In this document: in pieces, positions 1 through 64,000 of the stretch | How positions within the stretch are numbered: position 1 is the stretch's first letter | Layout: the number at the start of each line of letters is the position of its first letter | From: Rhizobium leguminosarum | Lineage (GTDB): Bacteria > Pseudomonadota > Alphaproteobacteria > Rhizobiales > Rhizobiaceae | Length of the DNA: 64,000 nt | Assembly: GCF_002953715.1 (NCBI RefSeq) | Contig: NZ_CP025012.1 | Span: 1-64,000, forward strand | Reading direction: 5' to 3' | Translations under genes and position numbers: made by a program | Notes under the pieces: model-generated | Database searches by the model: none | Seen by the model: only the letters and a program-made list of their open reading frames with translations | Told to the model about the DNA's origin: nothing

Positions 1-1449
1 ATGAAGCAGAACGTATTGTTTGAGCGCGTCAGTGCGCGCTTGAAAGCTCAGGTCGGTCAGGATGTCTACGCCAGCTGGTTCGCCCGGCTGAAGCTGCATT
101 CGGTATCGAAGAGCGTCGTTCGCCTTTCAGTCCCCACGACCTTCCTGAAGTCGTGGATCAACAATCGTTATCTCGATCTCATCACCGGTCTGTTCCAGGC
201 CGAAGATCCGGAAATTCTGAAAATCGAAGTCCTGGTGCGTACGGCGACGCGCCATGGCATGAAGCCAATCGACGAAGCGGCGGTGCCGGAACCGGCCGCC
301 CCCGCGCAGATGCGCCGCCCGACAAGCGCCCAGCCGGCCGGTCAGGCCGTCCAGCAGGCGGTTTCGGCTGTTGCCGCTGCAAGGCCGGCAAGCTTTGGCT
401 CGCCGCTCTTCGGTTCGCCACTCGATAGCCGCTTTACCTTCGACACCTTCGTCGAAGGCAGCTCGAACCGTGTCGCGCTTGCGGCTGCGAAGACGATCGC
501 GGAAGCTGGTCAGGGCGCCGTGCGCTTCAACCCGCTCTTCATCCATTCGACCGTCGGCCTCGGCAAGACCCACCTGCTGCAAGCGGTCGCTAATGCCGCG
601 GTGCAGAACCCACGGGCGCTGCGCGTCGTCTATCTGACGGCCGAGTATTTCATGTGGCGCTTCGCCACCGCGATCCGCGACAATGATGCGCTGACGCTGA
701 AGGATTCGCTGCGCAACATCGATCTCTTGATCATCGATGACATGCAGTTCCTGCAGGGCAAGATGATCCAGCATGAATTCTGCCATCTCCTGAACATGCT
801 GCTCGACAGCGCCAAGCAGGTCGTCGTTGCCGCCGACCGTGCGCCTTGGGAGTTGGAGTCGCTCGATCCCCGCGTCCGCTCGCGCCTGCAGGGCGGTGTC
901 GCGATCGAACTTGACGCGCCGGATTACGAGATGCGTCTCGAAATCCTCAAGCGTCGCCTTGCTGTAGCCCGGCTCGAAGATCCGTCGCTGGAAATTCCCG
1001 CCGAGCTGCTCCAGCACGTCGCTCGCAACGTCACGGCCAGCGGTCGTGAACTTGAAGGCGCCTTCAACCAGCTGGTCTTCCGCCGCTCCTTCGAGCCGAA
1101 CCTGTCGATCGAACGCGTGGACGAACTGCTCGCCCATCTGGTCGGCTCCGGCGAGCCTCGCCGTGTGCGCATCGAGGATATCCAGCGCATCGTCGCAAGA
1201 CACTATAACGTCTCGCGTCAGGAACTGGTCTCGAACCGCCGCACCCGTGTCATCGTCAAGCCGCGCCAGATCGCCATGTATCTGTCGAAGACGCTGACGC
1301 CGCGCTCCTTCCCGGAGATCGGCCGCCGTTTCGGCGGGCGCGATCACACGACCGTGCTGCATGCCGTGCGCAAGATCGAGGAGCTGATTTCGGGAGACAC
1401 CAAACTTTCGCACGAAGTCGAGCTTCTGAAGCGCTTGATCAACGAATAA
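1..1449 (+). CDS. dnaA: Chromosomal replication initiator protein DnaA
   Basis: Binds DnaA boxes and melts the replication origin. The 482 aa protein has an N-terminal interaction domain (about 1-85), a Pro/Ala/Gln-rich linker (about 90-138), an AAA+ domain with Walker A GLGKTH (Lys189) and Walker [10 protein letters not shown] (241-250), and a C-terminal DNA-binding domain with the signature [12 protein letters not shown]. Identification is secure. The window begins exactly on this ATG; rhizobial DnaA proteins often have a longer N-terminus, so an upstream start outside the window cannot be excluded. It stands alone and is followed by a hairpin terminator. Confidence 0.97.
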
Positions 1450-1474
1450 TCGACGGGTTTTCCTAAGGATTCAG

Positions 1475-1505
1475 CGGCTGGAAGCGATTCCGGCCGTTTT
1501 CCTTT
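1475..1505 (+). terminator. Rho-independent terminator of dnaA
   Basis: Stem CGGCTGGAA / TTCCGGCCG (one G-U pair) with loop GCGA, followed directly by TTTTCCTTT. It starts 25 nt after the dnaA stop codon. Confidence 0.75.
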
Positions 1506-1585
1506 ATAAGTTTTTTATTCTATACCTCCCGCGCATCAAGTGCATGTCAAAGACTGAAGCGCCAAACGGCGCGTGGGAGGAATGA

Positions 1586-2668
1586 ATGAGTTTTGAAAAG
1601 ATCGCCGTTCTCGGCCTGGGCAAGGTCGGACGGCTGGCGGCGACGCTTTTGCATGAAGGCGGCTTCGAGGTCATCGGCGTCGACGCGCAATTGCCGCTGA
1701 GCGACGTCCCCTTCAAGTGCCGCACCGGCGATATCTCCGATCCCCAAGTGATCGGCGAACTGCTCTCGAATGTCGAGGCTGTGTTGTCCTGCCTGCCCTA
1801 TCATTTGAACATCGAGCTGGCGCGCGCCGCCCATCTTGCCGGTATCCATTATTTCGATCTGACCGAAGACGTTCCGACTACCAATTTCATCATCGAACTG
1901 TCGAAGACCGCCCGCGGCCTGATGGCGCCGCAATGCGGCCTGGCGCCGGGTTTCGTCGGCATCGTCGGCGCAAGCCTGGCCGACGGCTTCGATCGCTGCC
2001 GTTCGATCCGCATGCGCGTCGGCGCCCTGCCGCAGCATCCGACCGGACTGCTCGGCTACGCCTTCAACTGGTCGCCCGAGGGCGTCGTCAACGAATATCT
2101 GAACGACTGCGAGGTCATTGAGGGCGGTGTGCGCAAGCTCGTCTCGCCGATGGAATGGCACGAGACCGTCTATGTCGGCGGCGTCAAGCTCGAAGCCTTC
2201 ACGACCTCGGGTGGCCTTGGCACCATGTGCGATACGATGCTCGGCAAGATCGACAATCTCGATTACAAGACCATGCGTTATCCCGGCCATATGGAGCTGA
2301 TGAACTTCTTCTTCCACGAGCTTTTGATGCGCGACAAGCGCAAGCTCGCCGGCGAGATCCTGACCAATGCCAAGCCGCCTGTTGAAGACGATGTCGTCTA
2401 TGTCCACGTCGCCGCTGAAGGCACCGAGAATGGCAGCCTGCGCCGCAAGGAGTTCGTGCGCGCCTATTACCCGATCGAGATTGCCGGCGCACGCCGCACG
2501 GCGATCGCCTGGACGACGTCAGCCTCCGTCGTCGCCGTCATCGAGATGGTCCGCGACGGCCTGCTGCCCGCAACCGGCTTCCTGCACCAGGAGCATATTC
2601 CGCTGGAGATGTTTTTGAAGACGCCGACCGGCAGCCTCTTCAAGGCGGGCGCCACCAATCACGGCTGA
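1586..2668 (+). CDS. Saccharopine dehydrogenase family protein
   Basis: A 360 aa NAD(P)-dependent oxidoreductase of the saccharopine dehydrogenase/LYS9 family. The N-terminus has a Rossmann nucleotide-binding motif (VLGLGKVG, residues 8-15), and the family's C-terminal half follows (GLAPGFVGIVGASLADGF, then GLGTMCDT). A strong ribosome site (GGGAGGA) precedes the ATG. It is monocistronic between dnaA and the convergent hemW. Family assignment is firm. The substrate is not: members act in lysine catabolism but also on carboxyspermidine or homospermidine-type substrates, and no neighbour decides between these. Confidence 0.8.
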   Translation: MSFEKIAVLGLGKVGRLAATLLHEGGFEVIGVDAQLPLSDVPFKCRTGDISDPQVIGELLSNVEAVLSCLPYHLNIELARAAHLAGIHYFDLTEDVPTTNFIIELSKTARGLMAPQCGLAPGFVGIVGASLADGFDRCRSIRMRVGALPQHPTGLLGYAFNWSPEGVVNEYLNDCEVIEGGVRKLVSPMEWHETVYVGGVKLEAFTTSGGLGTMCDTMLGKIDNLDYKTMRYPGHMELMNFFFHELLMRDKRKLAGEILTNAKPPVEDDVVYVHVAAEGTENGSLRRKEFVRAYYPIEIAGARRTAIAWTTSASVVAVIEMVRDGLLPATGFLHQEHIPLEMFLKTPTGSLFKAGATNHG

Positions 2669-2681
2669 GACATACTTTTCG

Positions 2682-2710
2682 GCGCGGCGGCAACATCGAT
2701 GCCGCCGCGC
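2682..2710. terminator. Stem-loop between convergent genes
   Basis: An 11 bp perfect stem GCGCGGCGGCA / TGCCGCCGCGC with a 7 nt loop lies between the convergent saccharopine-dehydrogenase-like gene and hemW. It has no long T run on either strand, so it may be a bidirectional terminator or an mRNA 3'-end stabiliser. Confidence 0.5.
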
Positions 2711-2735
2711 TGCAATTCCGCTCGTCGTATTGACG

Positions 2736-3938
2736 TCAGCAGGCGAGATCGGCGACGACGGAATCGAGGATCAGCATGCCGGACGGCGTGCAGCGCAGCC
2801 GTGAATTACCGATCCGCTCGATGAATTTGTGTTCGAGCAGGAATTCCTCGCGTTTCGGGTCAAGGTCGCGGCCCGAAAGCTGCTGCCAGCGGGCAAGGTC
2901 GACGCCTTCCCTCAGCCGCAGCCCCATCAGCAGCAGCTCGTCGGACTGTTCCTCGAAGCCGAGCCGCTCCTCGTCGAGAATGCCGTGCCCGTCACGTTCG
3001 ACCATGTCGAGCCAGGCTTCCGGCTTACGCTCGGTCGCCGTCGCGAGCTTCTCCGGGCCACGCGTCAGCCGGCCATGGGCGCCTGGACCGATGCCGGCAT
3101 AATCGCCGTAGCGCCAGTAGGTCAGGTTATGCCGGCTTTCGGCCCCCGGCCGGGCATGATTGGAAACCTCATAGGCCGGCATGCCCTCGCGTGCGGTGAT
3201 CTCCTGCGTCGCCTCGTAGAGCAATGCCGACTGCTCGCCGTCCGGCACGATCAGCTTGCCGGCCTTGTGCAGGCCGTAGAAGGGCGTGCCTTCCTCGATG
3301 GTCAACTGATAGAGCGAAAGGTGGTCGACCGCGTAGGAGATCGCCTCCTTCAGTTCCCTTTCCCATTCCTCGACCGTCTGGTCGGGCCGGGCATAGATCA
3401 GGTCGAAGGACATGCGCGGAAAGATGTCGCGCGCCAGCCTTATCGCCTTCAGCGCGTCGGCGACATCATGCAGCCGGCCGAGGAATTTCAGATCCCGGTC
3501 ATTCAGCGCCTGCACGCCGAGCGAGACGCGATTGACGCCGGCCGCCCGATAGCCGCGGAACCGTTCGGCCTCGACGCTCGAAGGGTTGGCCTCCATGGTG
3601 ATCTCGATGCCGGCAGGCACATGCCAGTGCCGCGCAATGCCGTCGAGAATGGCGGAAACCGTTTCCGGCTTCATCAGCGAGGGTGTGCCGCCGCCGAGGA
3701 AGATGCTCGTCACCGTCTTCGGCCCGCTCATCGCCCGGACCGTCGCCATCTCCGTCAGGAAGGCTGATGTAAAGCGCTCCTGATCCACCGGCTGGTGGCG
3801 CACATGGCTGTTGAAGTCGCAATAGGGACACTTCGCCGCGCAGAAGGGCCAATGCACATAGACGCCGAAGCCCGGCTCGCCGGTATCGGGCAGCAGGGCC
3901 GCGTCGCGCGAGATGCTTGGCGTGTCGAAATTGACCAC
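2736..3938 (-). CDS. hemW: Radical SAM heme chaperone HemW
   Basis: A 400 aa oxygen-independent coproporphyrinogen-oxidase-like protein of the HemW type, a radical SAM protein that binds heme and delivers it to respiratory enzymes. The 4Fe-4S motif CxxxCxxC is CAAKCPYC (Cys33, 37, 40). GGGTPS and a HemN C-terminal domain follow. HemW lacks the extra cysteine and N-terminal region of true HemN, which fits here. It is the last gene of the minus-strand run rph-VOC-rdgB-hemW, 9 nt after the rdgB stop. Confidence 0.92.
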   Translation of the reverse strand: MVNFDTPSISRDAALLPDTGEPGFGVYVHWPFCAAKCPYCDFNSHVRHQPVDQERFTSAFLTEMATVRAMSGPKTVTSIFLGGGTPSLMKPETVSAILDGIARHWHVPAGIEITMEANPSSVEAERFRGYRAAGVNRVSLGVQALNDRDLKFLGRLHDVADALKAIRLARDIFPRMSFDLIYARPDQTVEEWERELKEAISYAVDHLSLYQLTIEEGTPFYGLHKAGKLIVPDGEQSALLYEATQEITAREGMPAYEVSNHARPGAESRHNLTYWRYGDYAGIGPGAHGRLTRGPEKLATATERKPEAWLDMVERDGHGILDEERLGFEEQSDELLLMGLRLREGVDLARWQQLSGRDLDPKREEFLLEHKFIERIGNSRLRCTPSGMLILDSVVADLAC

Positions 3939-3947
3939 GGACCGACT

Positions 3948-4592
3948 CTATGCCTCCAGGCAAGTTTCGACAAAGAGTTTGAAGGCGCGGGCCCGATGCG
4001 ACAGCGCTTGCGGCTTGCCGACGTTCCAGCCGTGTTTTTCCTCGCCGCTCATTTCGCCGAAGGTGATGTCGTAGCCCTCAGGCTGGAAGACCGGATCGTA
4101 GCCGAAGCCCTGGGTGCCGCGCGGCGGCCAGACGACGCTGCCTTCCACCTCGCCGCGGAACAGCTCCGTGTGCCCATCCGGCCAGGCCAGGCAGAGCACG
4201 CTGATGAAACGCGCCGTACGCTGTTCGGGCTTTGTCGCGCCCGTATGCTGCAGCGCCTTCTCCACCTTGGCCATCGCCATGTCGAAATCGCGCGTGCCGT
4301 CGGCCTTCTCCGCCCAATTGGCGGTGTAGACACCAGGATCGCCGCCGAGTGCATCGACCACCAGCCCGGAATCGTCCGAAAGCGCTGGCATGCCGGCGGC
4401 ATTGGCCGAGGCGACCGCCTTGATCGTCGCATTCTCCTCGAAGCTCGTGCCGGTTTCATCGGGCTCGACGAAGTTCAGCTCGGCGGCCGATTTGGCGGTG
4501 AAGCCGAGCGGCCCGATCAATTCCTGGATCTCACGGATCTTGCCGGCATTGTGGCTGGCGACGACGATGGTCTTCGTTTCAAGCTTGCGCAT
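3948..4592 (-). CDS. rdgB: XTP/dITP diphosphatase RdgB (HAM1 family)
   Basis: Cleaves non-canonical purine triphosphates (dITP, XTP) to monophosphates and so cleans the nucleotide pool. The 214 aa protein carries the family N-terminus [13 protein letters not shown], the acidic segment [14 protein letters not shown], and the C-terminal GFGYDPVF and SHRARAF motifs. Its start abuts the stop of the upstream VOC gene, so translation is probably coupled in the rph-VOC-rdgB-hemW operon. The pairing of rph with rdgB is common in proteobacteria. Confidence 0.95.
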
Positions 4593-5018
4593 TCAGATAT
4601 CCTGTTCGATGCCCCAGATTTTAGCCTCTGCGCATTCCAGGCTGTTGCCGGCCGGATCGCGGAAATAGATCGAGCGGCCGCCGTTCGGCCAGCGCACCTC
4701 GGATTCGATCGCAACGCCCGCCGCCGTCAGCCGTTCGGCCATGGCATCGATATTGCGGCCGGACACCCGGAAACAGGCATGACCCTGGCCGGTCGTGCCG
4801 TGCGGCGGTACCTGCAGTGCTTCGGGCGCCGGCGGCTTCACCGTTTCCTCGGGATTGAAGATCAAGAGAACGCCCGGCCCGCAGCGGAAGAAGACATGCC
4901 GGTTGGCGGCGCGGGTGATCTTTTCAAGTCCGAGAACGTCTTCGTAAAACGCCTCGGCCTCATCGAGATCCCGCGCATAGAGCGCCGTTTCCAACATGCC
5001 TTCCAGCATGGGGTTCAT
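4593..5018 (-). CDS. VOC (glyoxalase/bleomycin-resistance) family protein
   Basis: A 141 aa protein with the paired beta-alpha-beta-beta-beta modules of the vicinal-oxygen-chelate superfamily. The first module starts [22 protein letters not shown], and the second ends [15 protein letters not shown] with the usual metal-ligand Glu. The ATG overlaps the rph stop by 4 nt and the stop touches the rdgB ATG, so it is an integral operon member. Substrate unknown; candidates include a glyoxalase or another small metal-dependent lyase or dioxygenase. Confidence 0.8.
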
Positions 5019-5734
5019 CCTTCGACGGCTTGCTTTTGCAGCGCCACGAGTTCGCCGATGCCGTTTCTGGCAAGCTGCATCAGCGAGGTGAATTCGCCTT
5101 CGCTGAACGGCGTGCCTTCGGCCGTGCCCTGGATCTCGACGATCCCGCCGGTGCCCGTCATGACGAAGTTCGCATCGGTCTCGGCCGAGGAGTCCTCGAT
5201 GTAATCGAGATCGATCACCGGCTGGCTGGCGAAAATGCCGCAGGAAATGGCGGCGACGTGGTCCTTCAGGACCCGGTCGACCTTGATCATGTTACGGCTT
5301 TCCATCCATTTCAGGCAGTCGTAAAGCGCGATCCAGCCGCCGGTGATCGAGGCTGTCCGCGTGCCGCCATCGGCCTGGATGACGTCGCAATCGAGCGTGA
5401 TCTGCCGTTCGCCGAGCGCCTGCAGGTCGACGACGGCGCGCAGCGACCGGCCGATCAGCCGCTGGATTTCCTGGGTGCGGCCGCCCTGCTTGCCGGCGGC
5501 GGCCTCACGCTTCATGCGTTCGCCGGTCGCCCGCGGCAGCATGCCGTATTCGGCCGTGACCCAGCCCTTGCCGGTATTGCGCAGCCATGGCGGCGTCTTT
5601 TCTTCGAGGCTCGCCGTGCAAAGCACATGCGTATCGCCGAACTTCACCAGGCAGGAGCCTTCCGCATGCTTGGAAAAATTGCGCTCGAACGAGACCTTGC
5701 GCATCTGGTCGATTTTTCTGCCTGAAGGCCGCAT
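5015..5734 (-). CDS. rph: Ribonuclease PH
   Basis: A phosphorolytic 3'-5' exoribonuclease that trims tRNA 3' ends. The 239 aa length matches the family. Conserved blocks are visible: the N-terminal MRPSGR, the arginine-rich [26 protein letters not shown], and the phosphate/active-site motif [18 protein letters not shown]. It is the first gene of a four-gene minus-strand operon and diverges from hrcA across about 130 bp, an arrangement conserved in rhizobia. Confidence 0.96.
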
Positions 5735-5862
5735 TCTTATCTCCTGGGGTTTATTTGACCGCTTCTACGATTGGCGGCGCTCATTTGCAAATTCCCTTTT
5801 GCCACGGGTGCGAGTTTGACTTACTTTTCGGGAAGTATCATCAGCGCGGGTTCGAAAGCTTC

Positions 5863-6951
5863 ATGGGCATCAGGTCGACGTCGGTTTCGGATGCCGTAGC
5901 TGCGCTGGACGAGCGCTCCAGGGAAATTTTTCGTCGTATCGTCGAAGGTTATCTGGAAAGCGGCGAGCCGCTCGGTTCGCGCAACCTGTCCCGCCTCCTG
6001 CCGATGTCGCTGTCGCCGGCCTCGGTGCGCAATGTCATGAGCGATCTCGAAGAGCTCGGCCTGATCTATTCGCCGCATGTCAGCGCCGGCCGGCTGCCGA
6101 CCCAGATCGGCCTGCGCTTCTTCGTCGATGCCTTCATGCAGGTCGGCGACCTCTCCGCCGAGGAGCGCGCCAACATCGACCGCCAGGTGCGGGCCGAAAG
6201 CGGCGGCAACCCTGTCGAATCGATGATGAACGAGGCAAGCCGCATGCTCTCCGGCATTTCGCGCGGCGCCGGCCTCGTCATCACCTCGAAAAGCGATCCG
6301 GTGCTGAAGCATGTCGAGTTCATCCGGCTCGAACCGACAAAGGCGCTGGCCGTGCTCGTCGGCGATCACGATCAGGTGGAAAACCGCATCATCGAGCTGC
6401 CGGCGGGTGTTACCTCCTCGCAGCTGACGGAGGCGGCGAATTTTCTCAATGCACACATGTCCGGCCAGACCCTGCCGGAGCTTCGCAAGCAATTAAGCCG
6501 GCTGAAGGACGATGTCCGCCACGAGCTCGATGCGCTGTCGCGCGATCTTGTCGAGCGCGGCATCGCTGTCTGGTCCGGCAGCCCGGACGAGGGAAAGCCC
6601 GCTCAGCTGATCATCCGCGGCCGCGCCAACCTGCTCGAAGGCCTGGCCGGCGCCGAGGATCTCGACCGGCTGCGCCTGCTGTTCGACGATCTCGAGAAGA
6701 AGGACAGCCTGATCGAGATCCTCAATCTCGCCGAAAGCGGTTCGGGGGTGCGCATCTTCATCGGTTCGGAAAACAAGCTCTTCTCGCTGTCCGGCTCGTC
6801 GCTGATCGTCGCGCCCTATCGTGACGATGACGATCGCATCGTCGGCGCCGTCGGCGTCATCGGCCCGACACGGCTCAATTATTCCCGCATCGTGCCGATG
6901 GTGGACTATACAGCCCAGCTCGTCTCCCGCCTTTCGCGTAATCAGCTTTGA
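5863..6951 (+). CDS. hrcA: Heat-inducible transcription repressor HrcA
   Basis: Represses chaperonin operons by binding CIRCE inverted repeats; GroESL normally keeps it active. The chosen ATG gives 362 aa beginning [20 protein letters not shown], the usual HrcA N-terminus; the frame stays open upstream but adds unrelated sequence. A winged-helix region ([19 protein letters not shown], then [15 protein letters not shown]) precedes the dimerisation and GAF-like domain. It is followed 110 nt later by grpE. I found no CIRCE (TTAGCACTC-N9-GAGTGCTAA) near it, so its targets lie outside the window. Confidence 0.95.
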
Positions 6952-6998
6952 TGCGCAGCTATCAAGTGCGCGGAATTTTCGCTTCTTTGTCACGCAGA

Positions 6999-7027
6999 CT
7001 TGATTTTTTTCGGTCAAACCTCGATAT
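6999..7027 (+). promoter_or_regulatory. Candidate promoter for grpE (RpoH-like)
   Basis: CTTGAT, a 17 nt spacer and CGATAT lie just upstream of grpE. This resembles the rhizobial RpoH pattern (CTTGAA-N16/17-CCATAT) with two mismatches, and would equally serve as a weak housekeeping promoter. The position allows grpE to be transcribed separately from hrcA. Confidence 0.35.
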
Positions 7028-7061
7028 CGGGCGCATCTGAAGACACCAACCGGAGACCGTC

Positions 7062-7694
7062 ATGACCGATGACACGACGAAAAACGGACCTGACGCAACT
7101 GCGGCCGATGCCGCAGCCGACGCTGCCGCCTACGTCGAGAACGAAACTGCGCAGGAAGAGGCCACCCAGCCGGACCCGCTCGAGCTTCTGAAAGCCGAAA
7201 ACGGCGAACTGCGCGACCGCTATCTGCGCCTTGCTGCCGAGATGGACAATCTGCGCCGGCGCACCGAACGCGAGGTGAAGGATGCCAAGTCCTATTCCGT
7301 CGCGGGTTTCGCGCGCGACATGCTCGCCGTCTCGGACAATCTGCGCCGCGCGCTTGATGCCATCCCTCCGGAGACCAAGGCTGCGGCCGATGCCGGCCTT
7401 AGCACGCTGATCGAGGGTGTCGAGATGACCGAGCGCGCCATGCTGTCGGCTCTCGAGCGCCACGGCGTTCGCAAGCTGGAGCCGGTCGGCCAGAAGTTCG
7501 ATCCGAATTTCCATCAGGCGATGTTCGAGGTGCCGAACCCGGACGTGCCGAACAACACGGTCGTTCAGGTCGTGCAGGCAGGCTTTACGATCGGCGAGCG
7601 CGTGTTGCGCCCGGCCATGGTCGGCGTCGCCAAGGGCGGCCCGAAGCCGGCCGAAGCCGAAACCAACTCCGTCTTCGACGAGAAGGACGCCTGA
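7062..7694 (+). CDS. grpE: Nucleotide exchange factor GrpE
   Basis: Exchanges ADP for ATP on DnaK. The 210 aa protein has an acidic, low-complexity N-terminus (about 1-45), a long dimerising coiled coil ([20 protein letters not shown] onward), and the C-terminal beta domain with [15 protein letters not shown] and a [14 protein letters not shown]-like end ([19 protein letters not shown]). It sits downstream of hrcA as in many alphaproteobacteria; dnaK and dnaJ are not in the window. GGAGACC provides the ribosome site. Confidence 0.96.
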
Positions 7695-7734
7695 TATCCC
7701 TTCCCTCTGCCTCGTGCAGAAGGGAACCAAAGCG

Positions 7735-8679
7735 TCAGATGCGGGCGAAGCGTTCGATCAGCAGATCGAAGAAGCCGTCCGCATCGACATAGCGCATGAC
7801 CCTGGCATTGCGCTTGCGCTCGGTCACGTGCCACCAGTCGACGACCGTCATGCCGACGGTGAGTTCGGACTGGACTTCGATCTCGACATTGCAGTCCCGG
7901 CCCTGGAAAAGCTCCGGCTTCAGCAGGTAGGCGACAACGGTCGGGTCGTGCAGCGGTCCGCCGTCGGAACCGTATTTCTCGATGTCGAAGCGTTCGAAGA
8001 ATTCCAGCATCTCGACCATGGCCTTTGCCGGCGCCGTGCCGATCTCGGCCATGCGCTTCACCCGATCCTTGCGGGTCAGCAATTGATGCGTCACGTCAAG
8101 CGGCATCATCACGATCGGAACGCCTGAGCGGAAGACGATATCGGCGGCCTCGGGATCGACATAGATGTTGAATTCGGCTGCCGGCGTGATGTTGCCGCCC
8201 TCGAAGAAGCCGCCGCCCATCATCACCAACTCGCGGATGCGGGGGACGATGTCGGGCGCCTTCTGGAAGGCCATGCCGATATTGGTGAGCGGCCCGAGCG
8301 TACACAGCGTCACCGTGCCTTCCGGCTCATGGCGCAGCGTCTCGATGATGAAGTCGACGGAATGGCCGGGCTGCAGTGCCATCGTCGGCTCGCTGAGTTC
8401 CGGACCGTCGAGACCGGTCTTGCCGTGCACATGTTCGGCGGTCACCAGCTTGCGGGCAATCGGCGCGTCGGCGCCGGCGAAAACCTTGGTCTCCGTCCGT
8501 CCGCAGAGCTCGCAGACGATGCGCGCATTGCGGCTGGTGAGCGAAAGCGGCACGTTGCCGGCGACCGTGGTGATCCCCAGAACCTCCAGCTCATCGGGAC
8601 TGCCGAAGGCAAGCATGATGGCGGCCGCGTCGTCCTGGCCGGGATCGGTGTCGATGATGATTTTTCTTGCGCTTGCCAT
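7735..8679 (-). CDS. Nucleoside hydrolase (inosine/uridine-preferring family)
   Basis: Hydrolyses the N-glycosidic bond of ribonucleosides for salvage. The chosen ATG gives 314 aa, the normal family length, starting MASARKIIIDTDPGQDDAAA; the calcium-binding DTDPGxDD motif is at residues 10-17. Further motifs are LCTLGPLTNIG, the MMGGGFFEGGNITPAAEFN loop and the C-terminal HDPTVVAYLL. The frame is open 61 codons further upstream, but a GAGGATGG site precedes this ATG and the upstream sequence is not family-like. It converges with grpE. Nucleoside preference cannot be read from sequence alone. Confidence 0.9.
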   Translation of the reverse strand: MASARKIIIDTDPGQDDAAAIMLAFGSPDELEVLGITTVAGNVPLSLTSRNARIVCELCGRTETKVFAGADAPIARKLVTAEHVHGKTGLDGPELSEPTMALQPGHSVDFIIETLRHEPEGTVTLCTLGPLTNIGMAFQKAPDIVPRIRELVMMGGGFFEGGNITPAAEFNIYVDPEAADIVFRSGVPIVMMPLDVTHQLLTRKDRVKRMAEIGTAPAKAMVEMLEFFERFDIEKYGSDGGPLHDPTVVAYLLKPELFQGRDCNVEIEVQSELTVGMTVVDWWHVTERKRNARVMRYVDADGFFDLLIERFARI

Positions 8680-8864
8680 TCCGATCGTTCCATCCTCGCA
8701 CTGCGTGTTATCGGCATGCACCGATTTCCTCATCTCCCGTCGCAAATCAGCACATTCCGCGCGGGCACGTTTTTGATGCGAGGCAGCGGACGCTTTGTCA
8801 AGGAAAGAGCCGGGCCGCCACCACCTCAAAATTGAAAGGGGGCGCCGACACGTCGCGCCCACGC

Positions 8865-8893
8865 CTTGCAGCGCCGGGCTGCTCTCCCCATAT
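8865..8893 (+). promoter_or_regulatory. Candidate RpoH (sigma-32) promoter of hsp20
   Basis: CTTGCA, a 17 nt spacer and CCATAT, the latter inside CCCCATATTA. This fits the rhizobial heat-shock sigma consensus (CTTGAA-N16/17-CCATAT) with one mismatch in the -35. It would start transcription near position 8900, giving a leader of roughly 58 nt ahead of hsp20. Confidence 0.6.
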
Positions 8894-8896
8894 TAG

Positions 8897-8947
8897 CGGC
8901 ATCCGGATGCTGCCGTTAAGGTCCGGGATGGTCGCTTGCATCAAGGA
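8897..8947 (+). promoter_or_regulatory. Possible ROSE-type RNA thermometer in the hsp20 leader
   Basis: The leader holds a 5' hairpin around the palindrome GCATCCGGATGC (8899-8910, closed by CGGC/GCCG). Further down, TCGCT (8932-8936) can pair with the AAGGA ribosome site (8943-8947). U(U/C)GCU paired to the Shine-Dalgarno is the hallmark of ROSE thermometers on rhizobial small heat-shock genes. The leader is shorter than most ROSE elements, so this is tentative. Confidence 0.35.
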
Positions 8948-8958
8948 CTTGAAAAGAG

Positions 8959-9384
8959 ATGAGCCGCATTACCCCTTTCGCCAGCCCGCTACTTCTGGGC
9001 TTCGATGCCATGGAAAAGACGCTGGAGCGCATTTCCAAGGCGAGCGACGGATATCCGCCCTATAATATCGAACGCATCGGCGCCGACAGCGGCGCGCCGG
9101 AACGTCTGCGCATCACCCTTGCCGTGGCCGGCTTCAGCGAGGAGGAACTCGACGTCTCCATTGAGGAGAACCAGCTTCTGATCCGCGGCCGCCAGGTCGA
9201 ACAGGGCGAGCGGGACTATCTCTATCGCGGCATCGCCGCCCGCCAGTTCCAGCGCACCTTCGTTCTTGCCGACGGCATGCAGGTGCTCGGCGCCGGCCTG
9301 AAGAACGGGCTGCTCTCCGTCGATCTAATTCGTCCGGAACCTGCGCGAATGGTCAAGAAAATTAACATTTCGGTCTCACAGTAG
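8959..9384 (+). CDS. hsp20: Small heat-shock protein, Hsp20/alpha-crystallin family
   Basis: An ATP-independent holdase that binds unfolding proteins. The 141 aa protein has the rhizobial N-terminus (SRITPFASPLLLGFDAMEKTL), an alpha-crystallin domain from about residue 35 (YNIERIG, then LRITLAVAGFSEEELDVSIE and LLIRGRQ), and the closing AGLKNGLLSVDL motif (canonical A-x-x-x-N-G-x-L). It is followed 47 nt later by a DUF1150 gene, its constant partner in this group, and preceded by an RpoH-like promoter and a structured leader. Confidence 0.95.
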   Translation: MSRITPFASPLLLGFDAMEKTLERISKASDGYPPYNIERIGADSGAPERLRITLAVAGFSEEELDVSIEENQLLIRGRQVEQGERDYLYRGIAARQFQRTFVLADGMQVLGAGLKNGLLSVDLIRPEPARMVKKINISVSQ

Positions 9385-9431
9385 CACAACGGTTTGTCGA
9401 ACCGTTGGTCCCTTCTCCCGGAGGAACAGGA

Positions 9432-9689
9432 ATGTTGATGAAAGAAGCCACGTCTCACTTGACCAAATCCGAGCTTGCCCACATCGGCAACGGCGAGGTC
9501 GCCTATATCAGAAAAATGCGGACCGATGAGGTCGCCAAGTGCTTTCCCGAGGCGCCGGATATCGATCCGACCGTCGATCTGTGGGCACTTTTCGGCGCCG
9601 ACGGCACGCCGATCCTGCTGACGGACAACCGCTCCAGCACCTTTTTCAAGGCTGCCGAGGACGAACTAAAGACGGTCAGCCTGCACTGA
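9432..9689 (+). CDS. DUF1150 family protein
   Basis: A small 85 aa acidic protein of the DUF1150 family, recognised by the block GEVAYIRKMRTDEV followed by DLWALFGADGTPILLTDNR. The ATG at 9432 is chosen because GAGGAACAG lies just before it; an ATG two codons later is possible. Function is unknown. The gene is very often directly downstream of hsp20 in Rhizobiales, so co-regulation and a stress role are reasonable inferences. No membrane segment or catalytic motif is visible. Confidence 0.85.
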   Translation: MLMKEATSHLTKSELAHIGNGEVAYIRKMRTDEVAKCFPEAPDIDPTVDLWALFGADGTPILLTDNRSSTFFKAAEDELKTVSLH

Positions 9690-9788
9690 CCGTCAAATAG
9701 TGTCTGTCGTGTTTCACCGCTCTTCCGGTGCGGGATCCCTCTATTCGATTTCGCTGCGGTCGGGACTGTTGTCGTGACATTGCGTCGA

Positions 9789-9837
9789 CTGCGCTGCGCG
9801 TCTTTTCAGACCGCAAGCACGCTGCAGCACTTTGAAT
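9789..9837 (+). repeat. Short hairpin repeat family, copy 1 of 5
   Basis: The core GCGCGTCTTTTCAGAC is followed by the tail GCAGCACTTTGAAT. This matches the copies at 23723, 42235, 44445 and 49978 in sequence and orientation. The right arm of the stem is partly degenerate. It lies just past the stop codon of trmB, which is on the other strand. Confidence 0.75.
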
Positions 9838-9849
9838 GGTGCGGTCGGC

Positions 9850-10551
9850 TCAGATCTTCCTGAATGTCAGATAGGCCGAAGACCGGCCCTCGCGCCTGGC
9901 CTTGGCCTCGTAGCGTGTGCTCGGCCAGCCCTCATAGGGGGTCAGCCAATCCGCTGCATTGTCGGCCATCCAGTCGAAGCCGGCATGGTCGCGGCATTTG
10001 ATCAGCGTCCAGTTCACATAGGTGTCGATGTCGGAGGCGAAGCAGAACAGGCCGCCGGGCTTCAGCACGCGATGAAAGCGGTCGAGATTGGTTTTCGAGA
10101 CGAAGCGCCGCTTCCAGTGCTTCCGCTTCGGCCAGGGATCGGGATAGAGCAGATCGATCTGATCGAGTGAGCCGTCCGGCAGCCAGTCGAGCAGCTGCGT
10201 CGCATCGTCATTATAGACGCGGATATTGGAGGCGCCGGTCTCTCCGATGCGCGACAGCAGCTTCTGCATGGAATTGACGAAGGGTTCGACGCCGATGAAG
10301 CCGGTCGAAGGCGTCTCCACCGCGCGGTGGATCAGGTGCTCGCCGCCGCCGAAACCGATTTCCAGCCGCAATCTCTCGACGGGAACCGGGAAGAGGGATG
10401 TCAGCGGCTCCGGGGGAGCCGCTGAGAGATCGATCAGGAATGCCGGCAGGAGACTGTTCAGCGTCTCGGCCTGCTGTTCGCGCAGAGCCTTGCCCTTGCG
10501 GCGACCGAAGAAGGCTTCGGTCGCCCGGCCGCGGCGTTCCATATCCGTCAT
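9850..10551 (-). CDS. trmB: tRNA (guanine-N7-)-methyltransferase TrmB
   Basis: Makes m7G46 in tRNA from S-adenosylmethionine. The 233 aa protein shows the SAM-binding motif [11 protein letters not shown], the acidic GVEPF strand end, [18 protein letters not shown] (the family's PDPWxKxxHxKRR signature) and a C-terminal YLTFRKI. It lies 8 nt downstream of metK on the same strand, so the methyl-donor synthase and this consumer of SAM are co-transcribed, as in other rhizobia. Confidence 0.96.
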
Positions 10552-10559
10552 GCTTTATC

Positions 10560-11798
10560 TCAGGCCTTCACGCTTTCCTTGAGCGCCTTCACGAGGTCGG
10601 TGCGCTCCCAGGAGAACGAGCCGTCGCGGCCGGCCTTGCGGCCGAAATGGCCATAAGCGGAGGTCTTGGCATAGATCGGCTTGTTGAGGTCGAGATGGCG
10701 GCGGATACCGGTCGGCGAAAGGTCCATGTTCTTGCGGATCGCTGCCTCGATCTGATCCTCGGTGACCTTGCCGGTGCCGTGCAGGTCGACATAGATCGAC
10801 AGCGGCTGGGCGACGCCGATCGCGTAGGAGATCTGGATCGTGCAACGGTCGGCAAGGCCGGCGGCGACGACGTTCTTGGCAAGGTAACGGGCGGCATAGG
10901 CGGCCGAACGGTCGACCTTCGTCGTGTCCTTGCCGGAGAATGCACCGCCGCCATGCGGAGCTGCACCGCCGTAGGTGTCGACGATGATCTTGCGGCCAGT
11001 GAGGCCCGCATCGCCGTCCGGTCCGCCGATGACGAACTTGCCGGTCGGGTTGATGTACCACTTGCAATCGTCAGCGATCTTCAACTCGCCGAGCGCTTCG
11101 CGGATATAGGGCTCGACGACGGCGCGGACCTTGTTCGAATCCCAGCTCTCGTCGAGATGCTGGGTTGAAAGCACGATCGAGGTTGCTTCCGACGGCTTGC
11201 CGTCGACGTAACGCACGGTCACCTGGCTCTTGGCATCGGGGCCGAGCTTGGCGACTTCGCCGTCGCCCTTCTTGCGGGCAATGGCGAGCAGCTGCAGGAT
11301 CTTGTGGGAATAATAGATCGGGGCCGGCATCAGGTCCGGCGTTTCGCGGCAGGCATAACCGAACATGATGCCCTGGTCGCCGGCGCCTTCGTCGCCCTGC
11401 TGGTCAGAAGCGCTGTCGACGCCCTGCGCGATGTCGGCCGACTGCGAGTGCAAGAGCACGTCGATCTTTGCCTTCTTCCAGTGGAAGCCGTCCTGCTCGT
11501 AGCCGATATCCTTGATGGCGCGGCGAGCTGCGGCCTTGAACTTCGACGGGTTGATGACGTCCTTGCCGTCCTTGTCCTTCTTCATCAGGCTCGGCGGCAG
11601 GCGGACTTCGCCGGCGATGACGACGCGGTTGGTCGTCGCCAGCGTTTCGCAGGCAATGCGCACGCCCCATGGATTGACGCCGGTCTTGGCCGCTTCGCGG
11701 TAGACCAGATCGACGATCTCGTCGGAGATGCGGTCACAGACTTTGTCCGGATGACCTTCGGCAACAGATTCGCTGGTAAAGAGATAATTCGCGCGCAT
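10560..11798 (-). CDS. metK: S-adenosylmethionine synthetase (methionine adenosyltransferase)
   Basis: Forms S-adenosylmethionine from ATP and methionine. Family hallmarks in the 412 aa protein include the N-terminal [17 protein letters not shown], the [15 protein letters not shown]-binding block, and the glycine-rich [15 protein letters not shown] loop. The length is typical of the longer alphaproteobacterial form. A GAGGGGA ribosome site precedes the ATG. It heads a metK-trmB unit; the about 175 bp upstream spacer to praR contains an AT-rich inverted repeat (11864-11897) and the praR terminator. Confidence 0.98.
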
Positions 11799-11863
11799 TT
11801 CGGGATTCCCCTCAAAGAATAAAAGCCAGCTAGTAGGTACTCAGTTCGAGGGCCGATGACAAG

Positions 11864-11897
11864 CGCAGAAGGACATAAATATATCTTTATATCTGCG
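11864..11897 (-). promoter_or_regulatory. Nested inverted repeat in the metK leader/promoter
   Basis: Outer arms CGCAGA / TCTGCG enclose inner arms ATAAA / TTTAT around an AT-rich centre, about 65-100 nt before the metK start. It lies where a metK promoter is expected (TTGTCA about 20 nt beyond it). It could be an operator or part of a regulatory leader. It does not match the SAM-II consensus as I know it. Confidence 0.35.
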
Positions 11898-11922
11898 GCA
11901 AAGTGACAAATTTTGCCCCAAA

Positions 11923-11954
11923 AACGCAAAAAAGGCGGCCTTTCGACCGCCTTT
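11923..11954 (-). terminator. Rho-independent terminator of praR
   Basis: On the minus strand, AAAGGCGG / CCGCCTTT forms an 8 bp stem with an 8 nt loop, followed by TTTGCGTTTT. It lies about 20 nt after the praR stop and separates praR from metK. Confidence 0.75.
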
Positions 11955-11975
11955 CGAATTCTGGATGGTCGTGGT

Positions 11976-12392
11976 TCAGTCGGCGTCGGCTTCAGCTGCC
12001 AAGGCTTTCACCAGCTCCACGACCTTGCGGCGAACCTTGGGATCGGAAATCTTGACGAAGGCGCGGTTGAGCTGCAGGCCTTCCGAGGAAGACAGGAAAT
12101 CGACGACGTAATTCGAGCTGGAGGCTTCCATGCCGCCGCCGCCGGCAGAATGTTCGCCGGGCGCGTCCTCGAAGAAAAAGGACACCGGAACATTAAGGAT
12201 GTTCGAGATGTTCTGCAGACGGCTTGCGCCGACGCGGTTGGTGCCCTTTTCGTATTTCTGGATCTGCTGGAAGGTGATGCCAAGGCTTTCGCCAAGCTTT
12301 TCCTGGCTCATGCCCAGCATCGTACGACGGAGGCGAATACGGCTGCCAACATGGATGTCGATCGGATTCGGCTTCTTTTTGTTTTCAATCAT
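11976..12392 (-). CDS. praR: PraR/PhrR-type XRE-family transcriptional regulator
   Basis: A 138 aa DNA-binding regulator with one Cro/C1 helix-turn-helix (residues about 15-70: GSRIRLRRTMLGMSQEKLGE, then GITFQQIQKYEKGTNRV) and a short C-terminal region ending in acidic residues. In Rhizobium leguminosarum PraR represses quorum-sensing regulators and biofilm genes and is antagonised by CinS; in Sinorhizobium the orthologue phrR is acid-inducible and lies beside lnt. The same lnt-praR-metK order here supports the call. It has its own terminator. Confidence 0.88.
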   Translation of the reverse strand: MIENKKKPNPIDIHVGSRIRLRRTMLGMSQEKLGESLGITFQQIQKYEKGTNRVGASRLQNISNILNVPVSFFFEDAPGEHSAGGGGMEASSSNYVVDFLSSSEGLQLNRAFVKISDPKVRRKVVELVKALAAEADAD

Positions 12393-12544
12393 GGTCGTGC
12401 CCTAGCTAAGAATTTCAACCTGTTTCTAACCGGCATGCCCCTGATCCATCCCAAAACGCCACGTTGCAAGAGGTGAGGAACCCACCTTCGAACATACGTT
12501 AAGAACGCCGATTGTCATCACTATGCAATTTTAGGGGTTTTTGG

Positions 12545-14149
12545 TCAATTCAACCCGGAAATAAAACCTCTGCGAGAAATTAGCGCAATCAGAATCAGCA
12601 GTGCCTCGGTCAACCAGAAGTATGTTTGCTGGGGGTATGTCGTTCCGAGTCCGTCGCCGATACTATCGAGCGTTGCATCGATGAAGCCGGTTTCCTCAAG
12701 ATCGAGGCCCGCAATAATTTCCCCATGGGCGTTCACCAGCGCTGAAATGCCGCTATTGGCATCACGAATCAACGGCAGACCGGTTTCAACAGCCCGTACC
12801 CGCGCCTGCTGGAAATGCTGGTAGGGGCCGGGCGTCGCGCCGAACCAGGCGTCATTGGTGATATTGAGGATCGCATTGGCGTCTTTTATGTCGCCGGTCA
12901 TTTCGCCGGGGAAAATGATCTCGTAGCAGATCAGCGGATAGAGATTGAGGCCGCCGGGTAGCGTCAGCAGGTGCCGGCTTACCGCGGCCGAAAACCCTCC
13001 TGGTATTTCGACGACGTTCTGGATGCCGAATTCGGTGAGCACGTCCTCGAAAGGCAGGTATTCGCCGAAAGGCACCAGATGCACCTTGTCGGAGGCGCCG
13101 ATGATCTGGCCGCGGCCGTCGATCACGTAGATGGAATTATAGTAGCGCACCGGGGTGCCCGGTCCCATCTCCTCGGCGCGTACGGCGCCGGCGATCAGGA
13201 TCTGGTTGTCGTCAAGCGTATCGGCGATCCGCGTCAGTGCATCCTGGTTGTCGGTCAGGATAAAGGGGATCGAGGTTTCCGGCCAGACGATGATATCGGG
13301 CTTGCGTCCGCCATTCCTAGGCGCTTCAGCCGAAAGCTTCAGATGCGTCTCGAAGATCGCGGCGCGGTCGGCGTCGTTGTCCATTTTCGCGGCCTGGTCG
13401 ATGGCCGGCTGCACCAGCCGCACCACCGGCCGCTTGTCCTCAGGCAATGCGTCCGGCCGCGGCGCGAGATGGAGAGCATAAGCGCCATAACCGAGATGGG
13501 CGGCAAACAGCAGGACGGCGAGTGCGACGCCCGGCCGCGCCCCTTGCCGTGTCCCGGCAAGAGCAGGCGCAGAAAAGACGAAGACGGCAAGGGCCGTCAC
13601 CCCCATCGCCCCGATCACATGCGCCGACTGCATCATCAGCGGAACCGGCATCATGCCGTAGCCGATGGCGTTCCAGGGAAAGCCGGTGAGGATCACGCTT
13701 CGAAGCCATTCCATCAGCCCGAAGCCTGCCGCAAGCGCGGCGATCCGCCCCATGCCATCAGACCAGAAGATGCGGGCAAGGGCGGCCGCCAGCCCGTAGA
13801 AGATCGCAAGACAGGCCGGCAGCCCGAGGATTGCCAGCGGCAGCGCCCAGGCGAATTCTTCCTGATCGACCAGCAGTGCATGGCCGAGCCACCAGAGGCC
13901 GGCGACGAAATAGCCGAAGCCGAACAGCCAGCCGGTAATGAATGCCGGCCACAGCCTGCCGATCAGGCCGCTTTCAGGCGAAGCCGCCGCCCCGTCGATC
14001 AGCCAGACGAGCAGCGTGAAGGAGACGAACATCGCCGCGAAAAAGCCGATGGGCGGCAGCGCCAGAACCGCGAATGCCCCGGCGGCGATGGCCAGTAGCG
14101 ACCGTTTGAAACCCCAGACGAGGATAACCCTGTCCGCAAGCCGCTCCAT
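12545..14149 (-). CDS. lnt: Apolipoprotein N-acyltransferase
   Basis: Adds the third acyl chain to lipoproteins in the inner membrane. The 534 aa protein has several N-terminal transmembrane segments (LLAIAAGAFAVLALPPIGFF onward) and a periplasmic nitrilase-like domain with the expected triad: Glu in VWPETSIPF, Lys in SDKVHLVPFGEYLP, Cys in LICYEIIFPGEM. The start MERLADRV is preferred over an upstream in-frame ATG because TGGGAG stands just before it. It lies upstream of praR, an arrangement conserved in rhizobia. Confidence 0.95.
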   Translation of the reverse strand: MERLADRVILVWGFKRSLLAIAAGAFAVLALPPIGFFAAMFVSFTLLVWLIDGAAASPESGLIGRLWPAFITGWLFGFGYFVAGLWWLGHALLVDQEEFAWALPLAILGLPACLAIFYGLAAALARIFWSDGMGRIAALAAGFGLMEWLRSVILTGFPWNAIGYGMMPVPLMMQSAHVIGAMGVTALAVFVFSAPALAGTRQGARPGVALAVLLFAAHLGYGAYALHLAPRPDALPEDKRPVVRLVQPAIDQAAKMDNDADRAAIFETHLKLSAEAPRNGGRKPDIIVWPETSIPFILTDNQDALTRIADTLDDNQILIAGAVRAEEMGPGTPVRYYNSIYVIDGRGQIIGASDKVHLVPFGEYLPFEDVLTEFGIQNVVEIPGGFSAAVSRHLLTLPGGLNLYPLICYEIIFPGEMTGDIKDANAILNITNDAWFGATPGPYQHFQQARVRAVETGLPLIRDANSGISALVNAHGEIIAGLDLEETGFIDATLDSIGDGLGTTYPQQTYFWLTEALLILIALISRRGFISGLN

Positions 14150-14218
14150 GCGCACTCCCATCAAACCGCGAATCAACCCATTCGCAGTCTTTCAAAAAAG
14201 CGGCTCTTTGTCCTGTTA

Positions 14219-14267
14219 ATGCATGTCGCCCGGAAGTGTGCAGCGGTTCCGGGATAACGACATGCAT
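14219..14267. repeat. Palindromic intergenic element
   Basis: Arms ATGCATGTCG and CGACATGCAT bracket an imperfect inner stem (CCCGGAA / TTCCGGG). It lies between corC and lnt, where neither gene needs it. The architecture is that of a dispersed rhizobial intergenic palindrome. Only this copy is in the window. Confidence 0.6.
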
Positions 14268-14282
14268 AAAAACAAGCAGCTC

Positions 14283-14306
14283 AAGCGCATCGCATGCGAT
14301 GCGCTT
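14283..14306. repeat. Perfect 24 bp palindrome at the corC stop codon
   Basis: AAGCGCATCG and its complement meet around a central CATG, giving a perfect 24 nt palindrome. Its last base is the first base of the corC stop codon on the minus strand. On that strand a T-rich stretch (TTTTT) follows about 12 nt after the stem, so it may help end corC transcription. Confidence 0.6.
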
Positions 14307-15451
14307 TAGTTGGCGGTCGATTCCGCCGGCCGGTCGTCGCCGGCCTCGGAGCCGGGAGCAGCGTCGCCATCCGCCTTGGCGCGGCGGCGGATCGCGTGGC
14401 GCTTGCGGGTGATGCGCAGCCGCTTGATGCGGCGCGGATCGGCGTCGAGGATGTGGAATTCGAAGCCCGGCAGCGCCTGGACGACTTCGCCGCGCACTGG
14501 GATGCGGCCGAGTGCCGAGAAGATCAGGCCGCCCAGCGTATCGACCTCGTCGACCTGCTCGCTGATGTCGAAATCCGGCCCGATCGCTGCGGCGATCTCT
14601 TCCAGTTCGACGCGGGCGTCGGCGATGAACATGTCCTCGGCGACGCGCTTGAACATCACCTCTTCGTCGTCATGTTCGTCGTCGATGTCGCCGACCACCA
14701 TCTCGACGATGTCCTCATGCGAGGCAAGCCCGTCAGTGCCGCCATATTCGTCGATGACGAGCGCCATCTGCGTGCGGTTGACCTGCATCCGGCGCAACAG
14801 GTCGGACGCCAGCATCGACGGCGGCACGAACAGGATCTTGCGGACGATGCCGGCCTCGGCCAGCGTCTTCTGCAGGTCGACGCGGGCGAGATCGAAATTC
14901 GGCTTGGCCGAGCGCGTGGTCTTCTGGATGTTTTCGGGCGCAACCTCGATCGCCGGCAGGGCAACGGCGGGCTTCGTCGGGCCTCGGCGCTTGTTGCGCG
15001 CCTGTTTGGCGACATAGGAGAGCAGGTCACGGATATGCACCATGCCGCGCGGATCGTCGAGCGTATCGGCATAGACAGGCATGCGCGAGCGGCCGGATTC
15101 CTCGAAGAGGATCATCAGTTCGCCGATGGTGATGTTCTGGTCGACCGCCTCGATATCGGCGCGCGGCACCATCACGTCGGCGACGCGTACCTCGCGAAAG
15201 CGCAGGATGTTGTTGAGCATCGCCCGTTCGTCGGGCGAAAAGGCGTCGTCGCCGGCCGCATCGGTCATCAGCGCGTCGGCGAGATCCTCACGCAGTCGCG
15301 AGCCTTGTTGCGGGCGAAGGATGCGCGCGGCGCGCGACCAGAAGGATTGCGATCGGCCGGATGGCCGACTACTACTGCCTGCCTCGTCCGAAGAGGAGGA
15401 TGGCTCGGAGTCCTTGGCGTCTGCCGCCGGCTTCGTCGTAAAGTCGCTCAT
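14306..15451 (-). CDS. corC: CBS-domain hemolysin-family protein (CorC/YbeX type)
   Basis: A 381 aa cytosolic protein with a Ser-rich N-terminus, a CBS pair (from about [14 protein letters not shown] to the second CBS around [19 protein letters not shown]) and a CorC_HlyC C-terminal domain. CorC homologues are linked to magnesium/cobalt efflux and, next to ybeY, to ribosome and envelope maintenance. It overlaps ybeY by 4 nt in the phoH-ybeY-corC-lnt order found across proteobacteria. There is no transmembrane DUF21 domain, so it is the short form. Confidence 0.88.
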
Positions 15452-15963
15452 GGTTCCATTTTAAGGTCTTGACCCTCGTAGGGATCAGATAGGCCGAGCT
15501 GGGCCAAAATGCGAGTCTCCAGCCCCTCCATAATTTCGGCTTCGGCACTATTCATATGGTCGTAGCCGAGAAGATGCAAGAAACCGTGCACCAGAAGATG
15601 GGTCAGGTGGTCGTCGAAACTCTTTTCGAGCTCGGCCGCTTCCCGCTCCAGCGTCTCCCGGGCGATGATGATGTCGCCGAGCATCGGGCCGGGCATCTTG
15701 CCGGGCTGAACCGGAAAGGCCGGAAAGGAGAGCACGTTGGTCGCCTTGTCCTTGCCGCGCCATTCGGCGTTGATGTCCTGGATCGAGGCATCGTCGGTGA
15801 AAACGAGCGAAACCTCGGGCGGCATCGTCGGGAAGGGCTGCTTCTCGCTGTCGCGTAGATAGACCACGGCGGCACCGAGCACACGTTCGCAAAACGACAG
15901 CAGCGTCTCCTCGCCGGGCCAGCCGATGTCCTCGACACTGATCTGGATGTCGAGTTCGGCCAT
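15448..15963 (-). CDS. ybeY: Endoribonuclease YbeY (rRNA maturation factor)
   Basis: A zinc-dependent RNase needed for 16S rRNA 3'-end maturation and 70S quality control. The 171 aa protein carries the signature [11 protein letters not shown], which supplies the three zinc-ligand histidines, and the conserved [13 protein letters not shown] block. It overlaps phoH by one nucleotide and corC by four, so the three are translationally coupled. Confidence 0.96.
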
Positions 15964-17012
15964 TAGCCCTGCCGGCTGACGTCTTCGGCGACGGCATAGG
16001 TGGAATCATAGGCCCTGACGATGCGCCCGACCAGCGGGTGGCGGACGACGTCGGTGTCCGTGAAGCGCACGATCGAGATGCCTTCGACGCCGTTCAGAAG
16101 CTGCAAGGCCTCGACGAGGCCGGATTTGACGCCGCGCGGCAAGTCGATCTGGCTCGGGTCGCCGGTGACGATCATCCGCGCATTTTCGCCGAGACGCGTC
16201 AGGAACATCTTCATCTGCATCGACGTCGTGTTCTGCGCTTCGTCGAGGATGATGGCGGCATTGGCGAGCGTGCGGCCGCGCATGAAGGCGAGCGGCGCGA
16301 TTTCGATGACGCCGGCGGTGATCGCCCGGTCGACCTTGTCGGCAGGAATCATGTCATAGAGCGCATCATAGAGCGGGCGAAGATAGGGATCGACCTTTTC
16401 CTTCATGTCCCCGGGCAGGAAGCCGAGGCGCTCGCCGGCCTCGACGGCCGGGCGCGACAGGATGATCTTTTCGACAGCGCCGCGCTCCAAGAGCTGGGCG
16501 GCGTGGGCGACGGCGAGATAGGTCTTGCCGGTGCCGGCCGGGCCGACGCCGAAGACGAGTTCGGCGCGTTCCAGCGCCCTGATATAGGCGTCCTGGGTCG
16601 GCGTGCGGGCGATGATCGTCTTCTTGCGGGTGGAAACCTGCGCCATCGTCAGCTTGGCCTTGCGCTCCATGGTCGGCAGGCTGAGCTGATCGTCGGCGGC
16701 GACCGCCATGCGGATTGCACCCTCGACGTCGGATCGTTCCACGCTGCCGCCTTTCTGAAGTTTTTCATAGAGATAGTCGAGCGTGCGCCGCGCCTGGTTG
16801 GTGGTCACGATATCGCCGGTGATGACGACCGAATTGCCGCGTGCCCGCGCATCGATGTTCAGCCGTTGCTCGAGCAGCTTGAGGTTTTGGTCGAATTGAC
16901 CAAAGAGCTCGCTGGCGAACCGGTTGTTCTCGAACGTCAGGACGAAGTGATTGGTATCGCTCGGCGTGCGGGGGTGGCGCGGTGAAGAAGAAACCAATTC
17001 TTGTCCGTTCAA
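15963..17012 (-). CDS. phoH: PhoH-family ATPase (YbeZ)
   Basis: A 349 aa cytoplasmic P-loop ATPase thought to work with YbeY in RNA metabolism. Walker A is [15 protein letters not shown], Walker B IILDEAQN, followed by [19 protein letters not shown]. An N-terminal KH-like region ([20 protein letters not shown]) suggests RNA contact. It starts 18 nt after the miaB stop in a minus-strand operon miaB-phoH-ybeY-corC. Confidence 0.93.
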
Positions 17013-17030
17013 GCGGTCGGGCTCCTTGGG

Positions 17031-18452
17031 TTAGACCGCAGCCTCTGCGCGTTCGGCAAACAGGCTGTTTGTTCCGGTCCCTGTGATTCGCACTTTAATA
17101 ATGTCACCGATTTGCGATGCTTTTGCATCAACATTCACTGATTGAAGCCAGGGAGAACGTCCGATTAGTTGTTCCGGCATGCGACCGGGCTTTTCGAGCA
17201 ACAGGTCGATCTCTTTGCCGATGCAGGATTCGGCAAATTCCTGCTGCTGCTTCAGGAGAAGCATTTGCAGGCGTTCCAGCCGTTCTGCCTTGATCTCTTC
17301 CGGCACCTGGTCCTTCAGCTCCGCGCCGGGCGTGCCCGGCCGTGTCGAGTATTTGAACGAGAAGGCCTGTGCATAACGGACCTCCTCCACAAGTCTCAAT
17401 GTATCCTTAAAATCCTCATCTGTCTCCCCCGGAAAGCCGGTGATGAAATCGCCCGACAGCGCAATGTCGGGCCGCACCGTGCGGATGCGCTCGATCAGCG
17501 CCAGATATTCGGCCGCCGTGTGGCGCCGGTTCATCGCTTTCAGGATGCGATCCGAGCCCGATTGCACCGGCAGGTGCAGATAGGGCATCAGTGCGCTGAG
17601 GTCGCGATGGGCGTTGATCAGCCGGTCGTCCATGTCGCGCGGATGGCTTGTGGTATAGCGCAGCCGCGCAAGGCCGGGGATCTCGGCCAGCCGGTAGAGC
17701 AGGTCGCCGAGGCTCCATGCCTCGCCTTGGCTCCCGGCGCCGTGCCAGGCGTTGACGTTCTGCCCGAGCAGGGTGATCTCGCGCACCCCGCTGTCGGCGA
17801 GCTTTTCGGCTTCCTCGACGATCTGGGAAACCGGCCGCGACACTTCCGAGCCGCGTGTATAGGGCACGACACAGAAGGTGCAGAATTTGTCGCAGCCTTC
17901 CTGCACCGTCAGGAAGGCGGTGACGCCGCGGGCGCGGATCCTTCGGCTCTCGGCGATCGGCAGATGCTCGAACTTGTCCTCGATCGCATATTCGGTATCG
18001 ACGACGCGCTGGCCTTGTTTGGCCAGGCGCAGCGCTTCCGGCAGGCGGTGGTAGGTCTGCGGGCCGATGACGACGTCGACGGCGGGTGCGCGGCGCAGGA
18101 TCTCCTCGCCTTCGGCCTGGGCCACGCAACCGGCAACGCCGATCATCATCTCCCGTCCGTCCGCCGCCTTCTTCCTTTTCATCTCGCGCAGCCGCCCGAG
18201 CGCCGAATAGACCTTCTCGGCCGCCTTCTCGCGGATATGGCAGGTGTTGAGGAGAACGAGGTCCGCCTCTTCCATATCTTCCGTCGGCTCATAGCCGTCG
18301 CGGGCGAGCGCATCGCTCATGCGCATGGAATCGTAGACGTTCATCTGACAGCCATAGGTCTTGATGAAGACCTTGCGGCTGTTGCTGCCGTCGCGGAGGC
18401 TCTCGCTGGGAATTGCCGCCGGGGCCTGGAGAAGGGCGCTGTCCTGTGTCAT
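17031..18452 (-). CDS. miaB: tRNA-2-methylthio-N6-dimethylallyladenosine synthase MiaB
   Basis: Adds the 2-methylthio group to i6A37 of tRNAs. The 473 aa protein shows the three cysteines of the N-terminal cluster ([30 protein letters not shown]), the radical SAM cluster CDKFCTFC and a C-terminal TRAM domain. The start is followed by an about 25-residue low-complexity leader. A 272 bp palindromic element lies between this gene and the upstream plsC, which probably makes miaB the head of its own operon. Confidence 0.96.
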
Positions 18453-18502
18453 GGCGCGCTATTTAGTGGTTTTTGCCGCCGGAGAAAATCGAAATCTTGC
18501 TT

Positions 18503-18774
18503 TAGAGCCTTTCCTGGTCAGATTGCAGCATTCTGTTGGCTCAAACGGAGTCGGATGGTCGACCGGCCGGCGCGCGTCGTAGCCAAGCTCTACGGCCAAG
18601 CCGGCCGGTCGATCAGCCGGCCCGTTTCAGCCAACCCGAAGGGCCGGGCATCTTTCCGCCAGGGCAGAGGCGATCGGCTCGGACGTACCAAGGGGTATGC
18701 CCTTCGCCAATCGCCTCTGCCCTGACGAAAACCTGCTCCGGCAGAATGCTGCAATCTGACCAGGAAAGGCTCTA
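18503..18774 (-). mobile_element. 272 bp MITE-like palindromic element, copy A
   Basis: Perfect 33 nt terminal inverted repeats (18503-18535 and 18742-18774, beginning TAGAGCCTTTCCTGGTCAG). Inside are a 13 bp imperfect hairpin (18536-18548 with 18622-18634) and a 14 bp perfect hairpin (18661-18674 with 18710-18723). It has TA at both outer ends and no coding capacity. It is about 96% identical to the copy at 56446-56717 in the opposite orientation. Strand sign is arbitrary. Its last three bases form the stop codon of plsC. Together with short flanks it fills the 319 bp miaB-plsC gap. Confidence 0.88.
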
Positions 18775-19569
18775 AGAGATTTCCCGCCCGCGCAGGCGGC
18801 TGTTCAGGAGGTTGCGGATGCGCAAGGCGATTGTCGCGCTCACCTCCTTGCGGCTGGTCTCGGCGCGGTAATCCACCGCCTCGCCGAAGGAAACTTCGGC
18901 GTCGATGGCGCCACAGCGCACGATGTCGATGAGATGCGGCAAGAGGTCGAGATCTCCCGGCCAGGCCGCGAGCCGCCGATGATAACGCCCCATGGCGATG
19001 CCGTGCACCCTGGTATAGGCAACCGCCACCGGCTGCACCACGACCGTTCCCGTCGGCGACGTGGGCACTGCCATCGCGGCGGCGCCGAACAGCGAGGACT
19101 TGACCTCCAGCAGCCGGTTGCCGTCCGAGGTCGTGCCTTCCGGGAAGAGCACGACGATCTCACCGTCGGCCATGCGCCCGGCGATCTCGTTTGCCTGATG
19201 ACCGGTCTTGCGCCGCTCCTCGCGCACGACGAAGACGCTCTTCTGCAGCTTGGCGAGCGTGCCGAAGATCGGCCAGTCGCGCACCTCGATCTTGGCAATG
19301 AAGACGACGTCGGCAACGGCCGACATCACCATGATATCCAGCCAGGAGGAATGGTTGGAACAGAGCATCAGCGGCCGGCGATCTTCCAGCTTGCCGCTCA
19401 CGCGGACGCGGATGCCGAGACAATAGCAGACGATCCGGTGCCAGACGCGCGGAAGCCGGCGGCGCAGCCGCCAGTCGAACCACAGCGCCAGTACCTGCAG
19501 CGGCATGAGCACGATGCTGACGGCAAGGATGACGACCGCGGCGAAGGCGATGCGCAGCCAGGCGATCAA
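18772..19569 (-). CDS. plsC: 1-acyl-sn-glycerol-3-phosphate acyltransferase (PlsC family)
   Basis: A 265 aa membrane acyltransferase of phospholipid synthesis. It has an N-terminal hydrophobic segment (IAFAAVVILAVSIVLMPLQV), the catalytic NHSSWLD (NHxxxxD) and the FPEGTTSDG glycerophosphate-binding motif. OlsA-type lyso-ornithine-lipid acyltransferases look alike, so the acceptor is not certain. It follows mur by 27 nt. The stop codon TAG lies inside the terminal repeat of the 272 bp element, so the C-terminus may have been set by that insertion. Confidence 0.85.
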   Translation of the reverse strand: MIAWLRIAFAAVVILAVSIVLMPLQVLALWFDWRLRRRLPRVWHRIVCYCLGIRVRVSGKLEDRRPLMLCSNHSSWLDIMVMSAVADVVFIAKIEVRDWPIFGTLAKLQKSVFVVREERRKTGHQANEIAGRMADGEIVVLFPEGTTSDGNRLLEVKSSLFGAAAMAVPTSPTGTVVVQPVAVAYTRVHGIAMGRYHRRLAAWPGDLDLLPHLIDIVRCGAIDAEVSFGEAVDYRAETSRKEVSATIALRIRNLLNSRLRGREIS

Positions 19570-19596
19570 ATGCTGGTCTCCCGGGCTGCCATTGCT

Positions 19597-20025
19597 TCAG
19601 AGATCTTCTTTCTTCAGCGGAACGCCGTAGAGCTCGAGGCGGTGGTCCACCAGCCGGAAGCCGTGCTCGCGGGCGATGCGCTCCTGCAGCGCCTCGATCT
19701 CCGGCGAGCGGAATTCGATGACCGTGCCGGTCTTCAGGTCGATGAGATGGTCGTGGTGTTCTTCCGGCACCGTTTCGTAGCGCGAGCGCCCGTCGCGGAA
19801 GTCGTGCCGGGCGATGATGCCGGCATCCTCGAACAGTTTCACGGTGCGATAGACGGTCGAGATCGAGATCTTCGCATCGACCTTCACCGAGCGGCGGTAG
19901 AGTTCTTCGACGTCGGGGTGGTCTTCCGAGTCTTCCAGAATGCGCGCGATCACGCGGCGCTGCTCGGTCATGCGCATGCCACGTTCGGTGCAAAGCTCCT
20001 CAAGGGTCTTGGCTACATCAGTCAT
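19597..20025 (-). CDS. mur: Fur-family regulator, Mur type (manganese-responsive)
   Basis: A 142 aa metal-dependent repressor. It has an N-terminal winged helix (RMTEQRRVIARILEDSEDHPDVEELYRR) and a metal-binding dimerisation domain with the histidine cluster EEHHDHLIDLKTG. In Rhizobium the Fur-like protein is Mur, which represses manganese uptake (sit genes) while RirA takes over iron control; this is known of the family, not read from the sequence. The start MTDVAKTLEEL is preferred to an upstream ATG that adds 11 residues. It lies between rimI and plsC on the minus strand. Confidence 0.85.
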   Translation of the reverse strand: MTDVAKTLEELCTERGMRMTEQRRVIARILEDSEDHPDVEELYRRSVKVDAKISISTVYRTVKLFEDAGIIARHDFRDGRSRYETVPEEHHDHLIDLKTGTVIEFRSPEIEALQERIAREHGFRLVDHRLELYGVPLKKEDL

Positions 20026-20107
20026 CGCCGGCCTATAGAGATATTCGTGTTTCGACAACGCCGCACGGCATTTGCGCCGGCCTGCATGTTATCTCGCTGC
20101 CAGGGAA

Positions 20108-20608
20108 CTACCGAAGAACGCGCTTCATGACAAGCGCCGTGGAGAGGGCGCCGTTTTCTTGTTTGTAGTAACCCTGACGTTCGCCGACCTTTTCGAAGCC
20201 GAGCTTGCGGTAGAGGCCAAGCGCTGCGGTATTGCCGTTGTCGACCTCGAGAAACATGCTCTCGCCGCCGCGCGAGCGTGCTTCCCGCATCGCCGCCTGC
20301 ATCAGCCGCCAGCCAAGTCCGGCGCGGGCGACCTTCGCCTGCACGGCAATGGTCAGGATTTCCGCTTCGCCGGCGACATGGCGGGCAAGGATGAAACCCG
20401 GAAGCGGCTTTTTCAGGATGGCATTGGTCTGGCGCGCGACGAAGCCGAAGACGGTGTCCTGCATCAGCAGGCCGTGAAATTCACCGTCGCCCCAGGGCCG
20501 GGCGAAGCGTTCGCCGTGCAGGACGGCGACATCGCGGCAATCCTCGCGCTCCATGGCGATGATCTCGAATTCCGGTTTCAGCGTCAGATAGGCTTCCAGC
20601 ATCGTCAT
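20108..20608 (-). CDS. rimI: Ribosomal protein S18-alanine N-acetyltransferase RimI
   Basis: A 166 aa GNAT-fold acetyltransferase. The acetyl-CoA loop appears as ARAGLGWRLMQAAMREARSRG (residues about 91-111), followed by the FLEVDNGNTAALGLYRKLGF block typical of RimI. It overlaps the upstream tsaB by 4 nt; tsaB-rimI is a conserved bacterial pair. Confidence 0.92.
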   Translation of the reverse strand: MTMLEAYLTLKPEFEIIAMEREDCRDVAVLHGERFARPWGDGEFHGLLMQDTVFGFVARQTNAILKKPLPGFILARHVAGEAEILTIAVQAKVARAGLGWRLMQAAMREARSRGGESMFLEVDNGNTAALGLYRKLGFEKVGERQGYYKQENGALSTALVMKRVLR

Positions 20609-21267
20609 ACTCGTCGCGCAATTGCGTATCCGGCCTGCGGCTTGGCATCGGGTCCGCGCAGATAAAGGGGCTTCGGCTTTCCGGCATCGGGGGAGGCGGC
20701 AGCGCCCAGGCGCGCCACCACGGAGATTGGGAACCTGTTGGTGTGATCGCCGCCGGCGTCGGCCTTCAGCAGGGGCGTCGCCGAACCGGTGATCTCGCCG
20801 TCGAAGCCGGCGGCAAAAGCCTGTGCTTCCGCAACGCTGACTGCCCGTGGCGCGTCGAGGGACGAACCGTCGGCCGCGAAGGACTGGAGGTAGATTTCGT
20901 CCCGCTTGGCATCCATCGCCGCTAGCACGGCGCGATGAGGCGTCTTGTCGCGCTGGGCTGAAGCCATGACTTCGAGCGTGGTGATGCCGACGGCCGGCAC
21001 ATTGAGGGAAAGCGCAAAACCGCGGGCGGCAGCAACGCCGACGCGGATGCCGGTAAAGGAGCCGGGACCGATGGTGACGGCAAGGCGGTCGATATGAGAA
21101 AGTGCCAGTCCCGCCTGATCGAGCGCGCGATCGACGATACCAATCAGATGTTCAGCATGCCCCTTGCCGATCATGTCCGATGCCTCCCCCAGCACCGTAT
21201 TCCTGCCGCTGTCAAAGACGGCGGCAGCGCAGTCCACACCCGCCGTGTCGAGCGCCAGAATGATCAT
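20605..21267 (-). CDS. tsaB: tRNA threonylcarbamoyladenosine biosynthesis protein TsaB
   Basis: A 220 aa actin-fold partner of TsaD and TsaE in making t6A37 of tRNA. The N-terminal ALDTAGVDCAAAVFD and the TIGPGSFTGIRVGVAAARG block are diagnostic. It is coupled to rimI by a 4 nt overlap and heads the minus-strand run tsaB-rimI-mur-plsC. Confidence 0.94.
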   Translation of the reverse strand: MIILALDTAGVDCAAAVFDSGRNTVLGEASDMIGKGHAEHLIGIVDRALDQAGLALSHIDRLAVTIGPGSFTGIRVGVAAARGFALSLNVPAVGITTLEVMASAQRDKTPHRAVLAAMDAKRDEIYLQSFAADGSSLDAPRAVSVAEAQAFAAGFDGEITGSATPLLKADAGGDHTNRFPISVVARLGAAASPDAGKPKPLYLRGPDAKPQAGYAIARRV

Positions 21268-21355
21268 GCCATCAATTTCCGAATAAACCAGTGTCGCCTA
21301 TCGATAAATCCGTTCGGCCGAACCTGAGATGAACGGCCGGACGAATTCAGGATTT

Positions 21356-21922
21356 TTAGGCGGCAATCACTTCCTGCACTTCCGGAACGAAATGGCGCAG
21401 CAGGTTCTGGACGCCGTGCTTCAGCGTTGCCGTCGAAGACGGGCAGCCGGCGCAGGAACCCTTCATGTTCAGATAGACCTTGCCATCCTTGAAGCCGCGG
21501 AAGGTGATGTCGCCGCCGTCTTGGGCAACGGCCGGGCGCACGCGGGTTTCCAGAAGCTCCTTGATGGTCAGCACGATCGATTCATCGCCTTCGTCGAAGA
21601 ATTCGTCGCCGGCATCGGCGTCTTCGGAAAGGATCGAGGCATCGCCCATGACCGGCTTGCCGGACATGAAGTGCTCCATGATCGAGCCTAATATAGCCGG
21701 CTTAAGATGTTGCCAGTCGGCATTGTCCTTGGAGACGGAAATGAAATCATAGCCGAAATAGACGCCGGTGACGCCTGATATTTCGAACAGCCGGGCGGCG
21801 AGCGGTGAAGCTTGAGCCTCTTCGGCGCTGCGGAACTCGGCCGTGCCGTTTTCCATCACCACCTTGCCCGGCAGGAACTTCTGCGTGGCGGGGTTCGGCG
21901 TGGCTTCGGTCTGAATGAACAT
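21356..21922 (-). CDS. nfuA: Fe-S cluster carrier NfuA-like protein (NifU C-terminal domain)
   Basis: A 188 aa iron-sulfur carrier with an N-terminal Nfu_N domain (FIQTEATPNPATQKFLPGK, residues 2-20) and a C-terminal NifU-like domain holding the CxxC cluster site SCAGCPSS. The start MFIQTEATPN is chosen because GGAG lies 6 nt before it; an ATG four codons upstream overlaps that site. It is a single gene on the minus strand. This is the general-purpose Nfu protein, not nitrogenase NifU, because the IscU-like and central ferredoxin domains are absent. Confidence 0.93.
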   Translation of the reverse strand: MFIQTEATPNPATQKFLPGKVVMENGTAEFRSAEEAQASPLAARLFEISGVTGVYFGYDFISVSKDNADWQHLKPAILGSIMEHFMSGKPVMGDASILSEDADAGDEFFDEGDESIVLTIKELLETRVRPAVAQDGGDITFRGFKDGKVYLNMKGSCAGCPSSTATLKHGVQNLLRHFVPEVQEVIAA

Positions 21923-22028
21923 CTGGTTCTCCATGCGGCCGGCCCATGGTCTCGGCCGTCTTTAGAATTCTTCAAAAGAAGATAAGCCGATTGACGGCTC
22001 TAATCAAGAGACTTGTACTCAAGAAAAG

Positions 22029-22520
22029 CTAGCAGAGGGCGTCGATTTCCTCGTTGGTCAACGTATCCGGCAGCACGGTGACCGGGATCGGAAACGCCGC
22101 CGCGCGACCGGCGACCGAGGAGACCAGCGGCCCTGGACCTTCCTTTGCCGAACCGGCGGCCAGAACCAGGATCGCCACATCGCGGTCTTCTTCGATCACG
22201 GCGTTGATCTGTTCGGCAGCACCGCCCTCTCGGATGACGACCTCAGGCTCGATGCCGATGGTCTCGCGCACGATCTGGGCGATCTTGGCAACGACCGCCT
22301 CGGCCTCTTCACGCGCTTCGGCCCGCATGATCTCTTCGACGCCGAGCCATTGCTGGAAATCCCCGTCGGGGATCACATAGAGCAGCACCAGCCCGCCATT
22401 GGAATTCTTCGCGCGCCGGCCGGCATAATGAACGGCGCGTTGGCATTCGGGTGTACCGTCGATCACCGCCATGAATTTGCGGCGGTGACCTTCGAGCCGT
22501 GAGAGTCGCTTCGATACCAT
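22029..22520 (-). CDS. Universal stress protein (UspA family)
   Basis: A 163 aa single-domain Usp protein with the alpha/beta nucleotide-binding fold. The beginning FMAVIDGTPECQRAVHYAGR and the end SSVAGRAAAFPIPVTVLPDTL match the family. The ATP-binding motif G2xG9xGS/T is only partly recognisable (AAGSAKEGPGPLVSSVAG). It is cotranscribed with, or close behind, trpS. Specific role unknown. Confidence 0.85.
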   Translation of the reverse strand: MVSKRLSRLEGHRRKFMAVIDGTPECQRAVHYAGRRAKNSNGGLVLLYVIPDGDFQQWLGVEEIMRAEAREEAEAVVAKIAQIVRETIGIEPEVVIREGGAAEQINAVIEEDRDVAILVLAAGSAKEGPGPLVSSVAGRAAAFPIPVTVLPDTLTNEEIDALC

Positions 22521-22627
22521 GGCGCGGACTCTGACACCCGAAGCGGAAAATTTGCAAGCCCAGTTTTTGCCCTGATGCCCCGGAAGAAATCCTCTTCTCC
22601 CCTGGCGGGAAAAAGGGGAGATCTATC

Positions 22628-23692
22628 TCAATAGAGGAAGCCGATGACGTCGCGCACTTGTTGCATCGTCACCTCGGCGCGGGCCCTTGCGCGTTCGCCG
22701 CCCTTGCGCAGGATCGCGTCGATATGGCTGGTATCGTCCATCAGCCGGCGCATTTCGCCGGTGATCGGCGCGAGCACGTTGATCGCCAGATCGACCAGCG
22801 CCGGCTTGAAGACGGAGAATTGCTGGCCGCCGAATTCGGCAAGCACGTCCGCCTTCGACTTGTCGGCGAGTGCGGCATAGATCGCCACCAGATTGTCGGC
22901 TTCCGGACGGCCCTGCAGCCCGTCGATCTCGCTCGGCAAGCCGTCCGGATCGGTCTTGGCCTTGCGGATCTTCTTCGAGATCGCGTCCTCGTCATCCATC
23001 AGGTTGATGCGGGAGAGATCAGAGGGGTCCGATTTCGACATTTTCTTGGTGCCGTCGCGCAGCGACATGACGCGCGGCGCCGGCCCGCCGATCAGCGGCT
23101 CGACCATCGGGAAATAGGCATGCACCGGCTCGTTGCCGACGGTGATATCGACGCCGTAGCCGGTCCTGCTGATATGCTCGGCATAGTCGAGGTTGAACTT
23201 CATCGCGATGTCGCGGGCAAGCTCCAGATGCTGCTTCTGGTCCTCGCCGACCGGCACATGGGTGCCGCGATAGACGAGAATGTCGGCGGCCATCAGGCTC
23301 GGATAGGCGTAAAGGCCGAGCGAGGCCTGCTCGCGGTCCTTGCCGGCCTTGTCCTTGAACTGCGTCATCCGGTTCATCCAGCCGATGCGGGCAACGCAGT
23401 TGAAGATCCAGGCGAGTTCGGCATGCTGCGGCACGGCCGACTGATTGAAGACGATATGCTTTTCCGGATCGATGCCGGCGGCGATGAAGGCCGCGGCGAT
23501 CGAGCGCGTCTGGCTCGGCATGTCCTCGTGCACGAGCTGGGCGGTGAGCGCATGCATGTCGACGACGCAGTAGATGCAGTCATTGCCTTCCTGCAGTGCC
23601 ACGAACCGGCGGATCGCGCCGAGATAATTGCCGAGATGCAGATTGCCGGTCGGCTGCACGCCGGAGAATACGAGTTTCTTGAATTCGCTCAT
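22628..23692 (-). CDS. trpS: Tryptophanyl-tRNA synthetase
   Basis: A class I aminoacyl-tRNA synthetase charging tRNA-Trp. The 354 aa protein has the HIGH-type motif in [16 protein letters not shown] and the KMSKS loop in KKMSKSDPS. The trpS-usp pair is usual in rhizobia. In those genomes murJ and glnD lie directly upstream; here a hairpin repeat, a VOC gene and a small peptidase gene stand between. Confidence 0.97.
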
Positions 23693-23722
23693 GTCGTCCT
23701 CAATAGGCTGGTGGAGGGCCTA

Positions 23723-23819
23723 CAGCGCCGCGCGTCTTTTCAGACGCGCAAAGGACGCTGTAACATTCTAAATTGCTGCATAATTCCTTAAGTCGATTCC
23801 GACTTAAGGAATTATGCAG
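23723..23819 (+). repeat. Hairpin repeat family copy 2 of 5, with a second 20 bp stem-loop
   Basis: Module 1: CAGCG (23723) and CGCTG (23756-23760) enclose the hairpin GCGCGTCT-TTTC-AGACGCGC (23730-23749). Module 2: a perfect 20 bp stem (23776-23795 with 23800-23819, loop ATTC) starting CTGCATAATTCCTTAAGTCG. It lies upstream of trpS. Module 2 is not seen in full elsewhere in the window. Confidence 0.85.
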
Positions 23820-23885
23820 TGGGCTCTGCGCCCATGTTGCTAACGCGGCGGCTTATGCACGGCCGACCGGTCGCGATCAAGGGGT

Positions 23886-24284
23886 TCAGGCAGCAGCGTG
23901 TTGGATCAGATCGAAAGTGTTGCCGTAGGGATCCGCAAAGACCGCCACCGTGCCGTAAACCTCATGACGTGGCTCTTCCAGAAAGCGCACGCCGACTGCC
24001 AGCATCGCGGCATGGTCGCGGGCGAAATCGTCGGTCTTCAAAAAGAAGCCGACACGGCCGCCCGTCTGATTGCCGATGGCCGCGCGCTGCGTCTCGTCTG
24101 CCGCTTGCGCCAGCAGAAACGCGGCTCCATCCCCACCCCTTGGCTTCACCACTACCCAGCGCTTGCCCTCCGGCTGCGGCTCGTCCTGAAGGCAAGCGAA
24201 ACCGAGGCCATCGCAATAGAAGGCCTTGGCGCGGTCGTAGTCGTCGACGACGAGAGTGACGAGGAAAAGAGACTGGGTCGTCAT
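23886..24284 (-). CDS. VOC (glyoxalase-like) family protein
   Basis: A 132 aa vicinal-oxygen-chelate fold protein: LFLVTLVVDDYDRAKAFYCDGLGF opens the first module and VFADPYGNTFDLIQ closes the second. The ATG at 24284 is chosen because GAGG precedes it; the open frame extends upstream but that part is not family-like. It is a stand-alone gene between trpS and a secreted peptidase-like gene. Substrate unknown. Confidence 0.8.
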   Translation of the reverse strand: MTTQSLFLVTLVVDDYDRAKAFYCDGLGFACLQDEPQPEGKRWVVVKPRGGDGAAFLLAQAADETQRAAIGNQTGGRVGFFLKTDDFARDHAAMLAVGVRFLEEPRHEVYGTVAVFADPYGNTFDLIQHAAA

Positions 24285-24472
24285 GTGCTGCCTCGCGTTT
24301 GAGATATTTATTCCAGTTTTGAGCAGAAATATCCCGGTTTTTAAGCCGAATTGATCAATGGTCTTACTTATAATTGAGTATAAAATTTCACAAAAAAGCT
24401 TTTTTTGAACTGAAAATCCATCGCCTGGCACCGGCGCCGATGGGGCTGCCACGGTCGCCGATCGGAGGGTCC

Positions 24473-24901
24473 ATGCAGAACGCAACTTTGCTCGTCATAG
24501 CAGGCCTTTTCGCCCTACAATCAGCAACGGGTGCCGTCGGTCAAGACATGAAAAGGCATGCCGTTCATCTTCCAAAACATCAGCCACGTCTCGCCTACAC
24601 CGTCCAGACCGTCAGCGTTCGTGCCGGCTGCTTTCCAGGGCGCCTGCGAGCGGTCCTGTCGTATATTGCTGCAAAGACCGGTCGCCGCCCTGTGATCACC
24701 TCGGGCCACAGGCCGCATCCCCGCCGCCATGGGTCCCTGCACGGGAAATGTCTGGCAGCCGATATCAGGATGCCCGGCCTGTCGGAACGCACGATCATAT
24801 CAGCCGCAAGAAGTGCGCCGGGCATCGGCGGCATTGGCAGCTATTGCAATGGCATCATCCATGTCGACGTCGGACCGCAAAGGCGATGGGTTGACTGCTG
24901 A
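24473..24901 (+). CDS. Small secreted peptidase M15-like protein (DUF882/YcbK-like)
   Basis: A 142 aa protein with a signal peptide (MQNATLLVIAGLFALQSATG). The short M15 peptidase domain shows TSGHRPHP, the zinc motif H-x6-D in SLHGKCLAADI, and the end GIIHVDVGPQRRWVDC, which matches the HVDVGPxRRW of D,D-carboxypeptidase-like YcbK proteins. GGAGGG precedes this ATG. The mature part has four cysteines (GCFPG, GKCLA, SYCNG, VDC), suggesting disulfides. The glycine usual three residues after the zinc His is Cys here. Likely acts on peptidoglycan in the periplasm; activity unproven. Confidence 0.75.
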   Translation: MQNATLLVIAGLFALQSATGAVGQDMKRHAVHLPKHQPRLAYTVQTVSVRAGCFPGRLRAVLSYIAAKTGRRPVITSGHRPHPRRHGSLHGKCLAADIRMPGLSERTIISAARSAPGIGGIGSYCNGIIHVDVGPQRRWVDC

Positions 24902-24924
24902 GCAATACCAGGAAAAGTGCGACC

Positions 24925-26505
24925 TCAGCCGTCCTTCGCCGGCGCCGGTTTGCGGTTCAGGTTGCGTCGGATCATGCCGAGATTTGCCCCGCCGACCAGG
25001 AAAGCGGCGGCGAAATAGATCAGCATCGCGATCGCAATCAGCAGCCCGAGGGTGCCGATCTTGGTGATAAGCGGCGCGCCGGAAGCAAGCCAGGGCGCCC
25101 AGTGCTGCTTGAGGAAGACGATCGCAGCACCCATGACGGCCGCGGCGACGATCAGCAGGGCGGTGCGCTTTGCCAGCGCCCATTCCCATGTCAGGTGGCC
25201 GCGGCGCAAAAGCGTGGTGAACAGCAGCACGGTGCTGATCCAGCCGGCCGTGGCTTCGGCAACTGCGATGCCGGGCGCGCCCATATAGGGGAAGAGGGTC
25301 AGCGCCGTGGCGCAGTTGGTCGCAACCGCGATGGCCGAAAAGCGCATCGGCGTCTTGGTGTCCTCGCGGGCATAGAAGCCGGGCTGCAATGCCTTGATCA
25401 GCACGAAGGCCGGCAGGCCGATGCCGTAAATCGCCAGGATCGAGCCGACGACCGCAGTGTTTTCCTGATGGAAGGCGCCGCGCTCATAGAGCACGCGGAT
25501 GATCTCGTCGGACAGGATCCAGAGCGCGAAGGCGGCAGGGATCGTCAGGAACAGCACGAATTCGATCGAGCGGTTCTGCAGGTTTCCGGCCTCGCGCAGG
25601 TTGCCGCCCTTCAGCGCCCGGGCCAGTTCCGGCAGAAGCACCACGCCGACGGCGACGCCGACGACCCCGAGCGGCAGCTGATAGATGCGGTCGGCATATT
25701 GCAGTGCTGCGATCGCGCCGTCGCGGGACGACGCAATCGCCTGGCCGATCAGCTGGTTGATCTGGGTGATGCCGCCCGTCACCGCAGCCGGCACCGCCAG
25801 GATCAGCAGCCGCTTGACGTTTGGTGTCATCTTCGGGAAGCGGAAGCCGATGCTCATGCCGGCCGCGAGCACGCCGACATAGACGACGGCGAGTTGCAGG
25901 ACGCCGGCGGCAAGAACGCCCCAGGAGAGATACCAGGCCGTCGCCAGCGGATCGGCGCCGGTATAGAGCGCATAAAACAGCGCCCCGATCATCACCACGT
26001 TGAGGAAGACGGGCGCGATGGCGGCGGCGAAGAAATGATGCAGCGAATTCAGCATGCCGCTCATCATCGCCGTCAGCGACATGCACATCAGATAGGGAAA
26101 CATCACGGCCGCCATGCGGATCGTGATCGAGAACTTGTCGGGATCGTCGGCAAAGCCCGGCGCGATGACGAAGCGCACCAGCAGCGGCATGGCAAGCTCC
26201 ATCACGATGGTGATGAGGAGCAGCACCGAAAACAAGACGCCAAAGACTTCTTCCGAAAAACGCTTGGCGCCATCCGTGCCGTTCGCCTCGATCTCCTTGG
26301 CAAAGAGCGGCACGAAGGCGGCGTTGAAGGCGCCCTCGGCAAACAGCCGGCGGAACAGGTTCGGAAAGCGGAAGGCGGCGTAGAAGACGTCGGCCATCGG
26401 TCCGGTGCCGAGGGCCGCAGCCATCAGCGTTTCGCGGGCGAAGCCGAAGATGCGGCTGCCGAGGGTGGCGCCGCCGACGGTCGCGAATTTCTTGACGAGG
26501 CTCAT
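24925..26505 (-). CDS. murJ: Lipid II flippase MurJ (MviN)
   Basis: Moves lipid II across the inner membrane for peptidoglycan synthesis. The 526 aa protein has about 14 hydrophobic segments and the typical start MSLVKKFATVGGATLGSRIFGFARE, followed by FPNLFRRLFAEGAFNAAFVP, the MurJ/MVF hallmark. It lies 24 nt downstream of glnD on the same strand; glnD-murJ is a conserved pair in rhizobia. Confidence 0.96.
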   Translation of the reverse strand: MSLVKKFATVGGATLGSRIFGFARETLMAAALGTGPMADVFYAAFRFPNLFRRLFAEGAFNAAFVPLFAKEIEANGTDGAKRFSEEVFGVLFSVLLLITIVMELAMPLLVRFVIAPGFADDPDKFSITIRMAAVMFPYLMCMSLTAMMSGMLNSLHHFFAAAIAPVFLNVVMIGALFYALYTGADPLATAWYLSWGVLAAGVLQLAVVYVGVLAAGMSIGFRFPKMTPNVKRLLILAVPAAVTGGITQINQLIGQAIASSRDGAIAALQYADRIYQLPLGVVGVAVGVVLLPELARALKGGNLREAGNLQNRSIEFVLFLTIPAAFALWILSDEIIRVLYERGAFHQENTAVVGSILAIYGIGLPAFVLIKALQPGFYAREDTKTPMRFSAIAVATNCATALTLFPYMGAPGIAVAEATAGWISTVLLFTTLLRRGHLTWEWALAKRTALLIVAAAVMGAAIVFLKQHWAPWLASGAPLITKIGTLGLLIAIAMLIYFAAAFLVGGANLGMIRRNLNRKPAPAKDG

Positions 26506-26529
26506 GCGTTCGGGCTCATGCGTGGTGGC

Positions 26530-29436
26530 TCATATGGGGGAACCGGCCTTCTTTTCGGCGGCAGGCGGGGTCCGGGCGGTGGCGGCGGGCGCGATGATGC
26601 CGGAGGGCATACGCTCGCGCAATTCATCCTCCTCCTCGGCCATGACGGCCTTCATCCGGGCGGTGATGTTGGCGCGCTTGCTGTCGCCTGATATTTTCTG
26701 GCCGACCAGATCGGTGACGTAGAAGGTGTCGATCACCTTCTCGCCGAAGGTGGTGATGCGGGCCGACTGGATATCGAGCGACAGATCGGAGAGCACGGCC
26801 GTGATTTCGGACAGCAATCCCGGCCGGTCGAGGCATTCGACCTCGATGACCGTGAACTTGTTCGACAGGCTGTTGGTGATGTTGACCGACGGCGGAATGA
26901 CGAAGGCCTTGCTTTTCTTGCGGTTGCGCGCGCGCGTGGCGATGACTTCGGGCAGCCGCTTGCGGCCGGACAGCACGTCCTCGATCATCCGTCCGATCGT
27001 CGCCGCCCGGCGCAGTTCGTCGGCATCGTCGGTAAATTCACGGCTGACATGGATCGTGTCGAGCGCCCGTCCGTCCGATGTGGTGAAGATCTGGGCGTCG
27101 ACGATGTTGGCCCCGGCCGCAGCACAAGCTCCGGCAATGACGGCGAGCAGTCGCGGATGGTCGGGCGACAGTACGGTGATCTCGGTGATCGCGTGGAAAC
27201 TGTCGGTGCGCACCGTGGTGGCGAGCGCCTGGCCCGCCTTATCCGACTGACGGATGAAATGGGCGTGACGGATCTGGTCTTCCAGCGGCACCGAGAGCAG
27301 ATAGGGCTGGTAGTGCAGCTTGGTATAGGTATTGCGGTTCTTCTGGCTCCAGTCGGCGAGTGCTGAATGCAGCGCCTCGGCGGCGGCATTGGCCCGCTCC
27401 TTGCGGGAGACCTCCGAAAAGCCGCCGGCCAGCAGCAGCTCGGTTTCATAATAGAGCGTGCGCAGAAGCTGGCCTTTCCAGCCGTTCCAGACACCGGGAC
27501 CGACGGCGCGGATATCGCAGATCGTCAGGATCAAGAGCATCTTCAGCCGGTCGAGCGACTGCACGCGGTCGGCGAAATCGGTGATCGTCTTGCGGTCGGT
27601 GAGGTCGCGGGTCTGCGCCACCATCGACATGGTCAGATGTTCCTCGATCAGCCAGACGACGATCTCAGTCTGCTTCTGCGACAGGCCGAAGCGGGCGCAG
27701 AGCTTGCGGGCGACGCGGGCGCCGGCGATCGAATGATCCTCCTGGCGGCCCTTGGCGATGTCGTGGAGGAGAACGGCGACATACAGCGCCTCGCGATCCT
27801 CGATGCCGGGCATCAGCTTGTTGGCGAGCGGATGCAGATCCTCGGCGCGCCCCTTGTCGATCTCGGAGAGAATGTCGACGGTGCGGATCAGATGTTCGTC
27901 GACCGTATAGTGGTGATACATGTTGAACTGCATCATCGCGACGATCTTGCCGAATTCGGGGATGAAGCGGCCGAGCACGCCGGCCTCGTTCATCCGGCGC
28001 AGGATGAGCGCCGGATCGCGCTTCGACGTCAGGATCGACATGAACAGGCGGTTGGCCTCGTCGTTTTCCCGCAGGCTGTTATCGATCAAAGCGAGTGAAC
28101 GGGTAACGCGTTTCAGCGCGTCCGGATGGAATTCCAGCCCGTTGATGTCGGCGACGTGGAAGAGCCGGATGATGTTGACCGGATCGCGCTTGAAGACTTC
28201 GGGGTCGGCGAGCGCGATGCGGCCGCGGTCTTCGACGAATTCGACGCTGCCGGCGATCTTGCGGTTGCGATGGGTGAAGCGGCTGATGACGCCGGTCAGG
28301 CCCGGGATCGACTTCGCCTGCTGGTCTTCAAGCGCGGCGCACAGAATGCGCGTGAGATCGCCGACATCCTTGGCGACGAGAAAATAGTGCTTCATGAAGC
28401 GCTCGACGGCCGAAAGGCCCGGGCGGCTGTGATAACCGAAGGCTTCAGCGATCTCGCGCTGGATGTCGAAGGACAGGCGCTCCTCGGCCTTGCCGGTCAG
28501 GAAGTGCATATGGCAGCGCACCGCCCAGAGAAAATCGTCGGCTTTCTCAAGCAGACGGTATTCGTGCTTGGACAGCACGCCGAGTTTGACCAGCTCCGCC
28601 TGGTCGCGCACGTGATAATAATATTTCGAGATCCAGAACAGCGTGTGCAGGTCGCGAAGCCCGCCTTTGCCTTCCTTGACGTTCGGTTCGACGAGATAAC
28701 GCGTGTCGCCCGCCTTGCTGTGGCGCTCGTCGCGCTCGGCAAGCTTGGCGGCGATGAATTCGGGACCGGTGCCGGTGACGATCTCCTTGTCGAAGCGGGT
28801 CTCGAGCTCGGTTTCCAGCCGTTGCAGGCCGCAGATGTAGCGCATCTCCAGGATGGCGGTGCGGATCGTCATGTCGGACTTGGAAAGCGCGATGCATTCC
28901 TCCACCGTACGGGTGGCATGACCGACCTTGAAACCCATGTCCCAGAGCACATAGAGCATGAATTCGACCGCCTTGTGCGTCTCTTCCGCCGGCCTCGGCA
29001 GGAAGAGGAACAGCAGGTCGATATCCGAGCCGGGCGCCAGCGTGTCGCGCCCGTAGCCGCCGACGGCGGTCACCGCGAACTTGTCCTTCTGATGCGGAAA
29101 GATATGGGCGGTGGCGAAATTGTAGAGGACGGTGATGATCTGGTCCTGCAGCCAGGAAATCCGGTAGGCGCAATTGAGTCCGCCGCCATCGGCCATCAGT
29201 GCCTCGCGCGCCTTCTGCCGACCTTCCGTGCTCGCCTTCTTCAGCACGGCCAGAAGATCGGCGCGCAGGACGTCGGGCCGGTTGCGGTTGGCATCGGCAA
29301 CGGCGTCACACTGCTTCTGCAAGAGCTCGACGTCGAGGATATTGGAGAAATCGAGGTTGCGCATCGCTGTCGCCGGGGCGGTTTCCTGTTCATGCCGGGC
29401 TGCCGGTTCACGGCCTGCCGCTTGTTTCGTCTGCAT
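26530..29436 (-). CDS. glnD: Bifunctional uridylyltransferase/uridylyl-removing enzyme GlnD
   Basis: The glutamine sensor that uridylylates PII proteins when nitrogen is low and removes UMP when it is high. The 968 aa protein has, in order, a nucleotidyltransferase domain ([23 protein letters not shown] at 136-140), a linker, an HD hydrolase domain ([13 protein letters not shown]) and two C-terminal ACT domains that bind glutamine ([15 protein letters not shown] and [17 protein letters not shown]). With rpoN and ptsN at 48-52 kb, three nitrogen-control genes lie in this window. Confidence 0.97.
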
Positions 29437-29570
29437 GCGCTATAGCCCCTTTGCCCGGCGATTGACACGGGCTTTCATACTGCAAGAACCTTTAAATTTG
29501 GCGAAATGGTGTTGGTTCGCTGCAAGATGCAAGGGCGCTTTGACGCAAGGCGCCGGCTTTCCCGGAATCC

Positions 29571-29846
29571 TCAGCCGGCGGCTCGTGCATTCAGCAAATG
29601 CAGCACCTGCCGTGTCTCGCGCATGATCTCCTCAAGCGCCTGCCTGTCGCATTCGCGATAGCCGGCCTTGGCGATCGACGTTCCGAGTTCGCAGATCATC
29701 GCGCAGCAGCGGGTGATCTTCAGCATGCCGATCGGCGAAGTCCAGCCGCGCGCATTGCGGTCCTTATCGGCGCGCCGCATCGTATCGAGCATGGAGCAGA
29801 TCAGCGAGAGGCGCTCGGTTTCGCGAACCAGTTTTTCCATGAACAT
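29571..29846 (-). CDS. Conserved hypothetical protein
   Basis: A 91 aa, mostly helical protein (MFMEKLVRETERLSLICSML start) with four cysteines (residues 17, 48, 52 and 66), no signal peptide and no membrane segment. I do not recognise a family. It begins 12 nt after the mutS stop on the same strand with an AGGAG ribosome site, so it is probably co-transcribed with mutS; glnD follows 134 nt later. Base composition is like its neighbours, which supports a real gene. Confidence 0.65.
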   Translation of the reverse strand: MFMEKLVRETERLSLICSMLDTMRRADKDRNARGWTSPIGMLKITRCCAMICELGTSIAKAGYRECDRQALEEIMRETRQVLHLLNARAAG

Positions 29847-29858
29847 GGCGCGCTACTC

Positions 29859-32585
29859 CTATTTCAGCTTCTTCTTGAGATCGTAAAGCGCATCCATTGC
29901 CTCGCGCGGCGTCATGTCGTCAAGGCTCATCGCTTTCAACGCCTCCTCGACCTTGGAGGGTCCGCGGGCCGTATCCTCGCGGCGCACCGCCACCTGGAAG
30001 AGCGGCAGGTCGTCGATCAGCTGGCTCGCCGGGTTCTTGCGGTCGGCATCTTCCAGACGGGTGAGTACATCGCGGGCCCGCGCCACGACCGAAGCCGGAA
30101 GCCCGGCAAGGCGCGCGACCTGAATACCGTAGGAGCGGTCCGCCGCACCCGGCCCGACCTCGTGCAGGAAAATGACGTCGCCGTCCCATTCCTTGACGCG
30201 CATCGTGGCGTTCGACAGCCGGCCAAGCTTTTCCGAAAGCACGGTCAGCTCGTGGAAATGCGTGGCGAAGAGGCCGCGACAGCGATTGGCCTCATGCAGG
30301 TGCTCGACGGCGGCCCAGGCGATCGACAGACCGTCGAACGTGGCGGTGCCGCGACCGATCTCGTCGAGGATGACGAGGGAACGGTCGCTCGCCTGGTTGA
30401 GGATCGCCGCCGTTTCGACCATCTCGACCATGAAGGTGGAGCGCCCGCGCGCCAGATCGTCTGAGGCGCCGACACGCGAGAAAAGCCGGTCGACGATGCC
30501 GATATGGGCTGATGCCGCCGGCACGAAGGAGCCCATCTGCGCCAGGATGGCGATCAATGCGTTCTGGCGCAGAAAGGTCGACTTGCCGCCCATGTTCGGG
30601 CCGGTCAGCAGCCAGATCGCCCCATCCCGGTCGCCGGTCTTTGGCGACAGATCGCAATGATTGGCGACGAAGGGGCCGCCGGCCTGCCGCCGCAGCGCCT
30701 GCTCGACAACCGGATGGCGGCCACCCTCGATGGCAAACATCTTCGAACCGTCGACCTGCGGGCGGCAATAGGCCTGCTCCTCGGCGAGAAGCGCCAGAGC
30801 TGCGGCGACGTCGATGACGGCAAGCGCCCGGGCGCCTGATTTGATCGCCTCGGCTTCCGCAACGACGGCCGCCGTCATCCTGTCGAAGGCTTCGAGCTCG
30901 ATCGTCAGCGCCTGGTCGGCGGCATTGGCGATGCGGCTTTCGAGATCGGCAAGTTCGGTGGTGGTGAAGCGCATGGCGTTCGCCATGGTCTGGCGGTGGA
31001 TGAAGCGGGCTTTCGCGTCCGCCGTCTCCGTCATCGGCGAGGCATTGCCGGCGGTGACTTCGATGAAATAACCGAGGACGTTGTTGTGCTTGATCTTCAG
31101 CGAGCGGATGCCGGTTTCCTCGGCATATTGCAATTGCAGGCCGGCGATGACGCGACGCGACTGGTCGCGCAGCGCCCGGACCTCGTCGAGTTCGGCGCTG
31201 GCGCCGTCGCGCAGGAAGCCGCCATCGCGTTTCAACAGCGGCAATTCGTCGGCAAGCGTCTCGGCAAGCAGCTTCTCCAGCGTCGCAGGAAGGGCCTGCA
31301 GCCCGGATAGTGCCTGGCCGAGCTCTTCGGGCAGCATCGCCTTGCCGAGCATCGCCGCCAGTCCGCCCGCCGCTTCCAGGCCCTGGCGGATCGCCCAGAG
31401 ATCGCGTGGGCCGCCGCGGTCGAGCGCCAGGCGCGACAGGGCGCGCGGCATGTCGGGCACATGTTTCAGCGTGTCGCGCAGATTGCCGCAGAGCAGAGGT
31501 TCGTCGATCAGGAAGCCGATCGAATCGAGCCGCGCATTGATGCGGGCGGGATCGGTCAGCGGCGACATCAGCCGCTCGGCAAGGAGCCTGGCGCCGCCGC
31601 CGGTGACGGTGCGGTCGATCGCCTTCAACAGCGAGCCGTTGCGATCGCCCGAAAGCGTGCGGGCAAGTTCGAGATTGGCGCGGGTGGCGGGGTCGATGAA
31701 CAGCGTCGAAGCGGCACTTTCGCGCTCCGGCTTTCCAAGCGGCGGACGCTCGGCGATCTGCGTCTTCTCGACATAGGCGACGGCGGCGGCTGCCGCCGCA
31801 AGCTCGGCGCGCGAAAAGGTGCCGAAGCCGTCGAGCGTCGCGACGCCGAAATACCGCGCGATCCGCCCTTCGGCGCTGGCGCTGTCGAAGAGCACGGAAG
31901 GCTGCGGCACTGCTGTCCGGCCGAGCACGTCGAAGACCTGCTTGAGTTCGGGATCGTGGAAGATCGTGTCGGGCAGGATGAGTTCGCGCGGATCGATGCG
32001 CAGGATATCGGCAAGCAGGCGCGAGGCTTCGGTCTCGGCAAGCCGGAAGACGCCGGTGGAAATATCGATCCAGGCAAGCGCCAGCAAGGCCTCGCCGCTG
32101 CCGCGAATGCGGGTCAGCGCCATCAGATAGTTGGATTCCGAGGGCGAAAGCAGCTTTTCCTCGGTGATCGTGCCGGGGGTGACGAGGCGGACGACGTCGC
32201 GCCTGACGACGGATTTCGCGCCGCGTTTCTTCGCTTCCGCGGGATCCTCGATCTGCTCGCAGACGGCGACGCGGAAGCCGAGCGAAATCAGCTTCTGCAG
32301 ATAGTCGTCGGCCGCATGCACCGGAACGCCGCACATCGGGATATCCTGGCCCATGTGCTGGCCGCGCTTCGTCAGCGTGATACCGAGCGCGCGTGAGGCT
32401 TCCAGCGCATCCTCGAAGAACAGCTCGTAGAAATCGCCCATGCGATAGAACAGAAGCGAACCGGGATTGTTCGCCTTGATCTCGATAAATTGCTCCATCA
32501 TCGGCGTCGCCGAGGCACGGCTTTCCGCCGTGGCGAGCTCGGCAGCCGAAAAGGCTTCATTCCCTGTGTCTATTCGTGCGTTCAC
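29859..32585 (-). CDS. mutS: DNA mismatch repair protein MutS
   Basis: Recognises mismatches and recruits MutL. The 908 aa protein begins, after about 25 extra residues, with the mismatch-binding [28 protein letters not shown] (the conserved GDFYELF-type block), then connector, clamp and ATPase domains with Walker [15 protein letters not shown] and [16 protein letters not shown]. It diverges from tme across 113 bp. Length and motifs are those of full-length MutS1. Confidence 0.97.
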
Positions 32586-32698
32586 GGAGGTGGAGTTTTT
32601 CCCAAAAAAACAGGTGCCAACCCTATCCGCGCGCCGCTATAGATGACAACAGCATTTGAGGAAGAGCAAAGCGTCGCCCACAGGACGTTGGAGGATTT

Positions 32699-34984
32699 AT
32701 GCCCGATATCGATAAGAAGGACCGGCCGGTGACCTCGGTTACCGACCAGGAGGCGCTCGAATTTCACGCAATGGGCCGGCCCGGCAAGCTGGAGATCAAC
32801 CCGACCAAGCCGATGGCGACGCAGCGCGACCTCTCGCTGGCCTATTCGCCGGGTGTTGCCGTACCCGTCAAGGCAATCGCCGCCGATCCGCAGACGGCCT
32901 ATGATTACACGGCCCGCGGCAACATGGTCGCCGTCATTTCCAACGGCACGGCAATCCTCGGTCTCGGCAATCTCGGGGCGCTGGCCTCCAAGCCCGTCAT
33001 GGAAGGCAAGGCGGTGCTGTTCAAGCGCTTCGCCGACGTCGATTCCATCGACCTCGAGATCGATACGGAAAATGTCGACGAGTTCATCAACTGCGTGCGC
33101 TTCCTCGGTCCCTCCTTCGGCGGCATCAACCTCGAGGATATCAAGGCGCCGGACTGTTTCGTCATCGAAAGCCGGCTGCGCGAGCTGATGGATATCCCCG
33201 TCTTCCATGACGACCAGCATGGAACGGCGATCATCGCCGCTGCCGGCCTGATCAACGCGCTGGAACTGACCGGCCGCGACCTGAAGACGACGAAGCTCGT
33301 CTGCAACGGTGCGGGTGCTGCGGCGATCGCCTGCGTCGAACTGATCAAGGCGATGGGGTTTGCGCCTGAGAACGTCATCCTCTGCGATACCAAGGGCGTC
33401 ATCTACCAGGGCCGCACCGAGGGCATGAACCAGTGGAAATCGGCGCATGCGGCAAAGACCGACACACGCACGCTGGAAGAGGCGATGGAGGGCGCGGACG
33501 TCGTTTTCGGCCTGTCGCAGAAGGGCGCGTTTTCGGCCGAGATGATCCGCTCGATGGCGGAGCGGCCGATCATCTTCGCCATGGCCAATCCCGATCCCGA
33601 GATCACGCCGGAAGAGGTGGCCCGCATCCGCGACGACGCCATCATGGCGACGGGCCGTTCGGACTATCCGAATCAGGTCAACAACGTCCTCGGTTTTCCC
33701 TATATCTTCCGCGGCGCTCTCGATGTGCGCGCCTCCACAATCAATGACGCGATGAAGATCGCCGCCGTCAAGGCGTTGGCAAACCTCGCCCGCGAGGACG
33801 TGCCGGATGACGTGGTCGCCGCCTATCAGGGCAACCGGCCGCGTTTCGGGTCGCAATATATCATCCCAGTTCCCTTCGATCCCAGGCTGATCTCGGCGAT
33901 CCCGGTCGCGGTCGCGCAAGCTGCGATCGAAAGCGGTGTCGCCCGCAAGGTCATCACCGACATGGCCGGTTATGCCCGCGAGCTTTCGGCGCGCCGCGAT
34001 CCGATCGCCTCGACGCTCGCCAGGCTCTACGAGCGTGTCCGCCGGCATCCGAAGCGGATCGTCTTTGCCGAGGCCGAGGAAGAACAGGTCCTGCGCGCGG
34101 CGATGTCCTATGCCAACCAGCAGCTCGGCACCGCCATTCTGCTCGGCCGCGAGGATCTGATCCGGGCGACGGCGGAACGCGCCGGCATCGATCTCAACCG
34201 GCCAGGCCTCGAGATCGTCAATGCCCGTATCTCGACCCGGGTCGAGGCCTATATCGATTATCTCTATGCCAGGCTGCAGCGGCGGGGTTATCTGCACCGC
34301 GACGCCCAGCGACTGATCCACAACGACCGCAACCACTTCGCCGCCACCATGGTGGCGCTCGGCGACGCCGACGGCATGGTGACGGGCATTACCCGCAACT
34401 ATTCGACGGCACTCGAAGATGTGCGCCGCTGCATCGACGAGAAGCCCGGCCACCGCGTCATCGGCGTATCCCTGGCGCTCTGCCGCGGCCGCACCGTCTT
34501 CGTTGCCGATACCGCGGTGCATGACATGCCGACGGCCGAGGAGCTTGCCGATATCGCCGAGGAAGCCGCAGGTCTGGCGCGGCGCATGGGTTATCCGCCG
34601 CGTGTCGCCCTGCTTGCCTATTCCACCTTCGGCCATCCCTCGGGCGAACGTTCCGAGCGGGTGCGCGAAGCGGTGAAGATCCTCGACAAGCGCCGCGTCG
34701 ATTTCGAATATGACGGCGAAATGGCCGCCGATGTCGCCCTGAACCGCAAGGTGATGGAGCAATATCCCTTCTGCCGCCTCTCCGGCCCGGCCAACGTGCT
34801 CGTCATGCCGGCTTTCCACTCGGCCTCGATCTCGACCAAGATGCTGCAGGAGCTCGGCGGCTCCACGGTCATCGGCCCGATCCTGGTCGGCGTCGACAAG
34901 TCGGTGCAGATCACCTCGATGGGCGCCAAGGACAGCGACATCGTCAACATGGCGGCGATCGCCGCCTATGGGGCTGGTTCATAA
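32699..34984 (+). CDS. tme: Malic enzyme with phosphotransacetylase-like C-terminal domain
   Basis: Oxidatively decarboxylates malate to pyruvate. The 761 aa chimera has a malic enzyme domain (about 1-430: RDLSLAYSPGVAVPVKAI, FHDDQHGTAI, LVCNGAGAAAIAC) joined to a phosphotransacetylase-like domain (about 440-761) that is regulatory rather than catalytic in this family. Rhizobia have an NAD form (dme, needed for symbiotic nitrogen fixation) and an NADP form (tme). Position beside mutS and olsB matches tme of Sinorhizobium, so I infer NADP use; sequence alone does not prove it. Confidence 0.88.
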   Translation: MPDIDKKDRPVTSVTDQEALEFHAMGRPGKLEINPTKPMATQRDLSLAYSPGVAVPVKAIAADPQTAYDYTARGNMVAVISNGTAILGLGNLGALASKPVMEGKAVLFKRFADVDSIDLEIDTENVDEFINCVRFLGPSFGGINLEDIKAPDCFVIESRLRELMDIPVFHDDQHGTAIIAAAGLINALELTGRDLKTTKLVCNGAGAAAIACVELIKAMGFAPENVILCDTKGVIYQGRTEGMNQWKSAHAAKTDTRTLEEAMEGADVVFGLSQKGAFSAEMIRSMAERPIIFAMANPDPEITPEEVARIRDDAIMATGRSDYPNQVNNVLGFPYIFRGALDVRASTINDAMKIAAVKALANLAREDVPDDVVAAYQGNRPRFGSQYIIPVPFDPRLISAIPVAVAQAAIESGVARKVITDMAGYARELSARRDPIASTLARLYERVRRHPKRIVFAEAEEEQVLRAAMSYANQQLGTAILLGREDLIRATAERAGIDLNRPGLEIVNARISTRVEAYIDYLYARLQRRGYLHRDAQRLIHNDRNHFAATMVALGDADGMVTGITRNYSTALEDVRRCIDEKPGHRVIGVSLALCRGRTVFVADTAVHDMPTAEELADIAEEAAGLARRMGYPPRVALLAYSTFGHPSGERSERVREAVKILDKRRVDFEYDGEMAADVALNRKVMEQYPFCRLSGPANVLVMPAFHSASISTKMLQELGGSTVIGPILVGVDKSVQITSMGAKDSDIVNMAAIAAYGAGS

Positions 34985-35017
34985 ACTCGTCCTGCCGACA
35001 TATGAGACACCTTTTGG

Positions 35018-35053
35018 TGCCCGGCTGACAGTGCGTCGGCCGGGCATAAGTTT
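35018..35053 (+). terminator. Terminator-like hairpin after tme
   Basis: Stem TGCCCGGC / GCCGGGCA with a 13 nt loop, followed by TAAGTTTTC. It lies 34 nt after the tme stop. This and the following palindromic unit occupy the first part of the 369 bp gap to the AraC gene; the rest (35200-35353) shows no clear structure and presumably holds the AraC promoter. Confidence 0.5.
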
Positions 35054-35100
35054 TCGTGGGCAGCCGCGATGAAGCTTCCGCCCGTGGTGTCAGCGGACAC

Positions 35101-35197
35101 GGTTTTCCCAGGCAAAGCGCGAAAGCGGTTTTGCCGGGAATTGCGCAAAACAAAAGGATAGAGCGGTTCTGTGCTTCCGTTTAAAGCTGAACCGCTC
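35101..35197. repeat. Palindromic intergenic unit in the tme-AraC gap
   Basis: Two stem-loops in tandem: GTTTTGC / GCAAAAC (35128-35134 with 35145-35151) and GAGCGGTTC / GAACCGCTC (35161-35169 with 35189-35197, with an inner GCTT/AAGC pairing). The composite layout resembles other rhizobial dispersed palindromes; no second copy is in the window. Confidence 0.5.
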
Positions 35198-35353
35198 CAG
35201 GGAAGCGGAGCGCGCTGCTCTTCCGATAAGTCATACTTTTGATACAATAGCCCGATACGGGCGCATAAATATGCCTGCAGGGACATTGACGAACTGCGGG
35301 CAATCAATGCGGTTTCGCAGCTCAGGTGTTTAATACCAGCCGGTTGGTTTCCC

Positions 35354-36343
35354 ATGCCAGAAAACGCATCTCCCAATTTCATCGCCCGATTTCAGGGGGC
35401 AACTTTCGACGATATGGTCGAGGCTCTGACCAAGGGGTTCGGTTCGTTCGACGCATGGCGCAATGGTCGAGAGAAACCACTCGACTGGAAGGTCGGGTTT
35501 TGGGGTGATGAAAGGTTGTCGCTGGTCAGCAACCAGGATTCCGGCGGCTGGGGTGCAAGAACGGCACACGGAACGCCGGAAACTCTGGCAATCATCATGC
35601 CGCGTACGGGTGCTCTCGATGTAACGCTTGGTCGGACTGTGATCGAAGGGACACCTGGGCGGCTGTTGTTGATGAACAATCTCGAGCCGGAACGGGTTTC
35701 CGTACGGGCAGCGCCGCACCGATCAGACACACTGAGTCTGAGCTGGACAATCATCGCTCAGACCGTCGCCGCCGTATTGGAGACCCCCCTGACCGGGGCA
35801 ATGGACTTGGCACCGGTCATTGATCTTTCCACGGCGGCGGGCCAGTTGATCGGCAGCCTCGCCCAAACGATCATCAGTGGCATGCGCAACAACGGGCCGC
35901 TACTTCACTCGCCAATCGCCATGTTGAACCTGATCCAGGCGTTTGCCGATCTGCTGGTGCGCTCGGTTCCTCATCGGCTCTCGCATCTTCTTGACAAGAA
36001 AATCCATCTGATCGCACCACGGCATGTCCGTCGGGCGATTGAATTTATGCATGCGAACATCGCACAGCCACTGACGATGCAGAGTGTCGCGGAGGCGGCA
36101 GGCATTTCCATTCGCGCTCTTGAAAGCGGTTTTCGTGCCTTCAAGGGAACCACGCCGGCTGCCTACCTCAGGACGATCCGCTTGCAAGCGGTCCGGGAGG
36201 ATCTGCACGATCCTTCAAACCGGCAGCCGTTGCGGGACATCTGCTTGAAGTGGGGATTCTTCCACTTTGGCCGCTTTGCAGCAACCTATCGGGCGGCGTA
36301 TGGAGAGAACCCGTCGGACACCAGAAGGCGATCCGATCACTAG
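35354..36343 (+). CDS. AraC-family transcriptional regulator
   Basis: A 329 aa regulator with an N-terminal cupin-like sensing domain of the AraC_binding_2 type and a C-terminal pair of helix-turn-helix motifs: QPLTMQSVAEAAGISIRALE, then the second HTH with WGFFHFGRFAATYRAAYGENPS, matching the AraC signature. It sits alone between tme and olsB, which are neighbours in Sinorhizobium. Its codon use appears less GC-rich than the genes around it, which suggests a later arrival. No target gene is adjacent. Ligand unknown. Confidence 0.85.
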   Translation: MPENASPNFIARFQGATFDDMVEALTKGFGSFDAWRNGREKPLDWKVGFWGDERLSLVSNQDSGGWGARTAHGTPETLAIIMPRTGALDVTLGRTVIEGTPGRLLLMNNLEPERVSVRAAPHRSDTLSLSWTIIAQTVAAVLETPLTGAMDLAPVIDLSTAAGQLIGSLAQTIISGMRNNGPLLHSPIAMLNLIQAFADLLVRSVPHRLSHLLDKKIHLIAPRHVRRAIEFMHANIAQPLTMQSVAEAAGISIRALESGFRAFKGTTPAAYLRTIRLQAVREDLHDPSNRQPLRDICLKWGFFHFGRFAATYRAAYGENPSDTRRRSDH

Positions 36344-36403
36344 AGCCTTCGGAGAGGCTGGAATTGGCTTTTCCCAGACAGATGGCCGTCTGCGCAGATT
36401 AAA

Positions 36404-37282
36404 TTAGCTCGCGAAGCGGCCGGCGTCGGCGCCGTAGTAATTCAGGTAGCGGTCGGAAATGCTGGAGATCGGCAGCACGATCAGCACGTCAGTCGTGTTG
36501 AAGGCATGATCGACGACCGCACTGGAGCCGACCATCGCGCCGAGGCGCAGATAGCCCTTGATCAGCGGCGGCAGCGCCATCAGCGCCCGCTTCGGGTTGA
36601 TGGCCTCGACCGGCATCAGATCCATGTTGCGGGCGAGATCCGGCAGCGCCCCGACGGCCCATTCGTTCTTCGCCAGCACGTTGTGATAGAGAAAGGACAG
36701 CGCCAGCGCGTGGCTTTCGAGATAGACGCCGGGGAAAGAGGCGCAGCCGAACATGGCGCTGACGCCGTGTTTCAGCGCATAGGCCCAGTTGCCCTGCCAC
36801 AGGAGCTCGACGGTGCGCTTGGTGCGGTATTCCGGCAGCACGCAGGAGCGGCCGAGCTCCATGAAGCGCTTGTCCGGATGTTTCGCGATGAGGCCCTCGA
36901 TTTCGAATTCGGAAGCCGAGTAAAAACCGCCATTGGCGATGGCGACATCCTGACGCAGCAGCCGGTAGGTGCCGACGATCTGGTCTTCCGGGTCGCCCTC
37001 GATCGAGCGGTCGAGAACGAGAAGATGGTCGCAGACGGCGTCATAGGCGTCGACATCACGCTGGCGACGCATGGCATCCAGCGGCAGCTGCGCCTTCATT
37101 TCGTCGACGAAGACGCGGTAGCGCACGGCCTGGGCAGCATCGATTTCGCGCGCCGTGCGGGCAAGGCGGGTCTCCAGATTGCCGATGCGGCCGAGGATAT
37201 CACCGTCCTTCTGCACAGCAGCCGTCGAGGGCGGTGCAGCCTCCGCGGTGGTGTCACGATTCAGGATGTCGATGGCGGACAT
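36404..37282 (-). CDS. olsB: L-ornithine N(alpha)-acyltransferase OlsB
   Basis: Transfers a 3-hydroxyacyl chain from acyl carrier protein to ornithine, the first step to ornithine lipid, a phosphorus-free membrane lipid made under phosphate limitation. The 292 aa GNAT-fold protein has the OlsB blocks RYRVFVDEMKAQ, VGTYRLLRQDVA, FMELGRSCVLPEYR and LWQGNWAYAL. Its position near tme is as in Sinorhizobium meliloti. OlsA, the second enzyme, is not next to it. I did not find a clear Pho box upstream. Confidence 0.92.
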   Translation of the reverse strand: MSAIDILNRDTTAEAAPPSTAAVQKDGDILGRIGNLETRLARTAREIDAAQAVRYRVFVDEMKAQLPLDAMRRQRDVDAYDAVCDHLLVLDRSIEGDPEDQIVGTYRLLRQDVAIANGGFYSASEFEIEGLIAKHPDKRFMELGRSCVLPEYRTKRTVELLWQGNWAYALKHGVSAMFGCASFPGVYLESHALALSFLYHNVLAKNEWAVGALPDLARNMDLMPVEAINPKRALMALPPLIKGYLRLGAMVGSSAVVDHAFNTTDVLIVLPISSISDRYLNYYGADAGRFAS

Positions 37283-37390
37283 GACGATTCTCCCGTTGCC
37301 GGCTTATCGACGCCATAAAACACTTCTCTGCGACAGGAAAGTGACATTTTGAATTTCCAAGCGCAAGCAGCGTGCCGGTTCCTGAGGCGC

Positions 37391-39673
37391 TCACCGCGCC
37401 TCTGCCCGGCGGGCGGAAAGTGCGGCGACCGCCTGAACTTCGGTCAGCAGCCGCACCGGATCGACCGGCTTTACCATGACGCGGTTGGCGCCGTTGAGCA
37501 AGACCTGGCGGCGTGAATCGTCGCTCTTGTCGGCAGTCAGCACGATCACCGGCACCGAGGCGAGATCGAGCCGCCGCTCGTGGCCGCGCAGGCGTCCCAG
37601 CATGTCGATGCCGTTCCCACCCGGCATCGAGAGATCGCTGATGATGATATCGGGCCGGGCATTTGCCTCGCAGAGCGCGCAGTCGAGCAGCGACTCGAAA
37701 TCTTCGACATGGCGCACCTTATGCCCGCCCTTTTCCAGGACAACGCGCACCAGCATGGCATTGATCGGATCGTCCTCGCCGAGCAGGATGCTGAGCCCGC
37801 TGGCGGCAACCACCGTCTCCGCCACCGAAAGGCCGAAGCCCGGCTGGTTGTCGTTCAGCGCGTCGCGCTTCTCCATGCCGCGCATGCGCCCGCGCAGCAC
37901 GTCGATCAGCGACTGTTCGCGCAGCGGCCGGATCAGCCAGGCATCGAAAAGGTCGAGCGGATGGGCGCTACGTTCTTCCGGGTTGACGAGCAGGACCTTG
38001 CGCAGGCCAAGTGCGGCGATTTCGGCGCGATCGGCAAGATGGTCGGAAAATTCCGCCGACATGCGATGGTCGATGATGATGTCGGTCGGCCGCCGTCCGC
38101 CCTTTGCCAATCCGAGCAGCGTTGACCGCGCCGTCTCGCCGTCGCCGACGAGATGGCAGAGGCCGCCAAGCGCGGTGATCGTCTCGGCGATGGCGGTGCG
38201 CGCGGCACCTGCCGGCGCCAGCAGCACGACGCTGTTGCCGGCAAGCAGCGTGTTTCGCCGGTCGGGGCGCTCGCTGCCGATATCGACTGGGAAGCGGATG
38301 GCGAATTCGCTGCCTCTGCCCTTTTCGCTGGCAACCGTCAGAGTGCCGCTGAATTCGCGCATGATGCGGGCGGAGATGGCAAGGCCGAGCCCGGTACCGT
38401 TGCTCTTGTCGGCAACGGTCCCGCCCTGCTCGAACTCGCCGAAGACGCGCGCCTGCTCCTCCGCCGTCATGCCGGGACCGCTATCGGTCACGGTGATCAG
38501 CAAGTCGCCGGCGTCGAGCGATACGCGGATGAAGACGCCACCGACCTGGGTGAACTTCACGGCATTGCCGATGACGTTGAACAGAACCTGGCGCAGCCGC
38601 GCCGGGTCGAAGCTCATATTCTCAGGGACATCGGATGACACGGTGGCGCCGATCTCGATACCCTTTTCGTGCGCCCGGTGGGCGAGCATCTCGACGACGC
38701 TTTCCAGAAGCTTGCGCAGCGATTCCGAGCGCGGATGCAGCGCGAAGCGGCCGACCTCGATGGTGGAGAAGTCGAGCAGATCCTCGACGAGCTGCGTCAG
38801 CGCGTGGCCGGACTGGCGGATGCTCGCGAGATAGTTCTGCTGCTCCTGCGTCAGCCGCGTCTCCGCAATCAGATGCGCCATGCCGAGGATGCCGGAAAGC
38901 GGCGTGCGCACCTCGTGGCTGACGGTGGCAAGCAGCCTCGATTTGGCGGCGCTGTTATACTCGGCCTTCTGGCGGGCTTCCTCGCGGCCCTGCGCGATGA
39001 GCCGCTCGTCGGTCACGTCGCGGGCAACGCTCTGCAGCAGCAGGCGGCCGTTCGCCGGGTCGCGGGTAACGACGTCGCGCCAGAGGAAGATGCGCTGGCC
39101 TTCCGGTGTCGAGATCTCGACATCGTAGCAGTGCGATATCGGACCGGGGCGGAAGGCAAGCCCGATCTCCTCGCAGGTTCGTCCTTCCGGACGCAGCCGC
39201 CCGGTCAGGCGACGAAAAGTGTCGTTGGCGGAGATGATGCGCCGGTCCATGGTGCGGCTGACCGTGATGTCGCCGAGCACGTCGTGCACGTCGGCAAACA
39301 GCTTTGCGCCGGTGTTCCAATCCGGCATGGATTGATCGGGGCGCTGACCGGCCTTGCGCGACCGAACCATCAGCAGGGCATAACTGGCGATGACGGCAAG
39401 ACCAAGAACGACAAGACCGCCCGAAAGCAGCAGCGGATCGCCGGCATGGGCAAGCAGCATCAGGATCGTTGCGGCAAGAAGGCCGGCGCCGCCCAGCCAG
39501 TAGAACAGCAGGCGCCTTGTCGCTGCAGGCCCGCTCTGGCGGTCATCGGCTCCCTGGGGTGCCGAGGCGTTCGGTCGTGAGGAAACGGCCTCCATCCGCG
39601 TCTCATGCGGCTTAGCGGCGGGTCCACCGAAGGCGGCGGACAATCTTTCCTGCAACTGTCCCAGGTTCTGCAT
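37391..39673 (-). CDS. Hybrid sensor histidine kinase/response regulator
   Basis: A 760 aa inner-membrane hybrid kinase. Two transmembrane segments (about 55-75 and 80-102) are followed by a PAS-like sensor, HisKA with phospho-accepting His in VSHEVRTPLSGILGMAHLI (about 250), HATPase with NVIGNAVKFTQ, DSGPGMT and GTGLGLAIS, a receiver-like segment without the acidic pair (about 480-600), and a true receiver (about 630-755: GEDDPINAM, DIIISDLSMPG, VMVKPVDP). There is no DNA-binding output, so a phosphotransfer partner is expected elsewhere. Signal unknown. Confidence 0.88.
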   Translation of the reverse strand: MQNLGQLQERLSAAFGGPAAKPHETRMEAVSSRPNASAPQGADDRQSGPAATRRLLFYWLGGAGLLAATILMLLAHAGDPLLLSGGLVVLGLAVIASYALLMVRSRKAGQRPDQSMPDWNTGAKLFADVHDVLGDITVSRTMDRRIISANDTFRRLTGRLRPEGRTCEEIGLAFRPGPISHCYDVEISTPEGQRIFLWRDVVTRDPANGRLLLQSVARDVTDERLIAQGREEARQKAEYNSAAKSRLLATVSHEVRTPLSGILGMAHLIAETRLTQEQQNYLASIRQSGHALTQLVEDLLDFSTIEVGRFALHPRSESLRKLLESVVEMLAHRAHEKGIEIGATVSSDVPENMSFDPARLRQVLFNVIGNAVKFTQVGGVFIRVSLDAGDLLITVTDSGPGMTAEEQARVFGEFEQGGTVADKSNGTGLGLAISARIMREFSGTLTVASEKGRGSEFAIRFPVDIGSERPDRRNTLLAGNSVVLLAPAGAARTAIAETITALGGLCHLVGDGETARSTLLGLAKGGRRPTDIIIDHRMSAEFSDHLADRAEIAALGLRKVLLVNPEERSAHPLDLFDAWLIRPLREQSLIDVLRGRMRGMEKRDALNDNQPGFGLSVAETVVAASGLSILLGEDDPINAMLVRVVLEKGGHKVRHVEDFESLLDCALCEANARPDIIISDLSMPGGNGIDMLGRLRGHERRLDLASVPVIVLTADKSDDSRRQVLLNGANRVMVKPVDPVRLLTEVQAVAALSARRAEAR

Positions 39674-39728
39674 GCTATCTGGCTAACATGAGGCCCGTTC
39701 CGAATGCCTTCAGGATTTCGATAAGATT

Positions 39729-40232
39729 TTAGCGGCCTGCCTTTTTCGGCAGCAGCAGCTCGTCGAGAATGACGCAACCGGCGCCGATGGTGATGAAACT
39801 GTCGGCGAGATTGAAGACCGCGAAGGACCAGCTCTCGGTGTAGAAAAGAATGTAATCGATCACATGCCCATAGGCGAAGCGGTCGACGAGATTGCCGATC
39901 GCCCCGGCGATGATCAGCGCATAACCGAGATGAGCGAGCCAGCGGTCTTTCTCCGTGCGGTGCCACAGCCAGATGACGAAGGCAACGATGACGAGCCGCA
40001 TGCCGACGATGAACCAGCCGTCCATGCCGGACAGCATCGAAAAGGCGACGCCGAGATTGTAGGTGCGGTAGAGCGCCAGCATCGGAATGACCGGCACCGC
40101 CTCCTGCAGCGGCAGAGTGTGATCGACGGCGATCTTGACGACCTGGTCGATGAGAACGGCGACGACGATGAAGAAGAGGATCGGTGCCGGGCGCGAAAAC
40201 AGCGCGGGCCGTGCATGCGTCTGTTCGGTCAT
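39729..40232 (-). CDS. lspA: Lipoprotein signal peptidase (SPase II)
   Basis: Cleaves prolipoprotein signal peptides in the inner membrane. The 167 aa protein has four transmembrane segments and the two catalytic aspartate motifs: GAIGNLVDR and [11 protein letters not shown]. The start at 40232 gives the usual length and overlaps the upstream methyltransferase stop by 4 nt. It acts just before Lnt, whose gene is at 12.5 kb. Confidence 0.96.
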
Positions 40233-41089
40233 TTGCCCTCGGCAAGTGAGAGGAGATGGCGGCGCGCCTCGAAAAGCATGACGGCGGTGGCGACGGCGAG
40301 GTTCAAGGAATCGGCGCGGCCCTGCTGCGGAATGCGGGCAAGCGCGTCGGCCTCCTTGGCCAGTTGCTCCGGCAGGCCGGATTGTTCGTTGCCCATCAGG
40401 AGCACGACGGGCTTTTTCCGGTAGTCGATCGTCCGATAATCGACCGCGCCGGCAAGATGCGTCGCGACGACGGAAACGCCGGCCGATTTCCGCCAGGCGA
40501 TGAATTCCTCTGGGGTTGCCCGCGCGACCGGAACGGCAAAGACCGAGCCCATGGTGGCGCGCACCGTTTCGAGCGAGAAGGGGTCGGTCGTTTCTCCGAG
40601 AAGTATGATGCCGGAAGCGCCGGCCGCATCGGCCGTGCGGATGATGGTGCCGAGATTGCCGGGGTCGCGCACCCGGTCGAGCGCCACCCATGTCTCGCCC
40701 TCCTTCGGCCGAATACCCTTAAGCGGCGCCCAACGCTGCTCGAAGATGCCGACGACCATCTGCGGATTGTCGCGGCGGGTGATCGAGGCGATCACCTTTT
40801 CGCTGACTTCGAGCACCAGCCCGCCCGAGGCGACGGTCCTGGCCGCCATCTGCTCGACCAGCGGCTTGCCTTTGGCGGCCTTGGCATAGACCAGCGTGCG
40901 GATCGCCCAGCCGAGTTCGATCGCATCGATGACGAGCTTCAGTCCTTCGGCCAGGAAAGTACCGCTTTCCTCGCGCGACTTCTTGTTTGTCAGCGCCTTG
41001 ATGTCCTTGATGATCGGATTGGCGAGCGAGGTGACTTCCTTCACCTGCCCGACCCTGCGCGGTCCCTGATCGTGGAAGTCCTTGCTCAT
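40229..41089 (-). CDS. TrmH-family (SpoU) RNA 2'-O-methyltransferase
   Basis: A 286 aa SPOUT methyltransferase. An N-terminal substrate-binding domain ([15 protein letters not shown]) precedes the knotted domain with [31 protein letters not shown] and [14 protein letters not shown], the three SpoU motifs. It starts inside the end of the upstream rRNA methyltransferase gene (4 nt overlap) and ends inside lspA, so the three genes are coupled. RNA target (23S rRNA or tRNA) cannot be fixed from sequence. Confidence 0.9.
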
Positions 41090-42183
41090 TTCGGCACCCA
41101 GCGGGAAAAGAGGGAGGTGGAAAGCGCGCGGCCCGGCGTCTTGCCGTCGGTGCCGGCTTCGCGAATCACCAGCTCGCCGGATTCGACCACGCCGCGCGCG
41201 CCGCGCATCGTCTCGCGCATCAGCTCGTGGATCGAATAGAAGCTGGCCCGGATCGAATAGGCCGTCAGCACCAGGCCCACCGCCTTCGGCGACAGGATCT
41301 CGCGGCAGACATCGAGCATCAAGGGCAGATGCTCGAAGAGATGCCAGACTTCGCCATTGGGGCCACGGCCGAATTTCGGCGGATCGGTCAGAATGATGTC
41401 GTATTGGCTGCCGCGGCGTTCTTCGCGCAGGATGAATTTCATCGCATCCTCGCAGATCCAGCGGATCGGCAGTTTCTCCATGCGCCCGAGCGCCTGGTTT
41501 TCCCTTGCCCAGCCGATCGCCTTCTTCGAGGCGTCGACATGGGTGACCTCGGCGCCGGCTGCGGCGGCAACCAGCGAGGCGACACCGGTATAACCGAAGA
41601 GATTCAGCACCTTCAGCGGCCGGCCGGCCTTTTCGGCCTGCTCTTTCATCCAGCTCCAGTGGACGATCTGCTCGGGGAAGACGCCGACATGACGGAAGGA
41701 GGTGAAGCGGCCGAGGAAATCGACGCCGAGCAGATTGAGCGGCCAGGTCTCGCCGAGCGCCTCTTTCGGGAAGCGCCAGCGGCCGGAGCCTTCCTCGTCG
41801 GTATCGCCGGTGAAGGCGGCATCGACCTTTTCCCACACATGGGCGGGGAGCGAAGGGCGCCACAGCGCCTGGGCCTCGGGACGGATGATGCGATAGGGGC
41901 CGTATTGCTCCAGCTTTTCGCCGTTGCCGCTGTCGATCAGGTGGAAGTCGCCGGCTCCGAGCGATTCGAGGATGACGGGCACGCGCTCGACCGGACGTTC
42001 GCCGCTGCGTGTCATCAGGGGACGCTCGACGGCGACAGGCCCAGCAGCCTCGCGCACTGTCTCGCGGGCCGCCGCAGGCCGCGCGACCGGCTTCGGCGGC
42101 CGGCCTGTCCGATCGTTCCTGCGGCTTTCACCGGAAGAACCTGATGTTTTCTTCTGGCCTGGCCGGCCTTCTCTCTGTTTCAA
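41086..42183 (-). CDS. Class I SAM-dependent rRNA methyltransferase (RlmI-like)
   Basis: A Rossmann-fold methyltransferase of the RlmI/RlmK-like family: VLNLFGYTGVASLVAAAAGA binds SAM, THVDASKKAIGWARENQ follows, and DIILTDPPKFGRG holds the catalytic PPK motif. The start is uncertain. I place it at a TTG (42183) with GGAAGAG before it, giving 365 aa with a basic, Pro-rich leader; an ATG at 42015 would give 309 aa and already contains the whole fold. The longer open frame runs into a hairpin repeat at 42235-42293 and is not credible. Confidence 0.75.
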   Translation of the reverse strand: MKQREGRPGQKKTSGSSGESRRNDRTGRPPKPVARPAAARETVREAAGPVAVERPLMTRSGERPVERVPVILESLGAGDFHLIDSGNGEKLEQYGPYRIIRPEAQALWRPSLPAHVWEKVDAAFTGDTDEEGSGRWRFPKEALGETWPLNLLGVDFLGRFTSFRHVGVFPEQIVHWSWMKEQAEKAGRPLKVLNLFGYTGVASLVAAAAGAEVTHVDASKKAIGWARENQALGRMEKLPIRWICEDAMKFILREERRGSQYDIILTDPPKFGRGPNGEVWHLFEHLPLMLDVCREILSPKAVGLVLTAYSIRASFYSIHELMRETMRGARGVVESGELVIREAGTDGKTPGRALSTSLFSRWVPK

Positions 42184-42234
42184 CGTGCTCTTCCGCGTCT
42201 CTGTCGGGGTGTCTTGTCGGCTGTACGTCCGCTG

Positions 42235-42293
42235 CAGCGCTGCGCGTCTTTTCAGACGTGCAAAGGACGCTGCAGCACTTTGAATATGCAGTA
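42235..42293 (+). repeat. Short hairpin repeat family, copy 3 of 5
   Basis: CAGCG...GCGCGTCT-TTTC-AGACGTGC...GGACGCTG followed by CAGCACTTTGAATATGCAG. It lies about 50 nt upstream of the proposed start of the rRNA methyltransferase gene, in the gap to the Nudix gene. Confidence 0.82.
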
Positions 42294-42370
42294 GCCCAGA
42301 AAAGCGTGGCGGATCAACTGCGCAGCCGGCCAAGCCCCGGCAAGAGGAGCGGGTTCTCCCGACGCGTTGC

Positions 42371-42961
42371 CTATTTCAAGCCCTCGGAGGCCTGTGTGCG
42401 AAGCCAGCTTTCCGCCGCATAGAGGGCTGCGACATGCATCGACTGCATGATGACGGCACCGGACTGCAGGTCGCCAAGGATGGCAGCAAGATCTGCAAAC
42501 AGCAGCTCGACCTTCTCGCCGGGGTCGAAAGACGGTTCGCCGGCCTTGCTCAGGCCGAGCGCCAGCCAGCTCGTTACCATATTGCTGTGGCTGGCGGCAT
42601 TCGGATAGGAGGTGAGCAGCTTGACGAAGGTCGCGGCTTCATAGCCGGTTTCCTCCCGGAGCTCGCGCCGGGCTGCCGCCAACGCCGCATCGCCGGTGTT
42701 GCTGTCGCTGCGTTCGACGCCGCCGGCGACGAGACCGAGCACGATCTCGCCGCGGCCGTGCCGGTATTCCCGCGTCAGCAGCACCTGCCCATCGGGCATC
42801 ACAGGGATGACGTTGATCCAGTCGGGATAATCCAGCACATGAAAGGGCGCGATGACGGTTCCATCGGCGGTGACGCAATCGTCGCTCCGGACCCGGATCC
42901 AGCGGTCTTCATAGGTGATCCGGCTTGCCGTCACGCTCCAGGGCTTCAGTTCGTCGGTCAT
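42371..42961 (-). CDS. Nudix hydrolase family protein
   Basis: A 196 aa protein resembling ADP-ribose or nucleotide-sugar pyrophosphatases (WINVIPVMPDGQVLLTREYRHG, then the Nudix helix AARRELREETGY). The catalytic RExxEE core is intact. The front of the box is unusual: the expected GX5E part has a longer loop (GGVERSDSNTGD), and the position of the first Glu is Asp. Product hydrolysed is unknown. It diverges from the CoxG-like gene. Confidence 0.85.
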   Translation of the reverse strand: MTDELKPWSVTASRITYEDRWIRVRSDDCVTADGTVIAPFHVLDYPDWINVIPVMPDGQVLLTREYRHGRGEIVLGLVAGGVERSDSNTGDAALAAARRELREETGYEAATFVKLLTSYPNAASHSNMVTSWLALGLSKAGEPSFDPGEKVELLFADLAAILGDLQSGAVIMQSMHVAALYAAESWLRTQASEGLK

Positions 42962-43082
42962 CGGCCCATCCCTTGTGTGTCAGATGTGTGTCGTCGGAAC
43001 CCGGCAGATAACATTCCGCCCCGCCTTGGCAAAGCGCTTTCCCGCTGGGATAAGATGAGCGAATCGAAGATGGGGCCATCGA

Positions 43083-43538
43083 ATGGATTTCACCGGCGAA
43101 GAACGCATCGCCGCGCCGCGGGACGTCGTCTGGGCAGCACTCAACGATCCCGACATCATGCGTGGCTGCATTCCAGGCTGTCAGAGCATCGAGCGGCTGT
43201 CGCCGAGCGCCTTCGAGGCGACGATCAAGGTCAAGTTCAGCCTGCTGTCCGCCACCTTCCACGGGCTGCTGACGCTTTCCAATGTCGACGCGCCGAAGAG
43301 CTATACGCTGTCGGCCGAAGGCAAGGGCGGTCTTGCCGGCTTCGCCAGAGGCAGCGCCGATATCGTGCTTGAGGAAAGGGGTGCCGAGACCATCCTGCAC
43401 TACCGCTCGAAAGCCGAACTCGGCGGCAGGCTCGCCCAGCTCGGCGCTCGTCTGCTCGATTCGACCTCGCAAAAGCTCGCCGAAGGGTTCTTTTCGGATT
43501 TCAATGCCGCCGTCGTCGCGAAGATGGCGGCCGGTTAG
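43083..43538 (+). CDS. CoxG-like SRPBCC family protein
   Basis: A 151 aa protein of the carbon monoxide dehydrogenase subunit G family, an START/SRPBCC fold with a hydrophobic cavity. The N-terminal MDFTGEERIAAPRDVVWAALNDPDIMRGCIPGC is diagnostic. CoxG anchors CO dehydrogenase to the membrane in carboxydotrophs, but no coxLMS genes are here, so it is an orphan with unknown role. It is followed 37 nt later by a GNAT gene on the same strand. Confidence 0.85.
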   Translation: MDFTGEERIAAPRDVVWAALNDPDIMRGCIPGCQSIERLSPSAFEATIKVKFSLLSATFHGLLTLSNVDAPKSYTLSAEGKGGLAGFARGSADIVLEERGAETILHYRSKAELGGRLAQLGARLLDSTSQKLAEGFFSDFNAAVVAKMAAG

Positions 43539-43575
43539 GCTTGGCGCGGGCCGGGGGGGTGTTTAAATCGGCATC

Positions 43576-44010
43576 ATGACGTGGACCATCAGGCCGCCGC
43601 GGGCGGAAGACCAGGAAATGCTCGCGGAGATTTATCTTTCCGTGCGCCGCGAAACATTCGTCTGGGTCGATCCCGGCAAGTTCCATCGCGAGGATTTCGC
43701 CGCCCATACCAATGGCGAGACGGTCTTCGTCTGCGCGCATGAAAACGGCAGCGTAGCCGGCTTCCTGTCGCTCTGGCCGGAGGACGATTTCATCCACATG
43801 CTCTATATCAGCCCGGAATTCCAGGGTCAGGGCGCCGGCACGGCGCTGCTGCACGCGCTGCCGGAATGGCCGCAACACCGCTACCGGCTGAAATGTCTGG
43901 TGAAGAACCGGCGGGCAAAGGCGTTCTACCTCTCCCATGGTTTCCATGTGACCGGCAACGGCACGTCGCCGGAGGGCGACTATGAGGAACTGAGCTTTTT
44001 TCCGGTTTGA
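43576..44010 (+). CDS. GNAT family N-acetyltransferase
   Basis: A 144 aa acetyltransferase with the acetyl-CoA binding block LYISPEFQGQGAGTALLHAL (V/I-x-x-x-x-Q-G-x-G/A type) and the CLVKNRRAKAFYLSHGF tail common in small-molecule acetyltransferases. It is probably co-transcribed with the CoxG-like gene. Substrate unknown. Confidence 0.85.
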   Translation: MTWTIRPPRAEDQEMLAEIYLSVRRETFVWVDPGKFHREDFAAHTNGETVFVCAHENGSVAGFLSLWPEDDFIHMLYISPEFQGQGAGTALLHALPEWPQHRYRLKCLVKNRRAKAFYLSHGFHVTGNGTSPEGDYEELSFFPV

Positions 44011-44052
44011 CGGGGCCGCCGAAATGCCCAGCCAGTCGAATATTGACCAGTT

Positions 44053-44385
44053 TTACCGCGCCGGCAGCTGCCCGGCGATTTCCTCGGCGCGGTTCTTGTG
44101 GCGGTCGGCCTCGCTTTGCCAGCGGATGGCTTCCTTGGCCTCGGTGCGGGCGCGCTTGCGGTGTTTGCCCTGGCTGAACCAGGTGGCGGCCGCGCCGATC
44201 AGCATGCCTGATATCAGGGCGATGAACAGGAAGACGAAGAAGGGCGCGGAAACCGCAAGCACCTGATCATCCGGCCGGAACGGATTGAAGGCGAGCGTGA
44301 CGCTCTGCCGGTTGGCGACGCAGAAGACGATGAGAATGACGCCGAGCGGCAGCAGAATCAACAGGTTGACGATCTTCTTGGCCAT
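44053..44385 (-). CDS. LapA (DUF1049) domain membrane protein
   Basis: A 110 aa inner-membrane protein: two hydrophobic segments (IVNLLILLPLGVILIVFCVA and VFLFIALISGMLIGAAATWF) flank FNPF, followed by a basic cytoplasmic coiled-coil tail. This is the LipopolysacchariDe assembly protein A layout, which in enterics works with LapB to tune LpxC. The ATG at 44385 has GGAG 7 nt before it. It lies downstream of sppA and ihfB on the same strand, as in other alphaproteobacteria. Confidence 0.85.
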   Translation of the reverse strand: MAKKIVNLLILLPLGVILIVFCVANRQSVTLAFNPFRPDDQVLAVSAPFFVFLFIALISGMLIGAAATWFSQGKHRKRARTEAKEAIRWQSEADRHKNRAEEIAGQLPAR

Positions 44386-44444
44386 TTGAGGTCTCCACGC
44401 GGCAGATTGCGCCGGTCTTTTTTGAAGGGCGCGTTTCATGCTTA

Positions 44445-44490
44445 CAGCGCCACGCGTCTTTGTAAGACGCGCAAAGCACGATGCGTTACC
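44445..44490 (+). repeat. Short hairpin repeat family, copy 4 of 5 (divergent)
   Basis: CAGCGCCA followed by the hairpin CGCGTCTT-TGT-AAGACGCG (44453-44471). The loop differs from the other copies, but the stem is preserved and extended by a T-A pair. The tail is poorly conserved. It lies between ihfB and the LapA-like gene. Confidence 0.65.
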
Positions 44491-44546
44491 AGAATAGGAA
44501 AACGGCCCTCGAGTTCAAGTGCGGTTTCGCCGCAGGCAGCGACGGC

Positions 44547-44846
44547 TCAATCCTCTTCGTCGGCTTGGCCGGGATTGAGCCGCTCGCGCAGCTCCTTGCC
44601 GGTCTTGAAGAAGGGCACCCACTTCTCCTCGACGAAGACGGTGTCGCCGGTCCGCGGGTTGCGGCCGGAGCGCGAAGGGCGGTTCTTGACCGAAAAGGCG
44701 CCAAAGCCGCGCAATTCGACTCGGTTACCCGCAGCCAGTGCATCCGTGATCTCGTCGAGAACCGCGTTGACGATATTCTCGACGTCGCGATGATAGAGAT
44801 GCGGGTTGCGTGCCGCAACAATCTGCACCAATTCGGACTTGATCAC
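44547..44846 (-). CDS. ihfB: Integration host factor subunit beta
   Basis: A 99 aa DNA-bending nucleoid protein. It begins [18 protein letters not shown] and carries the HU/IHF signature in [25 protein letters not shown], with the proline-containing arm that inserts into the minor groove. IHF also activates sigma-54 promoters in rhizobia. It lies 29 nt downstream of sppA. Confidence 0.96.
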
Positions 44847-44875
44847 ATTCGCCCCCTTAAATTATTGATTTCTTA

Positions 44876-45826
44876 TCAATCGCGGCCAACCTGCCAAACT
44901 GAAAGCAGCCCGTCAAGAAGCAACTTTGGGGGCAGGATTCCATTGATATCCTGGGTTTTCATGAGATCATCATAACCGAAGATCGTAATCAACCGCGAAA
45001 CAGCCCCCGCGAGCAGAAAGGGCGTATTGCTCTTCTTGTCCCAGTCCACCATCGGCAGATCGCCGTCGACGCCGCGCGATGTCAGATAGGCACGGATCTC
45101 AGCCTCGCCGCCGATTGCATCGACGAGTTTCACCTTCAGCGCCTGGCGGCCGGTATAGATCGTGCCGTCGGCCAGTTTCAGCACCTCGTCGCGCGGCAGT
45201 TTGCGCCGGTCGGCGACCAGATCGACGAACCAGTTATAGCTGTCGACCACCATGTTGCGGATCATCGCCTTGGCTTCCTCGCTCGCCTCGTGGAAGGGCG
45301 AGGGCTCGGCCTTCAGCGGCGAAGACTTGATCTCCTGCAGCGAGACGCCGATCTTGTCGAGCAGCGGCTGGATCTGCGGGTACTGGAAGATGACGCCGAT
45401 CGAGCCGGTGATCGAGCTGTCGCCGGCAATGATGGTATCGCCGGCGGTGGCGATCATGTAGCCGGCGGAGGCGGCAAGCGTGCGCACGTCGGAGACGACA
45501 GGCTTCTTGGCTGATATCGCACGGATCGCCTTGAAGATTTTTTCGCCGCCATAGGTCGTGCCGCCGGGCGAGGAGATCGAAATCACTGCTGCCTTCACCT
45601 GGTCGCTGGTCTCGACCTTCTTCAGCCGCTCCAGCAGCTCGTCGTCATCGACGATCAGCCCCGATATCGTCACATGGGCGATGTGCGGGCGCTCCGTCCC
45701 GGCATCGCCGAGGGCGAAGCGGTAAAAGGCGAAGCCAAGTGCCACGATGAGGGCCACCGCGATGAGGCGCCAGAAGCCGAGCTTACGGCGCAGCCGCCGG
45801 CGATCCGCGATGATCGAACTGTCCAT
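44876..45826 (-). CDS. sppA: Signal peptide peptidase SppA (S49 family)
   Basis: A 316 aa inner-membrane serine protease that degrades cleaved signal peptides. An N-terminal membrane anchor (WRLIAVALIVALGFAFYRFA) precedes the S49 domain with ISSPGGTTYGGEKIF and the nucleophile serine in LAASAGYMIA, then SITGSIGVIFQYP. The ATG at 45826 is chosen for its GGAGG site; the frame is open 28 codons further up. It diverges from lptC and is followed by ihfB. Confidence 0.93.
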   Translation of the reverse strand: MDSSIIADRRRLRRKLGFWRLIAVALIVALGFAFYRFALGDAGTERPHIAHVTISGLIVDDDELLERLKKVETSDQVKAAVISISSPGGTTYGGEKIFKAIRAISAKKPVVSDVRTLAASAGYMIATAGDTIIAGDSSITGSIGVIFQYPQIQPLLDKIGVSLQEIKSSPLKAEPSPFHEASEEAKAMIRNMVVDSYNWFVDLVADRRKLPRDEVLKLADGTIYTGRQALKVKLVDAIGGEAEIRAYLTSRGVDGDLPMVDWDKKSNTPFLLAGAVSRLITIFGYDDLMKTQDINGILPPKLLLDGLLSVWQVGRD

Positions 45827-46050
45827 AGAAACCTCCAGCGCTGGCACCGGCTTCGGCATGGCGCCGATCGATCCGGTGAAATAGGGTGCAGCGGCCCGTA
45901 CGAATGCCACTTTTCAATGTTTTTCCGTTTGGTTGCTTGTTGCAGAAAAAATTCCATATTGGCAAGCCAATGTAATAATGCGAAACGAACTGTGATTGGC
46001 GGCCGGCTTTGTTATGAAGGCGCGGCGATCACCGCACATGGACGAGGCCT

Positions 46051-46716
46051 ATGCTCGATACCCTGAAGAACAACGGACATGCCGCCTATTCAGGGTCGGG
46101 CAAGAATGCCTATGGCGATGCGTTGTTCCATTCCGCCCGCGTGCGGCGGCTGAAAATATTGCTGCCGGTGGCGGCCCTGGTCATCGCAGCGAGCCTCACC
46201 GCGGTGGCGTTGGTCCGCATCTATCTGCCCGAGAACATCAAGTTGGAAGGCGCCAAGATCGAGAACGGCAAGGTCGTGATGGAAAAGCCGGCGATCGCCG
46301 GCCGCAATTCCGACGGCATCAACTATTCGATGCTGGCCGAAAGGGCGCTTCAGGACATCCGCAATCCCAATCTCATCACGCTCGAAACCATCAAGGCCGC
46401 CGTGCCGATGAATGACGGCCTGATCGCCCGCGTCGTCGCCTCGACCGCCGATTACAACCGCGCTACCGACAATCTGCATATGACGGCCCCCTTCACCCTG
46501 GTGCTGAGCAGCGGCCTCAATGCGAATTTCCAGTCCGCCCAGCTCGACATCAAGGGCGGAAACATGCGGAGCGACGATCCCGTCACCATCACCAAGGACA
46601 ATGCCTCCATTGTTGCGCAGACGATGGAGATAACCGATAAGGGGCGGGTGATCACATTCGAGGGGAATGTTCGCATGAATGTCGATCCATCCACCATCCA
46701 TAAACAGGGCACTTAA
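46051..46716 (+). CDS. lptC: LPS export protein LptC
   Basis: A 221 aa bitopic inner-membrane protein of the Lpt bridge. One N-terminal transmembrane segment (ILLPVAALVIAASLTAVALV, about 37-56) is followed by a periplasmic beta-jellyroll domain (DNASIVAQTMEITDKGRVIT). It passes LPS from LptBFG to LptA. It heads lptC-lptA-lptB-rpoN, a conserved order in proteobacteria. Confidence 0.9.
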   Translation: MLDTLKNNGHAAYSGSGKNAYGDALFHSARVRRLKILLPVAALVIAASLTAVALVRIYLPENIKLEGAKIENGKVVMEKPAIAGRNSDGINYSMLAERALQDIRNPNLITLETIKAAVPMNDGLIARVVASTADYNRATDNLHMTAPFTLVLSSGLNANFQSAQLDIKGGNMRSDDPVTITKDNASIVAQTMEITDKGRVITFEGNVRMNVDPSTIHKQGT

Positions 46717-46731
46717 CCAGCCGGGTCATCC

Positions 46732-47367
46732 ATGACAAAAGATTGTCGCATTTCCACTTGCAAGACAGGCATGGCATTCGTTGCCGGCGCATTTGCCCTT
46801 ATTCTGACGGCCTCGGGCGCGGGTGCGCAGTCGACCACGATGTCGGGCATGAAGCTTTCCAACGACCAGCCGATCCAGATCGAAAGCGACAAGCTTGAGA
46901 TCCATGACCAGGAACACACCGCGCTCTTCACCGGCAAGGTCAAGGTCGTCCAAGGCACGACGACGATGCAGTCCGGCAAGATGACCGTCTATTACAAGGA
47001 CAAGGCGGCAAAGCCGGCTGCCGACGGGGCGCAACCCGCTGCCCAGCCGGAGCAGTCGGCCTCGCTTGCATCGGGAAGTGCTGATATCGACAAGATCCTG
47101 GTGACGGACAAGGTCCTCTTGACCTCGGGCACGCAGACGGCGACCGCCGATGACGGCAATTTCGACATGGCCTCGCAGACATTCATCCTCACGGCAGATG
47201 AGGGGAACAAGGTTATCCTGTCGGACGGGCCGAACGTTTTCACCGGCTGCAAACTGACGGTTCACATGCAGACTGGCCAGGCGGAGCTTGAAAGCTGCGG
47301 CGGGCGTGTCCAAATTCAGCTCGATCCGAAATCGAAGCCGAATACACCGCAGCAGAAGCAGAACTGA
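46732..47367 (+). CDS. lptA: LPS transport periplasmic protein LptA (OstA-like)
   Basis: A 211 aa periplasmic protein forming the LPS bridge. It has a signal peptide (MAFVAGAFALILTASGAGAQ) and an OstA domain (QPIQIESDKLEIHDQEHTAL, then GKVKVVQGTTTMQSGKMTVYY). An Ala/Pro-rich insertion (about residues 92-112) is typical of alphaproteobacterial LptA. It starts 15 nt after lptC. Confidence 0.92.
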   Translation: MTKDCRISTCKTGMAFVAGAFALILTASGAGAQSTTMSGMKLSNDQPIQIESDKLEIHDQEHTALFTGKVKVVQGTTTMQSGKMTVYYKDKAAKPAADGAQPAAQPEQSASLASGSADIDKILVTDKVLLTSGTQTATADDGNFDMASQTFILTADEGNKVILSDGPNVFTGCKLTVHMQTGQAELESCGGRVQIQLDPKSKPNTPQQKQN

Positions 47368-47407
47368 GAAGCCGGCCTCCCACGTGAAATTATCATCGCT
47401 ATCCACC

Positions 47408-48184
47408 ATGTTCGGCAAGCCCGGGCCACAAGCTGCGGGTGCCGCCGACAAGAGCCGTTATCAGGGAACGTTGATCGCCCGCGGTCTGACGAAGACCTAT
47501 GCGACGCGGCGCGTCGTCAACGGCGTCTCCCTGGTGGTGCGCCGTGGCGAGGCCGTCGGCCTGCTCGGCCCGAACGGCGCCGGCAAGACCACCTGTTTTT
47601 ATATGATCACCGGCCTTGTGCCGGTGGACGAAGGCACGATCGAGATCGACGGCAACGACGTCACGACCATGCCAATGTACCGCCGCTCGCGTCTCGGTGT
47701 CGGTTACCTGCCGCAGGAAGCCTCGATCTTCCGTGGGCTGACGGTGGAAGAGAATATCCGCGCCGTGCTCGAAGTGCATGTGAAGGACAAGGCCGAGCGC
47801 GAGCAGAAGCTGAACGAGCTGCTGGAGGAGTTCCATATCCAGAAGCTGCGCAAGAGTGCCGCCGTCGCGCTTTCCGGCGGTGAGCGCCGCCGCCTTGAAA
47901 TCGCGCGTGCGCTTGCGACCGACCCTACCTTCATGCTGCTCGACGAACCCTTCGCCGGCGTCGACCCGATCTCGGTCGCCGACATCCAGAATCTCGTTCA
48001 CCACCTGACGGCGCGCGGCATCGGCGTTCTCATCACCGACCACAATGTGCGCGAGACGCTGGGTCTGATCGACCGCGCCTACATCATCCATGCCGGTGAG
48101 GTGCTGACCCATGGCCGGGCGAACGACATCGTCAACAATCCGGAAGTGCGCCGGCTCTACCTCGGCGACAATTTCAGCCTCTGA
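47408..48184 (+). CDS. lptB: LPS export ABC transporter ATP-binding protein LptB
   Basis: The cytoplasmic ATPase of the Lpt system. The core is complete: Walker A GPNGAGKTTCF, signature LSGGERRRLEIARAL, Walker B FMLLDEPFAGVDP and the H-loop ITDHNVRE. With the ATG at 47408 it is 258 aa; a GTG at 47384 would add eight residues, and neither has a clear ribosome site. The partner permeases LptF/G are not here. A 19 bp tandem duplication covers its stop codon. Confidence 0.95.
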   Translation: MFGKPGPQAAGAADKSRYQGTLIARGLTKTYATRRVVNGVSLVVRRGEAVGLLGPNGAGKTTCFYMITGLVPVDEGTIEIDGNDVTTMPMYRRSRLGVGYLPQEASIFRGLTVEENIRAVLEVHVKDKAEREQKLNELLEEFHIQKLRKSAAVALSGGERRRLEIARALATDPTFMLLDEPFAGVDPISVADIQNLVHHLTARGIGVLITDHNVRETLGLIDRAYIIHAGEVLTHGRANDIVNNPEVRRLYLGDNFSL

Positions 48185-48210
48185 TACCGGGTTCAGCCTC
48201 TGATACCAGG
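48173..48210 (+). repeat. 19 bp tandem duplication across the lptB stop codon
   Basis: TTCAGCCTCTGATACC(G/A)GG occurs twice head to tail. The unit includes the last three lptB codons and the stop; the second copy is untranslated and differs at one base. Confidence 0.9.
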
Positions 48211-48358
48211 CGGCCCGCAGAAATTCACCTTGTCGGCATAGTTCCGCTTGACCAAATACAATAAAAAAGCAATTTTTGGGCCAACTTGGATTTCCGTGGC
48301 CTGAAGCCTTGATCGGACGCGGTTTCCCGGAGGAATCGAGGGGAGTTTCGCGTCCGTC

Positions 48359-49918
48359 ATGGCACTGTCCGCCAATCTTTTCCTGCGCCAGACCCAGTCC
48401 CTGGTGATGACACCGCAACTGATGCAATCCATCCAGTTGCTGCAGATGACTCATTTCGAACTCAACCAGTTCATCGCCATGGAAGTGGAGAAGAACCCGC
48501 TGCTCGAATTTCCGTCGAATGACGGCGAGGCGGCCGGCGAACGCGGCGAAAGCGAAGATGAGCAATATGCTCATCAGCCGGAGGATGCCGGGTCGGACGA
48601 TGGCTATGACAACCGCGCCGAGGCGCTCTCCAGCGACTGGTATGACAATGGCGGCAGTGCCAGCACGAGCCGGCTGAACGACGAACTCGACGCCAATTAC
48701 ACCAATGTCTTTCCTGATGACGGCGCCCCGCAGCGCCTCGATGCGCCCGAGCTCGTCAGCCAGTGGAAATCGATGCCGGGCAGCGGCGAGGGCGCCGACT
48801 ACGATCTCGACGATTTCGTTGCCGGCCAGGTATCGCTGCGCGATCATCTCGCCCAGCAGATCCCCTTCGTCCTGCCTGACATGGCCGACCGGCTGATCGC
48901 GCAGAATTTCGTCGACCAGCTCGACGATTGCGGTTATCTGCAGGCCGATATCGTCGAGGCGGGCGAGAGGCTGGGCACGAGCCTCGCACAGGCCGAGCGC
49001 GTGCTCGCCACCCTCCAGAGCCTCGATCCGCCGGGTGTTTTCGCCCGCAGCCTTGCCGAATGCCTGGCGATCCAGCTCAGGCAGAAAGACCGATACGACC
49101 CCGCCATGCAGGTGCTGGTCGAAAACCTCGAACTGCTCGCCCGGCGCGATTTCGCCACGTTGAAGCGACTCTGCGGCGTCGATGAGGAGGATCTTCTCGA
49201 CATGCTCGGCGAGATCCGCCAGCTCAATCCGAAGCCCGGCAGCGGTTTCGAGGCAGGTGTTTCCGAAGCGATCATGCCGGATGTGGTCGTCAGAGCCTCC
49301 TCGGATGGCGGCTGGCTGGTCGAGCTCAATCCGGATACGCTGCCGCGCGTGCTGGTCAACCAGTCCTATTTTTCCCGGGTGACAAAGAACGGCGAGGATC
49401 ACGCCTTCCTCTCCGATTGCCTGCAGACCGCCAACTGGCTGACGCGCAGCCTCGATCAGAGGGCTAAAACCATCATGAAGGTGGCAAGCGAAATCGTCCG
49501 CCAGCAGGACGCCTTCCTGCTGCACGGCGTCGACTATCTGCGCCCGCTGAACCTGAAGACGGTCGCCGAGGCGATCAAGATGCATGAATCCACAGTCAGC
49601 CGCGTCACGTCGAACAAATATATGCTGACGCCGCGCGGCCTCTTCGAACTCAAATATTTCTTCACTGTCTCGATCAGCGCCGTCGCTGGCGGCGATAGCC
49701 ATTCGGCTGAGGCCGTGCGTCACAAGATCCGTGCGCTGATCCTGCAGGAGAGCCCGGAGGCGGTGCTTTCCGATGACGATATTGTCGACATGCTGAAGAA
49801 GGGCGGCGTCGATCTCGCCCGCCGCACGGTTGCGAAATACCGGGAGGCGATGAACATCGCCTCTTCGGTCCAACGCCGCCGCGAGAAGCGGGCGCTCGCC
49901 AAGGTCGCCGGCTTCTGA
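48359..49918 (+). CDS. rpoN: RNA polymerase sigma-54 factor RpoN
   Basis: Directs transcription of nitrogen-control and, in rhizobia, nitrogen-fixation and C4-dicarboxylate transport genes from -24/-12 promoters with activators such as NtrC, NifA and DctD. The 519 aa protein has the Gln/Leu-rich region I (FLRQTQSLVMTPQLMQSIQL), an acidic region II, the core-binding region, the HTH (VAEAIKMHESTVSRVTSNKY) and the RpoN box ARRTVAKYRE. It follows lptB by 174 bp. A DMT permease gene separates it from hpf-ptsN. Confidence 0.97.
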   Translation: MALSANLFLRQTQSLVMTPQLMQSIQLLQMTHFELNQFIAMEVEKNPLLEFPSNDGEAAGERGESEDEQYAHQPEDAGSDDGYDNRAEALSSDWYDNGGSASTSRLNDELDANYTNVFPDDGAPQRLDAPELVSQWKSMPGSGEGADYDLDDFVAGQVSLRDHLAQQIPFVLPDMADRLIAQNFVDQLDDCGYLQADIVEAGERLGTSLAQAERVLATLQSLDPPGVFARSLAECLAIQLRQKDRYDPAMQVLVENLELLARRDFATLKRLCGVDEEDLLDMLGEIRQLNPKPGSGFEAGVSEAIMPDVVVRASSDGGWLVELNPDTLPRVLVNQSYFSRVTKNGEDHAFLSDCLQTANWLTRSLDQRAKTIMKVASEIVRQQDAFLLHGVDYLRPLNLKTVAEAIKMHESTVSRVTSNKYMLTPRGLFELKYFFTVSISAVAGGDSHSAEAVRHKIRALILQESPEAVLSDDDIVDMLKKGGVDLARRTVAKYREAMNIASSVQRRREKRALAKVAGF

Positions 49919-49977
49919 CGCTGTCATGCTTCGACCTGGATCGAAGCATCCTGCCGGTAAAACCCGATATTCCTCTC

Positions 49978-50027
49978 CAGCGCCCTGCGTCTTTTCAGAC
50001 GCAGGGCGCTGCAACCCTTTGAATTGT
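49978..50027 (+). repeat. Short hairpin repeat family, copy 5 of 5 (15 bp perfect stem)
   Basis: CAGCGCCCTGCGTCT-TTTC-AGACGCAGG... forms a perfect 15 bp stem (49978-49992 with 49997-50011), followed by the family tail GCAACCCTTTGAATT. It stands between rpoN and the DMT permease gene and could act as a terminator for rpoN, though no T run follows. Confidence 0.85.
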
Positions 50028-50043
50028 CTTGAATGAAGATCGA

Positions 50044-50967
50044 ATGCCGACGATGATGCCGCAAAATCCGAACCTTGCCAGGGAGCTTTTCCTGCTGCTG
50101 GTGCTGGCGACCCTTTGGGGTTCCTCCTATAGCTTCATCAAGATCGGCGTCGAGACGATCCCACCCATAACGCTGATCGCCGCCCGCACGCTGATTGCCG
50201 GCGGCATTCTGCTGGCTGTGCTGCGCCACCGGCGTGTCCGCCTGCCACGCGATCGTGCGACCTGGCAGCGGTTTTTCGTTCAGGCCTGTCTGAACAGCGT
50301 CGTTCCCTTCACGCTGATCGCCTGGGCGGAACAGTCCGTCGATGCCGGATTGGCGGTGATCCTGAATTCGGCAACGCCGATCTTCGCCTTCCTGCTGACC
50401 GTGCTGATGACCCGCCATGAGCAGGTGACGCTGCGACGGCTTTTCGGCGTCATGGCCGGGCTTGCCGGCATCTGCCTCGTCATCGGCGTCGAAGCGCTCG
50501 GCGGTCTCGGCGAAAGCCTGATTGCGCAGCTCGCCATCATCCTGGCGACCATCTGCTATGCAGGTGCCGCGATTTTCAGCAAGAACTTCAAGGGGCTCGA
50601 TCCCGCAGTGCCGGCGGCCGGCTCGTTGATCTCAGGCGCGGTCATTCTCTTGCCGATGAGCCTCGTCGTCGATCGGCCGTGGGAGCTCGATCCCTCGGCA
50701 GCATCGATGCTGGCGCTGCTTGCCCTCTCCGCCTTCTCGACGGCGCTCGCCTTTACGATCTATTTCCGTCTTATCCAGACGCTGGGCTCGGTCGGAACCA
50801 CCTCGCAAGCCTATCTCAGAGTGCCGATCGGTGTTGCGATCGGCATCGTCTTCCTCGGCGAAAGGCTGAGCTCGACGGCCTGGATCGGACTCGTCTGCGT
50901 CATAGCAGGTGTCGCCGCTATGACGATCCCCGCAAGGGTGAGCACAACGCAAGCGCGAAACGCGTAA
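50044..50967 (+). CDS. EamA/DMT superfamily permease
   Basis: A 307 aa inner-membrane transporter with ten hydrophobic segments in two EamA halves (LLVLATLWGSSYSFIKIGVE opens the first; LATICYAGAAIFSKNFKGLD opens the second). Substrate unknown; family members export amino acids or metabolites. The ATG at 50044 is used; a TTG five codons upstream is possible. It interrupts the usual rpoN-hpf-ptsN order, with a hairpin repeat directly upstream. Confidence 0.85.
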   Translation: MPTMMPQNPNLARELFLLLVLATLWGSSYSFIKIGVETIPPITLIAARTLIAGGILLAVLRHRRVRLPRDRATWQRFFVQACLNSVVPFTLIAWAEQSVDAGLAVILNSATPIFAFLLTVLMTRHEQVTLRRLFGVMAGLAGICLVIGVEALGGLGESLIAQLAIILATICYAGAAIFSKNFKGLDPAVPAAGSLISGAVILLPMSLVVDRPWELDPSAASMLALLALSAFSTALAFTIYFRLIQTLGSVGTTSQAYLRVPIGVAIGIVFLGERLSSTAWIGLVCVIAGVAAMTIPARVSTTQARNA

Positions 50968-51059
50968 AGTGGATCGGGTAGTGATCGGCGGCATGCGTTA
51001 CCCCGCAAGGCGTCCGACACACGTTGCCCGAGTGCCGCTGGGGGTGATTCGTCGCCCTA

Positions 51060-51088
51060 TTGACTTTTCGGTAACCTATGGCTAGAAG
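51060..51088 (+). promoter_or_regulatory. Possible promoter of hpf
   Basis: TTGACT, a 17 nt spacer and TAGAAG lie about 170 nt before hpf. The -35 is good and the -10 weak. Nothing else in the 292 bp gap between the permease gene and hpf stands out. Confidence 0.25.
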
Positions 51089-51259
51089 CGCGCCGCAATC
51101 GGTGCCGTGAACGGCATCTGGAGTTATCCCCATCATCCCCAAGGCACCAAGGACCCGCAGGCCTAAGCCGATCTTGCTTGAGATTGCGCGAAGTGCTTGG
51201 ATGAACCTGAGGCTTGGCGTAAACTGATACCCGCAAACGACCATAAGAAGGGAAACTCC

Positions 51260-51835
51260 ATGAGTGTGCGTGTATCCGGGAAACATATGGAAATTGGTGA
51301 ATCCTTCCGTCAAAAGATCGAGGACCAAATTGGTATGGCCATCACGAAATACTTCGACGGGGGATATTCCGGCCAGGTGACCGTGGAAAAGGCGAGTTCT
51401 CGTTACTCGGCAGATTGCAAGCTGCATCTCGACAGCGGGGTGGTGTTGCATGCGGCCGGCGAGGCGACCGACCCGCAGTTGGCTTTCGACGCCGCCTCCC
51501 AGCGGATCGAAAAACGGCTGCGGCGTTACAAGCGCAAGCTGAAGGACCATCACGCCGGAAACCATCTGAATGGTTTTGCAGAGGTCTCCTACACGGTTAT
51601 GGATTCCGTTCCTGATCACGATGATGAAATCGCCGACGATTTCGCTCCGGCGATCGTCGCTGAAAGCACGAAGCAGCTGAAGACCATGTCGGTCGCCACC
51701 GCCGTGATGGCGCTCGACATGACCGACGAGCCGCTTCTCCTGTTCCGCAGCCCCGGCAAGGAACATCTGAACATCGTTTACCGTCGGCACGACGGAAATA
51801 TTGGCTGGATCGATTCAGCCAGTATCAAAGGCTGA
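51260..51835 (+). CDS. hpf: Ribosome hibernation promoting factor, long form
   Basis: A 191 aa long HPF that dimerises 70S ribosomes into 100S in stationary phase. The N-terminal S30AE domain (MSVRVSGKHMEIGESFRQKI to about 105) is joined to the C-terminal dimerisation domain (VVRxKxF-type region here as EPLLLFRSPGKEHLNIVYRRHDGNIGWID). An AAGGGA site precedes the ATG. Association with rpoN and ptsN is conserved in proteobacteria. Confidence 0.94.
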   Translation: MSVRVSGKHMEIGESFRQKIEDQIGMAITKYFDGGYSGQVTVEKASSRYSADCKLHLDSGVVLHAAGEATDPQLAFDAASQRIEKRLRRYKRKLKDHHAGNHLNGFAEVSYTVMDSVPDHDDEIADDFAPAIVAESTKQLKTMSVATAVMALDMTDEPLLLFRSPGKEHLNIVYRRHDGNIGWIDSASIKG

Positions 51836-51847
51836 GATCAGGGTGGT

Positions 51848-51870
51848 GAGCGGCGGTATTGCCGCCGCTC
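51848..51870. terminator. Stem-loop between hpf and ptsN
   Basis: Perfect 9 bp stem GAGCGGCGG / CCGCCGCTC with loop TATTG, 12 nt after the hpf stop. It lacks a T run and may be an attenuating or mRNA-processing hairpin inside the hpf-ptsN unit. Confidence 0.45.
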
Positions 51871-51908
51871 CTTGCATTATCTGATCCCGGCGACAGAAGG
51901 AAAAGGAA

Positions 51909-52373
51909 ATGGCATTGGCAGATTTGCTCCATCAGGATGCGATCATTCCCGCCCTCAGAGTAAATTCCAAGAAACAGCTGCTTCAGGAGTTGGCCGCAAG
52001 AGCCGCCAGGATCACCGGGCTCTCCGAACGGGAGATCTTCGACGTCATCCTGCAGCGCGAGCGCCTTGGCTCGACGGGCGTCGGCAACGGCATCGCCATT
52101 CCCCACGGCAAGCTGGTCAACATCCATTCGATCGTCGGCATCTTCGCCCGGCTGGAGCAGCCGGTCGATTTCGAGGCGCTGGACGACCAGCCGGTCGATC
52201 TCGTCTTCCTGCTGCTTGCGCCGGAAGGGGCGGGCGCCGATCATCTCAAGGCTCTGTCGCGGATCGCCCGCGTGCTGCGTGATCACGATTTGGTCGCCAA
52301 GCTGCGCGCCACCGATTCCTCCCAGGCGATCTATGCCTTCCTCAACGAAGAGCAGGCGTCGAACGCTGCCTGA
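51909..52373 (+). CDS. ptsN: Nitrogen-PTS EIIA protein PtsN
   Basis: The last acceptor of the nitrogen phosphotransferase system (EINtr-NPr-EIIANtr). The 154 aa protein carries the phosphorylated histidine in STGVGNGIAIPHGKL. In Rhizobium this system controls potassium uptake, ABC transporters and polyhydroxybutyrate. It is the last gene of the rpoN-hpf-ptsN group and is followed by a strong terminator. Confidence 0.95.
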   Translation: MALADLLHQDAIIPALRVNSKKQLLQELAARAARITGLSEREIFDVILQRERLGSTGVGNGIAIPHGKLVNIHSIVGIFARLEQPVDFEALDDQPVDLVFLLLAPEGAGADHLKALSRIARVLRDHDLVAKLRATDSSQAIYAFLNEEQASNAA

Positions 52374-52411
52374 CGCACGTCGTGCGATAACGCATCGGTT
52401 CTCGAATGCAA

Positions 52412-52439
52412 AAAGGCGCCTGATCTCTCAGGCGCCTTT
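52412..52439. terminator. Strong bidirectional terminator between ptsN and rbsK
   Basis: A perfect 12 bp stem AAAGGCGCCTGA / TCAGGCGCCTTT with loop TCTC. There are A residues on the left and T residues on the right, so it can serve ptsN on the plus strand and rbsK on the minus strand. Confidence 0.85.
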
Positions 52440-52532
52440 CGCATTATGATGCGCTGAACGATCAAAACTCTTCCCAGCTGTGGGCGACGACGGCAAAACC
52501 CGTTCCGGCGGCCGTTTCGCCAAGGGACGCGG

Positions 52533-53432
52533 CTATATCCTGTCTGCGACTTCCTCGCTCAAGGGGATCGATGGTTGCGCTCCGGCCTTGAGGCAGGCGA
52601 GCGAACCGGCAACCGCCGCACGGCGCAGCGCCGAGACAAAATCGAGGCCGTCGTCGAGGCTCGCGGCGAAATAGCCGCAGAAGGTGTCTCCGGCGCCGAC
52701 CGTATCGACGGGTTCGATCTTGAGACCCTGCGCCCTTGAAATCGCCCCGTCGCGGATGGCGATGACCCCATCGCCGCCGAGCGTCACGATCAGCGTCTGG
52801 CCCGTCTCCGTATGCAGGCGCACAAGTGCGGCCTCGCGCGCTGCGGCGTCCATGCCTTCCTGTCCGGCAAGCCGCTCGAATTCGGTCTCGTTGGCAATGA
52901 CGATATCGGCGAGCCGGCCGAGACGCGGGGCATCGGGGATCAGCGGCGCGAGGTTGAGGATGCTGGTGACGCCCTTGGCGCGGGCGGCCGACAGCGCGCG
53001 TTCGACGGCAGCAGCCGGCACTTCGAGCTGCAGCATCAGGATATCGCCTTCGTTCATGCGGCCGATTGCCTGCTCGGCATCGGCGGGCGTGACCTGGCCA
53101 TTGGCGCCGGGAACGACCGCAATCATGTTTTCGCCGTCGCCGCCGACAAGGATCAGCGCCGTGCCTGTGGGACCGTCGACATGTTTGATGAGAGAAAGGT
53201 CGGTACCTGCATCATCGAGCAGGGCCAGCGCTTCCGCAGCGAAAGCATCCTTGCCGACGGCGCCGGCCATGTGCACGTAGCGGCCGGCGCGCCGGGCCGC
53301 CAGCGCCTGGTTGGCGCCCTTGCCGCCGGCGGCCGTGGCAAAGCCGTTGCCGGCCACCGTCTCGCCGGGCTTCGGCAGGCGCTCGGTCGTGGCGATGAGA
53401 TCCATGTTGATGGACCCGAAAACTGTGATCAT
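52533..53432 (-). CDS. rbsK: Ribokinase (PfkB family)
   Basis: Phosphorylates ribose to ribose 5-phosphate. The 299 aa protein begins MITVFGSINMDLIATTERLP and has the PfkB signatures GGKGANQALAARRAG and DTVGAGDTFCGYFA (catalytic Asp in GAGD). The GSINMDL start is characteristic of ribokinase. No ribose transporter is adjacent, so it may serve nucleoside salvage together with the hydrolase at 7.7 kb. Confidence 0.9.
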   Translation of the reverse strand: MITVFGSINMDLIATTERLPKPGETVAGNGFATAAGGKGANQALAARRAGRYVHMAGAVGKDAFAAEALALLDDAGTDLSLIKHVDGPTGTALILVGGDGENMIAVVPGANGQVTPADAEQAIGRMNEGDILMLQLEVPAAAVERALSAARAKGVTSILNLAPLIPDAPRLGRLADIVIANETEFERLAGQEGMDAAAREAALVRLHTETGQTLIVTLGGDGVIAIRDGAISRAQGLKIEPVDTVGAGDTFCGYFAASLDDGLDFVSALRRAAVAGSLACLKAGAQPSIPLSEEVADRI

Positions 53433-53512
53433 GAAAGTGTCCCGTCTTCTGGAGCCTGCAAGTGAAATCAGGCTCCACCTGTTTCATGCGGGCGAGACAC
53501 TGCCCGAAGCGG

Positions 53513-54736
53513 TCACTCCTCGTCAACCACCCGCAGCTTCAGAAGACCGGTGCGGCTTTCCACCGATTTGGCCGCGGCTTCGCTGTCGCGGGCGGGCTTG
53601 GCATCGCCGCCTGCCTCGAATTCCAGCGCTTCGATCTTGGCGCCGCGCCTGGTGAGCTTGTCGGCTGACGTGACCACCATGTCGATATCCTTCTGCGCCA
53701 TGGCGAAATGGCCCTGCAGCTTGCGCACCCGCTCGTCGAGGCGGCTAAGATCGTCCATCAGGATCGCCACCTCACCCTGGATCAGATGTGCCTGCGCCCG
53801 CATGCGCTGATCCTTGAGCACGGCCTGGATGACCTGGATCGACAGCATCAGCAGCGACGGCGAGACGATGACGACGCGCGCGCGATGCGCCTTCTGCACC
53901 ACCGGCTCGAAGTGCTCGTGGATCTCGGCGAAGATCGATTCGGACGGTACGAAGAGAAAGGCCGTATCCTGGGTTTCCCCCTGGATCAGATATTTCTCGG
54001 AAATGTCCCTTATATGGACCTCCATGTCGCGGCGGAATTGCTGGCCGGCGATCTTGCCGGCCTCGGGGCTGTCGGCGTCGCGGATCGCGTTCCAGGCTTC
54101 GAGTGGAAATTTCGCGTCGATCACCAGCGGCGGCGCGCCGTTCGGCATGCGGATCGTGCAGTCCGGCCGCGAACCGTTGGACAGCGTCTGCTGGAAGGCA
54201 TAGGCGCCCATCGGCAGGCCGTCGGCAACGATCGTTTCCATCCTGGACTGGCCGAAGGCGCCGCGCGTCTGCTTGTTGGACAGAATGGCCTGCAGCCCGA
54301 CGACATCCTTGGCGAGCGTCTGGATATTGTTCTGCGCGGCATCGATGACCGCCAGCCGCTCCTGCAGCCGCTGCAGGTTCTCATGCGTCGATTTGGTCTG
54401 CTCGGTGATCGTCGAGCTGACGCGCTGCGACATGCCGTCGAGGCGTTGGCTGATCGTCTGATTGAGTTCGCTCTGCCGCGCGCCGAAGACCTCGGTCATC
54501 GCCGCGATGCGGCCCTGCATCTCCGCCTGGATCTTTAAAAGCTCGGCCATCCGCGCTTCGTTTTCCTCAGCACGAAAGCTCGCTTCCTCCGCCTGCTCGC
54601 GGCGAAGGCCGGCGCCGCGCAGGAGAAGCACGATCACCAGCACGAAGAGGACGGCAAGGACCCCGCCGATAAGCGCCAGCATGGCCGGGCTGATCGAGGC
54701 AAGGGCAAGGGCGAGCGATTCGGAATGGATGGTCAT
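53513..54736 (-). CDS. rmuC: DNA recombination protein RmuC homolog
   Basis: A 407 aa protein with an N-terminal membrane anchor (MLALIGGVLAVLFVLVIVLL), a long coiled coil (about 50-150) and the RmuC nuclease-like domain (LSNKQTRGAFGQSRMETIV, then PLVIDAKFPLEAW, with D-AK motif residues, and TAFLFVPSESIFAEIHEH). RmuC limits inverted-repeat recombination in E. coli, which is notable in a window rich in palindromes. Confidence 0.93.
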   Translation of the reverse strand: MTIHSESLALALASISPAMLALIGGVLAVLFVLVIVLLLRGAGLRREQAEEASFRAEENEARMAELLKIQAEMQGRIAAMTEVFGARQSELNQTISQRLDGMSQRVSSTITEQTKSTHENLQRLQERLAVIDAAQNNIQTLAKDVVGLQAILSNKQTRGAFGQSRMETIVADGLPMGAYAFQQTLSNGSRPDCTIRMPNGAPPLVIDAKFPLEAWNAIRDADSPEAGKIAGQQFRRDMEVHIRDISEKYLIQGETQDTAFLFVPSESIFAEIHEHFEPVVQKAHRARVVIVSPSLLMLSIQVIQAVLKDQRMRAQAHLIQGEVAILMDDLSRLDERVRKLQGHFAMAQKDIDMVVTSADKLTRRGAKIEALEFEAGGDAKPARDSEAAAKSVESRTGLLKLRVVDEE

Positions 54737-54942
54737 GCCGCGAGCATAACAGAAGAAACGGCAATATATAGATCAAAACGTGAACGGAATGGGCGGCCCC
54801 CAATATCCGCGCAAGCTATCGCTCTTCCTCGCTCGGGGAGAAGAAATCGCCGTACGATTTAACGATTGCTCAACCATATTGGCCAAAACCTGCGGCGCAG
54901 AAATTCCTTCCCGCGCACGTCGCGCCAAGTACAGAGATCCCC

Positions 54943-56439
54943 ATGACCGCCCAGCAGACCGACAATGCCCTCAGGCAGCGCCTCGATTTCATCGAACTGG
55001 ATGATGCAGCGCGCAAGTCGATGCGGGATCTGCGCCCTGTCATATCAGAGCTGATCGGCGGCGCCCTCGATAAATTCTACGCCAAGATCGCCAAGACCCC
55101 CGCTGTCGCAGGCTTCTTCGCCGATAAGAACCATGTCGGCTATGCCAAGAAGCGCCAGCAGGATCATTGGGCCAATCTGGCCGGCGGCGCGTTCGACGAG
55201 AGCTATGTCAACGGCGTGACCGCGGTCGGCCGGACGCACGCCCGCATCGGGCTGGAGCCGCGCTGGTATATTGGCGGTTACGCCATCGTCATGTCCGAGC
55301 TCGTCAAAGGCATCATGGAGAAGCAGTGGCCGTCGATCTTCGGGCGCCAGCAAGGCAAGCAGTTGGCCGAGAAGCTGTCGGCCGTCATCAAGGCTGGCAT
55401 GCTGGACATGGATTATTCCATCTCGGTCTATCTCGAGACGCTCGAAGCAAAGCGCCGCGTCTTGGAAGAAGAGCGTGCCCAGGCCGAATCCGATCAGGCG
55501 ATCGCGCTGGAGCAGCTGCGCCGCGGTCTGGAAGCGCTGTCGAACGGCGATCTCGAAGCCACCCTGCCGTCCGACCTGCCGGGCAATTTCCGGCAGATGG
55601 CCGAGGACTACAACCGCGCCGTCAGCGCCCTTCGCCAGTCCTTCGCCTCTGTGCGCGAGACCTCGGGCCATATCATGAGCGGCGCCGACGTCATTTCCAA
55701 TGCGACCAACGATCTGGCGCTGCGCACTGCCCAGCAGGCGGCAGGAGTCGAGCAGAGTTCGGCCGCCCTGCAGCAGCTGTCCGTCAGCGTCGGCCAGACG
55801 GCCGCCAATGCCGAGAAGGCTTCGGACGCCGTGCGCGAGACGCAAGAGAAGGCGAAGAACTCCGGCGAACTGGTCACCAGCGCCGTCTCGGCGATGGCCG
55901 GCATCGAGAAATCCTCGACCGGGATCTCCAAGATCATCGGCGTCATCGATGAGATCGCCTTCCAGACCAATCTGCTGGCGCTGAACGCCGGCGTCGAGGC
56001 GGCCCGCGCCGGCGATGCCGGCAAGGGTTTTGCCGTCGTCGCTCAGGAAGTCCGCCAGCTCGCCCAGCGCACCGCGGAAGCGGCCAAGGAGATCAAGAAC
56101 CTGATCTCGCAGAGCTCGACCCAGGTCAATCAGGGCGTCGGCATCGTCTCCAGCACCGGCGAAGCGCTAAACGACATGATCAGCCGCATCGACATCATCA
56201 ACCGTTTCGTCGCCGATATCGCCGCCGCCGCCCGCGATCAGGCGACCGGCGTCAACGAGGTCAGCGTCGCCGTCCGCAACATGGGTGCGATTACCCAGCA
56301 GAATTCGGACATGGTCGAGCACTCTTCGGCGGAAACCCGCCGTCTCAAGGACGAGGTGGAAACCCTGATCGAGCTGCTGCGGCGCTTCCGCGCCCGGCCG
56401 GAGGGCCGTTCCGCCAGTGCTGCCCGCCGGGCGGCCTGA
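54943..56439 (+). CDS. Globin-coupled methyl-accepting chemotaxis protein
   Basis: A 498 aa cytoplasmic chemoreceptor without transmembrane segments. An N-terminal protoglobin domain (about 1-180) has the globin-coupled-sensor motif [19 protein letters not shown] with the proximal heme ligand His99, then a HAMP-like segment ([18 protein letters not shown]) and an MCP signalling domain whose tip is [22 protein letters not shown]. By family (HemAT/IcpA) it probably senses oxygen for aerotaxis. No che genes are adjacent. It is directly followed by the second 272 bp element. Confidence 0.92.
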
Positions 56440-56445
56440 GGCGAA

Positions 56446-56717
56446 TAGAGCCTTTCCTGGTCAGCTTGAAGCATTCTGCCGGAGCAGGTTTTCGTCAGGG
56501 CAAAGGCGATTGGCGAAAGGCATACCCCAAGGTACGTCCGAGCCGATCGCCTTTGCCCTGGCGGAAAGATGCCCGGCCCTTCGGGTTGGCTGAAACGGGC
56601 CGGCTGATCGACCGGCCGGCTTGGCCGTAGAGCTTGGCTACGACGCGCGCCGGCCGGTCGACCATCCGACTCCGTTTGAGCCAACAGAATGTTTCAAGCT
56701 GACCAGGAAAGGCTCTA
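56446..56717 (+). mobile_element. 272 bp MITE-like palindromic element, copy B
   Basis: Inverted copy of the element at 18503-18774, same length, ten differences. Terminal inverted repeats of 33 nt (56446-56478 and 56685-56717) differ at one base; TA stands at each outer end. It begins 7 nt after the chemoreceptor stop and ends 89 nt before def, filling most of the 367 bp gap. No credible coding sequence. Confidence 0.88.
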
Positions 56718-56806
56718 TGGCGAAATTCCAGGCGGGGATGCAAAAAAGCGTATTCCCCGCCTGCCGGATAATTCCATAGTCGGAAAAGATGGGTTATGGG
56801 AACGCC

Positions 56807-57322
56807 ATGACCATCAAGCCACTCATCATTCTTCCCGATCCCGTTCTCCGCCAGCTGTCCAAGCCGATCGAGCGGGTGGACTCCGAGCTGCAGCGTCTTG
56901 CCGACGATATGCTGGAAACCATGTACGACGCGCCGGGCATCGGCCTTGCCGCCATCCAGATCGGCGTGCCGCGCCGCATGCTCGTCATCGACATCTCGCG
57001 CGAGGGCGAGGAAAAGCAGCCGCAGGTCTTCATCAATCCTGAGATCGTCAAATCCTCCGACGAGCGCTCCGTCTATGAGGAAGGCTGTCTTTCGATTCCG
57101 GATTATTATGCCGAGGTCGAGCGCCCGGCTGTCGTCTCGGTCAAATATCTCGACCGCAACGGCAAGGAACAGACCGTCGAAGCCGACGGTCTGCTCGCCA
57201 CCTGCCTGCAGCACGAGATCGACCACCTGAACGGCGTGCTGTTCATCGATTATATCTCGCGGCTGAAGCGGGAGATGGTGATCAAGAAATTCACCAAGGC
57301 GGCGAAGTCCAAGGCGCTCTGA
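56807..57322 (+). CDS. def: Peptide deformylase
   Basis: Removes the formyl group from nascent proteins. The 171 aa protein has the three metal-site motifs: GIGLAAIQ (usually GxGLAAPQ; Ile for Pro is common in this group), EGCLSIP with the metal-binding Cys, and HEIDHLNG with two His and the catalytic Glu. The ATG at 56807 is preferred over one six codons upstream because GGGAA precedes it. It normally pairs with fmt; here a toxin-antitoxin module separates them. Confidence 0.96.
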
Positions 57323-57353
57323 CGCTGCGTTGAAAATTCACCGGCGAGGCACT

Positions 57354-57372
57354 ATGATATCACTGATATCAT
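57354..57372. promoter_or_regulatory. Perfect palindromic operator upstream of the antitoxin gene
   Basis: ATGATATCA-C-TGATATCAT, a perfect 9+1+9 palindrome ending 14 nt before the antitoxin ATG. Toxin-antitoxin operons of this type are autorepressed by the complex binding such palindromes, so this is the likely operator. Confidence 0.7.
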
Positions 57373-57386
57373 GATGGAGCTGCCGA

Positions 57387-57671
57387 ATGGGTGATTTTCT
57401 GATCAGAAATATTTCCGAAGCAATGAAGCGAGACATTGCGGAATCGGCGCAGCGGAGCGGAAACAGCCTTTCTGACGAGGCCAAGGAGCTTCTGCGGGAA
57501 GCGCTGAAAAGAAAAACCGAAGCAAGGCCCGAGACGTTGTCGACGTATGAAGCAATACGCGCCGCTTTCGTCAGCGAAAACGCAGTGGACGATGAATTCC
57601 CTGCAATCATGGACGAAATCGAGGCCACGCGGAAAAAGGATTTCGGCCGGCCGTTCGAGGATTTCGAATGA
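57387..57671 (+). CDS. FitA/VapB-like ribbon-helix-helix antitoxin
   Basis: A 94 aa protein with an N-terminal ribbon-helix-helix (MGDFLIRNISEAMKRDIAES, then SGNSLSDEAKELLREAL) of the FitA/StbC type. Its acidic, disordered C-terminus would wrap the toxin. GGAG precedes the ATG, and the gene overlaps the toxin gene by 4 nt. It should neutralise the PIN-domain toxin and repress the operon through the palindrome just upstream. Base composition is lower in GC than that of def and fmt, suggesting acquisition. Confidence 0.85.
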   Translation: MGDFLIRNISEAMKRDIAESAQRSGNSLSDEAKELLREALKRKTEARPETLSTYEAIRAAFVSENAVDDEFPAIMDEIEATRKKDFGRPFEDFE

Positions 57672-58090
57672 TCGTTCTCGATACGAATGTGATTTCCGAG
57701 TTCGCCAGGTCATTGCCGAATGAAAAGGTGAAGGCCTGGATATTGCGGCAGGATGGCTCGAGAATCTGGCTTTGCACGGTCGGTTTGATGGAGCAGATTT
57801 ACGGAGCCGAAAGGGTTTTCTTGAAGACAGGATCGGACCGCTTCTTTCGCGCGATCGAGAATTTGGTGAAAGGCCAGTTTCGCGATCGTATCGTCGGCTG
57901 GGATTTGGAAACGGCTATGGCAACCGGTCGCTTGCGAGCGAAACGCGAAAGCATGGGGCGGCCTATTTCGGTCCAGGATGCTATGATTGCCGCCATCTGC
58001 CTTGCAAACGGCGCGACGCTTGCGACCCGCAACACCAGAGATTTCGAGGGGCTTGATCTCAAGCTCGTAAACCCGTTTGAAGACGGCTGA
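57668..58090 (+). CDS. vapC: PIN-domain toxin (VapC/FitB family)
   Basis: A 140 aa ribonuclease toxin. The PIN acidic residues are present: Asp5 in [11 protein letters not shown], Glu in LMEQIYG, Asp in [10 protein letters not shown] and Asp in [10 protein letters not shown]. The motif set and RHH partner fit FitAB-type pairs, whose toxins cut tRNA or other RNA; the target here is unknown. The stop is 21 nt before fmt, so fmt may be read partly from the toxin-antitoxin promoter. Confidence 0.88.
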
Positions 58091-58110
58091 TCCTCAATTG
58101 GCGAGATAAA

Positions 58111-59046
58111 ATGTCTCTTCGCATCATCTTCATGGGAACGCCGGAGTTCTCGGTCCCGACCCTGCGCCTGCTCGTCGATGCTGGGCACAGGATCGTTGCG
58201 GTCTATACGCAGCCGCCACGGCCGGGCGGGCGGCGCGGCCTCGATCTGCAGAAATCGCCGGTGCATCAGGCGGCCGAACTGCTCGGCCTGCCGGTCTTCA
58301 CCCCGGTCAATTTCAAGGACCCCGAGGAGCGCGAGAGGTTTCGCGCTTTCAATGCCGATGTCGGCGTCGTCGTTGCTTACGGGCTGTTGCTGCCGGAAGC
58401 GATTTTGAACGGCACAAGAGATGGCTGCTACAACGGCCATGCCTCGCTGCTGCCGCGCTGGCGCGGTGCTGCTCCGATCCAGCGGGCGATCATGGCCGGC
58501 GACGCAAAGACCGGCATGATGGTGATGAAGATGGACAAGGGTCTGGATACCGGCGCCGTCGCACTGACCCGCGAGGTCGAGATCAGCCCGAACATGACGG
58601 CTGGCGAGCTGCACGACCGGCTGATGCTCGTGGGCGCCAAGGCGATGGCGGAGGCCATGGTGAAACTCGAGATGAACGACCTGCCGCTGACGCGGCAGCC
58701 GGAAGACGGCGTGCTCTATGCCGCCAAGATCGACAAGGCCGAGACGCGCATCGATTTTTCCAGGGATGCCAGGGACGTGCACAATCACATCCGCGGCCTG
58801 GCGCCGTTTCCGGGGGCCTGGTTCGAGCTCGAAATCGGCGGCAAACCGGAGCGGGTGAAGGTGCTGGGGTCCGAGCTGGCTGAAGGGCAGGGTGCTGCCG
58901 GCCAATTGCTGACCGATGATCTCGTGGTCGCCTGCGCTTCGGGCTCGGTGCGGCTGGCCAGGCTGCAGAAGGCCGGCGGCAAACCGCTGGCGGCGGCCGA
59001 TTTCCTTAGGGGCACGCCACTTGCGGCGGGCACGAGGCTTACCTGA
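58111..59046 (+). CDS. fmt: Methionyl-tRNA formyltransferase
   Basis: Formylates initiator Met-tRNA. The 311 aa protein opens with [19 protein letters not shown] and has the catalytic [20 protein letters not shown] (Asn/His) plus Asp in [12 protein letters not shown]; the C-terminal OB-like domain follows. Its stop TGA shares one base with the truA ATG, so translation is coupled. def, fmt and truA form the usual alphaproteobacterial group. Confidence 0.97.
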
Positions 59047-59852
59047 TGCCGCGTTTCCGCATGACCGTCGAATATGACGGCGGCCCCTATGTCGGCTGGC
59101 AGCGGCAGGAGAACGGCCCCTCGGTGCAGGGCGCGATCGAGGCCGCGGTGCTGTCGCTGACCGGCGAGACGGTGTCGATCCGCGGCGCGGGACGCACCGA
59201 TTCCGGCGTCCACGCCATGGGGCAGGTGATCCATGCCGAACTTTCGAAGGAGTGGTCGCCCTACCAGCTGCAGAATGCGTTGAACGCGCATCTGAGGCTC
59301 GCCGGCGAGCGCGTCTCCATACTCGACGTCGAGGCTGTTGCCGAATTCTTCGATGCGCGCTTTTCAGCGCTGCGGCGCCATTACCTCTATCGCATCGTCA
59401 GTCGCCGGGCGCCGCTGGCGCTCGAAGCCGGCAAGGCCTGGTGGGTGCCGAAGGTGCTCGATCACGAGGTCATGCACGCTGCCGCCCAGAGGCTGGTCGG
59501 CAGGCACGATTTCTCCACCTTCCGCGCCGCCCATTGCCAGGCAAACAGCCCAGTGCGCACGCTCGACCGGCTGGATGTGACGCGCAACGGCGAGCTGATC
59601 GAGATCCGCGCCACGGCGCAGAGTTTTCTCCACAACCAGATCCGTTCCTTCGCCGGCACGCTGAAGCTCGCCGGCGAAGGCAAATGGACGCCCGATGATG
59701 TCGAGGCGGCGCTTAAGGCGCGCGACCGCAAGGCCTGCGGCCCGGTGGCGCCGCCGGACGGGCTCTATTTCATGCAGGTGGATTATCCCGAGGTGATCGT
59801 CGACCGCCGACGGCCAGTCACCGATACCGATACCGATGATGATCCGTCATGA
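59046..59852 (+). CDS. truA: tRNA pseudouridine(38-40) synthase TruA
   Basis: Isomerises uridines 38-40 of the tRNA anticodon arm. The 268 aa protein has the catalytic aspartate in [16 protein letters not shown], preceded by [18 protein letters not shown] and followed by [13 protein letters not shown]. The last few residues (DTDTDDDP) are an acidic extension. It converges with a membrane protein gene 25 nt later. Confidence 0.96.
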
Positions 59853-59877
59853 AAATACCGCTCCAGCAGGAGCTTGA

Positions 59878-60474
59878 TCAGGCGGGATAGATGCCGAGGA
59901 AGTGCTGCAGATATTCCGAAAGGATCATCGATGGCACGAGCAGCACCAGTGTCAGCGCCCCGACCATCAGCGCGTGACCGTGGCAGATCATCCGGAGGAT
60001 GCGCGCCAGCACGAAGACCTGCGCCAGCATGAAGGCGAGCAGCAGCAGCGAGACGAGGCCGACGGAGCCGGGCAGGAAGAACACCAGCGCCAGCAGCAGC
60101 CCGTTGATATAGGAGAGCGGCACGCCGAGCCAGTTGACGCTGACGACGACCGGGGCGAAACGCTCGCCCATGCGGACGGCAAGCAGCAGCAGCCCGGCAA
60201 AGACCAGCGGCACGAACCAGTTGGCGACCTCGACGAGGCCGAGCCTCATATAGAAGGCAAAGTTGACATCGGCTTCCGGCGGCATCGACCGCAGGAAGGC
60301 CTGTCGCCACCAGAGCCAGGAAATACCCATCGGCGGCAGGCACCAGAGCATTGCCCAGAACGAACGGTTGACGCCGCGCTCGGACATATCGAGGTAGCGG
60401 AAGCCGCGCGGATCCAGCCGGATCAGCAGCCAGAGGCCGGCCAGGTAATATTGAACCTCCCTAAAGCCCGGCAT
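59878..60474 (-). CDS. Conserved membrane protein of unknown function
   Basis: A 198 aa polytopic protein with about five hydrophobic segments (for example [55 protein letters not shown] and [18 protein letters not shown]). I recognise no family signature or catalytic motif. It overlaps the end of dapE by 14 nt on the same strand, and the dapE-linked position looks operonic. Codon composition matches its neighbours. Confidence 0.75.
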
Positions 60475-61654
60475 TGGCGAACCAGCGGGCGATGAAGGTT
60501 TCGTAGATCGCCGTCAGTATCTCCAGATCGGCGACAGCGACGCGCTCGTCGACCATGTGCATCGTCTGGCCGACGAGACCGAACTCGACGACCGGGCAAT
60601 AATCCTTGATGAATCGCGCATCCGATGTGCCGCCGGTGGTCGAAAGCCGCGGCGACTGGCCGGAAACGCTTTCGACGGCTGAAGACAGCGAAGCGATCAG
60701 CGCATTGTTGCGGGTCAGGAAGACATGGCTCGGCCGATCGGCCCAGACGATATCGTAGGCCACCGGTTCGCGGCCCGGCCGCAACGCGCCATCCCGGGCG
60801 GCGGCTTCCAGACGGCGCAGGATTTCGGCGCGCAGCGTCTCGACCGTCCAGCTGTCGTTGAAGCGGATGTTGAAGCTTGCCGATGCCTTGGCCGGAATGA
60901 CGTTGGTCGCCGGATTGCCGACATCGACCGTGGTCACTTCGAGGTTCGACGGCTGGAAATCGTCGGTGCCGCCGTCAAATGGCGGGTTCATCAGCGCGTG
61001 GGTGAGTTGCAGCATGCCGCGCACCGGATTGTCGGCAAGATGCGGATAGGCGGCATGACCCTGGACGCCGTGAACGGTGATTTTACCCGACAGCGAGCCA
61101 CGCCGGCCGATCTTGATCATGTCGCCGAGCCTGTCCGGATTGGTCGGCTCGCCGACGAGGCAGGCATCCCAGCTTTCGCCGCGTTCGGCCGCCCATTGCA
61201 GCAGCTTGATCGTGCCGTTGATCGCCGGCCCTTCCTCGTCGCCGGTGATCAGGAAGGAAATCGAGCCCTTGGGCTGCCCGTTTTTCTCGATATGGCGGGC
61301 GACGGCGGCGACGAAACAGGCAATACCGCCCTTCATGTCGACGGCGCCGCGGCCGAAAAGCTCGCCCTTGGAAATCTCGGCGGCAAACGGCGGATGCGTC
61401 CAGGCGGCTTCGTCGCCGACCGGCACGACATCGGTATGGCCGGCAAACATCAGATGCGGGCCATCCTTGCCGAGGCGGGCATAGAGGTTTTCGATGTCAG
61501 GTGTTCCCTCTTCGCTCGCCTTCACTCTGTCGACCATAAAGCCGAGCGGCGCAAGCATTGCCTCCAGCGCCGACAGTGCGCCGCCTTCGGCGGGCGTCAC
61601 GGACGGGCAGCGAATCAGTGTCTGGAGATTGGCGACGGGGTCGGTAGCGGTCAT
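60461..61654 (-). CDS. dapE: Succinyl-diaminopimelate desuccinylase
   Basis: A di-zinc M20 hydrolase in the succinylase branch of lysine and diaminopimelate synthesis. The 397 aa protein has [13 protein letters not shown] and [12 protein letters not shown] with metal ligands, and the catalytic Glu pair in [13 protein letters not shown]. The start [11 protein letters not shown] is chosen for length; an ATG 12 codons upstream exists. dapD lies upstream on the same strand after a 101 bp gap. Confidence 0.95.
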
Positions 61655-61755
61655 GGCGGTCGAACTATCCGGCGGGAATGGCAAAGACATGGCAAGGCGG
61701 GGCCGCCTCGCGTAAAAAGACGCCGTCTGTTTACCGGATCAACGTCCCGGTGTCA

Positions 61756-62616
61756 TCAATCTCTGAGCAGCTCGTTGATGCCGGTCTTCGAGCGGGTCTT
61801 CTCATCGACGCGCTTGACGATGACGGCGCAGTAGAGATGCGGCGCCGGCTGGCCGTTGCCCATCGTCGCATTGCCCGACGGCATCGAGCCGGCGACGACG
61901 ACGGAATAGGGCGGCACTTCGCCGTAGGTCACCTCGCCGGTGGCGCGGTCGACGATCTTGGTCGACTTGCCGATATAGACGCCCATGCCGAGCACCGAGC
62001 CTTCGCGGATGATGCAGCCTTCGACCACCTCGGAACGGGCGCCGATGAAGCAATTGTCCTCAATGATCGTCGGGCCGGCCTGCATCGGTTCCAAGACGCC
62101 GCCGATGCCGACGCCGCCGGAGAGATGCACATGCTTGCCGATCTGCGCGCAGGAGCCGACCGTTGCCCAGGTATCGACCATCGTGCCTTCGCCGACATAG
62201 GCGCCGAGATTGACGAAGGAGGGCATCAGGATCGCGTTCGGGGCGATATAGGCCGAGCGGCGCACGACGCAGTTCGGCACAGCGCGGAAGCCGGCGGCGC
62301 GGAAGTGGTTCTCGCCCCAGTTTTCGAATTTCGAAGGAACCTTGTCCCACCAGGTCGAGTTGCCCGAGCCGCCCTTCACCACATCCATGTCGTTGAGGCG
62401 GAAGGACAAGAGCACGGCCTTCTTCAGCCATTGATTGACCGTCCAGGCACCGTCGGCGGAGCGTTCGGCGACGCGGACCTGGCCGGCATCGAGCAGATCG
62501 AGTGCTGATTCGACCGCATCGCGAACCTCGCCCTTCGTCGACGTGTTCACATTGTCGCGATTGTCGAAGGCGGCTTCGATGATCTTTTCGAGGGATGCGA
62601 GGTCGGTGGCGCTCAT
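61756..62616 (-). CDS. dapD: Tetrahydrodipicolinate N-succinyltransferase
   Basis: Succinylates tetrahydrodipicolinate, the step before DapC and DapE. The 286 aa protein has an N-terminal helical region, [12 protein letters not shown], then left-handed beta-helix hexapeptide repeats ([20 protein letters not shown] and onward). With dapE next door, two enzymes of the same branch are together, supplying peptidoglycan precursors and lysine. Confidence 0.96.
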
Positions 62617-62695
62617 GAGAATTCCTTAAACTTCGATCTTTATCGTGGAGACGGGGTGTCTCCGGAAGTGCGGTTGGCGGGGTTTACCCTGCTCT

Positions 62696-62760
62696 ACAGC
62701 ATGAAGCCGTAGAACGGAATGATTTTTCCGACAAGATGATACCTGGATTCAAGGCGTTGT
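62696..62760. repeat. Degenerate relic of the 63753 palindromic element
   Basis: AGCATGAAGCCG...TTTTTCCGACAAGATGAT and TGGATTCAAGGCG align, roughly two bases in three, with the element at 63753-63863 in the same order. It lies in the dapD-LOG divergent gap, so it may overlap their promoters. The similarity was judged by eye. Confidence 0.35.
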
Positions 62761-62808
62761 AGCGACATATCCGGCTTCGTAGCCGGCAATACCGAAAGGC
62801 ATTTCGAC

Positions 62809-63675
62809 ATGGCGAAGGGACGAAACGGCGGTTCGCGGCGCAAGGATGGCGTATGGGACCCGCTGAAGAGCAGCTCGACCGACAGGCAGCGCGCCGAAGC
62901 CGTGCCGAAGACACCGCAGACGATGTCGCCTGCCTACCGCCTTGCCTATGTCGACGAGGATTTCCTCTGCCGCGAGGAGCTGCGGCCGATCCGCCTGCAG
63001 CTGGAACTGATGAAGCCGGAGATGATGCTGACCGAACGCGGCATCAAGTCGACCGTCGTCATGTTCGGCGGCGCCCGTATTCCCGCCCCCGGCCAGAGCG
63101 CCTGGGCAGCCCGCAACGATATCCAGCGCGTCAACCTGGAGGCGGCCTCCGTCTATTATGATGAGGCGCGAAAATTTGCCCGGCTCTGCTCGAAATATTC
63201 TGCCACCTTCAATTTCCACGAATATGTCATCGTCACCGGCGGCGGCCCCGGCGTGATGGAGGCGGGCAATCGCGGCGCGGCCGACGAGGGCGCCCCTTCG
63301 ATCGGCCTCAACATCGTGCTGCCGCACGAGCAGGCGCCGAACGCCTATGTGACGCCGGAACTCAGCTTCAACTTCCATTATTTCGCCATCCGCAAGATGC
63401 ATTTCATGGTGCGCGCCAAGGCGATCGCCGTCTTTCCCGGCGGCTTCGGAACGCTCGACGAATTCTTCGAATGCCTGACGCTGATCCAGACCGGCCGCAT
63501 GGAGCGCCTGCCGCTGATCCTTTTCGGGGAGGCGTTCTGGCGGAGCATCATCAATTTCGACGCATTGGCGGAATTCGGCACGATTGCGCCCGACGACGTC
63601 AAGCTGATCAGCTTCGTCGATACGGCCGAAGCCGCATGGAAAATCGTCCAGGATTTCTACGAACCCCGCGAATAG
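62809..63675 (+). CDS. LOG-family protein (TIGR00730-like nucleotide phosphoribohydrolase)
   Basis: A 288 aa Rossmann-fold protein often mislabelled lysine decarboxylase. It has the LOG motifs: FGGARIPAPG, ITGGGPGVMEAGNRGAADEG and FPGGFGTLDEFFE (PGGxGTxxE with catalytic Glu). Related enzymes release cytokinin bases from the riboside monophosphates or hydrolyse purine nucleotides. This is the longer bacterial type with about 80 extra N-terminal residues, and a cytokinin role is not established. It diverges from dapD. Confidence 0.88.
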   Translation: MAKGRNGGSRRKDGVWDPLKSSSTDRQRAEAVPKTPQTMSPAYRLAYVDEDFLCREELRPIRLQLELMKPEMMLTERGIKSTVVMFGGARIPAPGQSAWAARNDIQRVNLEAASVYYDEARKFARLCSKYSATFNFHEYVIVTGGGPGVMEAGNRGAADEGAPSIGLNIVLPHEQAPNAYVTPELSFNFHYFAIRKMHFMVRAKAIAVFPGGFGTLDEFFECLTLIQTGRMERLPLILFGEAFWRSIINFDALAEFGTIAPDDVKLISFVDTAEAAWKIVQDFYEPRE

Positions 63676-63705
63676 GCGCTTCGCAGGGACCCGCTGCGGA
63701 GCCTC

Positions 63706-63723
63706 TCCCCGCCGAGGCGGGGA
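63706..63723 (+). terminator. Hairpin after the LOG gene
   Basis: TCCCCGCC / GGCGGGGA, 8 bp with a 2 nt gap (or 7 bp with a tetraloop), 30 nt after the stop; no T run follows. Confidence 0.4.
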
Positions 63724-63752
63724 AAGGCAAGGGCAAGTCGTCGTCCGGCCTT

Positions 63753-63863
63753 AGAGCATGATGCCGAAAAGTGTGAGCGGTTTTCGGACGACATCATGCT
63801 CTCACTCTTTAATTTAGAACAGGATTCAGATTTTAGGCCGATCCGGCCAAAAATCTTGTTCTA
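63753..63863. repeat. Composite palindromic element (two units)
   Basis: Unit 1 (63753-63802): AGAGCATGATG...CATCATGCTCT with inner CCGAAAA / TTTTCGG. Unit 2 (63815-63863): TAGAACA...TGTTCTA with inner GGCCGATCCGGCC, bounded by TA at both ends. The final CTA of unit 2 is the stop codon of the EF-hand gene on the minus strand. Confidence 0.75.
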
Positions 63864-64000
63864 GAGCAGCGGCCGGTCCGGCATGTCGTCGATCGAGATG
63901 ACGCCGTCCTTGTTGCTGTCCATCCGGGTGAACAGCTTATCGAAGGCGGCTGTGGCTTCCTGTTTGGAAATCTGGCCGTTCTGGTCGGTGTCGACCCGAC
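63861..64000 (-). CDS. EF-hand domain protein, 3' end only (cut by window edge)
   Basis: The last 46 codons of a minus-strand gene continuing past the window. Two calcium-binding loops are visible: DTDQNGQISKQE and DSNKDGVISIDD, separated by a helix, then MPDRPLL and a TAG stop. Both loops have the expected oxygen ligands at positions 1, 3, 5 and 12 (Glu or Asp at 12). Rhizobial proteins of this kind are usually small and secreted, but the N-terminus is not in view. The stop codon is part of the adjoining palindromic element. Confidence 0.8.
   Translation of the reverse strand, partial: RVDTDQNGQISKQEATAAFDKLFTRMDSNKDGVISIDDMPDRPLL

Follow-up and report, generated by a model that had tools for sequence, protein, structure and literature searches.

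Results

A repeat end in the plsC stop codon

The DNA analysed here is a 64,000-nt window of Rhizobium leguminosarum, which forms part of contig C1 (4.9 Mb) of the source genome (G000). In this window, a plsC-like gene, a gene for a 210-aa protein with a Pfam EF-hand match, and corC each end on the terminus of a palindromic repeat, the three repeats belonging to different families (A, B, and D, respectively). The features are as follows:

14306-14308, minus strand: corC stop codon TAA, coincident with one terminus of a third, family D palindrome and formed by its first three bases
18503-18774, no strand assigned: family A element, MITE-like, 272 bp, a TA-bounded inverted repeat
18772-18774, minus strand: plsC stop codon TAG (CTA on the plus strand), formed by the target TA (18774-18773) and the element's first base G (18772)
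18772-19569, minus strand: open reading frame for a plsC-like acyltransferase of 265 aa, C terminus ..LRGREIS, with a Pfam Acyltransferase match (E 3e-23)
56446-56717, no strand assigned: second family A copy, its interior opposite in orientation to that of the first
63752-63863, no strand assigned: family B element, TAGAGCATGATG...CTTGTTCTA, bounded by TA, its end repeats being imperfect
63861-63863, minus strand: stop codon TAG of the EF-hand gene (CTA on the plus strand), formed by the target TA and the family B end

The preliminary description had placed the plsC stop on the last three bases of the element and the EF-hand stop on the end of a different TA-bounded palindrome, and both placements hold. 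In the plsC TAG, G at 18772 alone is the element's own base; T (18774) and A (18773) are the target TA found at both ends.

Structure and spread of family A

The element at 18503-18774 has outer arms of 34 bp (18502-18535 and 18742-18775) that are 100% complementary, with two inner palindromes between them, and its fold is a single long, branched hairpin of -207.9 kcal/mol (z = -20.6; none of 200 shuffles equal). Family A ends read TA·GAGCC...GGCTC·TA, the element's own sequence beginning with G. Of 200 copies, 158 are flanked by TA on either side, and a single TA is present at empty sites, a pattern that would look identical had insertion occurred between T and A without duplication. As in a MITE, the repeat is short and carries no transposase gene (272 bp here, 45-357 bp among paired copies, with open reading frames over the window copy either short or entering from outside and reading through the palindromes), it has terminal inverted repeats, and its copies are dispersed, with empty sites in relatives. 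The second window copy begins 6 nt past the stop of a plus-strand gene (54943-56439), outside the stop codon, and the source genome holds four full copies and several variants. Within the genus Rhizobium, 62 of 120 genomes contain a family A match at E <= 1e-30, and a scan for the exact 19-base element end returned 78 stretches in named records (69 Rhizobium, 8 Rhizobiales bacterium, and 1 Sinorhizobium). In Sinorhizobium kostiense, a 33-bp family A remnant (L083:3904-3936) makes the stop codon of a gene, which we take to be peptidase-like.

Rfam gave no match within the window at gathering scores, and a full-length element combining family A ends with a DDE transposase was not found in the loci examined (L078 and L083 were inspected). 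The only long pair of terminal inverted repeats bounds a 1.6-kb version in Rhizobium sp. BK650 (L078:1269-2867), with a 226-aa open reading frame, devoid of a Pfam match, between family A ends. At the other extreme of length, 49-bp solo forms, in which the two ends are apparently fused at CAG, occur at L062, L063, L080, L086, L103, L106, L134, L137, and L138; at one such site the repeat measures 49 bp in R. johnstonii and 216 bp in R. ecuadorense.

Genes keep their end codon

Orthologues of PlsC were sought in 13 genomes of the genus and obtained in 12, the remaining genome (G003, 82% complete) giving a weak match only. By eye, the end codon is identical in all 12 same-genus orthologues, source genome included, with tails reading GREIS, GRDIG, GREIA, GRDAA, or GQKAV; outside the genus the tails diverge. 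A family A element lies at plsC in two of these genomes (the source genome and G011) and is absent from ten, where the gene stops at TAA in three (G005, G001, and G008) and at TGA in seven (including G007, G009, and G012). Deleting the element and one TA from the window gives GAA ATC TCT TAA AGC AAG ATT, the same reading as in G005. Insertion was therefore most likely into the TA of an existing TAA stop, which it changed to TAG. The evidence for TAA as the target is this joined site together with G005, G001, and G008, TGA being the commoner stop among the element-free relatives (7/10).

In other genomes, family A copies of 270-356 bp occupy the same plsC TA in both interior orientations. For example, the copies at L096 and L105 have interiors opposite to that at L181, at one TA in different genomes; this could reflect either inversion between the arms or repeated insertion. 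In trees of copies sharing one site, none of the three largest sets was monophyletic on ~270 bp, so that repeated insertion and gene conversion are indistinguishable.

The EF-hand protein likewise has the same end codon in 10 of 10 orthologues, source genome included (tail ..DDMP[DNG]RP[LF][LP]), and the stop that carries family B in the window carries family C (TAGAGCAATTCC or a close variant) in G007 and G002. CorC shares one end codon in the source genome and its three nearest relatives, G005, G007, and G009, with stops TAA, TAA, TGA, and TAG, respectively; the tails differ in more distant relatives, and in G006 the corC stop carries a repeat resembling family C. On a plasmid of the source genome, the copy at C3:205196 ends an ABC-transporter gene. 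We compared this gene in four of 234 matching public plasmids: it is 813 nt long in all four records, its stop being TAG and TAA in the element-free BT01 (L375) and TP23 (L378) and being occupied by an incomplete family A copy in TP24 and by family C in UPM791. The proposal that such elements reset C termini is thus refuted for plsC and the EF-hand gene, because element-free orthologues end at the same codon, and CorC and the ABC-transporter gene also speak against it. The corC overlap exists as described, TAA at 14308-14306 being the first three bases of the palindrome, but family D overlapped a stop in only 1 of 10 loci inspected (stops near match ends; 10 of 45 matches), which gives no sign of an excess over chance, and corC is not supported as a third case of the stop-codon rule. 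Two tandem family D copies of the corC type lie 57 bp apart at G000:C1:563883-564084.

Family A insertions are concentrated in stop codons

From 228 loci we assembled 212 element pairs, 200 of which have at least 300 bp of flank on each side; the other 12 pairs, and 41 ends lacking a partner, do not enter the family A count. Grouping the 200 pairs by flank similarity gave 133 insertion loci. Gene calling relied on a 3-periodic Markov model, for which the window and 39 loci served as the training set and whose output for the window resembles ordinary annotation; background YTAR sites were drawn from the window and 198 of the same loci. The element lies in a stop codon at 50 of the 133 loci (after the altered outer base was reset to give TA at 20 loci); by class, 42 loci are in a single stop, 8 in a stop common to two convergent genes, 34 within 50 bp 3' of a gene, 44 farther away, and 5 in coding sequence. 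Insertions at YTAR against background YTAR sites number 38/152 for single stops, 8/1 for shared stops, 32/210 for the 50 bp downstream, 36/1172 farther away, and 2/409 in coding sequence. Sites within 100 bp of a 5' end (8/306) are used more rarely than downstream ones.

Restricting the count to the 113 loci with a TA target leaves 43 in stops, 66 intergenic, and 4 coding. Thus 43 of 109 non-coding loci are in stops, against 10.9 expected with 4-mer matching, stops making up 4.9% of non-coding TA; insertion into stops is ~4-fold above the expected frequency. The 120 loci with a copy found by BLAST comprise 6 coding and 114 non-coding loci, 42 of the latter in stops, and among the non-coding YTAR loci of this set 39 of 102 are in stops against 10.0% expected (p = 3e-14). 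Clusters found by exact pattern only have 7 of 13 in stops, a scan of this kind favouring an intact TAG and hence stops. Compared with the next 50 bp, the stop codon shows a modest, ~2-fold excess (p = 0.008 with shared stops, 0.066 without them, and 0.048 in the BLAST-found set), and shared stops exceed single stops (p = 4e-5).

In annotation made by NCBI, 17 of 60 listed plasmid places (159 matching records) were examined, the contexts being chosen from a list that displays feature names. One place is unannotated, and a CDS ends on the element's terminal three bases in 9 of the 16 others, or in 8 of 14 distinct contexts (H33 and H35 share one, as do H38 and H53).

The stop is rebuilt at the same codon

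Of 109 gene reads into family A, 103 have their stop precisely at TA·G, and these cover 57 of the 133 loci. When the element is removed, the joined codon reads TAA or TAG directly in 85 of the 103; of the remaining 18, substituting A for the changed outer base at the opposite end would yield TAA or TAG in 14 and would not in the other four (TAC, TAC, TAT, and TGC). Targets as found are CTAG at 39, TTAA at 22, TTAG at 18, and CTAA at 18 of the 133 loci, so that 97 are YTAR as they stand and 116 with TA restored, a TA/CTAG target of IS630 type; the extended context is YTAR with no clear longer motif. At L061-L138 and L181-L330, another base stands in place of the outer T of the terminal TA at 14 of 196 ends, and the next base is changed at 0 of 196 (24 versus 3 of 266 in the whole set). 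Random mutation after duplication of TA does not account for this asymmetry, and the junctions on the non-stop side look altered beyond single mutations. A reading of G·A and C·A ends as insertion at other dinucleotides or into TGA stops was dropped because orthologous copies vary at the outer base and because TA occupies this place in several of the element-free L321 relatives and in the two relatives closest to L322.

Changed C termini are few among the cases inspected. At L203, the plus-strand gene is 5 codons shorter than in 13 of 13 relatives, perhaps through a later deletion; at H39 the annotated CDS ends 19 nt within the element; and at L253 and L293, judged from the joined site, insertion occurred 25 and 42 nt short of the gene end.

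Different families use the same stops

Families B and C are rhizobial, TA-bounded repeats with TAGAGC/TAGAAC ends. In the source genome, family B lies in a stop at 15 of 30 loci (15 of 28 non-coding, p = 1e-8) and family C at 11 of 28 (p = 4e-5; two of 30 loci without clean ends excluded), and across families A to C 37-54% of the non-coding insertions inspected are in stops. A family C-like copy in the window (35108-35197) lies between genes 32699-34984 and 35414-36343, away from stop codons. One stop can be occupied by different families in different strains, as at the EF-hand, ABC-transporter, and L312 sites. At L312, comparison with L414 gives an exact empty site, with both convergent stops on one TA; among the 14 relatives fetched for this site, three element-free ones (L408, L414, and L419) have both stops on a single TA, L420 and L421 contain family C, and the shared TA was not seen in the rest. 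At L321, a palindrome resembling a terminator has the insertion between its two arms.

Discussion

Our results suggest, with a probability of about 0.8, that family A belongs to MITE-like repeats that target YTAR and survive where they do no harm, and that their bias toward stop codons is the survival of harmless insertions. Family A would be a non-autonomous, hairpin-forming Rhizobium repeat inserting at TA within YTAR, mostly CTAG and TTAA, and moved in trans probably by a transposase of the IS630/Tc1-mariner type, none of which was found in the loci examined. Where the target TA supplies the first two bases of a TAA or TAG stop, insertion would remake TAG at the same codon: since the element starts with G after TA, the stop is rebuilt and the protein is unchanged. 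Insertions within genes, and many upstream of genes, would be harmful and lost, so that survivors would accumulate in stops and in the first ~50 bp downstream, with purifying selection the presumed main cause of the bias. The earlier idea that insertion may be favoured next to genes therefore stands in part, in that stops are hit about four times as often as expected and the overlap is no coincidence, but the reason is that an existing stop is rebuilt, probably to no harm, and not that gene ends are reset.

That reset, in which the element supplies new stops and is favoured for doing so, finds its cases in the few altered ends (L203, H39, L253, and L293), but we regard it as very improbable: orthologues share their end codon at the window genes and at the plasmid ABC-transporter gene, the joined codon is already TAA or TAG in 85 of 103 direct reads, and, since TAR can be read from either strand of YTAR, the central TA is already part of a stop codon for any gene whose frame it fits. 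Even less credit can be given to chance or to an artefact of the gene caller or of the choice of loci. Loci found by exact pattern do favour an intact TAG (7 of 13 clusters found only in this way), the background comes from the same loci, and the plasmid places were hand-picked from a list with feature names; however, clusters with a BLAST-found copy still give 42 of 114, NCBI annotation gives 9 of 16, and the same gene caller puts family D in a stop at 1 of 10 loci.

Two further explanations concern what might draw or hold the repeat at gene ends. Insertions may have been retained because the hairpin aids the host gene, through mRNA stability at the 3' end or as a bidirectional terminator between convergent genes, a suggestion made from sequence features that we hold to be doubtful. 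It would fit the stability of the fold, which no shuffle matched, and the distribution of non-coding YTAR insertions over background sites by gene arrangement (convergent 45/314, tandem 51/673, and divergent 10/302), but stable folding is to be expected of a palindromic repeat in any role, and copies lie upstream of genes too. Alternatively, the transposition machinery may actively seek out the 3' ends of genes or sites of termination, whether the stop codon or a terminator hairpin, so that the bias would stem from safe-harbour targeting and not from survival. The rate is highest at the stop codon and drops steeply past 50 bp, shared stops have 8 insertions against a single background site, the same stop is struck by different families in different strains, and the L321 insertion splits a terminator-like palindrome. 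Against this, the context is YTAR with no clear longer motif, 44 of 133 insertions lie more than 50 bp from any 3' end, and the scarcity in coding sequence (2 against 409 background YTAR sites) is as selection would give; as a replacement for survival, targeting seems unlikely to us.

The excess at shared stops is nonetheless above what harmlessness alone predicts and, together with the reuse of one stop by different families, leaves room for active targeting. A bolder and tentative proposal, to which we give limited credence, is that the machinery of rhizobial families with TA·GAGC or TA·GAAC ends and a YTAR target actively seeks termination sites, with stops, above all shared ones, as the preferred safe harbour. 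If this were true, mobile DNA could spread in gene-dense genomes without altering proteins.

The survival of harmless insertions, our preferred reading, yields a simple and testable rule, namely that TAA and TAG stops are preserved when an element that targets TA and has G as its first base inserts into them. The rule would account for a number of rhizobial genes in which a hairpin repeat follows a TAG stop, and it predicts transposon ends able to use stop codons as neutral sites. For annotators and for readers of 3' untranslated regions, it implies that such stops are partly made of mobile DNA.

Bru-RS is another alphaproteobacterial intergenic repeat, and YPAL of Yersinia is commonly located shortly after stop codons, whereas the families described here occupy the stop codon and rebuild it. 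The general class of repeat to which these families belong is already known (PMC2229807, in part). A literature search, with subscription literature mostly outside its scope, found, among the titles and opening lines of abstracts covered, no statement of the rule that a repeat sits in and rebuilds a stop codon, and the rule is absent from the parts available of PMC2229807, PMC10969869, PMC5896051, PMC2759123, PMC2170065, PMC2245857, and PMC2873474. Short MITEs with inverted ends and TA termini scattered between genes include RUP of pneumococcus and Correia/NEMIS (PMC2229807, in part), and IS630 prefers TA in CTAG (according to the title of Tenzen and Ohtsubo 1991, as cited in PMC2170065). Family A resembles these IS630/Tc1-mariner MITEs in short length, inverted ends, TA ends, and intergenic spread, and resembles IS630 in its preference for CTAG; it differs in having two inner palindromes and no cognate insertion sequence in the loci examined, and families A to C differ in the 37-54% of insertions that occupy stop codons. 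YPAL/RU-2 is described as lacking TA termini and duplicating 3-26 bp (PMC2229807, in part), which sets it apart from family A with its TA ends in 158 of 200 copies. RIME and CIR are intergenic repeats from the same bacterial class as family A, CIR having two inverted-repeat arms and TA ends, and the available part of PMC2229807 reports no stop-codon rule for either; the comparison of family A with RIME, CIR, and Bru-RS is by description only. RU-1 of enterobacteria and QMITE2 of Coxiella likewise insert at gene 3' ends; according to the portions available of PMC2759123 and PMC5896051, respectively, their insertion removes the stop and adds residues, whereas family A keeps the stop.
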